This document shows, piece by piece, positions 1 to 64,000 of a stretch of 64,000 nucleotides of DNA. The position numbers and the translations under genes are program-made. Origin of the DNA: Portibacter lacus. GTDB taxonomy: Bacteria; Bacteroidota; Bacteroidia; Chitinophagales; Saprospiraceae. The notes below the pieces were generated by a model. The model worked only from the letters and a program-made list of their open reading frames with translations. It was not told the origin of the DNA and did not search any database. The stretch covers positions 1 through 64,000 of the forward strand of contig NZ_JAJNKA010000018.1 of NCBI RefSeq assembly GCF_021533215.1, in the 5' to 3' direction. Numbering within the stretch: the stretch's first letter is position 1; each line of letters starts with the position of its first letter.

Positions 1-111
1 AAAAATGCAAATAACTGTTTGACGACCAGCGGGAGGAGTTTTATTGGCAGCGGGTGGAAGCATCAATTTTAGATTAAATTTCACAGCGATGATTTTTTCG
101 TTCTTTTTCAT
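1..111 (-). CDS. Partial open frame at window edge, unknown product
   Basis: An ATG at 109-111 on the minus strand opens a frame without stops that runs off the start of the window (37 codons, beginning MKKNEKIIAV). It lies 26 bases downstream of the regulator that ends at 138, on the same strand, so it could be the next gene of that unit. No clear Shine-Dalgarno is visible, which is common in Bacteroidota. Too little protein is visible to assign a family. Confidence 0.4.
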   Translation of the reverse strand, partial: MKKNEKIIAVKFNLKLMLPPAANKTPPAGRQTVICIF

Positions 112-137
112 CAAAGGAAAAAGGACAATCACCCCCA

Positions 138-992
138 TTATACTTGAACCTCTAATTTATACCCCACCCCATGAACATTAGAAATCTTAATCGAAGAATC
201 TAATTTCAACTTTTTTCTCAATTTCGAAATATACGTATCTAAACTCCTTCCCACAAAAACACCATTATCCTCCCATATCCTTTTCATAAGTTCATCTCTT
301 TTCACCGTCTCATTAATACGCTCATTTAGTATTTCTAGTAATTCGCATTCTTTCTTTGTTAGGTTAGATTCTTCCTGATTGAACACCAGTTTGCTTTGTT
401 CTAAGTGAAACTCATAGTTACCAATCATTGCATAATTCCGTTCTACTGCAGCGAGTTCAGGATCTTCTTTCTTTCTAAATGCGAAGCCAAAACTAAGAAT
501 AACGATAGCGAGTAAAATCAAGTAGGTGATCGAAACCAAATCCGGCCCATTAAGAAATCGAACTTGGAGAATATAACAGGCATCGGGCAAGTCTCTTTCC
601 GCACATGGAATTTCTGAATTATCTATAACCGACATCATCTCATAACTGTAGGCAACTTCACTATCCTCACATTGCAAAACTTCAACCCGATAATGCTCTG
701 GAATTCCTAATTTCGCCAAACTTGATTCCATTATAGATACAAGACTGTCTGGCTGAATCGAAAGTGTATTTTGGAAACTTAACTGATATCTATTATTTCC
801 AATTTTTGTAATCGGTAAAACACGAGATGTAGAATCCTGATTAGTTAACAATAATTTATTCCCTGCATCCCTTAATGCAATTTTCACAATTTCTGAATAT
901 TCATCATCCACTTTTGAACAAGACAAAAGATTTAATAACAACAAGACTGCGATCAACTTCAGAAAAATAAATTGTAATCCAGGTTTTCTCAA
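138..992 (-). CDS. Membrane-anchored OmpR/ToxR-like winged-helix regulator
   Basis: A 284-residue one-component regulator. The N-terminus is hydrophobic and ends in a lipobox-like LLSC (Cys25). A periplasmic stretch of about 125 residues follows, then one membrane segment (about 152-171), then a C-terminal winged-helix domain (about 190-283) with the Trans_reg_C pattern, including the late VHGVGYKL wing. The order (sensor outside, DNA-binding domain at the C-terminus) is reversed relative to CadC/ToxR. The only start in this frame is TTG at 992; the nearby ATG at 1005 is out of frame. It is divergent from the yceI-like gene at 1188, and 11-bp direct repeats in the shared upstream region are its likely site. 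The family is secure; target and signal are inference. Confidence 0.85.
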   Translation of the reverse strand: MRKPGLQFIFLKLIAVLLLLNLLSCSKVDDEYSEIVKIALRDAGNKLLLTNQDSTSRVLPITKIGNNRYQLSFQNTLSIQPDSLVSIMESSLAKLGIPEHYRVEVLQCEDSEVAYSYEMMSVIDNSEIPCAERDLPDACYILQVRFLNGPDLVSITYLILLAIVILSFGFAFRKKEDPELAAVERNYAMIGNYEFHLEQSKLVFNQEESNLTKKECELLEILNERINETVKRDELMKRIWEDNGVFVGRSLDTYISKLRKKLKLDSSIKISNVHGVGYKLEVQV

Positions 993-1115
993 AATATATT
1001 CTCATTTAAAATTTAAAATAATGTGATCATGACATGTCAATTTTCACTCTATTACAACGATTCGCATTTCCTATTTGAAACAAATTAATGATAATAAATC
1101 CAAATTTTACAAGTG

Positions 1116-1145
1116 TTGACACTTCTTTCACATTTATTTGACACT
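1116..1145 (+). promoter_or_regulatory. Three direct repeats on an exact 11-bp period (OmpR-type site)
   Basis: TTGACACT (1116-1123), TTCACATT (1127-1134) and TTGACACT (1138-1145) repeat with 11-bp spacing, consensus TTSACAYT. OmpR/PhoB-family winged-helix proteins bind head-to-tail repeats spaced one helical turn apart, and such a regulator is encoded next door in the opposite direction. The block ends 42 bases before the ATG at 1188 and overlaps where a -33 element would lie ahead of a TAGATTTA -7-like box at 1164-1171. The assignment to this regulator is inference. Confidence 0.55.
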
Positions 1146-1187
1146 CTTAACAGACATCCAAGCTAGATTTACTCAAAACTTAGAAAG

Positions 1188-1757
1188 ATGAAAAAATTAT
1201 TGTTATCTCTAGCGTGTTTATTCCTTGTTCTTTTTTCGATAACAGGACAGGAAGAAATTAACATTGACCTAGAAAAAAGTGAAGTCAAATGGAAAGGTTC
1301 ACACCTCTTTAGTTTCGGAAATCACTACGGAATAGTCAAATTAAAATCTGGCGGAATCATCAAAACAGATGGAAATTTAGTAGGTGGAAGCTTTACGATC
1401 GATATGAATACCATTGCAAATACCGATGGAGATTATAGCGAAATGCTTGTAGACCATCTTAAGAATGAAGATTTTTTCGACGTTAATCAATTTCCAACAG
1501 CAACATTAAAAATTAAAAAAATCGAAAAAGACCAACACCCTCATCAACTAAATATTACTGCAGATCTAACCATAAAAGGCATTACATTACCCATCGAATT
1601 CCAAGCAAATAACGAAAACCCAAATAAGCTTTTGGCTAAATTTATTATAAATCGTGTACTTTGGGGTATCAATTTCGGGTCTCCTAGTATTACCAATGTT
1701 CAAGACAATATAATATCCGATGCCATTCAATTCGAAGTTGCAATAATTACAAAATAA
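1188..1757 (+). CDS. YceI family periplasmic lipid-binding-like protein
   Basis: A 189-residue protein with a signal peptide of about 20 residues ending in TGQ. The rest matches the YceI lipocalin-like fold: a start of the type ID.EKSEVKWKG, a central SF.IDM.TI strand pair, a D.L..EDFFDV...P segment and a late TIKGIT.PI strand. YceI proteins bind isoprenoid or other amphiphilic lipids in the periplasm; the ligand here cannot be told. It heads a plus-strand cluster, with the next gene starting five bases after its stop, and is divergent from the winged-helix regulator. Confidence 0.9.
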   Translation: MKKLLLSLACLFLVLFSITGQEEINIDLEKSEVKWKGSHLFSFGNHYGIVKLKSGGIIKTDGNLVGGSFTIDMNTIANTDGDYSEMLVDHLKNEDFFDVNQFPTATLKIKKIEKDQHPHQLNITADLTIKGITLPIEFQANNENPNKLLAKFIINRVLWGINFGSPSITNVQDNIISDAIQFEVAIITK

Positions 1758-1762
1758 TAAAG

Positions 1763-3514
1763 ATGAAAAAAATAATCAATAAATACCTTTGCATTATAGC
1801 ATTGTGTTTTCTCACTTCTTGCGGTCAGCAAAGCAGTATACCCTCGAATCATTCAGAAAGCACTTCCGTTTCAGCAAGTCAGAAAATATCCATCGTAGAA
1901 CGAATAAAGGAGAATCCCAAATTATCAGTTCAAGATAGAATAGACCTTTATCAGAAGTTGAAACTAGAAAGTTTCGACCAGTACGATTTTAGCAATGAAG
2001 ATGAATTAACGATGTTCGGCTATTCTTATTTGTGGAGTGACATGGTCGATGAAGCCATAAAAATCTTCAAGTTAATCGTCCAAGAATTCCCAGAGTCTGC
2101 TAACGCTTATGATAGTCTGGGTGAAGCTTATTTGCAACATGGGCAAAAGAAAAAAGCACTAGCAAACTATGAGAAATCATTCTCTATGAATCCGAATAAT
2201 TTTATCGCTGAGGATCAAATAATGCTCCTTAAATTTCCAGACACGAAATTCGAAACCAATGCTGAGAAATTCGAAAAGGTCTACTCCATCCAAGAATATC
2301 AAGATGATTTAGAACAACTGGGAAATAGGCTCTTAGAAGTTCATCCTAATGCACTGAAATTTATTTCAGAGGAAGACTTCTGGAATATTATAAAGGAAAA
2401 ACAAGATCAGATAACCGCAAAAACAACATTTAGTCAGTTTCGATGGCATTGCAATGAAATCATAGCGAGCTTAAATTGCTCACACACTTCATCAGGTGAT
2501 TTCTACTTTGAAGATGAAATGTTACCAGTACCCTTAAGAGTTCCTGTTATCGTTCGGTGGGTTGATCAGCAGCTATTCATAACAGATCCACTGAAAAACA
2601 ACGATCTCGTTTCGGCAAAAGATGAAATCTTAAGTATTAATGGTATTAAAGTCGCAAACATCATCAGCGGTATATACAAACATATTCCATCTCAAGGCTA
2701 CATTGAGACTACTAAAAAACATACATTTAATCAATTGTCAAGTGTCCTTATCCCATTTGCCCTAGACTTTCCAGAAACATATAATTTAGAGATTAAAGAC
2801 CATTCGGATGTTGTTACCCTTAAGAAAGCAGAAAGTTATTTACCACCAGTAAAAGACTCATCGATCAAAAGATGCAAGGATGATTTATGCCTTGACTTCG
2901 AGGAGGATGTAGCGATAATGACTATTTCAACTTTTAACTACTACCCCTGGAACAACCTTACTGTTTTCCAAGAATTCATAGATAGCAGTTTTAAGCAGAT
3001 TAGCAATAAAGGAATAACGGATCTAGTTATTGATCTTCGTTTCAATGGAGGAGGGTCTATGGAATCAAGTATCTTTTTACTAAGGTATCTTGCGGACAAA
3101 ACATTTTCATACCATACACATATTGACTCGAAAGGAGAAGATAAAGAGCTTGACAAATTAAACATCACTCCATTTGAAAATAGATATAAAGGCAACGTTT
3201 TCTTTATCATTGACGGTATAGGAAATTCAACTACAGGTCATTTCATGTCCATTGCAAAAGCCCTAAAATTAGGAACAATCGTCGGTGAGGAGTTAGGTTC
3301 TAACCACTTTTGCTCAGCTGGCCAAGAAGTATGCAGGCTGAAAAATACTAGACTGGTTTATTACGTGGCCAACAATACTCATGTTTCAATGACCTCTTCT
3401 GATAATGATGAAACCGGTGTATTACCAGATTACTACGTCACTCAAAGCATAGATGAATATTTGAAAAGAAAGGATGCAGTTAAAGCATTTACACTGAATT
3501 TAATCAAGAAATAA
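1763..3514 (+). CDS. TPR lipoprotein with S41-peptidase-like domain
   Basis: A 583-residue lipoprotein (lipobox LTSC near residue 20). A TPR pair covers about 85-150 (AYDSLGEAYLQHGQ, then ALANYEKSFSMNPNN). The C-terminal half has the S41 (C-terminal processing peptidase) core: a PDZ-like stretch near 280-330, DLVIDLRFNGGGS near 420, and a late GEELGSNHF segment. The position that usually carries the catalytic Ser (TxSAxE-type motif) reads N488-S-T-T-G-H493, so the nucleophile may be replaced by Thr, shifted, or lost. It starts five bases after the yceI-like gene, hence probably co-transcribed. Active peptidase or substrate-binding relative: unresolved. Confidence 0.75.
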   Translation: MKKIINKYLCIIALCFLTSCGQQSSIPSNHSESTSVSASQKISIVERIKENPKLSVQDRIDLYQKLKLESFDQYDFSNEDELTMFGYSYLWSDMVDEAIKIFKLIVQEFPESANAYDSLGEAYLQHGQKKKALANYEKSFSMNPNNFIAEDQIMLLKFPDTKFETNAEKFEKVYSIQEYQDDLEQLGNRLLEVHPNALKFISEEDFWNIIKEKQDQITAKTTFSQFRWHCNEIIASLNCSHTSSGDFYFEDEMLPVPLRVPVIVRWVDQQLFITDPLKNNDLVSAKDEILSINGIKVANIISGIYKHIPSQGYIETTKKHTFNQLSSVLIPFALDFPETYNLEIKDHSDVVTLKKAESYLPPVKDSSIKRCKDDLCLDFEEDVAIMTISTFNYYPWNNLTVFQEFIDSSFKQISNKGITDLVIDLRFNGGGSMESSIFLLRYLADKTFSYHTHIDSKGEDKELDKLNITPFENRYKGNVFFIIDGIGNSTTGHFMSIAKALKLGTIVGEELGSNHFCSAGQEVCRLKNTRLVYYVANNTHVSMTSSDNDETGVLPDYYVTQSIDEYLKRKDAVKAFTLNLIKK

Positions 3515-3583
3515 GTCCTCGTTAGTCGAAAACAATCGCTGATAATTAATAATTTAAATAATTTGACAACTCATTAAGTCAAA

Positions 3584-6046
3584 ATGATCAATATGAAATT
3601 ATCTATTTCCATTATATGCCTATTAACCTTTAGTTTCATTGGTTTCAAAAGTCTCCAGGCTCAACAACTAAGTGAAATTTCTGGGGTCATCGTAGACGAG
3701 CATCAGAAAGGTATGGACTTAGCCATGGTTTCGCTGCAGCAATTACCAGATTCAACTTTTGTGAAATCTGAATTCACAGATGTAGATGGCAGCTTTAGCA
3801 TTGTTAAAATTAAGGCAGGAAATTATATCCTTCAGGTCAATATCATTGGATATGAGGAACACCAACAAAATATATCCATTGATCAAGGTGCAATAATCAA
3901 GTTACCAGCACCTATTTCTCTTAGCCCAGCTGTGAATTTGTTAGGGGAAGTAACCATTACTGCTAAGAAACCATATATCGAAAGAAAAATAGATCGAACG
4001 GTTGTCAATGTGGATGCATTAATATCTAACGCTGGCAAAGACATTTTGGAAGTACTAGAACGTGCACCTGGAATTTCACTGGACAATAACGGTTCTATTC
4101 TTTTAAAGGGTCGAGCTGGTGTCGCGATATACATCAATGATAAACCATCTAATTTATCCGGAACTGAATTAGAAAGCTATCTTAAGTCTCTGCCAGCAGG
4201 AAGTGTCAAAAACATAGAAATCATGACGAATCCACCTGCTAAATACGATGCTGCAGGAAATTCCGGAATTATCAATATCAATCTTAAAAAGAACAAACTT
4301 CAAGGCTTCAATGGCAATATTATCTCAGGCTTAAGACAGACTAGGTATACATCTAGTAACAATAGTCTAAACCTAAATTACAACAAAAATAAAATTAGCC
4401 TCTACGCCAATTCATCTGCTGGCTTTTTTAATTTTTTCCAAGACTTGAACATTAACAGGTATTACAAAAATCAAAATAACGAACGATTAACCTCTTTTGA
4501 ACAAAACTCTTTCAATTTCGGAGCTGGAAAATATGCATCTTCCAATGTTGGTCTTGACTTCTATGCTACAGAGCAAACAACTATCGGGATATCCTATAGG
4601 GTGAATTCAAATCCAATGCTAAGAAACAATGAAAGCACCGCATTAATTACAGATTCAAACAATTCATTATTACAAACCGTAGGAGCTGCAAATGAGACCA
4701 ATCGGAAATTCCAGAATCATGTCTATAATTTTTATACCAAGCATCTTTTAGATACTATTGGTTCTTCTATAACGCTGGACGCTGATTACGCTAGTTATTT
4801 TTCTAGAGCGATTCAACTGTTTGAAAATACACTTCATGACAATAATGAGGTACTTATTTATCAAGATCAGATCAATGGTGAAATACCATCACAAATCAAC
4901 ATTTTAGGCGCAAAGACAGATTATACTAAACAGTTTAAAGATGAATCTAAATTCGAAGCAGGATTAAAAAGTGCATATACGAATACCGATAATGAAGCCA
5001 TTTATTCAACAACCATAGACAACGTAACAAGTCCTGACTACAGCTTAAGCAACAGATTCCTTTACAAAGAATGGATCAATGCCGCCTACTTAAATTATGC
5101 TAGAACATTTGGCGATATAAGTATTCAGGCCGGCGTCAGACTTGAATCTACGAAGCTCATAGGAGAACAACTGGGAAACCAAGAAGTTGCTGCTTCGGAT
5201 TTCACAAGAAATTATACAACTGCATTTCCAACATTCTATTCTACTTACAAGCTCGATTCATTATCGAACAATGTTTTGACCTTCTCCTATGGAAGACGAA
5301 TAGACAGACCTTACTTCCAAGACCTAAATCCTTTTATTAGCCCTCTAGATAAATTTACATTTTACTCTGGAAACCCAAATTTACTTCCGACATACTCACA
5401 CAATTTTTCACTTTCTCATTCGTGGAAAAGCTACATCACGACTACTTTAAATTATTCTAAAACGATAGACGGTATACAAGAAACGCTAGAAATCAGAGAC
5501 GGCATTTACTACAGCAGACCTGGAAATATTGCTAGCAATCAGTCCATGACACTGTCCTTAGAAGGAAGCATTCCCGTTACAAAATGGTATAATCTCAACA
5601 CTTATCTATCCATGTCTTATGTGAATTTTGAAAGCCAATTGTACACAGAACAATTGAATTCAAGCGGAATCAATTATTACTTATCTGCGACGAATAGCTT
5701 TACTTTCGGCAAAGGATGGAGTGGAGAAATTTCTGGAAATTACAGCAGTGATGTGGTGTATGCGCAGTTGTTATTAAAAAGTTGGGGACAAATGAATTTT
5801 GGAATCAGAAAGAAAATCTTGAATGATAAAGGCTCTATAAGATTTGCCGTAAATGATATATTCTACACAAGACGTGGCTCAGGAGTCATTAACAACCTTA
5901 GGCTAACGGACGCAAATTGGGATAGTAAATATGACTCAAGAGTTGCTTCCCTGACATTTGCATGGAGGTTTGGAAAATCAACTTTGAAAAAGCAAAAGTA
6001 TAATAGTAAAGGATCAAGTGAAGAGCAAAATCGAGTACAGGGCTAA
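3584..6046 (+). CDS. TonB-receptor-like outer membrane beta-barrel protein
   Basis: An 820-residue outer-membrane protein. The signal peptide ends near LQAQ (about 27), followed by a CarboxypepD_reg-like domain (about 30-115; VDGSF...AGNYILQV..IGYE), a plug-like domain (about 145-235; IL..LKGRAGVAIYINDKP, MTNPPAKYDAAGNSGIINI) and a long barrel of alternating strands (GLRQTRYTSSNN, FSYGRRIDRPYFQDLNPF, GNPNLLPTYSHNF). This is the family often called outer membrane beta-barrel protein, related to TonB-dependent receptors, with no SusC signature. ATGs at 3584 and 3593 are both possible. It probably belongs to the cluster starting at 1188. The transported ligand is unknown. Confidence 0.88.
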   Translation: MINMKLSISIICLLTFSFIGFKSLQAQQLSEISGVIVDEHQKGMDLAMVSLQQLPDSTFVKSEFTDVDGSFSIVKIKAGNYILQVNIIGYEEHQQNISIDQGAIIKLPAPISLSPAVNLLGEVTITAKKPYIERKIDRTVVNVDALISNAGKDILEVLERAPGISLDNNGSILLKGRAGVAIYINDKPSNLSGTELESYLKSLPAGSVKNIEIMTNPPAKYDAAGNSGIININLKKNKLQGFNGNIISGLRQTRYTSSNNSLNLNYNKNKISLYANSSAGFFNFFQDLNINRYYKNQNNERLTSFEQNSFNFGAGKYASSNVGLDFYATEQTTIGISYRVNSNPMLRNNESTALITDSNNSLLQTVGAANETNRKFQNHVYNFYTKHLLDTIGSSITLDADYASYFSRAIQLFENTLHDNNEVLIYQDQINGEIPSQINILGAKTDYTKQFKDESKFEAGLKSAYTNTDNEAIYSTTIDNVTSPDYSLSNRFLYKEWINAAYLNYARTFGDISIQAGVRLESTKLIGEQLGNQEVAASDFTRNYTTAFPTFYSTYKLDSLSNNVLTFSYGRRIDRPYFQDLNPFISPLDKFTFYSGNPNLLPTYSHNFSLSHSWKSYITTTLNYSKTIDGIQETLEIRDGIYYSRPGNIASNQSMTLSLEGSIPVTKWYNLNTYLSMSYVNFESQLYTEQLNSSGINYYLSATNSFTFGKGWSGEISGNYSSDVVYAQLLLKSWGQMNFGIRKKILNDKGSIRFAVNDIFYTRRGSGVINNLRLTDANWDSKYDSRVASLTFAWRFGKSTLKKQKYNSKGSSEEQNRVQG

Positions 6047-6236
6047 GGTCATTTTTATTGATGTCAATTTTATAGTTCCGGTTCCAATGGACCTATCATC
6101 TAAGCTCTTTGTTTCATGTTCCAGATTATAGATTCTGCTACCAAACGGTAATAAAATTCATGTTTTTCTGAAAATGTGTTTAATTTTTGTGACATTATAG
6201 CAATCCGTGCGAATAATGAAGTAAACAGATTTCACA

Positions 6237-6743
6237 TTGGCAACACAAAATAGAGAACAGTTTCTTAAGGTAATCGAAGACCATAAAGGTATTATCTACA
6301 AGATCGCAACCTCTTATTGCAAAAATGCTGAGGACCAAAAAGATCTTGTTCAAGAGATCACCTTGCAACTTTGGCTATCTTTCCATAAGTATGATCCGAA
6401 GTATAAATATTCCACTTGGATATATCGGATAGCGCTTAACGTTTCCATTTCATTTTACAGGAAGAATCGAAAAAGAAATGAAAGAACCGAAGACCTTTCT
6501 ACAATCATAGAAACCAGTTCTGAAGGAATTAACGTATTTCAGCAAGACTCAAATTTGCTGCTTTTACAGCAATTCATCAAAGAATTAAGAGAAATAGATC
6601 GCGCCCTGATATTGCTGCATCTAGATGGATTAAGTCACAAAGAAATTTCTAATATAATGGGAATCACGCCCACTAATATTTCGACCAAGATTAACAGAAT
6701 CAAAACCATATTAAAAGATAAATTCCAAGCCACAAAAAAATAG
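6237..6743 (+). CDS. ECF sigma-70 family RNA polymerase sigma factor
   Basis: A 168-residue protein with sigma region 2 (about 10-75; DQKDLVQEITLQLWLSFHKYD and YSTWIYRIALNVSISFYRK) and region 4 (about 110-160; LDGLSHKEISNIMGITPTNISTKI). The start is TTG at 6237: an in-frame TAA at 6222-6224 rules out anything longer, and the next in-frame Met is inside region 4. The following gene begins four bases after its stop and encodes a membrane protein that may act as its anti-sigma partner. The promoters it serves are unknown. Confidence 0.88.
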   Translation: MATQNREQFLKVIEDHKGIIYKIATSYCKNAEDQKDLVQEITLQLWLSFHKYDPKYKYSTWIYRIALNVSISFYRKNRKRNERTEDLSTIIETSSEGINVFQQDSNLLLLQQFIKELREIDRALILLHLDGLSHKEISNIMGITPTNISTKINRIKTILKDKFQATKK

Positions 6744-6747
6744 AAAA

Positions 6748-7395
6748 ATGAACGATAACGAATTAATAAACATCTGGAAATCATATGATCAAAAATTAGA
6801 TCAGGTACTTACATTGAATAAAAAACTGACCTTTAACTTGACCAAAGACAAACTAAATAAAACCATCAATCAGCTTAGAACATTTAAGACTTCTGTCATC
6901 TTTTTAGGAATCCCCTATTTAGTATTACTTTATGCTATTACAGCAATAGCCATCAAAGCAGGTGGATACTTTGTCGCTGCTGGATTCGGTGCCATTTCTA
7001 TCATCATGTCTATTGTGATGATCGCTTATATCTATCAACGATTCCTTATCGGACAAATCAATAAAGATGATGATGTGATCAATGTACAAGCCAAACTCTC
7101 TGCTCTTAAAATTTCAACATTTAATACTACAAAACTAGCAATCCTGCAGATTCCATTCTGGTCAGTTTGCTGGATAAGTATCAATGCATTAAGAACATCG
7201 ACCTTTGTTTACGGCGGTGTAAACTTGCTTGTTTTTCTTGCTTTCTGTGCCGTTACTGTTTGGCTTTATAGAAACCTAAACATTGACAAAATGGAAAATA
7301 AAGTGAATCAATTCTTTTTTAGTGGAATCGAGTGGGATCCGATAATTAAGTCAACGGAAATACTTGACCAACTCAAGGAATATGAATCAAAATAA
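6748..7395 (+). CDS. Four-helix membrane protein, possible anti-sigma partner
   Basis: A 215-residue protein with an N-terminal soluble stretch (about 1-45; NELINIWKSYDQKLDQVLTLNKKL) and about four membrane helices (about 50-70, 75-97, 130-150, 155-173), then a short charged tail. No zinc-binding anti-sigma motif (HxxxCxxC) is visible. It sits four bases after the ECF sigma gene, so a role in holding that sigma factor at the membrane is likely from context, but no sequence motif proves it. Confidence 0.65.
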   Translation: MNDNELINIWKSYDQKLDQVLTLNKKLTFNLTKDKLNKTINQLRTFKTSVIFLGIPYLVLLYAITAIAIKAGGYFVAAGFGAISIIMSIVMIAYIYQRFLIGQINKDDDVINVQAKLSALKISTFNTTKLAILQIPFWSVCWISINALRTSTFVYGGVNLLVFLAFCAVTVWLYRNLNIDKMENKVNQFFFSGIEWDPIIKSTEILDQLKEYESK

Positions 7396-7459
7396 TTTGC
7401 TTTCTCAGCGTTGTTTAAAAGTCTAATCAAGCTATCTTAATATCCACTTTTTTTAAAGC

Positions 7460-7473
7460 GGACAAATTTATCC
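7460..7473. promoter_or_regulatory. Operator-like palindrome upstream of the Rrf2 gene
   Basis: GGACAAATTTATCC is a 14-base palindrome with one mismatched pair. It is nearly the same as the perfect palindrome ahead of the haemoglobin gene at 7972-7989 (shared core GGAYAAATTTATCC). It lies about 17 bases upstream of a TATATTTG -7 element (7491-7498), where a bound dimer would block the promoter. Likely an autoregulatory site for the Rrf2 protein encoded at 7521. Confidence 0.65.
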
Positions 7474-7490
7474 AAATTAAAAATAAATAT

Positions 7491-7498
7491 TATATTTG
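7491..7498 (+). promoter_or_regulatory. Bacteroidota -7 promoter element
   Basis: TATATTTG matches the TAnnTTTG consensus of the Bacteroidota primary sigma factor exactly. It is 22 bases before the ATG of the Rrf2 gene and directly follows the operator-like palindrome. No good -33 TTTG is present, which fits a promoter dominated by regulation. Confidence 0.5.
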
Positions 7499-7520
7499 CG
7501 CTGAACAGTATAAAGATTAA

Positions 7521-7955
7521 ATGTTTTCCAAGGCTTGTGAATACGGAATAAAAGCAACCGTTCATATATGCATTCGCTCTCAGCAACATGAGCGCGTAAG
7601 CTTAAAGAACATCGCAGAAAAAATAGATTCCCCGATAGCATTCACTGCGAAAATACTACAATCTTTAGCTAAAAATGATATTATTAATTCTTCTAAAGGT
7701 GCGAAAGGCGGCTATGAAATGTCAGAAGACAATTTTAATAAAATCACCCTATTAGATATTGTGAAAGCAATCGATGGAGATAACATCTATAATGGATGTG
7801 GACTAGGTTATAAGAATTGTAACGCGAAGAAACCTTGTCCGATGCACTTTCAGTTCAAAAGTATTAGGGACGATCTGAAAAAAATGCTGGAAACTACTAC
7901 CCTCCAAGAACTTGCTGATGATATAAACGAAGGGACTTCATTTTTAGTACGTTAA
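7521..7955 (+). CDS. Rrf2 family transcriptional regulator, Fe-S type
   Basis: A 144-residue protein with the Rrf2 winged-helix at residues 1-80 (SKACEYGIKATVHI, ISVSLKNIAEKI-like helix, SSKGAKGGYEMS wing) and three cysteines C93, C100 and C106 (CX6C, CX5C) in the loop where IscR/NsrR-type proteins bind an iron-sulphur cluster. Such proteins sense nitric oxide, redox state or cluster supply. The next gene is a truncated haemoglobin 42 bases downstream, preceded by the same palindrome found before this gene, which supports an NO- or oxygen-linked role (inference). Confidence 0.9.
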   Translation: MFSKACEYGIKATVHICIRSQQHERVSLKNIAEKIDSPIAFTAKILQSLAKNDIINSSKGAKGGYEMSEDNFNKITLLDIVKAIDGDNIYNGCGLGYKNCNAKKPCPMHFQFKSIRDDLKKMLETTTLQELADDINEGTSFLVR

Positions 7956-7971
7956 AAAATTTTAAACAAAC

Positions 7972-7989
7972 TCGGATAAATTTATCCGA
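7972..7989. promoter_or_regulatory. Perfect 18-bp palindrome before the truncated haemoglobin gene
   Basis: TCGGATAAATTTATCCGA is a perfect 18-base palindrome, ending eight bases before the ATG at 7998 and lying in the 42-base gap after the Rrf2 gene. It shares its core with the palindrome at 7460-7473. The position and repetition mark it as the probable binding site of the Rrf2 protein. Confidence 0.75.
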
Positions 7990-7997
7990 TATAGAAT

Positions 7998-8393
7998 ATG
8001 ATAGAACAAACAGACATACTAGTATTAGACGATGTTAAAAATCTAGTCGATACATTCTACGGAAAAGTCAGACAAGATGATTTACTATCTCCTATTTTTA
8101 ATAGAGTAATCGGTGATAAATGGGACATTCACTTGGACAAAATGTATAGATTCTGGCAGACCGTTTTATTAAAAGAACACACCTACCTCGGTGCTCCATT
8201 TGCTCCACATATGAAACTTCCAGTCGAAGGAAAACACTTTGATCGATGGCAAGCTTTATTCTATGAAACCATAGATGAAAAATTCAGTGGAGAAAAAGCA
8301 AAAGAAGCAAAATGGAGAGCTAGTAAAATGGCTGAAATGTTTCAAATGAAAATTGCACATTATAAGAAAAGCCAAACTAACCCATTGTTATAA
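7998..8393 (+). CDS. Group III truncated haemoglobin
   Basis: A 131-residue globin with the group III pattern: LVDTFYGKVRQDDLLSPIF at residues 15-35, a MYRFWQTVLL helix near 49-58, and the proximal haem ligand in KHFDRWQALF (His80). Truncated haemoglobins bind O2 or NO in the cytoplasm and some detoxify NO. Pairing with an Rrf2 regulator and a shared palindrome suggests induction under nitrosative or redox stress; that is inference from context. Confidence 0.9.
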   Translation: MIEQTDILVLDDVKNLVDTFYGKVRQDDLLSPIFNRVIGDKWDIHLDKMYRFWQTVLLKEHTYLGAPFAPHMKLPVEGKHFDRWQALFYETIDEKFSGEKAKEAKWRASKMAEMFQMKIAHYKKSQTNPLL

Positions 8394-8419
8394 ATATGTC
8401 ATAAAATATATTAAACACC

Positions 8420-8908
8420 ATGAAAAACAAACCCATTTACTTATTATTCGTTTTTGTTTTGGTTATGAATTGTACACAAAGCGAAGCTCCATATAACGAA
8501 TTTCACCAACTGATAAACCAAGAAAAAGAATTGCTCTGTTTACTTGAATCCATGAAAGACAGCATTAATAATGACTGGGCCCAAATTAATATTCTGCTTA
8601 ATGAGCAAGTACCAGAAGACATGCCTGCGGAAGAAAAAAACAACATGCTCAAAGTAAGAAATGCAGATCTGATTCGAATGTTCGAATCGTACCAATCCAT
8701 GAGTGATGACATAAAGGAAAAATTAACCGAAACAGAAAAAAGGGATCAAGAGATGGGTGCCCAAATTATAAACCTTAAAAAAGAATTAAAACGAATCGAA
8801 TCCGAAAGGATGATTTTTTTCGAAAAATCTGTTGAAGAAAGTGATGAAAAAACACTTAATGAGTTAAGAGCATTAAGAAAAAAGACCCTAAATGCAGATT
8901 GTCATTAA
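8420..8908 (+). CDS. Coiled-coil lipoprotein of unknown function
   Basis: A 162-residue protein with a lipoprotein signal (VLVMNC near residue 18) and an almost wholly helical, charged body with heptad-like spacing (about 30-155; EKELLCLLESMKDS, IKEKLTETEKRDQEMG, LKKELKRIESERM). I do not recognise the family. It follows the haemoglobin gene by 26 bases and precedes the haloperoxidase-like gene by 42, so it may be part of the same transcript. It is likely anchored to a membrane and facing the periplasm. Confidence 0.6.
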   Translation: MKNKPIYLLFVFVLVMNCTQSEAPYNEFHQLINQEKELLCLLESMKDSINNDWAQINILLNEQVPEDMPAEEKNNMLKVRNADLIRMFESYQSMSDDIKEKLTETEKRDQEMGAQIINLKKELKRIESERMIFFEKSVEESDEKTLNELRALRKKTLNADCH

Positions 8909-8950
8909 AAACTTAACATCTATTTATAAAACCATGCATTTCTAATTGTT

Positions 8951-10312
8951 ATGAAGAACTATTACTTAATTTTTGCGCTGATTTTGTTGGTCGGTGCTTG
9001 TCAGAAAGATGAAATTCAAACCGTAGACACACCTGCATCTGAATATTCACATAATATTCCTCTAAAATGGAATCAACTCTTTCTAGTTATGGAAAGATTC
9101 ACACCAGGATATAAACCGCCTGTGTCTGCTCGAAATAATGCCTATATCAACTTAATTGCCTATGAAACCATTGTCCATGGAAGCAATGGAAAATACAAAA
9201 GTCTCGCTGGGCATTTTAATAACTTAATCGTAGACGATCCTGATCCTAACGAAGAGTACAATTACGAAGTTGCCGTTAATGCAGCTTATGAAAGAGCATT
9301 TGAATTGTTTTTCCCTACAGCTCCAGCAGAACAACAATTTTTAATGTTAGACATCAGTCATGCATTAAAAGACGATCTTCAGTCAACCAGCTCACCAGAA
9401 ATATATGCTCGGTCGTCATCATATGGCCAGCAAGTAGCTGAGGCTATTTACGAATGGTCAGCACAAGACCAATTCGGACATGAGGCCTACTTATACAACA
9501 ATGACCCTACCTACATTCCACCAGCAGGTGAAGGACTTTGGAAACCAACTTATCCTGACTATATTCCAGCACTGCTACCGAGATGGGGAAATGTCAGAAC
9601 ATTCTCTGCAGTCCAGTCTGTAGGAGTTCCTCCGCCACCAGCATATAGTGGAGATTCAAATTCTAAACTGTTCAAAGAAGCATACCAAACGTTCAACTTG
9701 GTCAATCAAATTAGAAACGGTGAAAAACACGAGGATTATTGGATCGGAGAATTCTGGAGTGACGACTGCCCGATTCTGACTTTCAGCCCAGCAGGCCGAT
9801 GGATAAGTATTACGAATCAAGTCATTGCTATAGAGCGAAGCGATATGTTAGAATCTGTCGTTGCTTACGCGAAAGTAGGAATGGCATTGTCCGATGCTGG
9901 TGTTAGATGTTGGGGAGAAAAATATCGATTTAATACCCTAAGACCTATCGATTTCATAAGAACACACATGGGTGCGCCAGACTGGAATACCATCATGTGT
10001 CCAGATGGATCTGGTGGATTTTATACGCCTAATTTTCCTTCTTACCCTTCAGGGCATGCCACTTTCGGCTCTTCTGCCTCCGTAGTACTAGAAAGCATTT
10101 TTGGCCAAAATTATAACTTCACCGATCGAAGTCACGAAGGAAGAACTGAATTTCTAAGCAAACCACGATCGTTTAATTCCTTTAGAGAAATGGCACTAGA
10201 AAATGCCTATAGTAGAGTTCCACTTGGCGTTCATTTCGTTTCGGATTCTAATGCAGCAACGGAAATGGGATTCATCATTGGCCAACGAGTCAACGAGTTA
10301 CCTTGGAGATAA
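8951..10312 (+). CDS. Vanadium-dependent haloperoxidase / PAP2 family lipoprotein
   Basis: A 453-residue lipoprotein (VGAC near residue 16). All vanadate- or phosphate-binding residues of the vanadium haloperoxidase fold can be placed: K324 and R331 (KYRFNTLRP), S367-G368-H369 (YPSGH), and R422 and H428 (SRVPLGVHF). The K-to-R spacing of 7 and R-to-H spacing of 6 match fungal vanadium chloroperoxidase. Bacteroidota homologues are mostly uncharacterised, and the same fold also makes acid phosphatases, so halide oxidation is not proven. It lies 42 bases after the coiled-coil lipoprotein. Confidence 0.88.
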   Translation: MKNYYLIFALILLVGACQKDEIQTVDTPASEYSHNIPLKWNQLFLVMERFTPGYKPPVSARNNAYINLIAYETIVHGSNGKYKSLAGHFNNLIVDDPDPNEEYNYEVAVNAAYERAFELFFPTAPAEQQFLMLDISHALKDDLQSTSSPEIYARSSSYGQQVAEAIYEWSAQDQFGHEAYLYNNDPTYIPPAGEGLWKPTYPDYIPALLPRWGNVRTFSAVQSVGVPPPPAYSGDSNSKLFKEAYQTFNLVNQIRNGEKHEDYWIGEFWSDDCPILTFSPAGRWISITNQVIAIERSDMLESVVAYAKVGMALSDAGVRCWGEKYRFNTLRPIDFIRTHMGAPDWNTIMCPDGSGGFYTPNFPSYPSGHATFGSSASVVLESIFGQNYNFTDRSHEGRTEFLSKPRSFNSFREMALENAYSRVPLGVHFVSDSNAATEMGFIIGQRVNELPWR

Positions 10313-10352
10313 TATTTTAAACATAGAAACGAGCACTTACTGACATTAAATA

Positions 10353-10718
10353 ATGGATCAATTAATCATCTATGACATCTTTAACCTTGATCCTGATATT
10401 AGTGAGTGCTCGATTCAATTCTTGTTAAAAACTGAACTGAAACCTACTTTCATTTCCTTAGTTAGCAAAAACCTACATTTAGTCTATCAAGAAAATTACA
10501 TCTCAGAAGGTAAAGTATGTTTCGCTGATGATCCTGAACTGAACCCAGCCTACAGAACGACATTTCATAAACTGGACATCATCTGCTATTTACTTTCTTT
10601 TTATTCCAATGCTATAATCAACCCAACGAATAAGTTAAGAATTACAAGAGATGTAACCGGCTTCTGGAAACAAGTAGCTTTAGGCCGCAGGATCTATGAC
10701 TCACTAGAAAACAAATAG
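10353..10718 (+). CDS. Hypothetical protein, 121 residues
   Basis: A protein without signal peptide, membrane helix or motif that I recognise. It is rich in hydrophobic and aromatic residues (DIICYLLSFYSNAIINP) and ends in a basic segment (WKQVALGRRIYDSLENK). It starts 40 bases after the haloperoxidase-like gene on the same strand and has normal codon use for the region. Coding is supported by position and the full-length open frame only. Confidence 0.5.
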   Translation: MDQLIIYDIFNLDPDISECSIQFLLKTELKPTFISLVSKNLHLVYQENYISEGKVCFADDPELNPAYRTTFHKLDIICYLLSFYSNAIINPTNKLRITRDVTGFWKQVALGRRIYDSLENK

Positions 10719-10779
10719 GAGCGTTTTCTATGTGAATGCTATCTTTACCATTTTGCAAATCAATATTTAATTCAGAACC

Positions 10780-11445
10780 ATGAAATCAATCATCTTTTTA
10801 GGAGCAACCGGCGCTGTAGGTAATCAAGCCCTTCTCGCTTTACTTCCGATGTCCAATGTAGAGAAAATCACAACACTTGGAAGAAGAAAGATTGATGGTA
10901 TAGAGCAAACAAAACTAGTACAATATAACATTGACATACATCAACCAGATTCTTACAAAGAATACCTTCCTAACCATGATACCGCGTTTTGTACTTTAGG
11001 TGTAGGCCAGCCATCTAAGGTTAGCCGTGAGGATTTCAGAAAAGTAGATTATACCGCTGTACTCGAATTTGCCAAAGCTTGTAAGGCAGCTGGTGTGGAC
11101 CATTTCCAACTTCTTGCTTCCGTGGGAATCGATCCCAATGCCAAGAATTATTATATAAAATCTAAAGGCCAATTAGTCGAAGAATTAAAAAAACTCAACT
11201 TCAAGCGACTAAGTATTTTCATGCCATCTATGATCCTAACTCCTGAAAATAGATATGGATTAATGCAAGGATTAACTCTTGTCCTATGGCCCATATTAAA
11301 TCCAGTTTTCTTTGGGTCAATGAAAAAATACAGAGGAATAAAAGTGGAAAACTTAGGTATGGCGATGGCGAAAAATATTGAAACAACCGGGGAAGGTTAC
11401 GAAGAACTAACTTGGATCGATTTCATGAAGCTAGTTCAAGACTAA
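10780..11445 (+). CDS. NAD(P)-binding Rossmann protein, HTATIP2/YwnB-like
   Basis: A 221-residue atypical short-chain dehydrogenase-like protein. It opens with the dinucleotide-binding motif GATGAVGNQ (residues 8-16), has FCTLGVGQPSKVSREDFRKVDY near 70-90, and LLASVGIDPNAKNYYIKSKGQLVEELK near 108-135 with the YxxxK pair. This is the pattern of the HTATIP2/YwnB-like branch of NAD(P)H-binding proteins; the substrate is unknown. Its stop overlaps the end of the convergent transporter gene by four bases. Confidence 0.8.
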   Translation: MKSIIFLGATGAVGNQALLALLPMSNVEKITTLGRRKIDGIEQTKLVQYNIDIHQPDSYKEYLPNHDTAFCTLGVGQPSKVSREDFRKVDYTAVLEFAKACKAAGVDHFQLLASVGIDPNAKNYYIKSKGQLVEELKKLNFKRLSIFMPSMILTPENRYGLMQGLTLVLWPILNPVFFGSMKKYRGIKVENLGMAMAKNIETTGEGYEELTWIDFMKLVQD

Positions 11446-12737
11446 GCTGCCTTGAACTTTACTTTTACTGTTGTTAAGAGTAAAATTCCGATGATAAAAA
11501 ATATCGCGAGACCTAGTATACTGTAACGCATATTCGAAGTCAAATGCTCTATCAATCCGAAAACAAAAGTCCCTACTACTACCGATAATTTATAAACAAT
11601 ATCGTAGAAACTAAAATAGGAAGTTAAGTCTTCTTTGTTTTCATCTACCATCTTAGAGTAGGTGGATCTACTTAGTGATTGAATTCCTCCCATAACTAAG
11701 CCCACAAATCCAGCTATAACATAAAATTGCATGTGACTTACCACAAAGAATGCAGCGAAACAGATGGCAATCCATATTGTATTCATTATTATTAACGCCC
11801 ACTTGTTGCCGATTCTTTTCGAAACTTGAGCAAATAAATATGCGCCGATCATGGCCAAGAATTGAAGTATAAGTATAACCGTTATCAGATTAATTGTATC
11901 GAATCCTAACTCCTTAGAACCAAATGCGGATGCTAAATAAATAACGGTCTGCACTCCAGCACTGTAAAAAAAGAACGACGTCAGGAATCTTAAAATATTG
12001 GGTTGTTGTTTCAATTTCTGATAGACACCTTTGATCTCCCCCACTCCTTTCGACATCATTTCCTTGGTAATCTTCCCTAACCCACTACCTGGCAACCGCT
12101 TAAAAGTAATCTGCGCGAACCCAATCCACCATAATCCCACCATCACAAATCCAATTCTATAAGGCAAGGTTTCACTTGTAATTCCAAACCAATCGGGCTT
12201 CATCGCCAGCACTAGTATCATCACTAATAACAAGACAGAACCAATGTAGCCAAAGGAATATCCTTTAGCACTCACCGCATCGAATCTATCTTCTGTTACA
12301 ATTTCAGGTAAGTAGGCATTGTAGAACACAATTCCTCCAGCACATCCGATCGTCGCTAGAATAAAAGCAGTTACTCCGAGCCACATCTGCCCTACCCCAG
12401 CAAAGAAATATAAGGCAATACACGCCAAGGAGCCAAAAATGGTAAACAGTTTCAGAAAATACATTCGCTTATTTCCGAAATCAGCAATCCCAGATAACAA
12501 GGGAGAAAGCAACACAATCACGATATAAGAAAATGAAACCGCGTAAGAATAAAGACTACTATTCGTCATTTCCATCCCTAACAAACTTACTATTTCAGGC
12601 GTATTCGACAAGAAATAGGCAGGGAAAATTGCCGTTGATATTACTAAGAAATAGGCTGAATTCGCCCAATCATAAATCGCCCAACCATTAATGGTCTTCT
12701 TATCATTTACTTTAATCGTACTTGAAACTGCAGTCAT
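11442..12737 (-). CDS. MFS transporter, UMF1/Atg22 family
   Basis: A 431-residue membrane protein with about 12 helices. The start NGWAIYDWANSAYF (about 17-30) is diagnostic of the UMF1 family (Atg22-like, major facilitator superfamily), supported by the GxRxYFLKLF-type loop after helix 2 and GGIQSLSRSTYSKMV in the second half. Bacterial members are presumed permeases with unknown substrate. It is convergent with the Rossmann gene (four-base overlap) and divergent from the SGNH hydrolase with a 39-base gap, so the two 5' ends share a very short promoter region. Confidence 0.9.
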   Translation of the reverse strand: MTAVSSTIKVNDKKTINGWAIYDWANSAYFLVISTAIFPAYFLSNTPEIVSLLGMEMTNSSLYSYAVSFSYIVIVLLSPLLSGIADFGNKRMYFLKLFTIFGSLACIALYFFAGVGQMWLGVTAFILATIGCAGGIVFYNAYLPEIVTEDRFDAVSAKGYSFGYIGSVLLLVMILVLAMKPDWFGITSETLPYRIGFVMVGLWWIGFAQITFKRLPGSGLGKITKEMMSKGVGEIKGVYQKLKQQPNILRFLTSFFFYSAGVQTVIYLASAFGSKELGFDTINLITVILILQFLAMIGAYLFAQVSKRIGNKWALIIMNTIWIAICFAAFFVVSHMQFYVIAGFVGLVMGGIQSLSRSTYSKMVDENKEDLTSYFSFYDIVYKLSVVVGTFVFGLIEHLTSNMRYSILGLAIFFIIGILLLTTVKVKFKAA

Positions 12738-12776
12738 ATAGCCATCAATATAATAGTTTTGAATTAACTTTGAGCC

Positions 12777-13556
12777 ATGATTTTAAAACTTAGATATCTT
12801 TTAGGAGCTGTCGTCTCCATTCCATTGCTGCCTCTTTTATACTTACAAGGTAAGAAGGTTCGTAAATCAGTCCCGTTATTACCTGAGGCTGAAGGGATAG
12901 AGGGAATCGTTGATTCTGGAAGTGATCGTACTTTGAACATCCTAACCATTGGTGAGAGTACAATCGCAGGAGTTGGTGTCGATAAGCATGAAAATGGATT
13001 CACAGGATTACTCGCAAAAAGACTTTCTGAGTTGCTTTTGGTCAATGTTCACTGGAAGGTTTACGCTCGAAGTGGATACACGGCGAAAAGAGTGAAATCG
13101 AAAATAATCCCAAAAATCACAGAGGATCAAGTCGATCTATTGGTCGTTGGCTTAGGCGGGAATGATGCATTTACATTAAATAAACCCTGGAAGTGGAAAA
13201 AAGAAGTAGAAGCACTTATTCAAGATTTAAAATCTAAATTCCCTGGAACGCCTATAGCATTTACCAACATGCCTCCTATTAAAGAGTTTCCAGCATTTAC
13301 TCCATTAATAAAGTTTACGATCGGAAACTTAGTTGAGATACATGGTGTAGAATTAGAGCGCTTAGTGGCTAAAATGGACGGCGTATATTATAACCCAGCA
13401 ATATTAGATGTGCCAGAATGGATAGAGAAGTTGGGAGGAAATTATACGTATAAAGATTTCTTTAGTGATGGCGTCCATCCTTCTGAATTGACCTACCAAG
13501 AATGGGGAAAAGATTTTGCAAACTTTATTGTTATCAATAATGTAATTCAAAATTAA
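12777..13556 (+). CDS. SGNH/GDSL-type hydrolase
   Basis: A 259-residue protein with an N-terminal hydrophobic helix (about 5-24) acting as signal or anchor. The SGNH blocks are present: block I IGEST with Ser61, block III GLGGND with Asn129, and block V DGVHPS with Asp231 and His234. The family hydrolyses acyl or acetyl esters of lipids or cell-wall sugars. It is the first gene of a five-gene plus-strand run, with rimK starting 27 bases later; a cell-envelope role fits the downstream PBP4-type gene (inference). Confidence 0.85.
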   Translation: MILKLRYLLGAVVSIPLLPLLYLQGKKVRKSVPLLPEAEGIEGIVDSGSDRTLNILTIGESTIAGVGVDKHENGFTGLLAKRLSELLLVNVHWKVYARSGYTAKRVKSKIIPKITEDQVDLLVVGLGGNDAFTLNKPWKWKKEVEALIQDLKSKFPGTPIAFTNMPPIKEFPAFTPLIKFTIGNLVEIHGVELERLVAKMDGVYYNPAILDVPEWIEKLGGNYTYKDFFSDGVHPSELTYQEWGKDFANFIVINNVIQN

Positions 13557-13583
13557 TATATTGAAACAGAATTACAAGACAAA

Positions 13584-14474
13584 ATGAACATAATCATCCT
13601 TTCCCGGAACGCTGCACTATACAGCACACAGAGTTTGTATAAAGCAGCAAAAGAACGAGGTCACTACGTACGTGTATTAGACCATATGTATTGTGATCTA
13701 AAGATGAGTAATGGAGAATTAGAAGTCTTCTATGAAGATGAAGTAATCGGAAATTTTGACATAATTATTCCTAGAATAGGTACAACAGCTACTTCTTATG
13801 GGTCAGCGGTGGTTCGTCAGTTCCAGTTAATGGGGCTTTTTTCTACACTTGATCATGAAGCCTTACTTAGGACTAGAGATAAATTGTGTTCACTTCAGAT
13901 ATTAGCAGCGAATGGCATCGGAGTCCCTGATACCATTATCTCGAATAATAGCTACATGACACCTGAGCTGATTGATGAATTGAATTCTATGCCGATGATC
14001 ATAAAACTGATCAGTGGTACACATGGAATAGGTGTGCTGAAAGCAGATGATCCCGTTGCTGCAGAAACCATCATTGAAACCTTTCAGAGATTAAAGCAAC
14101 GAGTATTATTGCAGGAATTTATTTCCGAAGCTAAAGGTGCAGACGTAAGAGTTTTTATAGTGGACAATGAAATAGTAGGTGTAATGCAGCGGCAAGCTAA
14201 AGAAGGTGAATTCCGTTCGAATCTTCATCGAGGAGGACATTCATTTGTTGTCGCACTATCGGAAGAAGAGATAAAAGTAGCGAAGAAGGCTGCAAAATTA
14301 ATGGGCCTTAGTGTATGTGGCGTGGACATGCTTCGTTCTAAACGAGGACCGCTGATTTTAGAAGTCAATGCTTCTCCAGGGTTAGAAGGAATAGAAACAA
14401 CGACAAATATTGACATCGCTTCGAAAATCATTCAATTTGCGGAGCGAAATGTAAAAAAACGAGGGAATGCTTGA
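13584..14474 (+). CDS. rimK: RimK-type ATP-grasp glutamate ligase
   Basis: A 296-residue ATP-grasp protein close in length to E. coli RimK (300). The N-terminal domain begins MNIIILSRNAALYSTQSL; the ATP-grasp core shows PMIIKLISGTHGIGV (about 146-160), a lysine-rich VLLQEFISEAKGADVRVF segment (about 173-190), and the metal site GPLILEVNASPGLEGIE near 272-288. RimK adds glutamates to the C-terminus of ribosomal protein S6; related enzymes make other peptides. The next gene overlaps its end by eight bases and encodes an amidohydrolase-like protein, a pairing seen beside RimK in other bacteria. Exact substrate not provable here. Confidence 0.88.
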   Translation: MNIIILSRNAALYSTQSLYKAAKERGHYVRVLDHMYCDLKMSNGELEVFYEDEVIGNFDIIIPRIGTTATSYGSAVVRQFQLMGLFSTLDHEALLRTRDKLCSLQILAANGIGVPDTIISNNSYMTPELIDELNSMPMIIKLISGTHGIGVLKADDPVAAETIIETFQRLKQRVLLQEFISEAKGADVRVFIVDNEIVGVMQRQAKEGEFRSNLHRGGHSFVVALSEEEIKVAKKAAKLMGLSVCGVDMLRSKRGPLILEVNASPGLEGIETTTNIDIASKIIQFAERNVKKRGNA

Positions 14475-15483
14475 TCGAAAGGGGAAAGGAATATTTAAAA
14501 AATTTAGAAAAGAAGCAGAGTTAGATGAATTTATCATCAGCAATTCAACAGTTCTGCCGGGAGAATCTACGTTGATCAAACTTAATGTAGGAAGACTACC
14601 TTCAGGCACAAGAATATCGATAGACGCACATGTTTTCAGAGGTAAAGAAGATGGACCAACAGCGCTAATTCTCGGCGGAGTTCATGGAGATGAAATTAAC
14701 GGTATCGAGATCGTAAGAAGATGCTTAGAAGAGGAAGTATTTGATGGTATCACGAAAGGAACCATCATCGCTATTCCTATTGTCAATATTTACGGATTTA
14801 TTAATTTTAGCAGATCAGTTCCAGATGGAAAAGATGTTAACCGTTCATTTCCTGGATCAACTGCAGGTTCACTTGCATCTAGAGTGGCCAGAACATTGAC
14901 CAAAAAAGTAATGCCTATGGTCGATTTCATTATAGATCTGCACACAGGAGGTTCTTCCAGATTCAACTATCCACAAATCAGATACGCCAAGTCAGATCCA
15001 CTAGCGAAAGAACTTGGTCGGCAATTCGGAGCTCCATTCTTAATTCAAAAACCTTTTATTTCGAAGTCTCTTAGAAAGGTTGCCTTCGAAATGAAAATTC
15101 CAACGATCGTCTATGAAGCAGGTGAGTCTATTCGTTTTGATGGTTATTCGATAGATTTAGGCGTAAAAGGAATAAAGCGGATTTTATCAAATGCGGGAAT
15201 GATTTCCGTTTCAAATATTTCATTTGATATTCGAATGTTTCATGTCACGAAGACCAGTTGGATTCGCTCTCCTAATTCGGGACTTTTCATCTGGTCTAAA
15301 GCAAGCGGACAAAAAGTATCAAAAGGAGAACCACTAGGTTACATCAAAGATCCTCAAGGTTTAAAAAGTGTAACTATATTCGCTAATCGAACTGGTTATA
15401 TTATTGGACACAACAATGCATCCGTCGTCAATCAAGGAGATGCTTTATTTCACATAACATATGAACAAGAAGAAATTTCTTAG
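14467..15483 (+). CDS. Succinylglutamate desuccinylase / aspartoacylase family protein
   Basis: A 338-residue zinc carboxypeptidase-like protein (M14 AstE/AspA type). Zinc-binding elements are GGVHGDEINGIE (about 71-82) and DLHTGGSS (about 157-164), with the catalytic Glu region IVYEAGES (about 214-221). A C-terminal all-beta lid (about 250-335) resembles the aspartoacylase family. The eight-base overlap with rimK implies coupled translation, and the pair may add and trim glutamate tails on the same target (inference). The dacB start overlaps its end by 23 bases. Confidence 0.88.
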   Translation: MLDRKGKGIFKKFRKEAELDEFIISNSTVLPGESTLIKLNVGRLPSGTRISIDAHVFRGKEDGPTALILGGVHGDEINGIEIVRRCLEEEVFDGITKGTIIAIPIVNIYGFINFSRSVPDGKDVNRSFPGSTAGSLASRVARTLTKKVMPMVDFIIDLHTGGSSRFNYPQIRYAKSDPLAKELGRQFGAPFLIQKPFISKSLRKVAFEMKIPTIVYEAGESIRFDGYSIDLGVKGIKRILSNAGMISVSNISFDIRMFHVTKTSWIRSPNSGLFIWSKASGQKVSKGEPLGYIKDPQGLKSVTIFANRTGYIIGHNNASVVNQGDALFHITYEQEEIS

Positions 15484-16879
15484 TGCCGTTGCCTGTTTCC
15501 TGACATTCTGGAGTTTTGGTCAATTAGATCTGAAACTTAACCAGATCGTTAAGAAGTTTCCTGCTAATACAGAAGTGGGCATCAGTATCTTAGACGAAAA
15601 TGGGAAACAAGTCTTCAGTAAAGATGCTAATCGCAATATGATTCCAGCTTCGTTACAAAAAATAGTGACCAATTTTGCCGCACTGGAAGTACTGGGAGAT
15701 GATTATCAATTTACAACTCAAATAGGATACACAGGACACATTCTACCAGATGGCAATCTGACTGGAGACCTTGTTATATTTGGGAATGGCGATCCATCAC
15801 TTGGTTCTGAAAGATATCAGAAGCGCCCACAGATCAATAAGCTTATCGCAGATATTACTGGATTTATTAAGCGAAAAGGGATCACTTGCATCGATGGTCA
15901 AGTTATCTGCGATGCATCCTACTATGGAACAGATGGAACCATTCATTCTTGGGCATGGAATGACATCGGAAATTACTATGCTTGTAATACGTGGTCTATC
16001 AACTTGCACGAGAATTATTATAATCTTTATTTCCAATTACAAAATAACCGTAGCAATCAGCCAAAAATAATAAGTCACTCTCCCTACATCCCCAAGCTTA
16101 CCTTTAAAAACGAATTAACCTCAGGATCTTCTAATTCAGGTGACCAAAGCTATATTTTTGGAGCACCTTACACCTATAATCGAATCATAAGAGGAAGCCT
16201 TCCAGCTGGAAGTAGGACTTTCAAAATCAAAGGTTCGATTCCGAATAGTCCGGAATACTTTGCGATGTTAATTTCAAATAATCTAAAAGAAAACGGCATT
16301 TCGAATAATGGTGGACAGGCAGAATTCGATCAGGAAATTAAAATGCAAGAGCGGATTGCACAGATAAAATCTCCAATGTTAAAGGATCTCGTAAAGTCAG
16401 CTAACCTAGAAAGCATCAATTTGTATTGTGAAAGTTTTCTAGTCGCACTTGGAAAAGGATCTAGAGAAAGAGGCATTTCAAGAACGAAGCAGTTTTTAGG
16501 TGCTAATGGAATAGACACGACTAACTTGTATATAGATGATGGAAGTGGTTTATCTGTATGGAATAATATTAGTCCTTCAGACTTCGCACACTTACTTCAT
16601 AAAATGCATGCTAAACATGGGACTAAGCTGAGCAACTACTTTCCACAGGCAGGAAGGTCCGGAACCCTTTCATATATGTTTAAAGAAAAGGAGGCCAACG
16701 GAAAGTTATGGGCGAAAACAGGCTCCATGCAGCAAGTGATGAACTATGCAGGTTTTACGAAATCAAAATCAGGTCGATGGCTCTCTTTTTGCATTATTGC
16801 TAATAGACATCAAGTCAGTAATAGAAAAATACGAGCTATTCATGAAGAAATTATGAATGCCATATATACTGATGGTTAA
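15461..16879 (+). CDS. dacB: D-alanyl-D-alanine carboxypeptidase/endopeptidase, PBP4 type
   Basis: A 472-residue peptidase S13 enzyme, near the length of E. coli DacB (477). The signal peptide ends near FWSFGQ (about 20). Catalytic elements: S64-L-Q-K67 in PASLQK, an S-x-N motif in ESINLYCESF near 312-321, and K419-T-G421 in WAKTGSM. It removes the terminal D-Ala or cuts cross-links in periplasmic peptidoglycan. It overlaps the upstream gene by 23 bases, so this run joins envelope hydrolases with the RimK pair. Confidence 0.92.
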   Translation: MNKKKFLSAVACFLTFWSFGQLDLKLNQIVKKFPANTEVGISILDENGKQVFSKDANRNMIPASLQKIVTNFAALEVLGDDYQFTTQIGYTGHILPDGNLTGDLVIFGNGDPSLGSERYQKRPQINKLIADITGFIKRKGITCIDGQVICDASYYGTDGTIHSWAWNDIGNYYACNTWSINLHENYYNLYFQLQNNRSNQPKIISHSPYIPKLTFKNELTSGSSNSGDQSYIFGAPYTYNRIIRGSLPAGSRTFKIKGSIPNSPEYFAMLISNNLKENGISNNGGQAEFDQEIKMQERIAQIKSPMLKDLVKSANLESINLYCESFLVALGKGSRERGISRTKQFLGANGIDTTNLYIDDGSGLSVWNNISPSDFAHLLHKMHAKHGTKLSNYFPQAGRSGTLSYMFKEKEANGKLWAKTGSMQQVMNYAGFTKSKSGRWLSFCIIANRHQVSNRKIRAIHEEIMNAIYTDG

Positions 16880-16902
16880 AAAATAGTTTAATTTTGACGT
16901 TA

Positions 16903-17583
16903 ATGAAAAAGCTCCAAAAAACATTCGTTTCAGTTTTAATGATCATTTTCCTTTTTTCAGCTTGTAATACAGCGGAAACAAAAAGGCCAGAAGAGGTAGC
17001 ATATCCGGATTCTAAACCTCTTATCGAAGTGGTGGATGAAGTGGATGATAGTGGTCGAATCGTCTGGCAGAAACCAGAAGAGGTTGTCAAAATTCTAGGC
17101 GATATTTCTGAGAAAACGATTGCGGATATTGGATCAGGGTCTGGATATTTTACTTTTAGATTCGCATTAAAAGCGAAGAAGGTAATTGCAATTGACATCG
17201 ATCCGTCTATGATTAAAATCGTAGAAACTTTCAAACAGCAATTACCTAAAGATATTCAATCCAAAATAGAAACGAGGCTTGCAATTCCTAGCGATCCACT
17301 GATCCAAAAGGAAGAAGCGGATATCATAACTATTATAAATACCATAGGTTACATCGAAAATCGGCTTGCATACTTGAAAAAAATTAGAGCTGGACTTAAA
17401 GAAAATGGTGAGATATTCATCTTGGATTTCAAAGCAAAGAATATTCCTATAAATGCTCCAGAGATGAAATATAGGGTTCCACTTAGTACTTTAGAAAATG
17501 ATTTAGCAAATGCAGGCTACACTGTATTTTCTTCAGATGATAGAACCTTGGATTACCAATATATTATTAGGGCGAAGAAATAA
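16903..17583 (+). CDS. Class I SAM methyltransferase-like lipoprotein
   Basis: A 226-residue protein starting at ATG 16903 (a TTG nine bases upstream is in frame but less likely). It opens with a lipoprotein signal, FLFSAC near residue 20. The body is a Rossmann methyltransferase: motif I ADIGSGSGYFTFRFA, motif II VIAIDIDPSM, motif IV ADIITIINTIGYI, and a GEIFILDFK strand. S-adenosylmethionine is cytoplasmic, so a lipid-anchored exported methyltransferase is odd: either the signal is not cleaved, or the domain now does something else. It starts 23 bases after dacB and is the last gene of the run before the tandem repeat array. Confidence 0.78.
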   Translation: MKKLQKTFVSVLMIIFLFSACNTAETKRPEEVAYPDSKPLIEVVDEVDDSGRIVWQKPEEVVKILGDISEKTIADIGSGSGYFTFRFALKAKKVIAIDIDPSMIKIVETFKQQLPKDIQSKIETRLAIPSDPLIQKEEADIITIINTIGYIENRLAYLKKIRAGLKENGEIFILDFKAKNIPINAPEMKYRVPLSTLENDLANAGYTVFSSDDRTLDYQYIIRAKK

Positions 17584-17594
17584 GGAACTGAAGG

Positions 17595-18062
17595 TTAACT
17601 CCTGATGACAGCACTATTTTCAGTGATGTTATCAATCTTGCAAGTACTCCTGATGACAGCACTATTTTCAGTGATGTTATCAATATAGTATGAACTCTTG
17701 ATGACAGCACTTTTTTAGTGATCTTATCAATATAGTGCGAACTCTTGATGACAGCACTTTTTTAGTGATGTTATCAATCTTGCAAGTACTCTTGATGACA
17801 GCACTTCTCAGTGATGTTATCAATTTAGTACGAACTCTTGATGACAGCACTTTTTTAGTGATGTTATCAATCTTGCAAGTACTCTTGATGACAGCACTTC
17901 TCAGTGATGTTATCAATTTAGTACTAACTCTTGATGACAGCACTTTTTTAGTGATGTTATCAATCTTGCAAGTACTCTTGATGACAGCACTTTTAGTGAT
18001 GTTATCAATCTTGCAAGTACTCCTGATGACAGCACTTCTCAATGATCTATCAATCTTGTATG
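17595..18062. repeat. Ten-unit tandem array of 45-48 bp hairpin-forming repeats
   Basis: Units begin (TGATGACAGCAC) at 17603, 17651, 17699, 17746, 17793, 17839, 17886, 17932, 17979 and 18024. Each carries the arms TGATGACAGCACT and AGTGATGTTATCA around a short T-rich loop; they pair over 11 of 13 positions plus one G-U, so each unit can fold as a hairpin. Linkers are of two types: one with CTTGCAAGTACT, the other with TTAGTACGAACT or close variants; they alternate in part, giving a 93-bp higher-order unit (17793, 17886, 17979). Length changes come mostly from the T run. The array fills the gap between two convergent gene ends. Confidence 0.92.
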
Positions 18063-18067
18063 AACCG

Positions 18068-18910
18068 TTAATGCATCCCCACAAAATCAACAACCATTTC
18101 TTCAACTTTTCTGCTTCTCAACTTGTGGCGCAATCCGTCAGTTATTACCACTTTTACTTCTTGGTTAGAGTTCTCAAGCAAGGTTTTCATTTTATTAGCA
18201 TTCTGATAGGAAGTCGCTTCGTCTTTCTTATCATGGATAATTAAGGTTCTTTCAGCTATTTTCCTTTGAGAAAAAGTCTCCAAACTATAATGCTTTATAG
18301 GGTAGCTTGTATAATTCTGAAAAAATTCTACAAGATGATTTTTAGACCTTTTCGACAGATTAATCTTCGATTCAAAATTATCGAAAAACTCTTCAGCATG
18401 AAAAGGAGAAGCAAGTGAGGTATAGCTTTGGACAGGATAATTATGATGATAGATAAAACTGGCGCAAGCGAAACTCCCTAATGAATGTCCCACGAAATGA
18501 TCGATAGGACCTTTATCTTCTATCAGCACCTCCATCACTTTTTCATACAATGGGATCGTACATATTCTTCCTTCAGAATTCCCATGCCCTGGAGCATCAA
18601 AGGCATAGACGGTGAAACGAGACTTATCAAATGCGTTGATGTAAGATTTCCATCGATAAGTATTACTTTGCCATCCGTGGACAAGCAAAATGGATTCATC
18701 TCCTTGTCCCCAAGCATAACATTGAATAACCTTTCCTAAGACGTTAAGTTTAAATTTTTCGCTTGTATCCAGGAATTCTTGATGCTCATCACGCAATTTC
18801 GCCTTGAAAGGAAAGGCAAACAAATTAAAAGCATGTCTTGCAGATGTTTTGGGACTTATCCACGATAGTCCATTAAAATATACAGAGATAAAATTCAATA
18901 AAATCTTCAT
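18068..18910 (-). CDS. Alpha/beta hydrolase
   Basis: A 280-residue alpha/beta hydrolase. Seen motifs: oxyanion region LLVHGWQSNTYRW (about 75-87), FDAPGHGNSEG near 107-117, nucleophile elbow VGHSLGS (Ser about 144), acid region LIIHDKKDEAT near 226-236, and a His in GLRHKL near the C-terminus. No signal peptide is evident. The substrate is unknown. It lies downstream of a tetR gene on the same strand (50-base gap) and has its own copy of the TetR-type palindrome just upstream of its start. Its 3' end abuts the tandem hairpin array. Confidence 0.87.
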   Translation of the reverse strand: MKILLNFISVYFNGLSWISPKTSARHAFNLFAFPFKAKLRDEHQEFLDTSEKFKLNVLGKVIQCYAWGQGDESILLVHGWQSNTYRWKSYINAFDKSRFTVYAFDAPGHGNSEGRICTIPLYEKVMEVLIEDKGPIDHFVGHSLGSFACASFIYHHNYPVQSYTSLASPFHAEEFFDNFESKINLSKRSKNHLVEFFQNYTSYPIKHYSLETFSQRKIAERTLIIHDKKDEATSYQNANKMKTLLENSNQEVKVVITDGLRHKLRSRKVEEMVVDFVGMH

Positions 18911-18926
18911 AGTTTCAGTTCATTTA

Positions 18927-18944
18927 AGATACCATTCGGTATCT
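18927..18944. promoter_or_regulatory. TetR-type operator before the hydrolase gene
   Basis: AGATACCATTCGGTATCT is a perfect 7-4-7 inverted repeat, 17 bases upstream of the hydrolase start (18910). A near-identical site (core ATACCnnnnGGTAT) precedes the tetR gene at 19558-19575. Repetition at both genes strongly suggests it is the operator of that repressor. Confidence 0.72.
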
Positions 18945-18960
18945 ACATATTCAAAAAAAA

Positions 18961-19551
18961 TCAAATCAAGTTTCTAGCAATTTCACTTTTCAAAAACTTA
19001 CTCGTTGCCATCATATGTTTATTCGTATCCATGACTTTCAACATCATCACCGACCCTTCTAACGAGGAAATGATGATAGACGATAAACCTGAAATATCTG
19101 TGTCTTCCTTTACTTGTCCATGCTTAATCCCATTACGAATAACTCTACATAAATGTTCATGCATCAAATTCATGACGTGCTTCACAACAGATTTCAATTC
19201 TGCATTGCTATCATCCGCTTCTATCGAAGCATTCATCAATGGACATCCACCTTCGAATGGAGGACAAGCATGATAATTTTCAAAATATTTCAGGATTGCA
19301 TATAGTTTATTCTCTGCATCTGGAGCCTCAGAGATTCTGTCTGCTACATCTGTAAGTAACTTAGTACTCATGAATAGCAATGCTTCCTTCTCTAGTTCAG
19401 ATTTATCTTTGAAATTCTTATATATTGCTCCTTTTGTAAGCTTAGATGCCTTGCAGATATCACTTAATGAAGTTGCCTTATATCCTTGGGTATTAAATAG
19501 GATACTCGATTTTTCTAGTATAGTTAATCTTGTTAATTCAGGATTACGCAT
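18961..19551 (-). CDS. TetR/AcrR family transcriptional regulator
   Basis: A 196-residue regulator. The N-terminal helix-turn-helix (about 8-55) reads ILEKSSILFNTQGYKATSLSDICKAS then LTKGAIYKNFKDKSEL, typical of TetR. The C-terminal ligand domain has CPPFEGGCPLMNASIEAD near 95-112, as in the TetR_C_16/YxaF-like group. It probably represses itself and the downstream hydrolase through the two matching inverted repeats. The ligand is unknown. Confidence 0.9.
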   Translation of the reverse strand: MRNPELTRLTILEKSSILFNTQGYKATSLSDICKASKLTKGAIYKNFKDKSELEKEALLFMSTKLLTDVADRISEAPDAENKLYAILKYFENYHACPPFEGGCPLMNASIEADDSNAELKSVVKHVMNLMHEHLCRVIRNGIKHGQVKEDTDISGLSSIIISSLEGSVMMLKVMDTNKHMMATSKFLKSEIARNLI

Positions 19552-19557
19552 AATCGA

Positions 19558-19575
19558 AGATACCGATTGGTATTT
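19558..19575. promoter_or_regulatory. TetR-type operator before the tetR gene
   Basis: AGATACCGATTGGTATTT is an inverted repeat with one mismatch (core ATACCGATTGGTAT), ending seven bases from the tetR start codon at 19551. It matches the site at 18927-18944, consistent with autoregulation. Confidence 0.7.
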
Positions 19576-19867
19576 ACAATAGCAAGAATTCTATGTAAAT
19601 TTATAATTTAGATAAACGCGATGAGAATATTAGTGGTTGAGATTATTAAATGCTCAATACTCTCGCCCCTTCATCTGGACGATATTTATAATTAATCACT
19701 CCACATTTCCCAAAGGACATCATTATCAAGTACCGCTTAGAACAATTGAAAATGATAAAGACGCCAACATGCAGTCTCAGTTATGTAGGAACATGAATTA
19801 CTTCTTTTCTAGTTTTACCATTATATTGGGTACACAATGAATAACTCAGTTAATTCGGCTAGGAAAA
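19576..19867. other. Intergenic region, nothing recognised
   Basis: The gap between the tetR start and the cytochrome/FG-GAP gene carries no convincing gene, terminator or repeat beyond the operator at its left edge. It must hold the promoters of both divergent genes, but I see no good TTTG / TAnnTTTG pair. Confidence 0.4.
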
Positions 19868-21490
19868 ATGGACTCAGATAAAATACACACCCCCAGATTA
19901 ATTTCACTCTCAACAAGAAAATATCTAGTCGCGTTAATGTTCCTAGTAGCTGCTTGTATTACGTTTTCTTGTGAATTTTCAGAAAAAAGTTCGGCAAGTG
20001 AAATAGCTGTTTCTGAGAAAAACAAGGAAGCAATTTTGCTAGCTAAGCAATATTGTGCTGCTTGCCATGAATATGTCTCCCCAGATAAATTACCTACAAA
20101 GTACTGGGAAGTTGTACTCTCGAAGATGTCTAGGTATATGGGATTCGATACCAAGAGGCGATTCTATGGGAATACCCAAGTTGCTATAGACCGACTTGAC
20201 TCTGCCAAAGTCTTTCCATCAGAACAGATCATCAGCAAAGAAGATTGGCTAAAAATTGTGGTTTTCTATCTTGATCATTCACCAGAAAATTTAGATATAA
20301 GTAATAGGCCAGTGATTGATTTCGACATGAAACAATTTGAAGTTAAGACGATACCGTGGAAGACGGAACTTAAGGGTCCTACTTTTATTCAGATGTTAGA
20401 AAACAAGAATATTGCAGTTGGTTTCAGTCAAGTGAAAGATGTTAATGAGTTTAAGATTATAAACTTAGAAGGAAGTGTACTGCAAAGCAAGAAAATACCA
20501 TCCGCGCTGGCCAGTGTCTCACAAGTGGGCAATGAAATGTATATGGCATTTATGGGCGCCTTTGCTGCAGATGATACGCCTACTGGAAGTATCGGAAAAG
20601 TCGAAGTCGATAGCAATTATGAATTCACAGCGCCACTGGAAAATGTTTTAGCTAAAAAAGAAAGACCAGTAGTTGTAAAAGCGCTGGATGTCAATGGAGA
20701 TCATAAAGTTGACATTATAGCCTCAGAATTTGGCAAGTTCTTAGGAGGTTTGAATTTGTACTTGCAAAACGAATCAGGCGGATATGAAAAGACTACTTTG
20801 TTTTCAGGACCAGGGGCAAATTCGATCGTTATAAGAGACATAAACAATGATGGTTTACCAGATTTTTATGCGTTAATATCTCAAGGAACTGAAGGAGTGC
20901 ATCTATTCTTGAACCAAGGAAGTGGAAAATTTGAATCTAAAAAAGTCATCAATCTTCCGCCATATTATGGTTCAGTCTTTATTGACTTAGTGGATTTCGA
21001 TCAGGATGGTCTAGAAGATATTCTCCTAACGAATGGAGATAGTGGTGATTTTGGAAATCCAGAAAAATCATTTCATGGCATACGCTGTTTTAAGAATAAG
21101 GGAAATCAAATTTTTGAAGAAGAATGGTTCTATCCTCAGCAAGGAGCCTACAAGTCTATCGCATTGGATTTCGATCAAGATGGAGATCTGGATATCGCTT
21201 CGATTGGATTTTTCGCTCATGGCACCTCTCTTGCGCAAGAAAGCTTTCTCTATCTTGAGAATACAGGCGTGAAGAAAAAACAAGTTCAGTTTAAAACTTT
21301 CTCCTTTACAGATGCCTCCCAAAGCAGTTATCTAGTGATGGATGCTGGCGATATAGACGGAGATGGAGATCAAGACTTGATTCTAGGAGCTTCTACTTCT
21401 TTAATGACTAATCAAGAAATAGCTGGCAAACTTATAGAATGGCAAAGTAAAGGAGGAGCTGTTGTTATCCTTGAAAATAAATTGAAATAG
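19868..21490 (+). CDS. Lipoprotein with c-type haem motif and FG-GAP/VCBS repeats
   Basis: A 540-residue protein with a lipobox at ITFSC (Cys35). One haem c motif, C63-A-A-C66-H67, lies in a short cytochrome-like segment (about 55-140) with no obvious distal Met ligand. The rest is a propeller of FG-GAP/VCBS repeats with calcium-binding loops: DVNGDHKVD, DINNDGLPD, DFDQDGLED, DFDQDGDLD, DIDGDGDQD. A start at ATG 19868 gives a long n-region; a shorter signal could start at Met24. A cell-surface or periplasmic redox/adhesion role is possible; function is not known. Confidence 0.82.
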   Translation: MDSDKIHTPRLISLSTRKYLVALMFLVAACITFSCEFSEKSSASEIAVSEKNKEAILLAKQYCAACHEYVSPDKLPTKYWEVVLSKMSRYMGFDTKRRFYGNTQVAIDRLDSAKVFPSEQIISKEDWLKIVVFYLDHSPENLDISNRPVIDFDMKQFEVKTIPWKTELKGPTFIQMLENKNIAVGFSQVKDVNEFKIINLEGSVLQSKKIPSALASVSQVGNEMYMAFMGAFAADDTPTGSIGKVEVDSNYEFTAPLENVLAKKERPVVVKALDVNGDHKVDIIASEFGKFLGGLNLYLQNESGGYEKTTLFSGPGANSIVIRDINNDGLPDFYALISQGTEGVHLFLNQGSGKFESKKVINLPPYYGSVFIDLVDFDQDGLEDILLTNGDSGDFGNPEKSFHGIRCFKNKGNQIFEEEWFYPQQGAYKSIALDFDQDGDLDIASIGFFAHGTSLAQESFLYLENTGVKKKQVQFKTFSFTDASQSSYLVMDAGDIDGDGDQDLILGASTSLMTNQEIAGKLIEWQSKGGAVVILENKLK

Positions 21491-21505
21491 TATAAAATCG
21501 AAATA

Positions 21506-21988
21506 CTAAAGTGTCTCAAGCTTTTTCAGTTTAGGAAGAATATACCTTTGACAGAATGCTTTATCAGGATTCTTCAAGAAATAACTTTGGTAGTTTTCAG
21601 AATTCTCCTTGAATGATTTAAACGGTAAAACCTGCGTTATTAAATCCTCAGAAAATTCTTTGGCTGCTATTTGCAGAGTGCGGGTGATTTCATCTGAGTC
21701 TGAATCTTGAAAGTAGTAAACGGCTGATCGGTACTTCCCTCGCATAGGATGAGAGGCCGTAGAGCTATGCGTGTGAATATGAATTCTGATAAGTTCTTGC
21801 CTAGAAACAACTCCTTCATCAAAATGCACGATTACTGCCTCAGATAATGCATCATTAGGACTTTCAGAAGCAATCCAACCTTGCTGCACATTGACCACAC
21901 CATCCACGTGCTGAAATACAGCTTCCGTACACCAATGGCATCCGCCGCCGAACCCAATCTTATTTTGAATGACTTCCATCGTATTCAA
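21506..21988 (-). CDS. msrA: Peptide methionine sulfoxide reductase MsrA
   Basis: A 160-residue MsrA-type protein. The catalytic motif is FGGGC17HWC20TEAVF, where most MsrA have GCFWG or GCFWC, so Phe is replaced by His. Other family blocks are HTHSSTASHPMRGKYRSAVYY (about 91-111) and FKENSENYQSYFLKNPDKAFCQRYILPK near the end, with a further Cys that could resolve the disulphide. It reduces S-Met sulfoxide in proteins. It overlaps the upstream DUF6624 gene by 29 bases. Confidence 0.87.
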   Translation of the reverse strand: MNTMEVIQNKIGFGGGCHWCTEAVFQHVDGVVNVQQGWIASESPNDALSEAVIVHFDEGVVSRQELIRIHIHTHSSTASHPMRGKYRSAVYYFQDSDSDEITRTLQIAAKEFSEDLITQVLPFKSFKENSENYQSYFLKNPDKAFCQRYILPKLKKLETL

Positions 21989-22958
21989 TTGTCATTTTTT
22001 TATGCTCTTCCAAATCCCATTTCATGTTTGAAGATTCGCATCGCTCTTCAATCGACATTGCACCTATCTCTGCTCTTTTCAGATTAACATTTTCTGGATT
22101 TTTTATAGGAAGTAAATAATAGATTTCCGATTCTTTGTCATAATCAAAAATAGTCCCGTACACCTGTCGATTTTCGTGAAATAGTGAAATCCTATCAATT
22201 ATTGAAGCATATTGGTTTGGCGTTAATTTATCTTTGCTGAATGCCTCTTCGAAAATAGGTAGATACTCATCATGTGTTTCAATCCTTGCCCTTCTCAGAA
22301 TATTAAATACCGTATTTCTATTCTTAACACCAATCTCTTCAGGACCTAAAAATCCTTTTTCATCAAGTAATTCTAAAATTTGCTTTAGATGAGCTTCCTT
22401 TAAAGGTTGATGGGCAGCCCGTAATGCTACCATTTCCTGAGACTGATAGCCTTTCTCTTTACCTAGCTTTATTCTTTCAGCATTTTGAAGGTCATATTCT
22501 ATTCGTATCTTATCAAGAATATAAACTGCATCGGCATCCATACCCACCTCATTATACTCCTTATTCTTTTTAACCAACTCAACTAATTCACCCCACCTTG
22601 GATCTTTCTTTAGAGCCAAGAGGTCGTCACTTTCTAAAATAAAGTGATAATTAAAATATTTTCTATGATTGGCTAGATAAAAAAATTGGTCAAATGCTTC
22701 ATCAAGCATTCCTGCTTCTGCTAAGGCCTTCCCTGCATTGTATTTATCATTAACTGAATAATAACTTTTCTCAATTTCAAAAGCTTCCAAATACTTTATA
22801 CCAGCTTCTTTCCATTGGTTTTCTTTAAAGAAATCCCAAGCTTCCGCGACTTTAAAATCATAATCACTTTGCGCATAAACTGAAGACCAACTTAAAAGGA
22901 AGAAGATAACAACGATGAGAAAATACTTCATTGACATTTTTTCCTTTTTGTCTTTCAT
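21960..22958 (-). CDS. DUF6624 domain protein with TPR-like N-terminus
   Basis: A secreted protein of about 332 residues. The signal peptide (MKYFLIVVIFFLLSW...VYAQ) fits a start at ATG 22958, 22937 or 22931; the last two follow an AAAGGA-like ribosome site. The N-terminal part has TPR-like helices (about 40-120; AWDFFKENQWKEAGIKYLEAF). The C-terminal part carries the DUF6624 pattern (KIRIEYDLQNAERIKLG, then VFNILRRAR and ASIIDRISLFHENRQVYGTIF). Function unknown. It sits between uvrA (20-base gap) and msrA (29-base overlap). Confidence 0.72.
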   Translation of the reverse strand: MKDKKEKMSMKYFLIVVIFFLLSWSSVYAQSDYDFKVAEAWDFFKENQWKEAGIKYLEAFEIEKSYYSVNDKYNAGKALAEAGMLDEAFDQFFYLANHRKYFNYHFILESDDLLALKKDPRWGELVELVKKNKEYNEVGMDADAVYILDKIRIEYDLQNAERIKLGKEKGYQSQEMVALRAAHQPLKEAHLKQILELLDEKGFLGPEEIGVKNRNTVFNILRRARIETHDEYLPIFEEAFSKDKLTPNQYASIIDRISLFHENRQVYGTIFDYDKESEIYYLLPIKNPENVNLKRAEIGAMSIEERCESSNMKWDLEEHKKMTIEYDGSHSK

Positions 22959-22978
22959 AGTCTGCAATGGTTAACAAA

Positions 22979-25822
22979 TCATTCAAATTTCTCCTTCAAA
23001 AATTGACCTGTAAAAGACTCTTCCACTTTCGCTAGATCTTCAGGCGGTCCCTGAAAAATCAGATATCCACCATCATTTCCACCCACTGGACCTAAGTCTA
23101 CAGCCCAATCAGCACATTTGATCACGTCCATATTGTGTTCTACGATCAGAACAGTATGCCCATTTTCCACTAAGCCATTCATCGCAATCATCAACTTCTC
23201 AATATCATGAAAGTGCAACCCAGTCGTCGGCTCATCGAAGATAAAAAAGATCCTTTCTGATGCTCGATCCTTCCCTAGGTAAGAAGCTAACTTGATCCGC
23301 TGTGCTTCACCACCTGAAAGTGTACTTGAAGATTGACCTAACTGAACATATCCCAAGCCTACTTGACTCAAAGGCCCGATCTTACTTAGTATTTCTCTAT
23401 TATCCTCGAAGAAATCGATCGCCTCATCGATGGTCATATCCAGCACATCAGCGATATTCTTTCCTTTATACTCCACTTCTAAGATATCTTGCTTAAATCT
23501 TTTTCCTTTACAATCTTCGCAAACCAATTTCACATCTGCTAGAAACTGCATCTCGACAGTAATCTCTCCATCACCTTTACAATTATCACATCGGCCACCA
23601 TCCACATTGAATGAAAAATGCTTAGGCGCTAAACCTTTAATTTTAGAGGCTTGCTGATCCGCATATACCTTCCTGATTGCATCATAGGCTTTAACATACG
23701 TAACTGGATTGGACCTAGAAGATCGACCGATTGGATTCTGGTTGATCATTTCCACAGCCGTCACCTGACTTAGATCTCCCGTTAATTCGTTGAAATCTCC
23801 CATCATACTACCGACCGGTTCATCAAGATGTTTCTTAAGTGCTGGATAGATGATGTGTTTCACCAAACTCGTTTTCCCCGACCCAGAAACACCTGTAATC
23901 ACGGTGATCGCATTAAGTGGAATCGTTACGTCTATATTCTTAAGGTTATGCTGGCGCGCACCCGTAATCATTAGCTTATTAATCACTTTTCGCTTAGAAG
24001 CAGGCACAGCAATTTTCTTAACTCCATTAAGATAGGCAGCTGTCAAACTTCCATTCCCTCCTTTTCTAAAACTCTTATAATCACCAGCGAAAACAACTTC
24101 ACCACCATTTACACCTGCAAGAGGACCGATGTCTACAATATAATCCGCGTTCGTAATGACTTCCTCCTCATGCTCTACTACAATCACGGTATTGTCTAAA
24201 TCTCGTAATTGCTTCAGCACTTCCACCAATCTCGCAGTATCTTTCGGATGCAATCCAATACTCGGCTCATCTAGAATATAAAGCGAATTCGTCAAGTTGC
24301 TACCAATTGTTCTCGTCAAATTAATCCTTTGGGTTTCACCTCCACTTAAGGTGTTCGACAATCGATTCATAGAAAGGTAACCTAATCCAATATTATCCAT
24401 GATCTCCAGGCGATTATTTACCTCGAAAAGGATTCTTTTCGCTATGATCGCATCATTCTCTGAAAGTTCTAATCCATCAAAGAATATCTTCAGGTCAGTA
24501 ATCGGCAGATCCACCACCTCCATAATATCTCGACCGCCAATCTTTACATAGGAAGCTTCTTTTCTAAGTCTTCCTCCACCACAATTCGTACATTCTGTTT
24601 TACCACGATACCTTGCAAGCATTACTCGATTCTGAATCTTGTAAGTTTTTTCTTGTAGTTCTTCGAAAAAAGCATTAATCCCAAGAAAATAATTATTCCC
24701 CTTCCATAAGGTCTCCTTTTGCTGCTTTGTTAATTCAAAATACGGACGATGGATTGGAAAATCAAAAAGATGAGCAGCGCTAATCAATTGATCTAACCAT
24801 AACCCATTCTTTTCACCCTTCCATGCGGCAATTGCCCCTTCATATACAGAAAGGCTTTCATTCGGAATGACTTTTTTAGGATCGATTCCTAGTATCTTGC
24901 CATATCCTTCGCATACTTTACATGCGCCATATGGATTATTAAAGTTGAAAAGCTGATGACTTGGTTCTAAGAATTCTATCCCGTCTAACTCGAATCGATT
25001 ATTAAATTTGGTCTCTTCCTCTGACTCATGATCCAAAACGATACAGTTTCCCTCACTTTCTGCGAAAGCAGTAAGAACTGAATCTGCAATTCTCTTCATG
25101 TTGTCATCTTCTTGACTCACAGAAAAACGATCTATAAGGACACGATACTTCGTTGCTTCCTCAGAAACTACACTTACATCCAGATCCATATCACTTTCTA
25201 GGATTTCCTCAATGTATTGGAGTTCATTGTTGTGATTTACTCTAGAATATCCGCGTTGCAATAACATTTCTAGCTCAGTCTTGATATTTCTATCATCGTA
25301 TTTAGCCTGAAATGGAATATAAATGGAAATTTTCGTCCCATCTTTTTTACTTAGAATAAAATCAACGACATCACTTACTTGATGTTTTGTTACGATATTT
25401 CCAGATATGGGCGAAATGGTCTTTCCTATCCTAGCGAACAACAATCGCAAGTAATCATACACTTCTGTCAAGGTTCCTACCGTGGATCTAGCGTTCGAAG
25501 AACTTACTCTTTGTTCAATAGCAATCGCTGGACTAATTCCTTTTATAAAATCTACTTTAGGTTTTTTCATCCTACTCAAGAACTGTCGAGCATAGGAAGA
25601 AAGTGATTCCACATACCTTCTCTGGCCCTCTGCATAAAGGGTATCCATGATAAGAGATGACTTACCAGATCCACTCAAACCTGTTACGACGATCAACTTT
25701 TCTTTAGGAAGTACGATCTCTATATCTTTGAGGTTGTTAGATTTGGCACCTTTTATGTGTATATATTTTTGATAATCGATATTATCATTATTAGTTACTG
25801 GCAATTCTTGTTCTTTAATCAT
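22979..25822 (-). CDS. uvrA: Excinuclease ABC subunit UvrA
   Basis: A 947-residue protein, full length for UvrA (E. coli 940). Two ABC ATPase modules are visible: Walker A GLSGSGKSSLI near 48-58 and GVSGSGKTSLV in the second half, each with an LSGGE signature (NTLSGGETQRINL; STLSGGEAQRIKL). Zinc-finger cysteine pairs occur (CKVCEGYG; CTNCGGGR; CDNCKGDG; CEDCKGKR). UvrA recognises bulky DNA lesions with UvrB in nucleotide excision repair. A -7 promoter element lies 18 bases upstream. It leads a minus-strand unit with the DUF6624 protein and msrA. Confidence 0.98.
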   Translation of the reverse strand: MIKEQELPVTNNDNIDYQKYIHIKGAKSNNLKDIEIVLPKEKLIVVTGLSGSGKSSLIMDTLYAEGQRRYVESLSSYARQFLSRMKKPKVDFIKGISPAIAIEQRVSSSNARSTVGTLTEVYDYLRLLFARIGKTISPISGNIVTKHQVSDVVDFILSKKDGTKISIYIPFQAKYDDRNIKTELEMLLQRGYSRVNHNNELQYIEEILESDMDLDVSVVSEEATKYRVLIDRFSVSQEDDNMKRIADSVLTAFAESEGNCIVLDHESEEETKFNNRFELDGIEFLEPSHQLFNFNNPYGACKVCEGYGKILGIDPKKVIPNESLSVYEGAIAAWKGEKNGLWLDQLISAAHLFDFPIHRPYFELTKQQKETLWKGNNYFLGINAFFEELQEKTYKIQNRVMLARYRGKTECTNCGGGRLRKEASYVKIGGRDIMEVVDLPITDLKIFFDGLELSENDAIIAKRILFEVNNRLEIMDNIGLGYLSMNRLSNTLSGGETQRINLTRTIGSNLTNSLYILDEPSIGLHPKDTARLVEVLKQLRDLDNTVIVVEHEEEVITNADYIVDIGPLAGVNGGEVVFAGDYKSFRKGGNGSLTAAYLNGVKKIAVPASKRKVINKLMITGARQHNLKNIDVTIPLNAITVITGVSGSGKTSLVKHIIYPALKKHLDEPVGSMMGDFNELTGDLSQVTAVEMINQNPIGRSSRSNPVTYVKAYDAIRKVYADQQASKIKGLAPKHFSFNVDGGRCDNCKGDGEITVEMQFLADVKLVCEDCKGKRFKQDILEVEYKGKNIADVLDMTIDEAIDFFEDNREILSKIGPLSQVGLGYVQLGQSSSTLSGGEAQRIKLASYLGKDRASERIFFIFDEPTTGLHFHDIEKLMIAMNGLVENGHTVLIVEHNMDVIKCADWAVDLGPVGGNDGGYLIFQGPPEDLAKVEESFTGQFLKEKFE

Positions 25823-25839
25823 TGAAAAGCATTAATTAG

Positions 25840-25847
25840 CAAAGTTA
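25840..25847 (-). promoter_or_regulatory. Bacteroidota -7 element before uvrA
   Basis: On the minus strand the sequence reads TAACTTTG, an exact TAnnTTTG match, 18 bases before the uvrA start. No -33 TTTG stands at the usual 19-21 base spacing, so this is a partial promoter call. No SOS-type palindrome is evident. Confidence 0.4.
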
Positions 25848-25927
25848 ACAACTCAGTTAATTTTATGTTAATCAATATTAAATAATAGAAAGAATAAAAA
25901 GTTTATAATATATTTGAGGAATAATAT

Positions 25928-25957
25928 TTTGATATTTAAATTAATACCCTATATTTG
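25928..25957 (+). promoter_or_regulatory. Candidate Bacteroidota promoter for the ECF sigma gene
   Basis: TTTG at 25928-25931 and TATATTTG at 25950-25957 are separated by 18 bases, close to the TTTG-N19-21-TAnnTTTG promoter of the Bacteroidota primary sigma factor. It lies about 108 bases before the ATG at 26066, giving a fairly long leader. Confidence 0.5.
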
Positions 25958-26065
25958 GGTTTCATTTTAATCATTACATAAAATAATAGCATATAAGATA
26001 CGTACATCTACACTGAACTAAAAATAATTTTTTTTCCATAATCGACTTTATAAGTTTAGTTAAAT

Positions 26066-26650
26066 ATGATGAACGTACAACAGCTAGAAGACAGAGATTT
26101 AATTCTACAATATCTCGATGGTAATGATAAAGCTTTCGAAGTTTTACTGACAAGACACAAGCAAAAGATTTATACGTCTATATATCTATTTGTAAAAGAT
26201 CATGAGCTTGCTGATGATATTTTCCAAGATGTTTTCATAAAAATTATTGATACCTTAAGAAAAGGTAAATACAACCATGAAGGGAAATTCCTACAGTGGG
26301 CGTTAAGGATTTCATACAATATGTGTGTGGATCACTTTAGAAGATCTAAGAGAAGAAGTAAAGTTTCTGCCTCTGAGACATTCGATATCTTCGATGTATT
26401 AGAATCTCCGGACGAAAATATGGAAGATGCGATGATTAAAAGTCAGGCATATGGCAAAATCAAAGCTTTAGTAGATCAATTACCTCCAGAACAAAAAGAA
26501 GTAGTTATATTGAGACACTACGCTGATATGAGCTTTAAAGAAATTGCGGCTCTTACTAGTGTGAGTATTAATACAGCTTTAGGAAGAATGCGTTACGCAT
26601 TGATTAATATGAGAAAATTAATTGGTGATAAAGAAGTAGTATTCCAATAA
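26066..26650 (+). CDS. ECF sigma-70 family RNA polymerase sigma factor
   Basis: A 194-residue sigma factor. Region 2 (about 25-90) shows HKQKIYTSIYLFVKDHELADDIFQDVFIKII and FLQWALRISYNMCVDHFRRSKR; region 4 (about 130-185) shows LPPEQKEVVILRHYADMSFKEIAALTSVSINTALGRM. No anti-sigma gene follows: the gene is single, with a candidate promoter upstream and a strong hairpin terminator 37 bases after its stop. Single ECF sigma genes of this kind are common in Bacteroidota; the regulon cannot be deduced. Confidence 0.92.
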   Translation: MMNVQQLEDRDLILQYLDGNDKAFEVLLTRHKQKIYTSIYLFVKDHELADDIFQDVFIKIIDTLRKGKYNHEGKFLQWALRISYNMCVDHFRRSKRRSKVSASETFDIFDVLESPDENMEDAMIKSQAYGKIKALVDQLPPEQKEVVILRHYADMSFKEIAALTSVSINTALGRMRYALINMRKLIGDKEVVFQ

Positions 26651-26683
26651 AAAGAAAAGATTGAGTTTAAGTTAGTAAGTTAT

Positions 26684-26716
26684 AAAAGGGAACAATCACA
26701 TGGTTGTTCCCTTTTT
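26684..26716 (+). terminator. Rho-independent terminator after the ECF sigma gene
   Basis: GGGAACAA (26688-26695) pairs perfectly with TTGTTCCC (26704-26711) around an eight-base loop and is followed by five T. It ends the monocistronic sigma transcript. Confidence 0.88.
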
Positions 26717-26971
26717 CTATTTCAGGACGAATTCAACCTGACATTTTTTGAAGAGCAGGCTAGCGTGGATGGAAAATGTAAGGTTTTATCTTCAACCGAA
26801 AAATCCCAGCTCTTTCACTTTTCATCCTTTCAATAATACTATACAATCAGTAACAGATCGACAATAATTTAAGTCATTGATAGAAATTGCTTAAATAGAA
26901 TCGCTTGATCACATATCAGATTTTAACATTTTTACTATATTACTGCCCTATCTAAAAAATAAACAAAAAAC
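26717..26971. other. Intergenic region, nothing recognised
   Basis: After the terminator the gap before the DUF1080 gene holds no gene I can support. A short AT-rich stretch just before 26972 probably contains the promoter, but no clear TAnnTTTG match is seen. Confidence 0.35.
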
Positions 26972-27886
26972 ATGCGTTCAATACTTATTCTATTATTGTC
27001 AATTTTCTTTTTTTCAGCTAATAGTCAGTCTAACCTTATAGAAGGAAAGTGGGATTTAACCGTAAGTGCGGAAGGGAAAGAGAAACCTTCATGGTTATCC
27101 GTTAGTCACTCAGGAGTTAATACTTATGTAGGTCAATTTGTCTATGCTTTCGGAAGTGCAAGACCTATTTCAGAAGTGAAGATGGATGGAAATAAATTTA
27201 GCTTTTCTATTCCTCGTCAATGGGAGCCAGAAGGTCAAGACATGCAATTCACTGGAACAGTGAATCAAAATTCAATTTCAGGAACATTGATTTATACGGA
27301 TGGGACAAAGCAACCATTCACAGGAGTAAGAGCGCCTAAATTAGCATATACTTATAACCCAACTTGGGGAGAACCGATTAATCTTTTCAATGGTAAAGAC
27401 TTTACAGGTTGGACACCAATGGGAGAAAATCAGTGGAAAGTGATCGATGGTGTATTGACAAGTGAAAAGGCTGGAGCTAATCTGGTTTCTAATCAGAAAT
27501 TCGATGATTTCAAACTACACATTGAATTCAGATATCCTAAAGGAAGCAACAGTGGAATTTATTTAAGAGGACGATATGAAACACAGATCGCAGACAATGC
27601 TGGATCAGATCCATCGAATATATTATTTGGTGGCATTTATGGATTCTTAACGCCAACAGAAATGGTTGCTAAAGCAGCAGGTGAGTGGCAGTCTTTTGAC
27701 ATTACACTAATTGGAAATAGAGTTACGATTATTGCTAATGGAAAACCGATTATTATTGATCGTGCGATTCCAGGGATTACAGGAGGAGCTTTAGATAGTA
27801 ATGAAGGAGAAGCCGGACCGTTTATGATTCAGGGAGACCATGGACCAGTTGAATTCAGAAATATCATTGTAACGCCTAGAATTTAA
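26972..27886 (+). CDS. DUF1080 (3-keto-disaccharide hydrolase) domain protein
   Basis: A 304-residue secreted protein with a signal peptide ending near FSANSQ (about 19). An N-terminal beta domain (about 20-115) precedes the DUF1080 beta-sandwich: NLFNGKDFTGWTPMGENQWKVIDGVL (about 132-157), DFKLHIEFRYPKGSNSGIYLRGRYETQI (about 173-200) and a C-terminal GPFMIQGDHGPVEFRNIIV. Members of this concanavalin-like family cleave 3-keto-glycosides or bind glycans. The gene stands alone and is followed directly by a GCGGTTA heptamer array. Confidence 0.88.
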   Translation: MRSILILLLSIFFFSANSQSNLIEGKWDLTVSAEGKEKPSWLSVSHSGVNTYVGQFVYAFGSARPISEVKMDGNKFSFSIPRQWEPEGQDMQFTGTVNQNSISGTLIYTDGTKQPFTGVRAPKLAYTYNPTWGEPINLFNGKDFTGWTPMGENQWKVIDGVLTSEKAGANLVSNQKFDDFKLHIEFRYPKGSNSGIYLRGRYETQIADNAGSDPSNILFGGIYGFLTPTEMVAKAAGEWQSFDITLIGNRVTIIANGKPIIIDRAIPGITGGALDSNEGEAGPFMIQGDHGPVEFRNIIVTPRI

Positions 27887-27888
27887 GA

Positions 27889-27916
27889 GCGGTTAGCGGT
27901 TAGCGGTTAGCGGTTA
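27889..27916. repeat. Heptamer tandem repeat GCGGTTA x4
   Basis: Four exact copies of the 7-base unit GCGGTTA start three bases after the stop codon of the DUF1080 gene. It is one of three different 7-base repeat families between 27.9 and 30.1 kb. Confidence 0.9.
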
Positions 27917-28351
27917 GCAAAAAAAGGATTTTAGTTTTTATTTTTAGCGAATCCTTACGGAACTCGGAACCAGATCGTCGAGCCGAAATGGTATTGCAGG
28001 GATCGCCGAGCTAATTGCTGTTAGTTTTTTTAGCTCTCATAAGACACCTGACTCCCGACTTACGACTAAAGACTTCTGACTATAAACCTACCACATTCAG
28101 CTCTGCAATCCTCCCATTCACACACTTACTCCCTCGGCTTACAGATCTAAACGTTAATAGAATTCCGGACTAAAGACTCCAGACTAAAGACTCATGACTT
28201 CTGACTAAAGACTTACGACTCCTGACTTTAATCCTCCCTCCCTCGGCTTACAGATCTAAACTTTAATAGAACTCCAGACTAAAGACTTTCGACTCCAGAC
28301 TTACGACTTTAATCCTCCCTCCCTCGGCTTACAGATCTAAACGTTACTCCC
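27917..28351. repeat. Intergenic block with GACTNNN heptamers and a thrice-repeated 22-bp leader
   Basis: Three runs of the 7-base pattern GACTNNN occur: 28043-28084 (six units, first one GACACCT), 28168-28230 (nine units) and 28277-28311 (five units). The last three bases vary (AAA, CCA, CAT, TCT, TAC, CCT, TTA, TTC). A 22-base sequence containing CTCGGCTTACAGATCTAA is repeated exactly at 28131, 28240 and 28321; in the first two copies the heptamers begin exactly 37 bases later. No gene is present. Confidence 0.9.
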
Positions 28352-28387
28352 AAAAAAAAAGATACCCGAAATGATATAACGGGTATC
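28352..28387 (-). terminator. Rho-independent terminator of the 28421 lipoprotein gene
   Basis: On the minus strand GATACCCG and CGGGTATC form a perfect 8-bp stem (28380-28387 with 28361-28368) around an 11-base loop, followed by nine T (the A run at 28352-28360). It lies 33 bases beyond the stop codon at 28421. Confidence 0.88.
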
Positions 28388-28420
28388 CCTCAATAACAAT
28401 ATCAATTAATTAATATTATC

Positions 28421-28963
28421 CTAATTTACTGTTCGACCTTTCGCCGTCTTCTTCTTGATCGTCGTTTTTCGAATCGCTTTTAAATCAATTAATAACGCAG
28501 AATACGCACTATTACTATCCGTACGATATACTCTATCATTATAACTTACCGTACCATAATCCCTATCCCAGTCCGCAGCAAGCATCATATACTTACCACT
28601 ATATTTCTGGTTAGGTCCGAACATCATATATTTATCATCACCTCCTTCCTCGAAACTGATCGCAAACCTATTAATCTTTGGAATAAACAAGAGCACTCCC
28701 GGAGTTCCTTTTGGAAAACGCACTTCTTCGATTTCTCTACCTGCAACAACTTTAACTTTCCCGTCTTTAATTGCTGACTCACCTTCTCTCATTTGCCTTG
28801 TTAAAACAATATCTTGCGATAAGTAAAACTGAATGGATTGCAGATCTCTTTCAGACCAACCGTTCTCTTTGTATAACTTCTGAGTAAATGGTGTCAACCT
28901 CGGACTACAAGAACTCATCACCATCATGAATAATCCTGCGAGTATTAAGATTTTATTTTGCAT
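28421..28963 (-). CDS. Conserved-looking lipoprotein of unknown function
   Basis: A 180-residue lipoprotein (lipobox MSSC near residue 19) with a mostly beta-stranded body: SQDIVLTRQMREGES, KVKVVAGREIEEVRFPKGTPGVLLF, KYMMFGPNQKYSGKYMML and a basic tail (RKTTIKKKTAKGR). I do not recognise a named domain, though the QSIQFYLSQDIVLTR start is a pattern found in Bacteroidota lipoproteins. It stands alone with its own terminator and diverges from the phosphodiester glycosidase gene. Confidence 0.65.
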   Translation of the reverse strand: MQNKILILAGLFMMVMSSCSPRLTPFTQKLYKENGWSERDLQSIQFYLSQDIVLTRQMREGESAIKDGKVKVVAGREIEEVRFPKGTPGVLLFIPKINRFAISFEEGGDDKYMMFGPNQKYSGKYMMLAADWDRDYGTVSYNDRVYRTDSNSAYSALLIDLKAIRKTTIKKKTAKGRTVN

Positions 28964-29083
28964 AATTTATTTTCTTTTTCCTTTGACAAATTAAAGTATT
29001 AAAAATTTACATGCTTAAAATTAAGATAATTTAACAAGCATTTAAATTTTTGATAACTACCTTGGCTATTAAATTTAACACTT

Positions 29084-29896
29084 ATGAAATTCAGCCTATT
29101 AACGCTCTTACTTCTTTTCTACTTTTCATTTTCTAGTTGCAGCTCCTCTAAGAAGTTAGTAGATATTCAGGACGAATTGACAACTAAGCAAATGTCAACA
29201 GACCGATTTTTCAATAGCAAGCAAATCATTACCTATATTTCCATTCCTAAAAATTCTAAAAACTACGAATTGGATTTTGCTCATGCAGGAAATGAATTAA
29301 TCAAAACCAGTGAATTAGCTCAGACGAATAATGCCCTTGCAGCCATTAATGGTGGGTTCTTCAACATGAAAAAAGGAGGAAGCGTTACTTACTTCGAAAA
29401 AAACGACCAGGTAATTAGCGAATCGACAACTCCAGCCGCTGATCGAAAAAGTGATACCTATGTTCTCAATGGAGCTATTGTTATTGACAATGAGCACAAC
29501 TTAGTCATGGAAGAATTTAATGATGACCAACATTACATAGATTCTCCTGATGAATTAGCGGTATTGGTTACGGGACCGATACTGCTCGAAAACGGAACCG
29601 CATTGAAATTAAAAGAAACATCTTTTGTTACTAAAAGACATCCACGAAGTTGTCTGTGCACAAATGACCAATCTATATTTTTAATCGCAATAGATGGGAG
29701 AAGTGATGTTGCAGAAGGTATGAACTTGAAAGAAACACAAGAATTTCTATTGACCTTAGGATGTAAGGATGCGATCAACTTAGATGGTGGTGGATCGACA
29801 ACTTTATGGAATAAAGAGTCAGGAATTGTTAATAATCCAAGTGACAAAACAGGAGAAAGACCAGTTTCGAATATTCTTTATATCAGAAATTTTTGA
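29084..29896 (+). CDS. Phosphodiester glycosidase (NAGPA-like) family lipoprotein
   Basis: A 270-residue lipoprotein (FSSC near residue 19). It carries the NAGPA domain: LAAINGGFFNMKKGGSVTYF (about 84-103), VLVTGPILLENG near 153-164, HPRSCLCTNDQSIFLIAIDGR (about 186-206) and the hallmark DAINLDGGGSTTLW (about 232-245). The family removes N-acetylglucosamine or related sugars from phosphodiesters; in bacteria the substrate is generally unknown. It is monocistronic as far as can be seen. Confidence 0.9.
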   Translation: MKFSLLTLLLLFYFSFSSCSSSKKLVDIQDELTTKQMSTDRFFNSKQIITYISIPKNSKNYELDFAHAGNELIKTSELAQTNNALAAINGGFFNMKKGGSVTYFEKNDQVISESTTPAADRKSDTYVLNGAIVIDNEHNLVMEEFNDDQHYIDSPDELAVLVTGPILLENGTALKLKETSFVTKRHPRSCLCTNDQSIFLIAIDGRSDVAEGMNLKETQEFLLTLGCKDAINLDGGGSTTLWNKESGIVNNPSDKTGERPVSNILYIRNF

Positions 29897-30021
29897 GTTA
29901 GAGTTACGATTCTGGATTTTGGATATTATTCATCCAACTTGATAAGCGAAAAAAAATATTTATAGCGTCTGCTGGTAAGTGGACAGGTAACTGAATGCTA
30001 TATCCTACATTTTTTGCTCAC

Positions 30022-30070
30022 AGCTCATAGCTCATAGCTCATAGCTCATAGCTTATAGCTTATAGCTCAC
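30022..30070. repeat. Heptamer tandem repeat AGCTCAT x7
   Basis: Seven units of seven bases: four AGCTCAT, two AGCTTAT, then AGCTCAC. The array ends two bases from the stop codon of the minus-strand DUF3500 gene (30073), so, like GCGGTTA, it directly touches a gene's 3' end. Confidence 0.9.
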
Positions 30071-30072
30071 GA

Positions 30073-31080
30073 CTAATGTTTATGTTCTGCCCTGTGTTCC
30101 CTGATTAGATCACGACCAAAATCTCCATCAAAATCACGCCATACTGTGTGAACGTGGTTCGCATTATTTTGGGCATTATCGAATTCAATTAAAAAAGTCT
30201 TTCCTTGAACTCTATAATAATGTGCTTTCGTTTGTTCTGTTGCGCCTGCCCAGGCAAATAATATTTGATCAAAATCCTCTCCTTCTAGTTGCTTGTATCT
30301 TTTTTCAGCTAATTCCTCAGGCATAGCACTTAAGTAAAGTTTTATAAGGTCTTCCATGATGATAATTTGGACTTCATTCAAGGCGCTCATTCTTATTCCC
30401 AATGCTGGAAGAGGTTTCGCTTCAGAAGTATTCGTTGTGAGTATCTCATAAAATGCTTCTTCTTGAATGATAGCAACATCACGTTGTTCTTCGTCCATAG
30501 AATTAATTAGCGCAAGACCTGCTTGTTCTTCTTGCATTAAAACTGCAGTTCCTTTTTTCGCACCTGTTCTAACGACTCCTGGATTCGCTCCGAAAAATCT
30601 AGGACTCATACTTACCTTATTATCCACATAGGTAAAGTGTAGAAATACGTGATGCCCTGTAAAACTCCATGACCATTCACTTTCGCCTGGTGTTCCAAAA
30701 ATAGAAATGAAATACTTTAGCGGGTCTCGATAATCAGGCTTCCCTTCTATTTCAGCAAGGACATTTTCCAGATCAATAATAGCATGCGTTTTATGATAAC
30801 CACTTTCTGAAAGTGTAGATCTTAACAATTGATCAAATTTTGCTTTTTGATCTTCGTTTAATTCTGCCAATGAAAGTCCTTTTCTAGGAAAAGATTTCGC
30901 TGGAAGAAAATGCCAATTCGTTCGGTTTTCATGATCGAAATCCATCATGACTTTCTCTTTCTGAGATGGGTTTAATGCATTTATAAATTCAACAACTGGA
31001 GTGTTTGCTTTTTGATCCCAATTAGGGGACACTAAACTGTAACTAAAAAATGCAATGGAGGCTATTATTAAATATTTCAT
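30073..31080 (-). CDS. DUF3500 domain protein
   Basis: A 335-residue secreted protein with a signal peptide (about 1-17). The DUF3500 pattern is clear: EFINALNPSQKEKVMMDFDHENRTNWHFLP near 30-60, KGLSLAELNEDQK, DPLKYFISIFGTPGESEWSWSFTGHHVFLHFTYVD near 118-152, and PRFFGANPGVV. Function is unknown. It lies 37 bases after the MFS gene on the same strand and so probably ends a unit with the HipA-like, DUF3037 and MFS genes. Confidence 0.9.
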   Translation of the reverse strand: MKYLIIASIAFFSYSLVSPNWDQKANTPVVEFINALNPSQKEKVMMDFDHENRTNWHFLPAKSFPRKGLSLAELNEDQKAKFDQLLRSTLSESGYHKTHAIIDLENVLAEIEGKPDYRDPLKYFISIFGTPGESEWSWSFTGHHVFLHFTYVDNKVSMSPRFFGANPGVVRTGAKKGTAVLMQEEQAGLALINSMDEEQRDVAIIQEEAFYEILTTNTSEAKPLPALGIRMSALNEVQIIIMEDLIKLYLSAMPEELAEKRYKQLEGEDFDQILFAWAGATEQTKAHYYRVQGKTFLIEFDNAQNNANHVHTVWRDFDGDFGRDLIREHRAEHKH

Positions 31081-31117
31081 ATTCCAAGTAATTTAAGAAA
31101 AAAAAATGATGTGAATC

Positions 31118-32266
31118 CTATTTTCTCCACATTGACCATAATCCAAACAACGGACCAATTCCAAGAAATACAAACAAATACTTAAAAGTGATGATTTCCG
31201 CGACATAACCCATCAATTGAATACTGACAACTGTTAATGCAAAACCTATGCAATTAACTAGGGTCAATGCTGTTCCTTTTAATTCAGGAATCGCATGTTT
31301 TGCAACCAATGTAGAAAACATAGGCGAGTCAGATGAGATACTCACGCCCCAAACAATCATAATCGGAATGAAAAAAATTGACATAGAAAAAATAAAAGGA
31401 GATAACAAGCAGATTGCTCCTGATGTCGCTAATGCAACTGTCGCTATTACTTTAGGTTGGAATCGCTGACTTAAGATCCCTGATATAGCACAGCCTACCC
31501 CTCCGGCTGCTATAATTATGAAACTCCAAAACGAAGTATCCAGATTTACATTACAAATATCTTGATGATACAATAACATCGCTGGAAAAAAGGCCAACAC
31601 AGCATAAAGCTCCCACATATGACCGAAGTAACCAAAAGCTGCGGCCCTAAATTCAGATTTACTAAAAGCAGCAAAAGCCTTTCTCATTTGAATTTTCTGA
31701 GAAGGTCTTCGAAATGGGCCGTCTGGTACTAAAGTAAAGATTAATATACCGCCTATCAATGCCAATGCCGAAGTTGCAATGATAACGTATCGAAAAGAAA
31801 GTTCTCCCATCAAACTTTTGATCAAATGTGGAAATGCAGTTCCGAGAACCAATGCTCCAACTAAAAGTCCTAATGATTTCCCTAGATCCTTATCATAATA
31901 GTCCGCAGCAATTTTCATCCCAACTGGGTATATTCCCGCAAGAAAAAATCCTGTCAAAAACCTTGAAACCAAAGCCACACTATAATTTCCATCACCACCT
32001 AAAATTAAGAGATTAGATCCCGCAGCTAGAATCGCACTAATAAAAAACACCTTGGAAGGTGAAAATCGATCTGCAATATTCAATAAAGCATAAAATAACG
32101 TACCTACTATAAACCCCAGTTGGATAACGGAAGTCAAATTCCCAACCGCGTTTTCAGGAAATCCGAAAGTAAGAATCAGATCATCGACTACCGCATTTCC
32201 AGCAAACCACAATGAAGTGCACAGAAACTGAGCAAGAACGATAATGATCAGGACACGTGTTTTCAT
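31118..32266 (-). CDS. MFS transporter
   Basis: A 382-residue membrane protein with about 12 helices of the major facilitator superfamily (LCTSLWFAGNAVVDDLI at the start; FLAGIYPVGMKIAADYYDKDLGKSLGLLVGALVLG near 110-145; a basic central loop FRRPSQKIQMRKAF). The substrate is unknown. Its ATG overlaps the stop of the DUF3037 gene in an ATGA arrangement (four bases), indicating translational coupling. Confidence 0.87.
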   Translation of the reverse strand: MKTRVLIIIVLAQFLCTSLWFAGNAVVDDLILTFGFPENAVGNLTSVIQLGFIVGTLFYALLNIADRFSPSKVFFISAILAAGSNLLILGGDGNYSVALVSRFLTGFFLAGIYPVGMKIAADYYDKDLGKSLGLLVGALVLGTAFPHLIKSLMGELSFRYVIIATSALALIGGILIFTLVPDGPFRRPSQKIQMRKAFAAFSKSEFRAAAFGYFGHMWELYAVLAFFPAMLLYHQDICNVNLDTSFWSFIIIAAGGVGCAISGILSQRFQPKVIATVALATSGAICLLSPFIFSMSIFFIPIMIVWGVSISSDSPMFSTLVAKHAIPELKGTALTLVNCIGFALTVVSIQLMGYVAEIITFKYLFVFLGIGPLFGLWSMWRK

Positions 32267-32646
32267 AAAACGTACTTCGCAAATAACTGTTCTAAAACCG
32301 TTTCCGGCGAATCGCTTATTCCAGAATGTACTTTCGAAGACTGTATTATAGTACTTCTATTTGCGGTCAACCATCTGAATCGATATGGCATGTCACATTG
32401 AGCTATTGGTCCTCCTGCAGAACTTCCCTCACATATCAACGACCAGGAATTAAGGTATTCCGCTACTTCATCAAGGTCTACTTCTTCTGAAAATACTCGG
32501 AGGCGCTCGGCGTTGAGATTATATTTTACATTGAGATACTTAAGTCTTTTGGAAAAAACAATCACTCCTATATTGAGAAATTCTTCACGCTCTACCCTAG
32601 GCACCAACCGAATGATGGCATACTCAAATGTTTCCTGCTTGGGCAT
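32263..32646 (-). CDS. DUF3037 family protein
   Basis: A protein of about 127 residues with the DUF3037 pattern: FEYAIIRLVPRVEREEFLNIGVIVF at the start, then LNVKYNLNAERLRVF and a C-terminal MPYRFRWLTANRSTIIQSSKVHSG. ATG 32646 is preferred; a TTG six bases upstream also fits. The gene overlaps the end of the HipA-like kinase gene by 23 bases. HipA-like kinase plus DUF3037 is a recurrent pair in bacteria, but its role is unknown to me. Confidence 0.85.
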   Translation of the reverse strand: MPKQETFEYAIIRLVPRVEREEFLNIGVIVFSKRLKYLNVKYNLNAERLRVFSEEVDLDEVAEYLNSWSLICEGSSAGGPIAQCDMPYRFRWLTANRSTIIQSSKVHSGISDSPETVLEQLFAKYVL

Positions 32647-33394
32647 CTTCAATTTCTTTCTTTAGTAAATCAATTTTCTCCAACTTGCTCTGCAGAAATT
32701 GGGCATATACCAGTTTATCTTGTCCTTCTCCTAGCCAATCTGCAGGGATGAGCTGGACGATTTCATTTACTTTAGTATTTGTTATTTTTTCCTTTATTTC
32801 CGTCAAAGCAGTGTCTAATTCCTTAGCTTGATTTAATAGTACATGATCTTTTATCATCGGGAATGTTCGACTTAAATGTTGCTCCCAATGTTCCCAATTA
32901 TGGTGAAAGTACAAACTCGCACCATGATCGATTAACCACAACTCCTTATGCCATGATAGCATGTTGGTATTTTTTGCTGTTCGGTCAATGTTTGTAATGA
33001 TGGAATCAAGTAATACTATCTTAGAAGCTGTAAGCGCATCTACTTCACTCACAAGTGGATCATAGGTAATTGATCCTGATAGGAAATGCAATCCTAGATT
33101 AAGCCCTACACTAAATTTCAATAAGTCTTGAATTTCCTCGTCACCTTCCGATTGACTGAAGGAATTATCCAAGTTCATAAATACCAGTTCAGGCATCTTT
33201 AGATCTATCGCTCGCGCTAATTCTCCTCCGATTAATTCCGCAATTAATGCTTTCGTTCCTTGGCCTGCACCACGAAATTTGATCACATACAGAAAGCCAT
33301 CATCTGCCTCTACTATTGCAGGGAGCGACCCACCTTCTCTTAGTGGAGTCACATATCTAGTCACATTTACCGTTCTTATATCTAAAGTTGACAT
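32624..33394 (-). CDS. HipA-like kinase family protein
   Basis: A 256-residue protein resembling a single-domain HipA-type kinase: YVIKFRGAGQGTKALIAELIGGELARAIDL (about 32-61), a catalytic-like LLDSIITNIDRTAKNTNML segment (about 128-146; HipA has N-x-D-R-H-x-x-N here, replaced by NIDRTAKNTN), and an activation-type LWLIDHGASL (about 152-161). No HipB-like antitoxin is next to it, and the typical HipA N-terminal subdomain is absent. The partner is the overlapping DUF3037 gene. Confidence 0.82.
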   Translation of the reverse strand: MSTLDIRTVNVTRYVTPLREGGSLPAIVEADDGFLYVIKFRGAGQGTKALIAELIGGELARAIDLKMPELVFMNLDNSFSQSEGDEEIQDLLKFSVGLNLGLHFLSGSITYDPLVSEVDALTASKIVLLDSIITNIDRTAKNTNMLSWHKELWLIDHGASLYFHHNWEHWEQHLSRTFPMIKDHVLLNQAKELDTALTEIKEKITNTKVNEIVQLIPADWLGEGQDKLVYAQFLQSKLEKIDLLKKEIEDAQAGNI

Positions 33395-33450
33395 GCACGC
33401 AAGGTATTAAAAAATTAAGTGTTTTTTTATACATCTGAAAACATGTCCCT

Positions 33451-33861
33451 TTATTTATAAAACTCATAATCAGGAACAACTAAATTGGTAAGTTCTACCG
33501 AATGTCCATCAGGATCTTCGAAATAAATTGATCTAAAGTAGTGGTGATCTTGCTCTTGAAATTCAATTCCTAATAAGTTTAAATGCTCCTTAGCTTTTTG
33601 AAAACTATCTGATGAAACATTGAATGCGAAATGGTCAATTTTTATATTTCTAGAGTTAGCATTTTGTGACGTATCTTTTCCATTCGCAGGAAATAATGCT
33701 ATTCCTGTTTTTCCAGCGAGCATAAAAACTGGGAAGGCTCCCCATTCCTTAAACTTGCATTCTTTTAGACCTAAAACTTTAGTATACCATTTCGCAGATA
33801 GGTCAATATCCTTTACTCTGATTGCAACATGATCCAAAAAATCAATTTTAAAGTCTACCAC
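33451..33861 (-). CDS. VOC (glyoxalase/bleomycin resistance) family protein
   Basis: A 136-residue single-domain VOC protein with two beta-alpha-beta-beta-beta modules: FLDHVAIRVKDIDLSAKWYTKVLGLKE (about 8-34) and IKIDHFAFNVSSDSFQKAKEHL (about 73-94), ending with HYFRSIYFEDPDGHSVELTNL (about 107-127). Likely metal ligands include His11, His75 and the Glu of VELT. Substrate unknown. It precedes the HipA-like gene by 56 bases on the same strand. Confidence 0.87.
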   Translation of the reverse strand: MVDFKIDFLDHVAIRVKDIDLSAKWYTKVLGLKECKFKEWGAFPVFMLAGKTGIALFPANGKDTSQNANSRNIKIDHFAFNVSSDSFQKAKEHLNLLGIEFQEQDHHYFRSIYFEDPDGHSVELTNLVVPDYEFYK

Positions 33862-33952
33862 TGAATATTAGGTTAGCGAAAGAATAATAGTGTTTCAGAA
33901 TTAATCACTTACTGTAAATACTAAAATAGTGTAGTTTTATCAAAATTCTAAT

Positions 33953-35095
33953 CTATTTTGTGAATTTCCCATAAACACCTGAAACATAAGGTCCATTCAG
34001 AAAATCTATAGGATCGAGATCGCTTTGCACCACGACTCCTTTCGGTTTATTTTTTAATAAGTAATAAGCCGCTTCGCACAATGCAGAAGCTGTCGTTGCT
34101 TGAATAGCCCTTAAAGTCTGGTTTCCGATAACTGTTGGGGGAATGTCATATGCACGATCTATAGCCCGAAGAACACCATCTCGATCATAACCCGATACAT
34201 AGGAATACATTACGATCCGATCATTTTCCACACTTGGAATATTAGCACGCATGAATTCATCTAACGCTAGAGACTTATCTTTCGAGTCACTTAATTTTCC
34301 TAGACTTTCCTTAACCCAATCATAGTGACCTGGAAATCTTAAGGTTTTATAATCCAAATTTCTAACCTTGGTAGCAAGAGCATTTGGAAGATTAGCTGCA
34401 CCGCCAGAAGTATAACTATCTTCGAAAGTCTCTCCGTTAATAATAATCCGCTCCACTCCTGTCAAAGAAGGAATTAACTTTTTTTGATGATCGATAACTA
34501 CAATAGCATCCTTCACATATTCTGTAGCTACACCTATTGGACTCCAAGTATAAGCATAGTAAGAAGGAGCATTCGCACTTTGGGAAAGGGCTCCAACTCT
34601 CATCTTCATTCGTTCAAGCTTATCATTTCCATAGCATTCCTTGAATTCATTGTATAATGCGCATCCCAATACATTCACGTATCCAGGTGCAATTCCAGTC
34701 TGTAGCAAAAAGCCTTGTTCAGCATTTTCAGCAAGCTTAATGATATCATCTGTTTCTTTCACATACTCCGTCAAATTCGCATAATGCGCGTTGTTATCTG
34801 TTGCTAGTTTAGCAATTCTAGGTGCCTGGCTCCCTGGAAGACAGTCTAAAATAACATCTGCTTCACTAAATACAGTATCCATTTCCTCGTTAGAATGTTC
34901 TAGCGGCATTAAAAAAGATTTAATGCTAAGGTCACGAGTTTTCCCTTCTATGATCCAGTTCATAGATTCCCTCAGGGATCGTTCATTGATATCACCTATA
35001 TAAATGGTTGGCTTCATGGCAGAATTACAGGCCAATATTAGAGCGGCAGCACGACCGATACCTCCTGCACCGCATATTACTATGGTAGGATTCAT
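33953..35095 (-). CDS. Saccharopine dehydrogenase family protein
   Basis: A 380-residue protein with a Rossmann start ICGAGGIGRAAALIL (about 6-20), DVILDCLPGSQAPRIAKLATDNNAHYANLTEY (about 75-105) and GIAPGYVNVLGCALYNEF (about 133-150), the layout of saccharopine dehydrogenase-like oxidoreductases. Lys9-type or carboxynorspermidine dehydrogenases belong here, but the substrate cannot be named. It lies 91 bases before the VOC gene on the same strand. Confidence 0.85.
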   Translation of the reverse strand: MNPTIVICGAGGIGRAAALILACNSAMKPTIYIGDINERSLRESMNWIIEGKTRDLSIKSFLMPLEHSNEEMDTVFSEADVILDCLPGSQAPRIAKLATDNNAHYANLTEYVKETDDIIKLAENAEQGFLLQTGIAPGYVNVLGCALYNEFKECYGNDKLERMKMRVGALSQSANAPSYYAYTWSPIGVATEYVKDAIVVIDHQKKLIPSLTGVERIIINGETFEDSYTSGGAANLPNALATKVRNLDYKTLRFPGHYDWVKESLGKLSDSKDKSLALDEFMRANIPSVENDRIVMYSYVSGYDRDGVLRAIDRAYDIPPTVIGNQTLRAIQATTASALCEAAYYLLKNKPKGVVVQSDLDPIDFLNGPYVSGVYGKFTK

Positions 35096-35439
35096 TACTT
35101 GTGGCTTTTTTTATCACATTAAGAGATAAGGGTCTCTAATGCTAAGATTTAGAATATACCAAATGTATACTTTTCAATGATACAATTAAAAAAATAGATT
35201 TTTTTTATGATCCATAAACCGAACATATGATAAAAATCAAAATTTCTAAACGATTTAAAATCATGGTGAAAATGTATCATCAAGACATATTACGATTATT
35301 TATTATATGTAAATTGTTAATTAATAGTTAAAAACAATTGTTAAAAAACTTTAATATTTAAAAATTAAGATTACCTTTACATCGTCCCAATGACAAGTAT
35401 TAAGTAATGTAGTTATAGTTCCCATTCCAAAAATTGATT
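35096..35439. other. AT-rich intergenic region between divergent genes
   Basis: The 344-base gap separates the divergent saccharopine-dehydrogenase-like and ftsK genes. It is very AT-rich, with several TTAATT/AATTGTT stretches, and must contain both promoters. I see no exact TAnnTTTG, no operator-like palindrome of note, and no gene. Confidence 0.35.
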
Positions 35440-37917
35440 ATGGCACGTAAGAAGCGCGTTTCCAAACGAAAAAGAACGCTTAACCTTAAAGATGAGAGAT
35501 GGAGAAGGTTCACTGGACTTTTCTGCTGGCTGGTTGCAATTTATTTAGCAATCGCATTTGCTTCCTATTTATTTACCTGGAAGATGGATCAAGACAAGGT
35601 GTTGAAATTTTCTTGGATGGTGCTTTTTGAAGGAGAATTAGGTGTTAATAACTGGCTAGGTAGATTAGGCGCAGTTGTTTCCAATGCTTTTTTCTACTGG
35701 GGATTTGGCTTGCCATCAGTAACGACTGTGTTTTTACTGTTTAGACTTGGGTATGATTTAATAAAGAAAAGAAGATTAGGACCGTTTTGGAAATTGACTG
35801 GTAATGTGATCATGATTTCCTTGTTTCTTTCTTTATGTTTAGAATTCGTATTTAACAACTCTGAGTTTACTTGGGGAGGCGCATTCGGTGAAAGTTCTTA
35901 CATATGGCTTAGTAATTTCTTAGGAAATCTAGGGCTTTTAGTAATGATTATTTTTATTACGGCAGCATATGTAATATGGAATTTTAATCCATCGTTTTCA
36001 TTAGCGGGATTAGATCTTCCTTTTAAAGTGGGAAATCCACTTGACAAATTGACAAATATTAAATTTAAAAATACAAAAGAAGCGAAAGCAGTTCCATCCC
36101 AGAAACTGGCGCAAGAAGGAGATCAGGCTGAGGATTACCTCAGACCTGATCTATCTTCCAAAAAAACAAAGAGTAATGATTTCGAGGTCGTTTCAGAAAC
36201 CGATTTACCTGAAGACACTTCCAAGAATTTTGGATCAGGACTGGAGTTTGATGTTATTCAACAGAACTCCAGTCCGAAGCCAAAAATTGAAATGGATTCG
36301 GAACTTGAAATTACAGCAGCAAACGGTGAAGGCTTAAATGCGCATTCTGCAATAGGTCAGCTCACTGATGATTCACGAAGCACACCTGGGGTTCCTAACA
36401 AAATGGATCCTTATGACCACACGCTAGATCTTTCTAATTATAAAATGCCTGTTCTTGATTACTTAAATGATCATGATGAGAATAATGTAGAAATTGATCG
36501 AGGTGAATTAGAGGCAAACAAGGACCAGATTATCGAAACTTTGCTTCATTACAACATCAAAATTGTAAAGATACGAGCAACGATAGGACCTACTGTTACT
36601 TTATATGAAATAGTACCTGCGCCAGGCGTGAAAATCTCTAAAATTAAAAACTTAGAAGACGATATCGCCTTGAGTCTTGCAGCATTAGGAATAAGAATTA
36701 TTGCTCCGATTCCTGGTAAAGGAACGATCGGTATTGAGGTTCCAAATAAGAAAAGCCAGATTGTATCTCTAAAAGAGTTACTGAAATCTGAAAAATATAG
36801 AGACACTAAAATGCAATTACCTATTGCATTAGGTAAAACCATTGCGAATGAAGTATTCATCGCGGATCTTGCGAAAATGCCTCACTTGCTGATAGCAGGT
36901 GCGACAGGTCAAGGTAAGTCTGTGGGTATCAATACCATTTTAATGTCCTTGCTTTACAAGAAGCATCCATCAGAATTAAAATTGGTTCTAGTCGATCCTA
37001 AACGTGTAGAGCTTCCTATTTATAATGACATTGCGAAGCACTACTTAGCGAAGTTACCAGGAGAAGACGAAGCCATTATTACAGATACCACGAAAGTTAT
37101 TCACACACTGAATTCTTTGTGTATCGAGATGGATAATCGTTATGAATTGCTTCAGAAAGCAAGAGTAAGAAACATAAAGGAGTACAATAAGAAGTTCCAG
37201 GATAGGAAGTTAAATCCATTAGAAGGACATAAGTTTTTACCATTCATCGTATTGGTAATTGATGAGTTTGCAGATTTAATAATGACTGCAGGTAAGGAAG
37301 TAGAAATGCCTATCGGAAGATTAGCACAGTTAGCGAGAGCAGTAGGAATTCACTTGATTATTGCAACTCAGCGACCTTCGGTTAAGATTATCACTGGTTT
37401 GATTAAAGCCAACTTCCCAGCAAGATTAGCTTTCAAAGTAACATCTGTAGTGGATTCAAGAACGATTCTAGATGCGAAAGGTGCAGATCAACTGATCGGA
37501 AGAGGAGATATGCTTCTATCAATCGGAGGAAATAATGTTCGGATTCAATGCGCATTTGTCGATACTCCTGAAGTAGAGGAAGTGATTAGCCATATTGCGG
37601 GCCAACAAGGATATGAGACTCCATATATGCTTCCTGAATTCCAGGGAGAGAATGAAGATGGAAATGGAAAAGCAATTAGTTACTCTGATCTCGATCCTAT
37701 GTTCGAGGAAGCTGCAAAGTTAGTAGTGGGTAATCAGTCAGGGTCAACTTCTATGATACAAAGAAAGTTATCGCTTGGATATAATCGAGCGGGTAGAATT
37801 ATGGATCAGATGGAATCACTAGGTATAGTGGGCGGTGCTCAAGGTTCTAAACCAAGAGAAGTGTTCTTCTTCAGTGAGCCTGAATTGGATTCATTTATGG
37901 AAAAATTAAAGAAATAA
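35440..37917 (+). CDS. ftsK: DNA translocase FtsK/SpoIIIE family
   Basis: A protein of 825 residues from ATG 35440 (a TTG six bases upstream is in frame). N-terminal basic residues and four membrane helices (about 28-185), an acidic linker (about 220-340), the motor domain with Walker A GATGQGKS (G487-S494), VLVIDEFADLI Walker B, and a C-terminal gamma winged helix (SMIQRKLSLGYNRAGRIMDQMESLG) that reads KOPS-like sites. It pumps chromosome DNA at the division septum. It is followed by a terminator, then lolA. Confidence 0.97.
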   Translation: MARKKRVSKRKRTLNLKDERWRRFTGLFCWLVAIYLAIAFASYLFTWKMDQDKVLKFSWMVLFEGELGVNNWLGRLGAVVSNAFFYWGFGLPSVTTVFLLFRLGYDLIKKRRLGPFWKLTGNVIMISLFLSLCLEFVFNNSEFTWGGAFGESSYIWLSNFLGNLGLLVMIIFITAAYVIWNFNPSFSLAGLDLPFKVGNPLDKLTNIKFKNTKEAKAVPSQKLAQEGDQAEDYLRPDLSSKKTKSNDFEVVSETDLPEDTSKNFGSGLEFDVIQQNSSPKPKIEMDSELEITAANGEGLNAHSAIGQLTDDSRSTPGVPNKMDPYDHTLDLSNYKMPVLDYLNDHDENNVEIDRGELEANKDQIIETLLHYNIKIVKIRATIGPTVTLYEIVPAPGVKISKIKNLEDDIALSLAALGIRIIAPIPGKGTIGIEVPNKKSQIVSLKELLKSEKYRDTKMQLPIALGKTIANEVFIADLAKMPHLLIAGATGQGKSVGINTILMSLLYKKHPSELKLVLVDPKRVELPIYNDIAKHYLAKLPGEDEAIITDTTKVIHTLNSLCIEMDNRYELLQKARVRNIKEYNKKFQDRKLNPLEGHKFLPFIVLVIDEFADLIMTAGKEVEMPIGRLAQLARAVGIHLIIATQRPSVKIITGLIKANFPARLAFKVTSVVDSRTILDAKGADQLIGRGDMLLSIGGNNVRIQCAFVDTPEVEEVISHIAGQQGYETPYMLPEFQGENEDGNGKAISYSDLDPMFEEAAKLVVGNQSGSTSMIQRKLSLGYNRAGRIMDQMESLGIVGGAQGSKPREVFFFSEPELDSFMEKLKK

Positions 37918-38003
37918 TTTTATCTAGAATCACATGAACTGCGTGATTTTAGAGTAGTATTTTTGACCTCTTGCTCTCGCAAAGCAAGGAATGATAATTG
38001 AAT

Positions 38004-38036
38004 AAAGCCCTCTGGTGTAGTATCTGAGGGCTTTTT
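38004..38036 (+). terminator. Rho-independent terminator after ftsK
   Basis: AAAGCCCTC (38004-38012) pairs with GAGGGCTTT (38026-38034) around a 13-base loop, followed by further T. It lies about 87 bases after the ftsK stop. Confidence 0.88.
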
Positions 38037-38431
38037 CGGTTATATATGAAAAACTTTCCCAATTATTCGTTTCAGAGACTTTAACATCATTGCCTTTTCT
38101 CCAATCCAATTAGATTCTAATTCTGAGTTTTATAATGTTTAAAACATCTTTCCAAGAGGCTACCTTTTGAGAGACCAAAATTAGGTTAATACTCCCAGAT
38201 TAGCTCAGAAATAAAAATTGCTTACTTTCAAAAAGAAATCCATTGAAAAAAGCAGTATTATTGGCAATAAATACCACCTATGGTGTTAAATCTAACGCAT
38301 ATTCAGGTACAGTTATTCAGAATTCAATAACAATAGAGGACTTGTTCGCTCCGATTTAACAAAACATTAAAATGTAAATTAAAACTAATTAGACTTAACT
38401 TTCGTCTTAATTATAACAAACAGAAACAACA
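38037..38431. other. Intergenic region before lolA, nothing recognised
   Basis: After the ftsK terminator about 395 bases precede lolA. Several short frames exist but none has a plausible start, length or codon use. No repeat or RNA gene is recognised; the lolA promoter must be near the right end. Confidence 0.35.
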
Positions 38432-39088
38432 ATGAAGTATTATATAGCATCAGTACTATTCGTATTATTAGGATTCAACATGAATTCGCAAAGCAGCGTA
38501 GACATTAAAGATCCTCAAGCCAAAGTTATACTTGATAAGATTTCTAAGACTTTAGAATCCTATTCAAGTGTAGAGATGGATTTCGAATTAGAAATTTCAT
38601 TCCCAGGAATGGAAGCTGAGATTCAAACAGGTAAAATTATCCAACAAGGTGATAAGTACTATGTAAATATGGATATGCAATCTGTATATTCGGATGGAAC
38701 CTCACTTTGGTTACATATGAAAAACAATAATGAGGTACAATGGTCTAATGCAGAATCTGCAGCAGCTGGAGGTTTTATGGACCCTAGCTCATTGCTTAAT
38801 ATGTATAAAACAGGAGAATATGCTTATGCCATTACTGGAGAAGCTAGTGGAGTTCAAAGTATAGAATTCAAACCATTAGATAGTTCTTCACCGTATTCTA
38901 AAATGAGATTAGAAGTGGTAAAAGGCAAAAACGAAGTGAAACAGATGACCGTATTTGCAAAGGATGCATCTAAATATACAATGAAAATAAAAGAGATCAT
39001 TTCAAATAAAACATATCCTGACGAGACTTTCGTATTCAACAAATCGAAATATCCAGGAGTACATGTGGAAGACTTAAGAATAGATTGA
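38432..39088 (+). CDS. lolA: LolA-like outer membrane lipoprotein carrier
   Basis: A 218-residue periplasmic protein with a signal peptide ending near NMNSQS (about 20). The LolA half-barrel is visible: AKVILDKISKTLESYSSVEMDFELEISFPGMEAEIQTGKI (about 30-69), GDKYYVNMDMQSVYSDGTSLWLH (about 73-95), and YSKMRLEVVKGKNEVKQMTVFAKDASKYTMKIKEI in the last third. It shuttles lipoproteins from the LolCDE complex across the periplasm. It lies downstream of ftsK but behind a terminator, so it is transcribed separately. Confidence 0.9.
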   Translation: MKYYIASVLFVLLGFNMNSQSSVDIKDPQAKVILDKISKTLESYSSVEMDFELEISFPGMEAEIQTGKIIQQGDKYYVNMDMQSVYSDGTSLWLHMKNNNEVQWSNAESAAAGGFMDPSSLLNMYKTGEYAYAITGEASGVQSIEFKPLDSSSPYSKMRLEVVKGKNEVKQMTVFAKDASKYTMKIKEIISNKTYPDETFVFNKSKYPGVHVEDLRID

Positions 39089-39102
39089 GTTTGGTTAGAA
39101 GT

Positions 39103-39137
39103 AAAGGCGATGGGAGGAGTCTCATCGCCTTTTTTTT
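39103..39137 (+). terminator. Rho-independent terminator after lolA
   Basis: AGGCGATG (39105-39112) pairs with CATCGCCT (39123-39130) and is followed by a run of T; the flanking A and T runs extend the stem. It ends the lolA transcript 15 bases after its stop. Confidence 0.9.
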
Positions 39138-39224
39138 ATGTTAAAAATGTTTTTTTTGGTTAATGAATAGAGGAAGACCTGATAATCCGAGTCTTATATA
39201 TATAACCAAACAAAATCAAACTAT

Positions 39225-39914
39225 ATGAAATCAGACAAGATATTGCTAATGGCGCTATTTGTCCTATTGATTTCGTCGTGTGAGAAAGATGATCCTATTC
39301 TAGCAGAAGAGGTTAGCCCATCTTTATTCAAATCCACTTTAGTATGGCAACCAGAACTATTAGAGTACTTTGAAATTACGCATGACTCTCTTCCGAAAAG
39401 CATCGATATAGAATGGGACACTCCCACGGAAATGGAGTTTGATGAAGAAGCATTCTATGAAGGTTTCGGTTACGGTGTTATGCGAATTGCTGAAGGAGAT
39501 ACTACCTACTCAATAGGAGCCTCTCAGATTACGGGTAGTGATACCAGCTTTGTTGGCTTCACGATTTTCGGGAATATCGAAGAGAGAACTTACAATTATG
39601 TATCCTTAGACATTTTCGACTTTTTACTGTCAGGTAAAATTGCTGAGCCAGCTGATGGTTCTGTATTGCCTGTTATAATGGATCCTCACTCCACCATTTC
39701 TTCTGACCTTGCTTCCGCTGCACAGATCGGAAAAGTGGACTGTTCAGGTTCTACTTTTAAGATCAATGAATTCAATAAAGAAACAGGAGAAATCTCTGGA
39801 AGATTTACTTTGTCTATGGTCTTAGTAGATGACAAAGGAAAACCAACCATCCCAATGTTAAAAGTTAAAGATGGATATTTCAACAAATTAAAAATTTACG
39901 AAGTTTCAGAATAA
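39225..39914 (+). CDS. Lipoprotein of unknown function
   Basis: A 229-residue lipoprotein (LISSC near residue 19, followed by EKDDP, a start common for surface lipoproteins in this phylum). The rest is acidic and beta-rich (FYEGFGYGVMRIAEGDTTYSIGAS, SGRFTLSMVLVDDKGKPTIPML) with no domain I recognise. Monocistronic between the lolA terminator and a convergent gene 34 bases downstream. Confidence 0.6.
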   Translation: MKSDKILLMALFVLLISSCEKDDPILAEEVSPSLFKSTLVWQPELLEYFEITHDSLPKSIDIEWDTPTEMEFDEEAFYEGFGYGVMRIAEGDTTYSIGASQITGSDTSFVGFTIFGNIEERTYNYVSLDIFDFLLSGKIAEPADGSVLPVIMDPHSTISSDLASAAQIGKVDCSGSTFKINEFNKETGEISGRFTLSMVLVDDKGKPTIPMLKVKDGYFNKLKIYEVSE

Positions 39915-39948
39915 GCGACCTCCTTCTCCTAATGCTAAGGATCAATGT

Positions 39949-42312
39949 TTATTTGTTCTTTAACTTGAGTGTCATTCTTTTCTGGTGTCTAAAAATATCC
40001 AGCGTCATAGAATCACCAGAAAGATTCTTGTCATACTGTTTGATCAACTCTGATATGTTTCTGATTCGCTCCTCCCCTAGCCCAACAATAGCATCACCAG
40101 CCTGAATTCCTGAAGATCCTAACTTACTTCTATACTGTACACTTAAGACAATTACACCTTCCATATTAGGCAAGCCTGATGCCGACTGTTCTGCTAAAGA
40201 TTCGACATTCTTAAGGCTTCCTCCAAGCCATTCCACTAGATTACTCGATTCTTCATCACTAGATTTATTTACTAGTTTGGGAATATCTGGATGTTTAGCA
40301 ATGGCTTTTAAGCTTTCTTTTTGCACTCCAAAATTATCCATTCTAAAATTCTTAAAACCAATATCAAGCGCTTTAGATGTAGATTCTACAGAGAAATCGC
40401 CTGATGCCGGATGCTTAAACATAGGATCTCCTGCTACACTATTCTGATCTGTTTTATTCTTTTGGGCTAACTGCAATGCGGCATCGTCAGGAAATAAATT
40501 GTAGTCTACTTCCTTGCCCCAGCCTTTCAGTCTAATATCGAAGTGCTTTGTCATCATGATATTGTGCTTGAAAACATCCTCACTATTATCAAACCAAACA
40601 TGTGGATGGAATCCATTATTGACCATGATATTATTTTCTACCACTCTGTAATAACCTTCTCGAAGTTTGATGCCCCCATTTAAGCAAAGATTATTATAGA
40701 TATGATAATTAGTAGAGCCGTCATCTAGGTCAATGTCCCAACCATGGTCACAACGAAATCTGTTGTTCCGAATAATAGTAGTCTCCACTGCATCCCAGTA
40801 AGGCATTTCTGGATTCGCATGTACTAGACTATCCGTAATACTTCTGTTAGGATACCAAAATCGATCTCTTCCCCAAGAATTAAAAGCACCGTGATCGCTG
40901 GTTTCTAAAACTGTATTAAAAACATCATTATTTTCTATCAAATGTCCACCCCAAGTTCCCTCACTAACATTAATCCCGGCTCTAGGGACATCATAGATCG
41001 TATTATGATCCACATGAATATTCATTGCCATAGAAATCTGTACACCAGCAACTTGTTTCTCTACACGTCCGATTCTATAAATCAGGTTATCGCTGACTGT
41101 GCAATCTGAAGGATATAAATCATTCGCTGGACCTCTTTCTTTGTCCATTTGATCAAAAGGTACGAATTCTCCATACTGGAAAGATGGAGAACGAACAGCG
41201 GAAGTATCACCTACAAAACTTACAGCGGAAGCACCACAGTTATAAATGTGATTACCTTTGATTTTCACATCTCTATTGTATCCATTGACATAAATAACGT
41301 TCCCTCCTAAATTAGTAAACTCACAGTTTACCACTGAACAATGCATTGCGCCATCCATTGTTATTGCTCCTCCTCTATAGATTGTCCAATCGCTACGTAA
41401 CAATTGGTCGTAATCCTCCATGAATGTTCTCATCGTCTGTTCAAATCGGATACCTTCGATGTGCACATTTTCGACTGGTGAATCCTGCGAACCACTAAGA
41501 TTAACAAGATGCTTCAAAACAGATACTTCTACGACTGCATTATTTAAGTTAACTCCTTGCTCAGCCATCAAGTATAATTTCTTCTCAGACTTATCATAAA
41601 ACCATTCCTTTTCTGCATCTAATTCCTCGAAAATATTTTCAACCATTCTTATTTCTGGATGCATCTTAGATGGTCTATTATTCTGATGACCACCTTTTAA
41701 AACAACCTCACCTTCACTATCAACGCCAGTTATTTCAAAATGAAATCCGCCCCATCGACCATTATGCATTGCATGGACAAATCCACCTACTGGATTCTTC
41801 CAAGTTGCCACACGCTGTTTATCTATTGCATCTTTCGCATAACCTTGCCAATAGCCTCCATTCTCATTATAATTCGGATATCTTGCTAAAACCTGTTGGC
41901 TTCCATCGATAAATAATTGATTAAAATCAAGATCTTCAGACACCTCGGCAACCCAGATATTATTTTTATAAACTTTCCAATTGATATCCAGAACTTTTGA
42001 TCCTTTCACAATGACCTTATCCGCTCCTGCTCCCACAAGTGAAAGATTTCCAAGTTCATGAGTGATCTGCAATGGCTCCATTAAATGGTAGCTTCCTTCT
42101 TGAAGGTGGACGGTTACATTTTGATCTGAATGAACTCTAAAGCCAGCAACTAATTCAAATGCTTTCTTAATGGTTTTCACAGGAGCACCTACAGTACCAA
42201 TATGACTATCATTCCCATACGGACTGACATAGATATCGGTGTTTAGGTTAGTGAAACTATTTATTAAGGCAGATAATAAGATCAGTATAGGATAGATGAT
42301 CATTTTAAGCAT
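39949..42312 (-). CDS. Right-handed beta-helix protein with C-terminal PDZ domain
   Basis: A 787-residue secreted protein. After a signal peptide (about 1-23) it starts with DIYVSPYGNDSHIGTVGAPVKTIKKAFELV (about 26-55), the entry strand of DUF1565/pectate-lyase-like beta-helices. Many parallel beta-helix rungs follow (VVNCEFTNLGGNVIYVNG, VKIKGNHIYNCGASAVSFVG, IHVDHNTIYDVPRAGINVSEG). The last about 90 residues form a PDZ domain (SSGIQAGDAIVGLGEERIRNISELI). The beta-helix suggests a polysaccharide lyase or hydrolase acting on acidic glycans; the PDZ fusion is uncommon and its role unclear. Confidence 0.85.
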   Translation of the reverse strand: MLKMIIYPILILLSALINSFTNLNTDIYVSPYGNDSHIGTVGAPVKTIKKAFELVAGFRVHSDQNVTVHLQEGSYHLMEPLQITHELGNLSLVGAGADKVIVKGSKVLDINWKVYKNNIWVAEVSEDLDFNQLFIDGSQQVLARYPNYNENGGYWQGYAKDAIDKQRVATWKNPVGGFVHAMHNGRWGGFHFEITGVDSEGEVVLKGGHQNNRPSKMHPEIRMVENIFEELDAEKEWFYDKSEKKLYLMAEQGVNLNNAVVEVSVLKHLVNLSGSQDSPVENVHIEGIRFEQTMRTFMEDYDQLLRSDWTIYRGGAITMDGAMHCSVVNCEFTNLGGNVIYVNGYNRDVKIKGNHIYNCGASAVSFVGDTSAVRSPSFQYGEFVPFDQMDKERGPANDLYPSDCTVSDNLIYRIGRVEKQVAGVQISMAMNIHVDHNTIYDVPRAGINVSEGTWGGHLIENNDVFNTVLETSDHGAFNSWGRDRFWYPNRSITDSLVHANPEMPYWDAVETTIIRNNRFRCDHGWDIDLDDGSTNYHIYNNLCLNGGIKLREGYYRVVENNIMVNNGFHPHVWFDNSEDVFKHNIMMTKHFDIRLKGWGKEVDYNLFPDDAALQLAQKNKTDQNSVAGDPMFKHPASGDFSVESTSKALDIGFKNFRMDNFGVQKESLKAIAKHPDIPKLVNKSSDEESSNLVEWLGGSLKNVESLAEQSASGLPNMEGVIVLSVQYRSKLGSSGIQAGDAIVGLGEERIRNISELIKQYDKNLSGDSMTLDIFRHQKRMTLKLKNK

Positions 42313-42466
42313 TCAGGTATGTTTTTGTTCTTAAATTTTCAGAATAAATCAAATTCAGATTTAAAGATATAAGAATTTTATGCTTTTCATTGTTAAGCGG
42401 GACATAGCTATGGAGAAATAAAACTTCCTAATTCAGCGTACTATTTGGACTTCCATTTTTCATACT

Positions 42467-42832
42467 CTAAAACAAGCCATTTTCATTCGGTGAATGCTTT
42501 TCAATAACTTGACCTAAATCCCACAATTCAACAATTTTATCTTCAACGAAGCGAAAAATGTGAACAACTGCAATGTTCATCTCTTCTTTTTCAACAAGTG
42601 AATGGGTAATAATGGTATCACCGTCTTTGTAGCAATATTTAATGACAATTGCTTTATTTGGACTCTTTTCATGAGCATCGGACATTGCTTGTTCTAAAGC
42701 AGCACGATCTCCTTTGAAATATTGGTTATGATGAATAAAATCTGATGCAACAAATTTAGAAAATGCTTCTTCGACCTTACCACTTCCAGCTAACTCAAGG
42801 AATAATTTTGCAATTTCTTTATGAGTCATCAT
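42467..42832 (-). CDS. SnoaL-like / NTF2-fold protein
   Basis: A 121-residue small NTF2-like protein: IAKLFLELAGSGKVEEAFSKFVASDFIHHNQYFKGDRAALEQAM (about 6-49), then KYCYKDGDTIITHSLV and IAVVHIFRFVEDKIVELWDLGQ (about 87-108). This is the SnoaL polyketide-cyclase-like group, whose members are often uncharacterised. No signal peptide. It starts one base after the stop of the upstream lipoprotein gene, so the two are likely co-translated. Confidence 0.85.
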   Translation of the reverse strand: MMTHKEIAKLFLELAGSGKVEEAFSKFVASDFIHHNQYFKGDRAALEQAMSDAHEKSPNKAIVIKYCYKDGDTIITHSLVEKEEMNIAVVHIFRFVEDKIVELWDLGQVIEKHSPNENGLF

Positions 42833-42833
42833 T

Positions 42834-43487
42834 CTAATTTACATCTGCAACAGGTGAAATCATGATGTGTGCTCTGTGAGTTCCAGGGTTCATGATCCAA
42901 GGGTGATTCGCAGCTATAGGTCTTTCTGGCAAACCTGTAGAAGCAGCTGTTGCCCAAGGCATGTAGACTACATATCGGTATTTTGCACCATCTACGATGG
43001 ATGTTTCTGGATCATACATTGTTTCTCCTCCATAATAAATATGTAAGGTTGAGCCAGTTTCTCCCATCGATAATTTACCTGATTTAACTTCTTCTTCCCG
43101 AATATCGAATATTTCAGTTGCTGATTTTCCTTCTGCCTTAAGCGCTCTACCTCTTGCCATAAATGGTTCAAGACTCTGGTGATAGCATGCTGCACTGAAT
43201 CCTTTCTTCTTAGGATCATCTGCAAGACATATTAATTCATTACTCCCTTCTTTCATGGTAACAAACTCGCCAGCCATATTATAACCTATAACCGTGCATT
43301 CAGCTCGATGCTCTGCAGGTGCAGCCATTACTGCAGTTGCAATTAAAGCTTCATCTGTACTAATCTCTTGTAAATTCGGATTTATAACTGTCACTTCCTC
43401 AGTAGCCTTTTCTGTTTTATTTTGAACCGAAGATTCGCATGAAAACAAGAAGGTAATGGTCATGAATAAAAACAATGCTCTGATCAT
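42834..43487 (-). CDS. Lipoprotein of unknown function
   Basis: A 217-residue lipoprotein (FLFSC near residue 17). It has two cysteines in AECTVIGY and FSAACYHQSLEPFMARGRALK that may form a disulphide, a His-rich end (AANHPWIMNPGTHRAHIMISPV), and a conserved-looking YRYVVYMPWATAASTGLPERP. I recognise no named family. It is co-transcribed with the SnoaL-like gene (one-base gap). Confidence 0.62.
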   Translation of the reverse strand: MIRALFLFMTITFLFSCESSVQNKTEKATEEVTVINPNLQEISTDEALIATAVMAAPAEHRAECTVIGYNMAGEFVTMKEGSNELICLADDPKKKGFSAACYHQSLEPFMARGRALKAEGKSATEIFDIREEEVKSGKLSMGETGSTLHIYYGGETMYDPETSIVDGAKYRYVVYMPWATAASTGLPERPIAANHPWIMNPGTHRAHIMISPVADVN

Positions 43488-43686
43488 AAGATAGAATTTA
43501 AATATTGAATATTTGAAAAGATTAACAAGCTGTAGTTATCAAGATAATCTATTTTTAAAACTTATAAAAATCCTGCTACATCCTATTTTCGGCATAGAAT
43601 GCCTAAACTTCTATTAAGCACATTAAAATCGTAATCTTGCTTACAACATTGACCTAAAAATAAACCGTCTACTTACCTAATAAAAA

Positions 43687-45000
43687 TTAAGTTGCTGGCT
43701 CGTGCTTCTTGAAAACATTCCAACCGTACCAAGCAATATAAAGGAAACAAACTAATGGAAGAATGAAAGAAAAATTGACCTCTGTAACACCCATAATCGT
43801 TGTGTCTGCTACTCCATTTCCACCAGCATCAATGATTATCCCTTGGAGTTTAGGCATCAAAGCACCACCTACGATCGCCATCACTAATCCCGCTGAACCT
43901 ACTTTAGATTGCTCTTCTGTCAAATCACCTAACGCTATTCCATATATCGTCGGGAACATAAGTGACATGAAGAATGAAATACCCACTAGACAATAAAGTC
44001 CAGTCATGCCTTGGATAAATATCGTCCCTGCAACAAAAAGACCTGCAAGTAATGCAAAGTACATTAGTAGTTTTCCTGGACTTAAAAATCGAAGTAAATA
44101 GGTTCCAATTGCACGTCCTACGGTGAACAATACGAATGCAGCCATCTGATAATATCCAGCAGTTACACTATCCATACCTATTGCTTCTGCATATTGATAG
44201 ATGTATGTCCAACACATAATCTGTGCGCCTACGTATAGAATCTGGGCAAGAACACCTAGTACATATTTTGAGTTTTTACTTAATGTTGCAAAGGTTTCAC
44301 CAATACTCGGCATACCGCCTTCTTCCTTAGACTGAGGCATTTTACTGACAACGAATAGTACAAAAATACCGATCAACACCAATCCTAAGATAACGTAAGG
44401 ATTTCTGATGACCATTAAATCTGATGTCTTAATCAGTATTTTCGACGCCTCATCTAATGCACTAAAATCCTCTATATCATCTGATTGCAAGTTCTTTAAA
44501 ACAAATTGTTGTGCGACAAACAAGCCCGCCATAAGGCCGACTGGATTGAATGACTGTGCTAGGTTCAATCGCTGAGTCGAGGTTTCTTTCGCCCCCATAG
44601 CAAGAATATATGGATTCGCCGAGGTTTCTAAGAATGCCAAACCAAAAGTGAGGACATACAGACCTAGACAGAAGAATACAAAACTCTCAGACTGAGCCGC
44701 TGGATAAAAGAGCAGTGCACCCGTCGCGTATAAGGCCAGTCCAATTAAGATTCCCACTTTATACGAATACTTCCGCATGAACAAGGCAGCCGGTAATGCC
44801 ATACAGAAATAGCCTCCATAGAAAGCCATTTGTACCCAGGCCGCTTCAGAATTAGAAAGTTCTAGTACTTTCTTGAATGCCTGAACCATCGGATCTGTTA
44901 CAGCATTAGCGAAACCCCAAAGTGCGAATAAAGAAGTTACAAGGATAAATGGAATGAGTACCTCTCTGGACACTACGGGGATCTTAATACTTTTGCTCAT
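43687..45000 (-). CDS. Sugar MFS transporter, FucP (fucose:H+ symporter) family
   Basis: A 437-residue membrane protein with 12 predicted helices. The FucP signature is clear: FILVTSLFALWGFANAVTDPMVQAFKKVLELSNSEAAWVQMAFYGGYF (about 17-64), LGLYVLTFGLAFLETSANPYILAMG (about 111-135) and MFPTIYGIALGDL in the second half. Bacteroidota members carry various monosaccharides or maltodextrins. The T9SS amylase gene lies 213 bases upstream on the same strand, suggesting use of starch products (inference). Confidence 0.92.
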   Translation of the reverse strand: MSKSIKIPVVSREVLIPFILVTSLFALWGFANAVTDPMVQAFKKVLELSNSEAAWVQMAFYGGYFCMALPAALFMRKYSYKVGILIGLALYATGALLFYPAAQSESFVFFCLGLYVLTFGLAFLETSANPYILAMGAKETSTQRLNLAQSFNPVGLMAGLFVAQQFVLKNLQSDDIEDFSALDEASKILIKTSDLMVIRNPYVILGLVLIGIFVLFVVSKMPQSKEEGGMPSIGETFATLSKNSKYVLGVLAQILYVGAQIMCWTYIYQYAEAIGMDSVTAGYYQMAAFVLFTVGRAIGTYLLRFLSPGKLLMYFALLAGLFVAGTIFIQGMTGLYCLVGISFFMSLMFPTIYGIALGDLTEEQSKVGSAGLVMAIVGGALMPKLQGIIIDAGGNGVADTTIMGVTEVNFSFILPLVCFLYIAWYGWNVFKKHEPAT

Positions 45001-45213
45001 TTGGTTTAAAGTTTTGTATAAATAAAAAAGGTTTGTTATGTGATATTAACCAATTGCTTAGTTTATCACCAACTAAAATATAGAAATAAATTGAAAATGG
45101 TAAGATTAATAGTATTCATAAGGAATTCAAGTGCAATTCGCTGATAATTTTTCACACAGCAACAGATAAATTAACAATTGAAAACTAGCTAATTAGGTTA
45201 ACCTAGCTTGTTG

Positions 45214-47790
45214 TTACAATATCACAAGACGCTGAGATCCTATTTTTCCATCGACCGTTATTTGTACAAAGTAAATGCCTGATGACCAACCCTTTGTCTG
45301 AATGGTCATAGCATTATCACTTGATGTTTCTTGATAAATTATGGCACCATTTGTTGATATAACTTTCACGTTTGCTCGAGGTTCTGGAGCAGATTCCCAC
45401 GAGATATTGACTTCATCGATTGTAGGATTAGGAGACAGTTTAAAATCAAAAAAAGCTTTACTTATATTATTCGTACTTACAGAATTGACATCCGAAATTA
45501 AAAGCACACGAGTAGATTGCGCACTCATTTCTGTTGTTGACTCCCAGTTTTCAAAGCCTCCTTTTTCATTTATAGAAATCATTCCCATTTCCTCATCATT
45601 ATATAGATCAGTAACCTTATAATTCCCAGGTAATAAGGTGGAAGCCTTTAGTGACAATGATGCATTCGATAGTTGTGTTGCCAAATTTGAAACCACCACA
45701 ATTCCTTCATTTTCATAGATTCGTGCAAAACTATACACATTTGCTTCAGAGCTTTCAACATCTAAATAATATCCTCTTCTTAATGCCTTTTGCTCATTCC
45801 TAATACGGATTAATCTCTTGTAATGGTTCAGAAGAGAATTAGGATTATTCTCCATGACCACTACGTTATTCGTCACATAATTAGATCCTGCATTATTCCA
45901 TGGAGTGGATGTGGAAAATCCAGCATTAGCAGCATCAGACCATTGCATAGGTCGACGAATATTCTCATGGGCACCTGTTCCACTCATATTAACTTCCTCT
46001 CCGTAATACAAAAAAGGAATACCAGGCAGAGTCAGGTATATAGACGCCGCCAATTTTAGTTTACTAACACTCGAACCCAATATGTCATAGACTCTGTCCA
46101 TATCATGGTTGGAAAGAAAAGTACCATATTGCAAAGAAGGATACGAGGCATTAACGTTCAGCATTTGTTGTCGAACACTAACTGAATTTTCATTAATAAC
46201 CGCATTCAAAATATGACCCGCTAAATCAAATTCAAAACAAACATCTAATCGTTCATTTTGTACATATGGAATGATGGAAGCGGTATTCGACCAAACCTCG
46301 CCGATGCTAAAAGCATCTGCATTATTAGACTTGTACACTTCATCAAATTCTTCTAGTAATGAAAATGTGCCTGATGTATTCTCTAAAACCGTCCCATCTT
46401 CTATCAAGTATTTAATTGCATCCAGCCGAAAACCATCTACGCCTTTATCCAACCAAAAGTTGGCCACATTAAACATCTCCTCCTTGACGTCTGGATGATT
46501 GTAATTCAGATCTGGCATACCGCTCCAGAATAGTCCATAGTAATAATCAGATCCGCTACCATGCCATACACCTTGACCCCAAGGTCCTGAAAAATTGGGA
46601 TTATCTTCTGACCAAATGTACCAGTCTCGGAAACCATTCGAATTAGTTTTTGATTGCGTAAACCAAGGATGCTGGTTAGAAGTATGATTCAGAACCAAGT
46701 CAATAATCACTTTTATACCTCGATTATGTGCTTCTTCCAAAAATGCCGTAAAATCTTCCATCGTCCCATAGTCTGGTTCTGTTTTATAATAATCCGTAGC
46801 ATCATATCCATGATAACTTGGCGACTCCATCATGGGCATTAACCAGATAGCAGTAATTCCTAAGTCCTTATCAGTATTGGGGTCTCCGTCATTTAAGTAG
46901 TCTAGTTTTTCTATTATTCCTCGAAAATCACCGATTCCATCTCCATCACTATCATAAAAACTACGAACAAATAATTCATAAAAGACTGCATCGTTCCACC
47001 AATGTGTATCATAATCTGTATTCAGATTGGGATTGCATTCATCACAACTATTAAAACAATAAATTGGTGGATTCGCAGAACCTAATTCGACTGTTAAAGT
47101 TCTGTTGTTCGTCCCATTTTCACCTTCTATTGAGCAATCAAGCGGCAAGGATTCCGTATCTAATGACTCATTTCCATTGACAAATAGATATTCATAGTTA
47201 CCTGCTGGCAGCATTAAGTTGACCTCGTAAGTATTATCACCATTCACATCCACGAGTTTTGTGCTTGATGCGTCCCAGTCTGTTTCATAGCCAGCTGCTT
47301 TCTGAAAATTTCCCATTACGTGAACACCTTCAGGAGAGACGGTTTCACCATTCATATTAACTGCCAATTTAATCATCCCTACACAGCCATTAAATGGTAC
47401 CGACGGAATTACAAGGTCCTTATCTCCTACTGTAATTACTCTATTATTGGTATTCCCTACGGAACACTCAACTGGTGGATTTTCATCTTTCCCCCATTCT
47501 TTTCCATTAATAAACTTGTACTCGTAAGTACCAGAAGGCATTTCTAGCGTTAAAGAATAGACCTTGTCACCATCCGTATCATCGAGCCTTGTTGTGCTTG
47601 GATTCCAATTATCACCAAATCCAGCAACCGACTGAAAACTGCCAGCTATGTGAATGCCATCATTAGATATGCTTTCCTTGCTCATATCCACCTGGAAGGT
47701 TACTGCGACTGATTGAGCCAATGAAGTTAAAGTAAAGAAAAGTAGCGTCACTAGGAAAACAGAGCTTTTACTGAACATTGGAATACACAT
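45214..47790 (-). CDS. Secreted GH13 alpha-amylase with two starch-binding-like modules and T9SS tail
   Basis: An 858-residue secreted enzyme. After a signal peptide come two similar about 100-residue modules (about 26-130 and 135-245), each of the type VHVMGNFQ.AAG...W..SSTKL.D.NGD..Y..., resembling CBM20/CBM48 starch-binding domains. The GH13 core shows DLVLNHTSNQHPWF, GFRLDA with nucleophile D457, GEVW with acid/base E498, and NHD with D563. The last about 75 residues form a T9SS type A sorting domain (LSPNPTIDEV...GIYFVQI...QRLVIL), so it is exported and surface-bound. Likely supplies the adjacent FucP-like transporter. Confidence 0.95.
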   Translation of the reverse strand: MCIPMFSKSSVFLVTLLFFTLTSLAQSVAVTFQVDMSKESISNDGIHIAGSFQSVAGFGDNWNPSTTRLDDTDGDKVYSLTLEMPSGTYEYKFINGKEWGKDENPPVECSVGNTNNRVITVGDKDLVIPSVPFNGCVGMIKLAVNMNGETVSPEGVHVMGNFQKAAGYETDWDASSTKLVDVNGDNTYEVNLMLPAGNYEYLFVNGNESLDTESLPLDCSIEGENGTNNRTLTVELGSANPPIYCFNSCDECNPNLNTDYDTHWWNDAVFYELFVRSFYDSDGDGIGDFRGIIEKLDYLNDGDPNTDKDLGITAIWLMPMMESPSYHGYDATDYYKTEPDYGTMEDFTAFLEEAHNRGIKVIIDLVLNHTSNQHPWFTQSKTNSNGFRDWYIWSEDNPNFSGPWGQGVWHGSGSDYYYGLFWSGMPDLNYNHPDVKEEMFNVANFWLDKGVDGFRLDAIKYLIEDGTVLENTSGTFSLLEEFDEVYKSNNADAFSIGEVWSNTASIIPYVQNERLDVCFEFDLAGHILNAVINENSVSVRQQMLNVNASYPSLQYGTFLSNHDMDRVYDILGSSVSKLKLAASIYLTLPGIPFLYYGEEVNMSGTGAHENIRRPMQWSDAANAGFSTSTPWNNAGSNYVTNNVVVMENNPNSLLNHYKRLIRIRNEQKALRRGYYLDVESSEANVYSFARIYENEGIVVVSNLATQLSNASLSLKASTLLPGNYKVTDLYNDEEMGMISINEKGGFENWESTTEMSAQSTRVLLISDVNSVSTNNISKAFFDFKLSPNPTIDEVNISWESAPEPRANVKVISTNGAIIYQETSSDNAMTIQTKGWSSGIYFVQITVDGKIGSQRLVIL

Positions 47791-47996
47791 GCGTCTGACT
47801 AAATTTTATAATGATTATTGTCAATTTTTACTCTTCTATTCTAAATGAATGACAATTTTTAAAGGAATAAAAATACTCTATTTCTTGCGATTACATTACA
47901 GTTAAGATTATTCTGCTGCTTAGTCTTCTATCATTGACATCACTAAGATGTATAGAATGACTTGAATTATTCAGCAATATCTACAAAGAGGCTCGA

Positions 47997-48863
47997 CTAT
48001 TCTAGTAACGACTTTTTACTCTGAAAAGGCTTAATTTTATTGGCTTTAATGGACAAATACAAAAAGACCGTACATAAGATGAATAAAAATGATATGGATA
48101 AAATGGAATCCTCTATCCCATAAATACTGCCCGTAATTAATTCTGGCCCCTCAAATTTGCCTTTTAGAATTGCGCCAATATCCTCTAATCCTGACAAGTT
48201 AGATCCGTAAAAAGGCTGTGCGAAATTCCACCCCAAATGAAATGCGAAAGGTAGCCAGACACGACCAGTATAAGTATACATGATTCCATGTGCAAATCCG
48301 AAAAGTAGTCCAAGTAGAACAGACAGGATGGTTACATTGTCATTAAAAATGTGTGGCAACTCGAATAATACAGAGATTATTGCTAATGCGATATATGTCC
48401 CGATCCAATTTTCTAAAATTCTATAGAGAATTGCTCTGAAAAATATCTCTTCTATTAATGCTGCAATAACCAAGAATGAAAATGGTGCTAGAAAATAGGA
48501 GAACCCCGAAAAACTGATTACTTGATAGTAGCCCAGCGCATAAAGTATCAGGATAACTAGGGATAAGATGGAAAAACCTAAGAGAAAACCTCCAAACAAT
48601 TCTAGGATGAGGTTCTTTCTTGATAACTCCGTAATCTTTCTTTTCTCATAAAATTTAAATAAGAAATAGTAGCTTGTTAATAAGACAACGACAGAGAAAT
48701 AGTTGACAATTGTATCTGATATAGGCTTAGAAGAGATTAGACTCTGAAGTATTGGTTTTGATATGAAATCTTGAATACCAATTAATACCGCTAAGCAAAT
48801 TCCGATTCCTAGAACAATCTTGGTGATGGGGAAGTAAAGTACTTTTTTGAGGATTTTATTCAT
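47997..48863 (-). CDS. CPBP family intramembrane metalloprotease
   Basis: A 288-residue membrane protein with about eight helices. The CPBP (CAAX protease / bacteriocin processing, Abi) motifs are present: AALIEEIFFRAILYRIL (EExxxR, about 141-157), LFGFAHGIMYTYTG (about 188-201) and PFAFHLGWNF (HxxxN, about 208-217). Members cleave within membranes; some give bacteriocin self-immunity. The target here is unknown, and there is no bacteriocin cluster nearby. Confidence 0.9.
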   Translation of the reverse strand: MNKILKKVLYFPITKIVLGIGICLAVLIGIQDFISKPILQSLISSKPISDTIVNYFSVVVLLTSYYFLFKFYEKRKITELSRKNLILELFGGFLLGFSILSLVILILYALGYYQVISFSGFSYFLAPFSFLVIAALIEEIFFRAILYRILENWIGTYIALAIISVLFELPHIFNDNVTILSVLLGLLFGFAHGIMYTYTGRVWLPFAFHLGWNFAQPFYGSNLSGLEDIGAILKGKFEGPELITGSIYGIEDSILSISFLFILCTVFLYLSIKANKIKPFQSKKSLLE

Positions 48864-48950
48864 GTATTTTTCTGGAATATCTTATTTACTGGGATCAATT
48901 TTAACTTGTCTTTCCAATTCAGAAAGCTGCTTTTTATTTTAATTCAAATC

Positions 48951-49406
48951 TCATTGAGGTCTAATTTTCTTTGGAGATATAGACATGACTAAACTTTTTG
49001 GTTTCCCTTGTTCTGCAATAAGATGTTCATTTCGGCTATCAGAAATTGCCACCGCTTCTAATATCATCTTTTCCAATGCACTTTTAGGAAATGTTTCCAA
49101 GTCTGTTATTTTAATATGCCTGATCAACTTACCTTTTCCTTCTAATTTTAATGGTGGATTCTTCAATTCAGCACCCCGATTAAATCCAAAATTCACATGC
49201 TTAGAATAAACAGCAATATGACAAAAAGCATCTTTTAATTTCTCAGACTTAGCATACGCTATAGCTACCGCATTATAGTTATCCCATATGAGTTCATTTG
49301 CTTCCGGAATTAATTCTGTCATAAAATCTCTTAACGCTAAGGTCAAGTTCTGAATCTTCTTGTTGTAAGGCTTAAGAAATGTTTTTAATTGCGGATTTGC
49401 TTTCAT
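48951..49406 (-). CDS. DUF1801 family protein
   Basis: A 151-residue cytoplasmic protein with the DUF1801 (YdhG-like) pattern: LALRDFMTELIPEANELIWDNYNAVAIAYA (about 24-53), DAFCHIAVYSKHVNFGFNRGAEL (about 60-82), KLEGKGKLIRHIKI and a C-terminal basic tail. The function of the family is unsettled. It lies 87 bases upstream of the CPBP gene on the same strand. Confidence 0.85.
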   Translation of the reverse strand: MKANPQLKTFLKPYNKKIQNLTLALRDFMTELIPEANELIWDNYNAVAIAYAKSEKLKDAFCHIAVYSKHVNFGFNRGAELKNPPLKLEGKGKLIRHIKITDLETFPKSALEKMILEAVAISDSRNEHLIAEQGKPKSLVMSISPKKIRPQ

Positions 49407-49491
49407 TTTTCGAGTTAAAGAGTAAGACAGAACAATAAGGTAATCATTGCAGCACGGATTTTTATTTATATTTTAGATTTTTAATGTAGTT

Positions 49492-50697
49492 ATGAATCAT
49501 TCAACGTCAAAAGTTACTGAAATGAAATTCCAATTCTCTTTTGCTATCTTTTTGTTTTTTATTAATTCTTACGCCCAAACTACCGTTGAGTCGCATATGC
49601 TAGGACATAGCTTAATGGACCACTCATCTCCTACTCAACAAACAAAAATAGCTTACTGGATCCATCAGTTTGCTACAGAAGCAGGTCACACCTACGAGTC
49701 AACTGGTCAATTTGGTTCCATTTGGGACTTTGCTAATTTTAATCCACAATCGAATTGGGGCAGTCCTGGCATTCCTAGTTCTTGGGATAGTTCTTCTGAA
49801 ACATTCGCAGCAGCAAATTTGAATAATTTCATGTTCACCGTTTTTAATTATGTCCAAGATCTACCACCAGATGAAGTTTACTACACCTTACCTTCATCAG
49901 TATTAACAGCATCAGAAAGACTAATTGATTCCATTCATAATTACCAGCCAGGCGATGATATTTTCATCTATGAAAATTGGCCAGATATGGCTCCCTTTAC
50001 AGCTGAAACACCTTTCGAACCCACTGCTGCAGAATACACAGCATATAACACCTATCTGCTAGGTGACTTCCATGATTGGTGGATAGATCTTCATGATCTC
50101 GTTATTACTTCACACCCTGCAGACCAAGTAAAAATGATCCCTGTAGGACCAGTCATCGCAGAGTTGATGAATTCTGCGCCTTACGACACTATTACAGTTA
50201 ACTTGCTATACGAAGACAATGCTCCACACGGGCGAGAAAGCATCTATTTTCTAGCAGGCTTAGCTACTTACATGGGTATATTTGGTGAAAAAGCACCTAA
50301 TACCTATACCGTCCCTAGCAGCATCCATCCGCTTATTTCCGCTAATTATTCAGCAATCATAGATGAATTCTGGGACTACTTTATTGCATTTAATGATGCC
50401 AATGGAAATAATAGGGTCTTCGGAACTCCAACAAGTACAAGTGATGTAGATAATGACAATGTCGATGATTCCATTGATAATTGTGTCAACACATATAATC
50501 CAGATCAAGCAGATTACGATAACGATGGCGTGGGTGATTTATGCGATACTCCATTAAATAAAGTCATCGTAGATCTAGGAGTATTATATACCGAAGATGC
50601 AGAAGGCATATTAATGAAAGGTCGAGATGGAAATTGTTATTTACTCTACATTAACGAAATGGGAGTTCTAACTACGGAAGCAAGACCTTGCCCTTAA
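49492..50697 (+). CDS. SGNH-hydrolase-like protein with thrombospondin type 3 repeats
   Basis: A 401-residue secreted protein. ATG 49492 gives an n-region of ten residues; Met11 (49522) starts a standard signal peptide ending FINSYAQ. The core resembles SGNH hydrolases: GHSLMDHSSP near 37-46, an IFIYENWPDMAPF segment and DNAPHGRESIYFLAGLATYMGIFG (about 243-266). A thrombospondin type 3 calcium-repeat stretch follows (about 320-352; DVDNDNVDDSIDNC, DYDNDGVGDLCD), then a short C-terminal cap. Whether it is an active esterase is unclear because a clean GDS serine block is absent. Confidence 0.72.
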   Translation: MNHSTSKVTEMKFQFSFAIFLFFINSYAQTTVESHMLGHSLMDHSSPTQQTKIAYWIHQFATEAGHTYESTGQFGSIWDFANFNPQSNWGSPGIPSSWDSSSETFAAANLNNFMFTVFNYVQDLPPDEVYYTLPSSVLTASERLIDSIHNYQPGDDIFIYENWPDMAPFTAETPFEPTAAEYTAYNTYLLGDFHDWWIDLHDLVITSHPADQVKMIPVGPVIAELMNSAPYDTITVNLLYEDNAPHGRESIYFLAGLATYMGIFGEKAPNTYTVPSSIHPLISANYSAIIDEFWDYFIAFNDANGNNRVFGTPTSTSDVDNDNVDDSIDNCVNTYNPDQADYDNDGVGDLCDTPLNKVIVDLGVLYTEDAEGILMKGRDGNCYLLYINEMGVLTTEARPCP

Positions 50698-50736
50698 GTA
50701 TTGGGCTAGTTAATTCTTCTCAATAGCTCATAGAAA

Positions 50737-50788
50737 CAAAAGAGGCAGATAAGAAATAAACGCATAGCTTATTCCTCATCTGCCTTTA
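50737..50788. terminator. Bidirectional terminator between convergent genes
   Basis: AGGCAGAT (50743-50750) pairs with ATCTGCCT (50778-50785) with A-rich sequence before and T after, so it can end transcripts from both sides (genes ending at 50697 and 50815). Confidence 0.8.
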
Positions 50789-50814
50789 ATCTATGGCGAT
50801 TCAAATAATTCTTT

Positions 50815-53121
50815 TTATTTTATTTCAATACTCCCCCTGTACAAGTTAATTTCCTCCACCATTTGTCCATCTTTTAGTTCAGTGAGTACCCAAGTATCTT
50901 TACTTTTCCCAGCTTTCAATCTCCATGTAAAAGAAGGATCGGCCAATCGTCTTTTCAAATTCCTTGGAAATGCATCCGCAGCTCGAGCATCTTCCCATGT
51001 TCTTATTACTTCGAAGATCGCGTCTTTCTGAGGGCAACTTTCTACTTCTTTTTGATTTAGAATCAGACTGTAAGTTGTTCCCATACCAACTGATATTGCC
51101 TGAATATGCTCATATTGTTCCACCGTCGCATCCGAATTAATTGGGAAATTACTTCCCATTCCCACGGGAAAGAAATTAGCATAAGTAACATCACGTAAAT
51201 CTTTACCCTGACTAGTAGCACTTCCCCACTCTCTGGTATCTGCATCATATAAGTTTTTTCCACCTCCGACATTCCAGATACTTTGGTAGTGCCAAGAACC
51301 TTCTGACAAGGTTGCACCAGTAAATCGAATAGATGGCAAGCCTAATTCGTCGGCTCTTTCAAACATTTTGCGGAAAAACCGTTTCGTAGAGTAGTAACCA
51401 TGTCCGTTGTTAAACAGAAATTCCTGCCCGTCGAAATCATAGTATCCTAACCCATTCAGATAACAAACATCAGCATAATACTCAGCGATTTTATCTTGCA
51501 GTTCCATATTAGGAATTAGGCCATCGTACCCATAATTCAATGTTACTTGTAACTTATAGATGGTATCATTTTCCTTGTGAGTCGTAGGAGTCGTCCCCCA
51601 GTATCCTCGCTTCACATTTAAAAGTCTATACGGTTCCTCTGTTGAGACACCAAGGTAGAAGATCAATTCTTTACCGATTTTAATCATGTTCAAATTCTCC
51701 GCGTGCCCTTCCCAACTCGCGATCTCTTCCAAGTGTGTAGGATCATCCACGAAAATCAAGGTATCCGTCGTGCTCATATCCTTCGTCAATATACGTTTTT
51801 GCTGATAACACAAACTGTCACTAGGAACTGGACTTGCATCTTTGGTTCCGGGCGCTAGCGCATTCGTAATCGGCGTTCTTCCTATACTAATTCCATGGGC
51901 AGCGGCCAACTCCGAAAACTCCTTATGTGATTTATTTCCAGCTGTCAACTTAATTGGTTTATTCTCAAAATCCTTTCCATCGATATAGCCTTGATTACCT
52001 CGATCTGGTCTTAAAAAACCTTGATCATATAAACTAATCGTTTTAAAACCTAACCTAGATGTATATGAGATGATGCTGTCATTCAGATTGCCACTTGTAA
52101 AAGCATCTGGAACAAATGCAGTCGGATCTTTTACCCATTTTCCATTAATCGTAGGATAAGGCAAGTCTTCCGCCTTTACAATGTCATGAATCACATCCAT
52201 CAAAACTGTGCTATCTGGGCTTCCATACAAAGCAATTGAAGATCCGATATAATCGATGCCAGGTAATGGTTGAACTTCCAAGTGATTCGGCGTATTCGCA
52301 GCCATGTTAGGTATTAAGGAATAGTAAACTTCCCTTTCGAAAGTTCTATCTCTAGAATGATAGTTAATCGATATCCTTCCTTGCTCATCGACGATCGCTG
52401 AATTACCATACACAATTCTATAATACGGTTCTTTATGTGCATAAAAGGCAACATCGCTAATTCCATTTCCGCCCAGCGTAAAAACCTGTCCTTCGTGTAA
52501 GGAATCTGGAAGCGGATAAAGTTCTGAATCAGGAGAATGTATGACGTACTGAAAAGGAGCTGCATCTGCTATTGTTTCTGAAGTCCCGCCCAAGGTATTA
52601 TCATCGAGGGCTAACATTCCGATGCTGTAATTAACAGCCTCACTTGTATCTCGTGCAACTCCAATTATTTCACCGAATAAATTAGTGATATTCGTGTGAT
52701 ATGGGCCCCATTGTATGCCATCTATACCATTTCGAGGTGAGAGAGACTTGAGGGTAAACTTGAAATATTTTTCTTCAGGAGAAACGTTAATCTCAGCTAC
52801 TGAACCATTCGAATAGGCAAGTGTAAGCGTTTTATTAAATTTACTGAAGTCGGCACTAATGGGCTGGTGGTAAATTTTTTCTTTTCCATCATAAAGCTGC
52901 ATTAATGGTGAAGGTTTTTCCAATGGACTAAATTCTCTATTTAGCTCCTTGGAAATATTTTTCATACTTGTAATAAAGCCATCATCATTGATTTCGATTT
53001 TAAAGTAATCTGTACTGAAACTGATTCCCTTTTCATTCGAGCAATTGCAAATCAAAAATGGCAAGAAAAGCAGCAGAAACTGACTTCTCACCTTTATATT
53101 CAATGGTGTTTTATTTTTCAT
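50815..53121 (-). CDS. Large glycosidase-like lipoprotein of unknown specificity
   Basis: A 768-residue lipoprotein (FLICNC near residue 27). The N-terminal about 270 residues look like a beta-sandwich of the type preceding (beta/alpha)8 glycosidases (FKIEINDDGFITSMKNISKELN; YFKFTLKSLSPRNGIDGIQWGPY). The middle has TIM-barrel-like strands (FKTISLYDQGF; FSELAAAHGISIGRTPIT; YADVCYLNGLGYYDFDGQEFLFN), where D-x-D-G-Q-E may hold catalytic acids. A short C-terminal beta part follows. I cannot name a CAZy family; an uncharacterised glycan-active protein is the best reading. Confidence 0.6.
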   Translation of the reverse strand: MKNKTPLNIKVRSQFLLLFLPFLICNCSNEKGISFSTDYFKIEINDDGFITSMKNISKELNREFSPLEKPSPLMQLYDGKEKIYHQPISADFSKFNKTLTLAYSNGSVAEINVSPEEKYFKFTLKSLSPRNGIDGIQWGPYHTNITNLFGEIIGVARDTSEAVNYSIGMLALDDNTLGGTSETIADAAPFQYVIHSPDSELYPLPDSLHEGQVFTLGGNGISDVAFYAHKEPYYRIVYGNSAIVDEQGRISINYHSRDRTFEREVYYSLIPNMAANTPNHLEVQPLPGIDYIGSSIALYGSPDSTVLMDVIHDIVKAEDLPYPTINGKWVKDPTAFVPDAFTSGNLNDSIISYTSRLGFKTISLYDQGFLRPDRGNQGYIDGKDFENKPIKLTAGNKSHKEFSELAAAHGISIGRTPITNALAPGTKDASPVPSDSLCYQQKRILTKDMSTTDTLIFVDDPTHLEEIASWEGHAENLNMIKIGKELIFYLGVSTEEPYRLLNVKRGYWGTTPTTHKENDTIYKLQVTLNYGYDGLIPNMELQDKIAEYYADVCYLNGLGYYDFDGQEFLFNNGHGYYSTKRFFRKMFERADELGLPSIRFTGATLSEGSWHYQSIWNVGGGKNLYDADTREWGSATSQGKDLRDVTYANFFPVGMGSNFPINSDATVEQYEHIQAISVGMGTTYSLILNQKEVESCPQKDAIFEVIRTWEDARAADAFPRNLKRRLADPSFTWRLKAGKSKDTWVLTELKDGQMVEEINLYRGSIEIK

Positions 53122-53187
53122 GGTAACGTGTTTTCTATATTAAGTTTCTTTTTCTAAAATCAATCTTTTAAATTATAGAAAATATCA

Positions 53188-53485
53188 TTAAACTAAAGTT
53201 TTGTTTTTCTGGCGTTTTCTAATTTTTTCTATCCTCATTCGATGGTGACGTTGGAGAATAATTGGATAAAGATTACCTACAATATTAATCAAAAGCGTAA
53301 AGACGGCTAATTTAATGAGACCGATTACTAATAAGTAAATGCTGATAAGGCAAATTAAAAGGAAAGGAATTAAATGTCCAAATTCCCCAGGACTGCACAT
53401 CCATATGTCCTAAACTTATAAGAAGACCGTATGATTGCCATATCAAAAAGGTCGAAGCTAAAGAGAGAAGGACTTTTTTAATCAT
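53188..53485 (-). pseudogene. Small membrane protein gene, frameshifted at a G4 run
   Basis: Two frames together make one sensible 98-residue membrane protein. From ATG 53485 the frame reads MIKKVLLSLASTFLIW...ISLGHMDVQS; the +1 frame then reads EFGHLIPFLLICLISIYLLVIG...NLYPIILQRHHRMRI to the stop at 53188. The shift occurs at four C on the plus strand (53385-53388); removing one base restores MDVQSWEFGHLIPF. The NLYPIILQR..R end resembles the small glycosyl-4,4'-diaponeurosporenoate acyltransferase (CrtO-like) family. It is either a sequencing error or a broken gene; a 70-residue product from 53400 is the alternative. Confidence 0.6.
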
Positions 53486-53809
53486 GCTGTAAGTTTAAGA
53501 AATATTTCCTTGGCTTTTCAGAATGGGGGTCTTTGTCAATATTTAATTCCGAATTTTAATTAGAAATCACAGATCAAAATAGGGATGACTTCGCTAAGAA
53601 TAGGCCTCGGTCAAGTATCTTTTATTCTCTACATAGAATAAGATTAGCAACATACTTTTTAATTTAAAATTCAATGCGGGGTCCTTTAGTGTAAGAATGA
53701 GAAGACTAGGTAAGCAATGGTTAATTTTGCTCATTTATATATCTGAAACGGAGATGGCGTCTACATTGACCTAAAAAATAATGAAGTTACAATACTTAAT
53801 ATTTAGTTC
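53486..53809. other. Intergenic region, nothing recognised
   Basis: About 320 bases between the small membrane protein and the TPR lipoprotein gene. I find no convincing gene, hairpin terminator or repeat here. Confidence 0.35.
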
Positions 53810-55240
53810 TTAGTTGGCAGTCCTAACTATTGTACTTTCTTGAATCCAACATCCAATTTTATACGAACTTCCAGCTTTTATGCTTCTCGAGAAAATATCC
53901 TCCTTCTTTGGCATATATTGAGTATAAGTTCTGATTAACTTATTTGCTTCATCCGCAACGGTCGGATCTATTTTCTTCGCATATTGCCATTTATCAATAG
54001 CTGGCCATGTTACTATCTGGCTATCGAATCCAGTTCCAGGACCACAAAGTGGCCCACTGCTCGCATACAATTTACCAATTAAAACATATGGTTCTCCCCA
54101 GTTCGGTTTATCAGCTGCTGCTGCCAATGCATATTTTCTTGCCTGTGAAAAATTCTTTAAATCACGATAGTAAAGTTTCGAAATTAATAGATTATACTTT
54201 GCTCTCTTCTCTGGATCATCTGATCCATCTACATATTCTTTAAATAAATCTACGGCTGCTTTAAAATCACCTTCATTATAAGCATCATAAGCTTTTCTTA
54301 GTGGTCCTGCCGCTACAGCTTCTTGTTGTTTCATGCACAAAGCTTGGCGTGCTGCACTTACCGCTTGGAATGCTTCACTACTTTCCGAACATCCACCATA
54401 CTTAAGCTTCACATACACCCCGACGATCGTTTCACAATCTTCTGGACTATCTAGAAACTCTTGGTAATATTTATTAGTATAGTATTCACAATCATAGAAA
54501 CCTTTATATCCCTCTAATGCTTCCAATCGAGCTGGTGAATAATCATTAATGATTTTCCAAGCATCACAGATTTTATCTTTTTCACAATTCGCATTTCCAT
54601 ATTCAATGATATCTAGAATCTTATTAGCATATTTCTTTCCTTCATCCATGGTGATTTTTTCATTGAAAATATTCTCTACCAGTAATTTCGTAAATGGATT
54701 AACGACGAAATATCCAGTGCTATCTCCTTGGCCATCAATGGCTTTTTTGAATAGCTCATAAATTTCTTGATCATCATTAAATGCTCGATAATTATAAAAC
54801 ATATCGAAGGCTTGTCTTCCTGCCAAGTAATATTCATCTCCAAAACACTCTACACGCTGGTCATAAAGTGCCATGGCCTTGTCCGCCCATTCTTTCTTTA
54901 CCACACTATCTGTAGCTGTATCATGATAATGCTTAAAAATCTTAAGTCCATCATCGAATTGATATTGAATACGGCCATTAGATCTCGGCGCTAACCTCAT
55001 TGCTGTCTGCCAGTACTTATAAGATTCGTCGTAGTTCTTCGTCCTCAAAAAATCCTTGTATAATACATATGCAGTCTCTGCTTCATCTTTCTCTGCGGGT
55101 GTTATATCTGCAAAACTTGGACAATTTCCTTCATACACTGGCTTCTGTTCCACTGGTGCTTCTTCTACTACCTTTGCCACTTTCGGTGTACAAGAGAATA
55201 TTATTAAGCTTAAAGAAAGCGCACAAATTAATCGAATCAT
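53810..55240 (-). CDS. TPR-containing lipoprotein
   Basis: A 476-residue lipoprotein (IIFSC near residue 17) made of helical TPR-like repeats: YKDFLRTKNYDESYKYWQTAMRLAP (about 57-81), a cysteine-bearing middle (NCEKDKICDAWKIINDYSPARLEALEGYKGFYDCEYY), then AYNEGDFKAAVDLFKEYVD and ARKYALAAAADKPNWGEPYVLIGKLY (about 325-395). It ends IGCWIQESTIVRTAN. TPR lipoproteins act as periplasmic or outer-membrane scaffolds; the partner is unknown. It is divergent from the TonB-like gene. Confidence 0.8.
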   Translation of the reverse strand: MIRLICALSLSLIIFSCTPKVAKVVEEAPVEQKPVYEGNCPSFADITPAEKDEAETAYVLYKDFLRTKNYDESYKYWQTAMRLAPRSNGRIQYQFDDGLKIFKHYHDTATDSVVKKEWADKAMALYDQRVECFGDEYYLAGRQAFDMFYNYRAFNDDQEIYELFKKAIDGQGDSTGYFVVNPFTKLLVENIFNEKITMDEGKKYANKILDIIEYGNANCEKDKICDAWKIINDYSPARLEALEGYKGFYDCEYYTNKYYQEFLDSPEDCETIVGVYVKLKYGGCSESSEAFQAVSAARQALCMKQQEAVAAGPLRKAYDAYNEGDFKAAVDLFKEYVDGSDDPEKRAKYNLLISKLYYRDLKNFSQARKYALAAAADKPNWGEPYVLIGKLYASSGPLCGPGTGFDSQIVTWPAIDKWQYAKKIDPTVADEANKLIRTYTQYMPKKEDIFSRSIKAGSSYKIGCWIQESTIVRTAN

Positions 55241-55392
55241 AGTTTAATATTAAATTGACCTAAAAATATAAAAGCCTCAGTAATAATACCTCATTTCACT
55301 TAGAGTTGTTTTGTTCACACCAAAATTTAACTAGAATTCATCTGAGAAGAAAGTCGCGACTTCTTCATTATTTAACCATAAACTCATATCAG

Positions 55393-56160
55393 ATGAAGAA
55401 GATTTATACAGGCCGTGAATGGTCACAAAACAGATTTGCACGTTTTCAAGTTGGGATAATTATAGCTTTGCTTTTTGTAATCTATGCATTTAATTATGAA
55501 AGTCAGCCGGTCCATTATGATCCAGACTCGTTCACCATAGAACCCGATGAAATCGAGCAGCTAGTGGAAGTATACGTTGAAAAGCCACCGAAATTCAGAC
55601 AATTTCAGACCTTAGAAAAAGTGAGTGAGCTTGTCCTTGAAAAGCCATTAGAAATTTTTAAGCCCGAGCTCGTCGATACGGATATTATTTCCGATGATGT
55701 TACAGACGAAGATATCACTACTTACAAACAGGAACGAGCAGTCCAACTTCCATTGCCAGAAGAAGCGGGGGAAGTGATGCCGGAAATCGAGGCCAGCGGT
55801 TTTGTAACTATGGCTGAGAGAATGCCCTTATTTCAGGATTGTTTGGACAAGTTTGAAAATTATGAAGAGCAGCTTGCATGTACTACTGAAAAGTTGATGA
55901 CTACGATTCGCAATAATCTAAAATATCCAGCATTGGCGCGTGAGAATGGGATAGAAGCGACGGTGATTGGTTCTTTTATTGTGACATCAGAAGGAGAGAT
56001 TTCTGAGATTAAAGTAGAAAGGTCTACGGAAAAAATATTGGACCTGGAAGTTCTCAAAGTATTTAAGAAGCTACCGAAATTAGTGCCTGGTGAACAGAAT
56101 AAGAGGCAGGTGAATGTTAAGATGTATATTCCTGTACATTTTAAGTTGAGCACGAATTAA
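55393..56160 (+). CDS. Energy transducer TonB family protein
   Basis: A 255-residue protein from ATG 55393 (a longer TTG-initiated frame from 55306 gives an unlikely basic leader before the real N-terminus). Cytoplasmic start KKIYTGREWSQNRFARFQ, one membrane helix VGIIIALLFVIYAF (about 20-35), an acidic spacer rich in E, D and P, and the C-terminal TonB domain (about 170-252; NLKYPALARENGIEATVIGSFIVTSEGEISEI). It would pass proton-motive energy to outer-membrane receptors such as that at 3584 (inference; no local ExbBD). A terminator with a special loop follows. Confidence 0.88.
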   Translation: MKKIYTGREWSQNRFARFQVGIIIALLFVIYAFNYESQPVHYDPDSFTIEPDEIEQLVEVYVEKPPKFRQFQTLEKVSELVLEKPLEIFKPELVDTDIISDDVTDEDITTYKQERAVQLPLPEEAGEVMPEIEASGFVTMAERMPLFQDCLDKFENYEEQLACTTEKLMTTIRNNLKYPALARENGIEATVIGSFIVTSEGEISEIKVERSTEKILDLEVLKVFKKLPKLVPGEQNKRQVNVKMYIPVHFKLSTN

Positions 56161-56215
56161 TAATACGGCGAGACCACTAGATCGTATCATTTCTAGTTGT
56201 AGGTTATCAATTTTG

Positions 56216-56267
56216 AAAACCACTTGATGGTCTCACTTCCTGTTGAGGCTATCAATGTGGTTTTTTT
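56216..56267 (+). terminator. Terminator after the TonB gene, with conserved apical loop
   Basis: AAAACCAC (56216-56223) pairs with GTGGTTTT (56257-56264), extended inward by TTGAT/ATCAA, and followed by T. The apical 22 bases (56229-56250; GGTCTCACTTCC then TGTTGAGGCT) match 20 of 22 with the loop of the hemW terminator at 57245-57295, although the basal stems differ. Confidence 0.85.
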
Positions 56268-56340
56268 GGGATTATTAAAAATAAGAATCCGCTGGCTAGA
56301 GGACAAGTTTGCAGTTCTTTTTCTTAAGAACCACTATCTC

Positions 56341-57059
56341 CTATTGTGTCAATATTAATTTCTGTATGCTTATTACGTACTTATCTTTAAGAAGTCGGAC
56401 AAAATAAATTCCATTAGAAAATCCGCTTAACGGGATTCTACTACTATCACTCTTTACAGCTTTTAATACCCTGCCTGTTACACTTAAGACTTGAACTTCA
56501 TCATAAGAAGAGGGACTAACTGCTCTGATATTTAAGTATTCCTCAGACCTCGCAGGATTTGGAAAGATTTCAATTTCATTGGTTATTATTTTAGAAACTT
56601 GTCTTAAAGATGAACTATTACTTATTGAGAAAATTTCGGTTATCCCATTGTCGCATAAATATTCTTTCGGATGGAACAATATTAAACAACTATCAGAAAT
56701 AGTAACAGGGCATATGAAATCATAAGTCATAGTCTCGTAATTTCCGCTGGCTAAGATTTCTTCAAATGTTTCCATACTAGCGGTATCTAAAGTATTTACT
56801 AGAAAATTAGGACCATGCAAAATTGAATCTTGAATTACCCATTCTTCTCCATTATTCATTGAAAAATAAAGATCCAATTGGCCTTCGAAATCATTTAAAA
56901 TTGGATGAATAAACACCCCATATTTAGCTTAACCGTATCGCCTGGGTTATATATTTTACCTGCGAAAGAATTTACAAAATGGATATTAACGAAACATTGA
57001 GCTTTTACTGAAATAGAACATAGAAAAGCACAAGTGATTATTAGGAAAAGTCGGCGCAT
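56341..57059 (-). pseudogene. T9SS-sorted secreted protein gene, frameshifted at a G4 run
   Basis: The start (ATG 57059; MRRLFLIITCAFLCSISVKAQ signal peptide, then NIHFVNSFAGKIYNPGDTVKLNMG) and the end (VFIHPILNDFEGQLDLYFSMNNGEEW onward, with a T9SS type A sorting tail FPNPARSEEYLNI...GIYFVRLL...QKLILTQ) are in two frames that overlap at 56895-56916. They join if the four C on the plus strand at 56916-56919 had five. The joined protein has about 239 residues and a beta-rich body. Either a sequencing error or a real disruption. Confidence 0.68.
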
Positions 57060-57244
57060 AATAGCGTTTCTTTGGTTTAGATATAAAACCCAGATTAGCA
57101 AACTAAATTGTGTGAACAAGAAAATTTCAGATGAATTAGGGCTAAGATCTGTTGCATTTCAAGTATGAATTTGCTGCTGGCGGAAATATAACTGGTCTTT
57201 TTCTCAAGAAGCAAATGAAAACAATTTCTTACTAAACCTTGTAT

Positions 57245-57295
57245 AAAAAACACTTCATAGCCTCAGCTGGAAGTGAGACCATGAAGTGTTTTTTT
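57245..57295 (-). terminator. hemW terminator with conserved apical loop
   Basis: A perfect 14-bp stem, AAAAAACACTTCAT (57245-57258) with ATGAAGTGTTTTTT (57281-57294), stands 17 bases after the hemW stop on the minus strand. Read on that strand the 22-base loop is GGTCTCACTTCC then AGCTGAGGCT, nearly the same as in the TonB terminator at 56216-56267. Confidence 0.88.
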
Positions 57296-57311
57296 CGCTC
57301 ACAACTCACAG

Positions 57312-58424
57312 CTATTCCGCAAACAACTCCATCGCCGCTGCATCTGCAAAATGCTTTCCTTCTGAAGTTAAAATATAGACTCCTCCCTTCTCTTCTACCC
57401 AGTTCCTTCGCAACAATACTGCAACCTTCTCTAAAAAGTAATCTCTAAACTCCTCTATGTCAACTAAGTCAATTCCCCAAATCGTCCTCAAACGCGTCAT
57501 CACATACTCATTATATCTCGTCGTTGCATCAATTATTTCTGTTTCCAAATCTGGAGTTCCACTCGTAATTCCACTGATGTACTTTGCATTATGAGCGATA
57601 TTCATTGACCTTGAACCAACATTAAAGGAATGCGCACTAGGACCGATTCCCAAGTATGGCTTCGATTTCCAATAATTAGAATTATGTACCGCTTCCCATC
57701 CCGGCTTTGCAAAATTAGAAATCTCATATTGAAAATAACCAGCTTCTCCTAGCATCTGGATTCCCATATCAAACTGTTCCATCACATACTCATCTGGCGC
57801 TTCAACTTCCTTCCCTTTTTCTACCCAACGACCAAGTGCCGTCCCTGGTTCTACCGTCAGAGCATAAGAAGAAATATGTCCCACATCTAAGGCAATTGTT
57901 CTCCTTACATTCTCTTTCCATAACTTATGACTCGAGAGAGGGATTCCGAAAATTAAGTCCATGGAGATATTTGTAAAACCTATGCTCTTTGCATCTTCTA
58001 TGCACGCCAGAGATTCCTCCGCATTATGCGCCCTATTCATCCACTGCAATTCTGCTTCATGAAATGACTGAACACCTATGCTTAAGCGATTCACTGGACT
58101 CTGCTTAAGCTGGCTTAATTTCAACTTCGACAAATCGTCAGGATTAGCTTCTAATGTGATTTCGGCTTTAACATTGACCGAAAAAAGCTTATAAATCTCA
58201 TTAAATATCTGATCTAATTCTCGTTCTGATAACACACTTGGCGTGCCACCTCCGAAATAAATCGTCTCTAGTTCGCTCCCATCTAAGTAATCAGCTCTCA
58301 TCCTTAGTTCTTGGACGATCGCATCTACCATATCATCCTTCCTCTTCATCGTGGTCGAAAAGTGAAAATTGCAATAATGACATGCTTGTTTGCAAAAAGG
58401 AATGTGAAAGTATATACCTGACAT
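57312..58424 (-). CDS. hemW: Radical SAM haem chaperone HemW
   Basis: A 370-residue protein of the HemW/coproporphyrinogen oxidase-like group. It begins SGIYFHIPFC11KQAC15HYC18NF, the CxxxCxxC cluster motif, followed by TIYFGGGTPSVLS (about 60-72), EANPDDL, RLSIGVQSFHEAELQWMNRAHN and GFTNISMDLIFGIP. The C-terminal HemN domain has YNEYVMTRLRT. HemW binds haem and delivers it to haemoproteins. It diverges from the BamA/TamA-like gene and ends in the conserved-loop terminator. Confidence 0.94.
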   Translation of the reverse strand: MSGIYFHIPFCKQACHYCNFHFSTTMKRKDDMVDAIVQELRMRADYLDGSELETIYFGGGTPSVLSERELDQIFNEIYKLFSVNVKAEITLEANPDDLSKLKLSQLKQSPVNRLSIGVQSFHEAELQWMNRAHNAEESLACIEDAKSIGFTNISMDLIFGIPLSSHKLWKENVRRTIALDVGHISSYALTVEPGTALGRWVEKGKEVEAPDEYVMEQFDMGIQMLGEAGYFQYEISNFAKPGWEAVHNSNYWKSKPYLGIGPSAHSFNVGSRSMNIAHNAKYISGITSGTPDLETEIIDATTRYNEYVMTRLRTIWGIDLVDIEEFRDYFLEKVAVLLRRNWVEEKGGVYILTSEGKHFADAAAMELFAE

Positions 58425-58462
58425 GGTTTAAAATCGTTCTAGTCATCAAAAGTACCTATTTT

Positions 58463-60244
58463 GTGCCGATTGTGAGCTCTATAAGACTTATATCATTTTT
58501 TGTGTTCTTGGTTTTGTCCAATCTTGCTATTGGTCAAAAGTCGAGTTACTATGCCTTTCCGAAAACGGATGACCCTGATTTAGCCAAGAGGTGGAAGGAT
58601 AAAAAAATGGATAGTACAGCGCTAATATTAGACCTAAAGAAAGTGGTCAGTGAGTTACAAGCTGCTGCCTTTCTGGAGGCATCGATAGACAGTCTTCAAT
58701 TTCGAGATTCTACAGCAACCTTCCGAATTCACCGTGGCGAAGTGTATAAATTTGCCCAACTCAATCTCAATCCACTTTATAATGAAATCCTTGCGAAGGC
58801 TGGATACCAGATTAAAACCATAGAAGGCAAACAAATGGACGTGGAATTCTTAGGTGAAATGTTTGATGAGGTGATTACCGTTCTAGAAAACAATGGTTAT
58901 CCTTTTGCTGCTATTTCACTAAAAAACTATTCCACAGATGAGAACAAGTTCAATGCCGATCTTCATATCGATAGAGGACGTCTCGTAACAATGGACACCT
59001 TTAATTTATATGGTCTAGACCTAATTAGCAAGAGTTATTTATACAATTATCTTCAGATAAAACCTGGTGACATCTATAATGCAGCTGAAATTTTAAAAAT
59101 TAAAACGAGGCTGAATAATCTACCTTTTTTGAATCTAACTGAAGATCCAACGATCAAGTTTATCGATAATTCCGCTATACTTAATCTCAAACTTGAATCG
59201 ACAAATTCCTCTCGTTTTGATTTCATCATCGGTATTCAACCTGGGAGCACTACCGATGGACCGCGCTACAGTATTACGGGAGATGTCAATTTTGAAATCC
59301 AGAATAAACTGAAGCAAGGAGAGCAATTCAAAATTAATTTTGAGCGATTAAAGCAAGAAACACAGAAGCTCGAAGTCAATTTCCAATATCCTTATTTATT
59401 GAGTTTTCCATTTGGATTTGATACCGAATTTAACCTCTTCAAAAACGAAAATAAGAATAGGGATTTGAATTTTAGTTTCGGTGTGCTTTATCAACTAAAG
59501 GCAAATAATTTCTTAAAAGCTTTTTATAATATTCAAAGTTCAAGACTGATCGAGATAGATACAACCTCTATATTAAGCACTGGTAAACTTCCTAGTCGAC
59601 TAGATGTGTCTACGAACAATTTCGGTTTACAGAGTAACTGGCAAGATTTAGATTATCAATTTAACCCGAGAAAAGGATATAAAATTATTCTACGAGGAAG
59701 TGCTGGACAAAAAACCATTATCCCATCAAATGCCATTCTAGGCTTAGAAAAAGAAGGCGTGGATTTTTCTAGTGCTTATGATACCATTGATTTAGAAACT
59801 TATCAATTCAAGCTTAATTTAACTTCTTCTTTCTTTCTACCAATTGGAAAAAGATCAACATTGAAAGTGGGCGTTACTTCTGAAAAAATCTTTGCTAAAA
59901 GCCAAGTTTTCGAAAATGAGTACTACCGTTTTGGAGGTAACAAGTTACTAAGAGGTTTCGATGAAGAAACTATCTCTGGGGAATTCTATGGCGTAGGAAC
60001 ACTCGAATTTAGATTATTGATCAGCAAAAACTCCTTTATCTCAACTTTTGTAGACTATGGATTTCGGCAAAATAAATATGATGTAGATTTCGAATGGGAT
60101 CAGCCTTATGGTGCAGGGGCAGGATTTAGTCTTGAAACAGGTGCCGGAATTTTCGGGGTAAATGTTGCTGTAGGCTCACAAAAAGGAAATCCGTTAGATT
60201 TACGTAATGTTAAGACACATATGGGATTTTTAGGCTTATTTTAG
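58463..60244 (+). CDS. BamA/TamA-like outer membrane protein (POTRA plus barrel)
   Basis: About 593 residues with a likely GTG start at 58463 (or 58472); no ATG precedes the mature region, and the frame upstream runs inside hemW on the other strand. A signal peptide (SSIRLISFFVFLVLSNLAIGQ) is followed by POTRA-like repeats (about 60-270; INTMDTFNLYGL-type and LYNYLQIKPGDIYNAAEILKIKTRLNNLPFL) and a C-terminal Omp85 barrel (LRGFDEETISGEFYGVGTLEFRLL). It probably inserts or secretes proteins across the outer membrane. Shorter than typical BamA, so a TamA/ShlB-type relative is likelier. Confidence 0.82.
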   Translation: MPIVSSIRLISFFVFLVLSNLAIGQKSSYYAFPKTDDPDLAKRWKDKKMDSTALILDLKKVVSELQAAAFLEASIDSLQFRDSTATFRIHRGEVYKFAQLNLNPLYNEILAKAGYQIKTIEGKQMDVEFLGEMFDEVITVLENNGYPFAAISLKNYSTDENKFNADLHIDRGRLVTMDTFNLYGLDLISKSYLYNYLQIKPGDIYNAAEILKIKTRLNNLPFLNLTEDPTIKFIDNSAILNLKLESTNSSRFDFIIGIQPGSTTDGPRYSITGDVNFEIQNKLKQGEQFKINFERLKQETQKLEVNFQYPYLLSFPFGFDTEFNLFKNENKNRDLNFSFGVLYQLKANNFLKAFYNIQSSRLIEIDTTSILSTGKLPSRLDVSTNNFGLQSNWQDLDYQFNPRKGYKIILRGSAGQKTIIPSNAILGLEKEGVDFSSAYDTIDLETYQFKLNLTSSFFLPIGKRSTLKVGVTSEKIFAKSQVFENEYYRFGGNKLLRGFDEETISGEFYGVGTLEFRLLISKNSFISTFVDYGFRQNKYDVDFEWDQPYGAGAGFSLETGAGIFGVNVAVGSQKGNPLDLRNVKTHMGFLGLF

Positions 60245-60356
60245 TGGGGTGAAACTTAATTTGAATTCGCTGCAAATATAGATTCCACCTATCTCTACGC
60301 GCATAAAGCATTAGAAATCAAACTAAAAATAGGTAATGTCACTGGAAATTTACAAA

Positions 60357-60554
60357 TGGGAAATAAATTTACCGTACCATTAAGGTTTGTTGCATTGCGT
60401 GGAGAAAGTTTCATTTTTTCAGTGGTTCTGGGAATTTATTTCCAGAGCGTGAATATTATGAAACGGCAAATAAATTTACCGTACTATTAAGGTTAGATAC
60501 AGGTGCAGAAAAAATGATATATTTACTTAATGGTTCTGGGAATTTATTTCCAGA
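60357..60554. repeat. Left REP cluster: four palindromes (A-B-A-B)
   Basis: Palindrome A (type CGGCAAATAAATTTACCG) occurs at 60357-60374 and 60464-60481; palindrome B (type TCTGGGAATTTATTTCCAGA) at 60427-60446 and 60535-60554. A to B gaps are 52-53 bases and the B to A gap is 17. The cores AAATAAATTT and AAATTTATTT are each other's reverse complement. The cluster lies between the barrel gene end (60244) and the transposase end (60601). Confidence 0.9.
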
Positions 60555-60600
60555 GAGACCCTAAGCATCCGACACCTATTTCCAGTCGATACAACCACAA

Positions 60601-61284
60601 TTATATTCCTGAGTTTGTTGCAAGGTAATTCCATCTGTATTCTTGCCAATTTGCAATAAGACCTGCTTTGACCGGATTATTTAGAATATAAGTTATAATG
60701 TTCCCTAGCATGCGTTCATTTCTAATATAAGTGTCATAGCTTTCTCGTTCCCAAAATTGACCAGACCGATTCAATTCTCTATTGCAATACTGTGCAGTAG
60801 CACCTTTTATGCGCTTCAGTATTCTGTCAAGAGTTTGAAACTCATTTGTAATTCTTTCTTCATCAAATTCTAGCATTTCAAATTGAACAGACGTGTCAAT
60901 TAAAAGATGAACATGGTTGTTCATTATTGTGAAAGCCAAAAGTTTGTAAAACTCATTATCAAATCTATGAAATTGTTCCTCACAAATTTGGGCACAATTT
61001 TCATTTGAAAAAAATGTTGGTCCATGTCTAATTGAATGTAGTAAGTTGTCAATTTCAAGTAGATGTTTTCTATGTATCTCGAATTTGGAATAATTTAAGA
61101 TTTCACTCTGGTATTTATTTTGAACATCTAGTAGACGATCTTGATAATTTCTTTTGCATCTAGCCAATTCTATGGCAGGAATGCTACCATGTAGTCTAAA
61201 AGTGACAAAGAAAGTATCACCGAGGTATTGAATGTGTGGAAATTTCTGTCGATAGTATTGCTTTGAATTGGATTTATTGGCCAT
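60601..61284 (-). CDS. REP-associated tyrosine transposase (RAYT, Y1/IS200-like)
   Basis: A 227-residue Y1 transposase from ATG 61284; the open frame extends further to 61434 but that part translates the flanking repeat, so the shorter start is right. Seen motifs: DTFFVTFRLHGSIP near 23-36, the HUH pair in MNNH124VH126LLID, the likely catalytic Tyr183 in RESYDTYIRNE, and LNNPVKAGLI (about 201-210), all typical of RAYTs. These are single-copy domesticated transposases that act on REP palindromes. Here the gene is flanked on both sides by matching palindromes. Confidence 0.93.
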   Translation of the reverse strand: MANKSNSKQYYRQKFPHIQYLGDTFFVTFRLHGSIPAIELARCKRNYQDRLLDVQNKYQSEILNYSKFEIHRKHLLEIDNLLHSIRHGPTFFSNENCAQICEEQFHRFDNEFYKLLAFTIMNNHVHLLIDTSVQFEMLEFDEERITNEFQTLDRILKRIKGATAQYCNRELNRSGQFWERESYDTYIRNERMLGNIITYILNNPVKAGLIANWQEYRWNYLATNSGI

Positions 61285-61376
61285 GAGTTTGCATTTAGAA
61301 ATATTAGTGTAGAAATACCAATTTTTGTTACAAAAAATTGGAAATTTTATGAACAGAGACAGAACATATTTGAAAA

Positions 61377-61502
61377 CGGCAAATAAATTTACCGTACCAT
61401 TAAGGTTGGTTGCATTGGATAGAGAATGTTTCATTTTTTCAGTGGTTCTGGAAATTTATTTTCAGAGCGTGGACATTGTGAAAACGGTAAATAAATTTAC
61501 CG
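61377..61502. repeat. Right REP cluster: three palindromes (A-B-A)
   Basis: Palindrome A at 61377-61394 and 61485-61502 (the latter, CGGTAAATAAATTTACCG, is perfect) and palindrome B at 61447-61466 (TCTGGAAATTTATTTTCAGA). The spacing (52, then 18 bases) and the sequence between A and B match the left cluster closely and in the same orientation. The cluster ends 15 bases from the stop of the gene at 61517. Confidence 0.9.
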
Positions 61503-61516
61503 CACCATTAAGGATC

Positions 61517-63103
61517 TTATGCTTTCAACTTTTCCATAAACCAAACCATTCCGAATCCGAAAACCATCAATAAGATCGAAATCCACCATGGTATTTTCTG
61601 CTCTTCGAAAAACGGTTCCATTTTTACATCATCTATATTTTGTTTCAAGTATCTAACATAATGCTCTACCTGATTCGCTCGCATCGTCTCCCAACTTCCC
61701 TTCCCGAAAACATAAAACCATTGTATTTCATCCGTTCCGAGTCTCGTTACTTTATTCCAGCCTCTTCGACCTGTAAGTTTAGCTTCTCCATCTCCATCGA
61801 GAAATGGTGTATAATTCACTATTAGTGGAAGACTATCATTAAGGAAAAGTTGATCCTCTTGATTAGCATATCCAATCTGAGCAGAAGTCGATTCCGCTTC
61901 ATAAGTTAGAAAGGGTTTTGATACCGTGAACCCTTCGTTCTTTTTCACAAATAAGTCAGACAATATGCTTGCCCACATTTGATTGTACACGCTAGCTTTA
62001 TCATGTAGGATAAGTTGATACGAATCACTGACCTTTAATAAGAATACACTACCATAACCATGATGCCATTTTAAGCCATAATCCATCACCTTCCATGAAT
62101 TATTATGCTCCACATCGATCATCTCAAGATTAACACTTTCTATTTCTTCATCTGAAAATCGCAAGACCTTATGATATGGTAATCCTTTCGCGGAAACGCC
62201 TGCTTGCGTAGGTTTCAAGGCTAATCCTAAGCCATTTTCTTTCACCGCATTTAATACTAGATTTCTTTCATTAGGAGTAATCGTATTCCAAGTCGCTATA
62301 TCCAAAAGTAAAATATCGAAGCGGTCCAGCACCTTTGTTGAAAGTGTTGCAAATTTAAATTCTGGAATATTAACATAATTGGTGCTAAATTTCTCCTGGG
62401 AAATCTTCACCTTTTGTAAAATCGAATGACCTTGTGACACCCAATAATTCTTCAGATAATTAATATCGAATTGAGGGTTATTAGCCAGAATCAGCATACT
62501 CATTTTGCTAGATGGCTTTACCTGAATAGGTAATACCTCACTCATGGTATCTCCAGATGCCACCATTGCTTTCAACGAATATTCGTACAATCCTTTAACT
62601 GGTGCTTTCAACTCGACACTAAAGTTATTTCCATTCAAAGTAGCTTGGGATTCCTCACCACTAGTGTTTTCTACCCAAATCTCCGCTAAACTGTCCTCCT
62701 CAGATTCGAATTTTCCCACTACGGTAAAATATTCACCTTCAACAATTTCAGATTTGCTCACATCTGAAAATCCATCAGGTACTGAAAAATTGACCAGCTC
62801 AATATGATAATTTTCTAAAAGCTGAATATCTTCTATCCGATGATTGCCTCCAATTAACTTAACCGTATCCGTCCAATGCATCTTTTCAGAACTTAAAAAT
62901 TCCTGAATATTATCAACCATGGAACTTTCTAGTGGTTTTTCTTTAAGATGAAATGGTTGCGCAATGGCTAGCCATAACCCAGTAAATCCAATTAATAAAA
63001 AAGCTATCTTTTTGAGATCTCGAGACCAGTATGCACTCAAGATAAAGACGACTGCCACAAAGACCGTTGCTAATAGCACCTCATATGACCAATCTATCGT
63101 CAT
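61517..63103 (-). CDS. Membrane protein with periplasmic domain, possible aerotolerance-cluster gene
   Basis: A 528-residue protein with two N-terminal helices (about 8-25 and 31-47), a large periplasmic part, and a C-terminal helix (about 505-522). The periplasmic part has an Ig-like region (about 110-200; FTVVGKFESEEDSLAEIWVEN, GLYEYSLKAM) and a class-I-amidotransferase-like stretch (about 205-320; MSMLILANNPQFDINYLKNYW, RFDILLLDIATWNTITPNERNLVLNAV) without a clear catalytic Cys. Similar proteins accompany MoxR/VWA (Bat) genes in Bacteroidota; those would lie outside the window. The upstream gene overlaps its start by four bases. Confidence 0.68.
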   Translation of the reverse strand: MTIDWSYEVLLATVFVAVVFILSAYWSRDLKKIAFLLIGFTGLWLAIAQPFHLKEKPLESSMVDNIQEFLSSEKMHWTDTVKLIGGNHRIEDIQLLENYHIELVNFSVPDGFSDVSKSEIVEGEYFTVVGKFESEEDSLAEIWVENTSGEESQATLNGNNFSVELKAPVKGLYEYSLKAMVASGDTMSEVLPIQVKPSSKMSMLILANNPQFDINYLKNYWVSQGHSILQKVKISQEKFSTNYVNIPEFKFATLSTKVLDRFDILLLDIATWNTITPNERNLVLNAVKENGLGLALKPTQAGVSAKGLPYHKVLRFSDEEIESVNLEMIDVEHNNSWKVMDYGLKWHHGYGSVFLLKVSDSYQLILHDKASVYNQMWASILSDLFVKKNEGFTVSKPFLTYEAESTSAQIGYANQEDQLFLNDSLPLIVNYTPFLDGDGEAKLTGRRGWNKVTRLGTDEIQWFYVFGKGSWETMRANQVEHYVRYLKQNIDDVKMEPFFEEQKIPWWISILLMVFGFGMVWFMEKLKA

Positions 63104-64000
63104 AAGGCTTCTAGGATTGCTTTGTTAACAGGATGAATCCGAAAGTCTTCATGAATGATTTCTTCATCTGAGTTAGGAATTGCTTTTAATAGACCGCCTA
63201 ATAACAGATTTCGGTTCCGCTCATCTAACTGCTCATTGCCGTTTATCAACCCTCGAATTCTTGAAAGCAAACCCAATAATGAAGGATTCTCTATCGCTAG
63301 ACTCGCAAGCTCATTGCCTGCAGATTGCAGTACTTCTTTATCTTCTAGGCTTATCTCAGCAGCTGATCCCACTTGCTTCGCCGAGAAATAATCGATCGCT
63401 TTCTTGATTTCCTTTAATGAAGTTTCATAATCCTTTTCCATCTCTTCCGATGGAGATGCTATTTTATCCTGGTCACCAGTTAAGCGCTTTTCAGCAACCT
63501 TAATTGCAGGTGGATCAAAGCCAATTCGATGAACGTATACTCTTGCGTGATTCTTAATCTCTTCCAGATATTCTAAAGCTTCATATTGATAAGGCAACGA
63601 TTTCGATGGTTCATATAAGCGAAGATATAATTCCGAATCCCACATCACCGAGAGTGCCGCTTTCAACTTTGTTCGTAAAGATACCTCGAAATAAGTATTG
63701 GTCTCGCCATCATCATGATTGTGAGACATTTCTTTCACCCAATCTGGCCGAGAAGGATCTTCATTTCTCGTCCCATTTTCTGACAATAATTCACCAGCCT
63801 CTGCCTCATGATCATGTGCATGGCCATATTCTTCTAATACATTAATCTCTTGATGACCGCCTTCTTCGTGGTCATGATCGTGGTCATGACCTGAATGATC
63901 GTCCGTTTCTATTTCATTCTCTATGGCGATACCGCTTTCTGCTTCTTCGCCCAAAAATTGACCATATTTTAACCTAAGCATCTTCTGATCAAAACCTAGT
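63100..64000 (-). CDS. Partial gene for a helical protein with a His/Asp/Glu-rich tract
   Basis: The frame ends at 63100 and is still open at the window end (an internal Met at 63981 is preceded by in-frame LGFDQK), so the N-terminus is missing. The visible 300 residues hold a stretch rich in His, Asp and Glu (HSGHDHDHDHEEGGH, then HAHDHEAEAGE), which could bind divalent metal, and then a mostly helical part (YEALEYLEEIKNHARVYVHRIG; LASLAIENPSLLGLLSRIRGLI). Overlap of four bases with the next gene indicates an operon. I do not recognise the family. Confidence 0.65.
   Translation of the reverse strand, partial: LGFDQKMLRLKYGQFLGEEAESGIAIENEIETDDHSGHDHDHDHEEGGHQEINVLEEYGHAHDHEAEAGELLSENGTRNEDPSRPDWVKEMSHNHDDGETNTYFEVSLRTKLKAALSVMWDSELYLRLYEPSKSLPYQYEALEYLEEIKNHARVYVHRIGFDPPAIKVAEKRLTGDQDKIASPSEEMEKDYETSLKEIKKAIDYFSAKQVGSAAEISLEDKEVLQSAGNELASLAIENPSLLGLLSRIRGLINGNEQLDERNRNLLLGGLLKAIPNSDEEIIHEDFRIHPVNKAILEAL

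Follow-up and report, generated by a model that had tools for sequence, protein, structure and literature searches.

A probable REPtron-like unit in Portibacter lacus: a RAYT gene within a short array of its own REP hairpins, in a clade with changed hairpin feet

Analysis of a 64,000-nt stretch of Portibacter lacus DNA (contig NZ_JAJNKA010000018.1, positions 1 to 64,000; hereafter the window) revealed a locus that is best explained, with a probability of roughly 0.85, as a REPtron-like unit, in which a RAYT, an HUH, one-tyrosine endonuclease of single-stranded DNA, is embedded in a short BIME-like array formed by its own REPs (Table 1). The gene, the match of its modelled fold, the array, a strand preference in most copies, the near-absence of the hairpins elsewhere in the genome and a clade-wide change of the hairpin feet (the tetranucleotides beside the stems) were all obtained by computation. 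A first-pass annotation had described the locus as a Bacteroidota version of the RAYT/REP system with its own REP; the REP is indeed its own, but RAYTs with REPs have already been described in Bacteroidetes (PMC6006769; published work is cited here from excerpts), and what is new is the foot change across the clade.

Table 1 Features of the RAYT locus in the window (positions counted from the first base of the window).
Feature	Position	Strand	Remarks
Palindrome A1	60357..60374	minus	degenerate; foot ATGG on minus strand
Palindrome A2	60464..60481	minus	foot ATAG
Palindrome A3	61377..61394	minus	foot ATGG; closest REP upstream of RAYT gene
Palindrome A4	61485..61502	minus	perfect stem; foot ATGG
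Palindrome B1	60427..60446	plus	foot GTGG
Palindrome B2	60535..60554	plus	foot ATGG; closest REP downstream of RAYT gene; inverted relative to A3
Palindrome B3	61447..61466	plus	foot GTGG
Direct repeat, left copy (A1-B1 unit; family D2)	60348..60463		116 nt
Direct repeat, right copy (A3-B3 unit)	61368..61483		116 nt; 88% identical to left copy
Putative RAYT-bearing stretch occupying the position of a 17-18 nt B-to-A linker	60555..61364		right end approximate; reading of sequence
RAYT / TnpA-REP gene, 227 aa	60601..61284	minus	HUH motif NHVH (residues 123-126); Y199 as catalytic Tyr, within YILNNP

The sequence, read directly, gave the plus-strand order A1 B1 A2 B2, gene, A3 B3 A4, with gaps of 52–53 nt from A to B and of 17–18 nt from B to A, and an A-B period of 107–108 nt. 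The alternation of A and B appears to continue through the RAYT gene, as if the gene had replaced one of the short B-to-A linkers. A search for the A motif with its tail at up to three mismatches revealed seven matches in the window against 0.16 expected, a number attained in none of 100 shuffles. B proves to be the A motif read on the opposite strand, B2 carrying the tail ACCATTAAG and B1 and B3 a form of it with three mismatches; A and B are therefore not two unrelated palindromes but one motif in opposite orientations, so that the array is BIME/REPIN-like, exhibiting the inverted REP pairs and the regular spacing by which such elements are recognized. The feet at the seven palindromes are ATGG (four copies), GTGG (two) and ATAG (one), and the bases preceding A2 resemble those preceding A3 (family D1). 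The flanking genes converge, the plus-strand gene ending at 60244 and the minus-strand gene at 61517.

These data confirm what the first-pass annotation had observed, namely seven palindromes with this spacing, reverse-complementary cores of A and B, a single Y1 transposase among them (one intact HUH/Y1 protein), a two-type hairpin module of its own on both sides of the RAYT, and a position between converging gene ends; its interpretation as a whole is partly supported. The claim that both flanks run in the same direction holds for the module order, which repeats directly as the 116-nt repeat, but not for the REPs nearest the gene, A3 with its minus-strand foot and B2 with its plus-strand foot, which are in inverted orientation. 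Tandem REP-bearing units were also seen at two other loci of the same genome, with periods of 107 nt on C40 (L196) and 128 nt on C38 (L197), the former being equal to the A-B period in the window.

The protein matched Pfam Y1_Tnp at 27.8 bits (cut-off 23) and NCBIfam REP_Tyr_transpos at 71.9 bits (E 4.9e-20), under the curated cut-off of 80 for the latter; the RAYT profile nevertheless fits better than that of IS200 (transpos_IS200, 19.6 bits). An AlphaFold2 model built from 35 sequences reached a mean pLDDT of 89.6, and its top PDB match in Foldseek was 4er8, a RAYT bound to a REP hairpin (E 6.9e-6). VIA-align likewise placed 4er8 first (Z 14.6, 142 residues aligned, rmsd 3.1) and IS608 next (Z 11.6), and also listed Thg1 and AAV Rep at Z 5–9, which we read as probably reflecting a shared arrangement. 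N-H-x-H and Y199 are invariant in 35/35 aligned sequences. The gene is thus intact, with an HUH motif, a single catalytic Tyr and an IS200-like fold, and nearer to RAYT than to IS200/IS605. In the alignment to 4er8, W178, E179, D184, T185 and R188 correspond to W94, Q95, E100, H101 and R104 of the E. coli RAYT. As for the TnpA-REP subclass 2.4, the motifs NH[IFV]H and YIxNNP are present (NHVH, YILNNP). The WQ motif is absent, with W178-E179 here and E, D or G at the second position in 11/11 members of the clade described below, and the foot GT[AG]G is found in only 2/7 copies (GTGG) and, as GTRG, in three feet at 79 hairpins of the clade; membership of subclass 2.4 is therefore not claimed.

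The HUH/Y1 fold is common to IS200/IS608 and hairpins stand at both ends, as they would in an autonomous IS200-like insertion sequence that transposes as a whole unit with the hairpins as its ends. Insertion sequences of the IS200/IS605 type are expected to occur in several near-identical whole copies, however, and no second near-identical copy was found in the genome, in which the best paralogue is 40% identical. In both profile and fold the protein matches RAYT better than IS200, and each side carries three to four alternating hairpins and not one per end. An insertion sequence of this kind is thus quite unlikely here.

The distribution of the palindromes was analysed over the 6.31 Mb (43 contigs) of the genome, with a combined A/B core pattern built from the copies of the locus themselves. 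All exact cores (6/6) were located at this locus, as were 7/12 of the cores with at most one mismatch. The genome-wide copies of the A-B module that the first-pass annotation had suggested counting thus amount to no dispersed REP family, with its many intergenic copies throughout the genome, and none of the palindromes lies inside the RAYT gene. Among the five one-mismatch cores elsewhere, that at C40:330515 has an AATGG foot and could therefore be a distant stray copy. A two-mismatch match to the tail was found on C22 (L006), a region that also contains, at 1–500, long tandem repeats of ~235 nt unrelated to the palindromes. The core with its tail, at up to two mismatches, had no match in the two congeners; in P. 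marinus the core pattern alone, lacking the tail, was matched exactly at two places. Absence of the palindromes elsewhere and loss of the HUH/Tyr motif in relatives had been named in advance as grounds for rejecting the RAYT/REP interpretation; the palindromes are in fact nearly private, but the motif is kept in all 35 aligned sequences.

The comparison with an empty site in a relative, also proposed at the outset, yielded no clean one in P. marinus or in the congener G001. In P. marinus the two neighbours remain convergent at a distance of 2.4 kb, and the part of the gap that was read (1.5 kb) contains other sequence; in G001 the two neighbours are located on different contigs.

In contrast to the A/B palindromes, a CTCGG...CCGAG family in the same genome is dispersed, with 53 sites at up to one mismatch (control 0), at least three of which adjoin a paralogous RAYT on C13 and one of which adjoins that on C39. 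One type of RAYT in this genome is therefore accompanied by a dispersed family and another is not. Some 300–600 nt downstream of the C13 RAYT lies a second, non-palindromic repeat (TAGGTCATACAAGGTTTCGAA...) in two copies (L055). A further paralogue (L057, C11:71565-72176) is broken by two stop codons and is still flanked by its own repeated palindromes, which have five further sites elsewhere at up to one mismatch.

Calculation of the folding energy of both strands revealed that the foot strand folds better in 5/7 copies, all five with imperfect stems (for example −4.5 vs −3.2 kcal/mol), because G-T stands on it where the other strand has A-C. The perfect stem of A4 folds nearly equally on both strands (−5.5 and −5.6 kcal/mol), and the degenerate A1 shows the reversed preference, with 0 kcal/mol on the foot strand and −1.5 on the other; 6/7 copies thus still fold. 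In the dispersed family, GGA was found directly 5' on the wobble strand in 36/37 single-wobble copies and on the opposite strand in none, these 37 being the single-wobble copies within 20 stretches around some of the 53 sites. The feet in the 36 copies are GGAG, GGAC or GGAA; together with the ATGG, GTGG and ATAG feet of the locus itself, they answer the question that the first-pass annotation had raised about GTAG/GGAG-like tetranucleotides at the stem bases.

The hairpins lie between converging gene ends, and the distance from the end of A4 to a stop codon is 14 nt, so they might be only RNA or chromosome features of a convergent gene pair, such as terminators or mRNA stabilisers, to which the transposase is incidentally close. 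Rfam gave no match with an E of 1 or lower, no terminator-like site was found at any palindrome, and the promoter and terminator scan was near the shuffles (10 vs 6.9 and 1 vs 0.7). The copies flank the transposase on both sides and occur almost nowhere else, and repeated hairpin families stand on both sides of the gene in many other RAYT loci (below), which makes a purely incidental neighbourhood very improbable. A comparison with PHROGs gave no match.

A REPtron-like unit may also be dead, that is, its enzyme may once have moved the REPs and the whole may now be decaying. Such a relic would fit the divergence of the copies (88% identity between the flanks, a degenerate A1), the almost complete lack of copies elsewhere in the genome and the two stops in the C11 paralogue. 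The intact gene, which keeps all residues invariant among the 35 aligned sequences, and the six copies that still fold argue against it, and we regard decay as possible, if on the unlikely side.

For comparison, we collected at least 124 distinct RAYTs scoring no less than 140 bits, that of the window among them. They came from whole-genome searches and from a named genome scan, in which 80 of 359 confirmed matches were retained; 43 weaker homologues (60–140 bits) were kept out of the main counts and viewed apart. Feet were detected mechanically at stems that lie within 700 nt, measure at least 6 bp and contain no more than one mismatch, a procedure that misses weak stems (it found six hairpins at the window locus) and that scans both strands, so that each hairpin has two chances. 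Among the loci listed, 50/79 had a repeated hairpin family in their flanks and 44/79 had one on both sides, in counts based on a clustering that misses diverged copies (5/7 clustered at the window locus). The stems vary between loci, and several have a AAATTTATTT-like centre like that of the window locus.

Numbered as in the E. coli enzyme, residue 101 is H at 75 other loci, where GTAN accounted for 302 feet at 599 hairpins (mirrored control 85), GTRG for 107 (control 49) and [AT][AT]GG for 77 (control 49), the last somewhat over its control. The 32 loci with R101 had 70 GTAN feet at 229 hairpins and 46 [AT][AT]GG feet, again somewhat over the control (30). R101 is also present in the distant RAYTs L125 (Verrucomicrobiaceae) and L146 (Lentisphaerae), whose hairpins form regular arrays with TGGGAG or TGGAC feet, and in L068, which has GG feet too; two Cloacimonadota genes with S101 (L119, L130) have GTA feet. 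Two other RAYT loci are dense in hairpins. At L065 (G003:C69) the RAYT is accompanied by dense tandem REP arrays that look CRISPR-like at first glance, with seven 31-nt and four 32-nt units upstream and ~55-nt units downstream, and 11 of the 34 sites of its core in that genome are at the RAYT; at L247 (G543:C68) a dense run of TTGCAAATTGAATTTGCAAG-type hairpins surrounds the RAYT over hundreds of bases.

A tree of 120 RAYT proteins (a quick search with the trait columns kept; 4/124 omitted as short or gapped) placed the window RAYT in an 11-member group with an SH-aLRT of 91, which contains the genes on C9, C13 and C39 of its own genome, two P. marinus genes and six others. In this clade [AT][AT]GG accounted for 46 feet at 79 hairpins, in 11/11 loci and mostly 1–2 nt off the stem (mirrored control 5), and GTAN for five at the same hairpins; the clade thus mostly bears a recognition tag different from the usual GTAN. 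When the 11 proteins were compared with 60 GTA-foot relatives, no position being picked in advance, 2/214 columns shared no residue, namely 185 (I or T in the clade vs mainly H and R) and 192 (M vs mainly E), and column 179 ranked sixth. By the 4er8 alignment, column 185 corresponds to H101 in the guide pocket and column 179 to Q95, both of which are treated as guide-contacting residues in PMC6006769. As a control, each of 27 overlapping tree groups of 7–16 members was compared with the rest of the tree, and only this clade had unshared columns (two). A sister pair joins the clade at a support of only 75, L227 with E95, H101 and GTA feet and L245 with E95, S101 and AGGTAC feet, and the two look like intermediate states in the change of foot and pocket.

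We suggest, at about even odds, that this Saprospiria clade has switched its DNA guide, having lost the starting G-T and reading (A/T)(A/T)GG 1–2 nt off the stem, alongside pocket changes of H101 to I/T, position 108 to M and Q95 to E/D/G. The pocket change may have caused the foot change. The latter provides only two independent pairs, below the number needed for a test, and is essentially one evolutionary event; the relationship is therefore a correlation that descent alone could explain. I or T at 101 is not needed for GG, since L068, L125 and L146 have R101 and GG feet. Residue 101 as a general code is ruled out by these three R101 loci together with the S101 loci L119 and L130 and their GTA feet. 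Residue 95 was likewise compared with the fourth base of the foot; G4 was found in 19/34 loci with Q and in 5/30 without, but over seven phylogenetically independent pairs the median p was 0.69, and the apparent link was dropped. The excerpts searched, including those of PMC6006769, PMC3733652, PMC2817692, PMC8266576 and PMC3686654, do not mention feet of the type ATGG or TTGG, which does not prove their absence from print.

A working mechanism for the REPtron-like unit can be proposed. REPs of type A are expected to fold on the minus strand and those of type B on the plus strand, each short hairpin being tagged 1–2 nt to its 5' side by the tetranucleotide (A/G)T(G/A)G. The RAYT would bind the hairpins in single-stranded DNA, read the tetranucleotide as a guide, and then cut and rejoin the strand. 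The 107–108 nt A-B units beside the gene may be a product of this activity or of recombination that later took place between the direct repeats; in the first case the array would have grown through the enzyme. The repeats have hardly spread through the genome. TnpA-REP is reported to cut and rejoin single-stranded REPs, with guide-to-target pairing setting the cut; one group-3 enzyme, given a CT substrate, selected strongly for no more than the final two bases of the guide, and with a GTGG guide it cut at CC (PMC8266576). That the clade keeps the final G-G and loses the initial G-T would fit flexible guide reading under this scheme (PMC8266576), if it applies to the present enzyme, in which case the predicted cut would shift from between C and T towards between C and C for a guide ending in GG.

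The question of how a RAYT and its REPs continue to match each other as both evolve is still open. The genome contains a dispersed and a private REP family with related yet different feet, and the clade provides specific residues and bases for swaps in a cleavage assay. If the guide switch is true, it would document in nature how a single-strand transposase altered its target code in concert with its repeats. With REPs so little dispersed, the locus is also a system for studying a RAYT that retains its REPs without populating the genome with them.

Comparison with known systems showed the closest likeness in several different respects. TnpA-REP subclass 2.4, or RAYT group 4, shares the occurrence in Bacteroidetes, NH[IFV]H with YIxNNP, and a REP-flanked gene, but the window locus has WE instead of WQ, feet that are mostly not GT[AG]G, and no such palindrome in the gene (PMC6006769). 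The E. coli REPtron (4er8) resembles the locus in its HUH/Y1 fold, in a tetranucleotide 5' of the hairpin and in having REPs of more than one type, arranged as inverted pairs; its REPs are dispersed, whereas those here are local, and its Q95 and H101 are replaced by E179 and T185. The E. coli enzyme accepts GTAG only in its unaltered form (PMC8266576). REPs of Pseudomonas, with GTGGGAG feet, likewise have a tetranucleotide ending in GG, but their feet start with G and most of those in this clade with A or T (PMC3686654). Inverted orientation of the flanking REPs is found in published RAYTs as well (PMC2817692). Finally, locally concentrated REPs of marine gammaproteobacteria, including those of Marinomonas REPtrons, are also gathered beside their own RAYT gene, in regions that span at most ~200 kb, in contrast to 1.15 kb in P. 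lacus (PMC2817692, PMC8266576).
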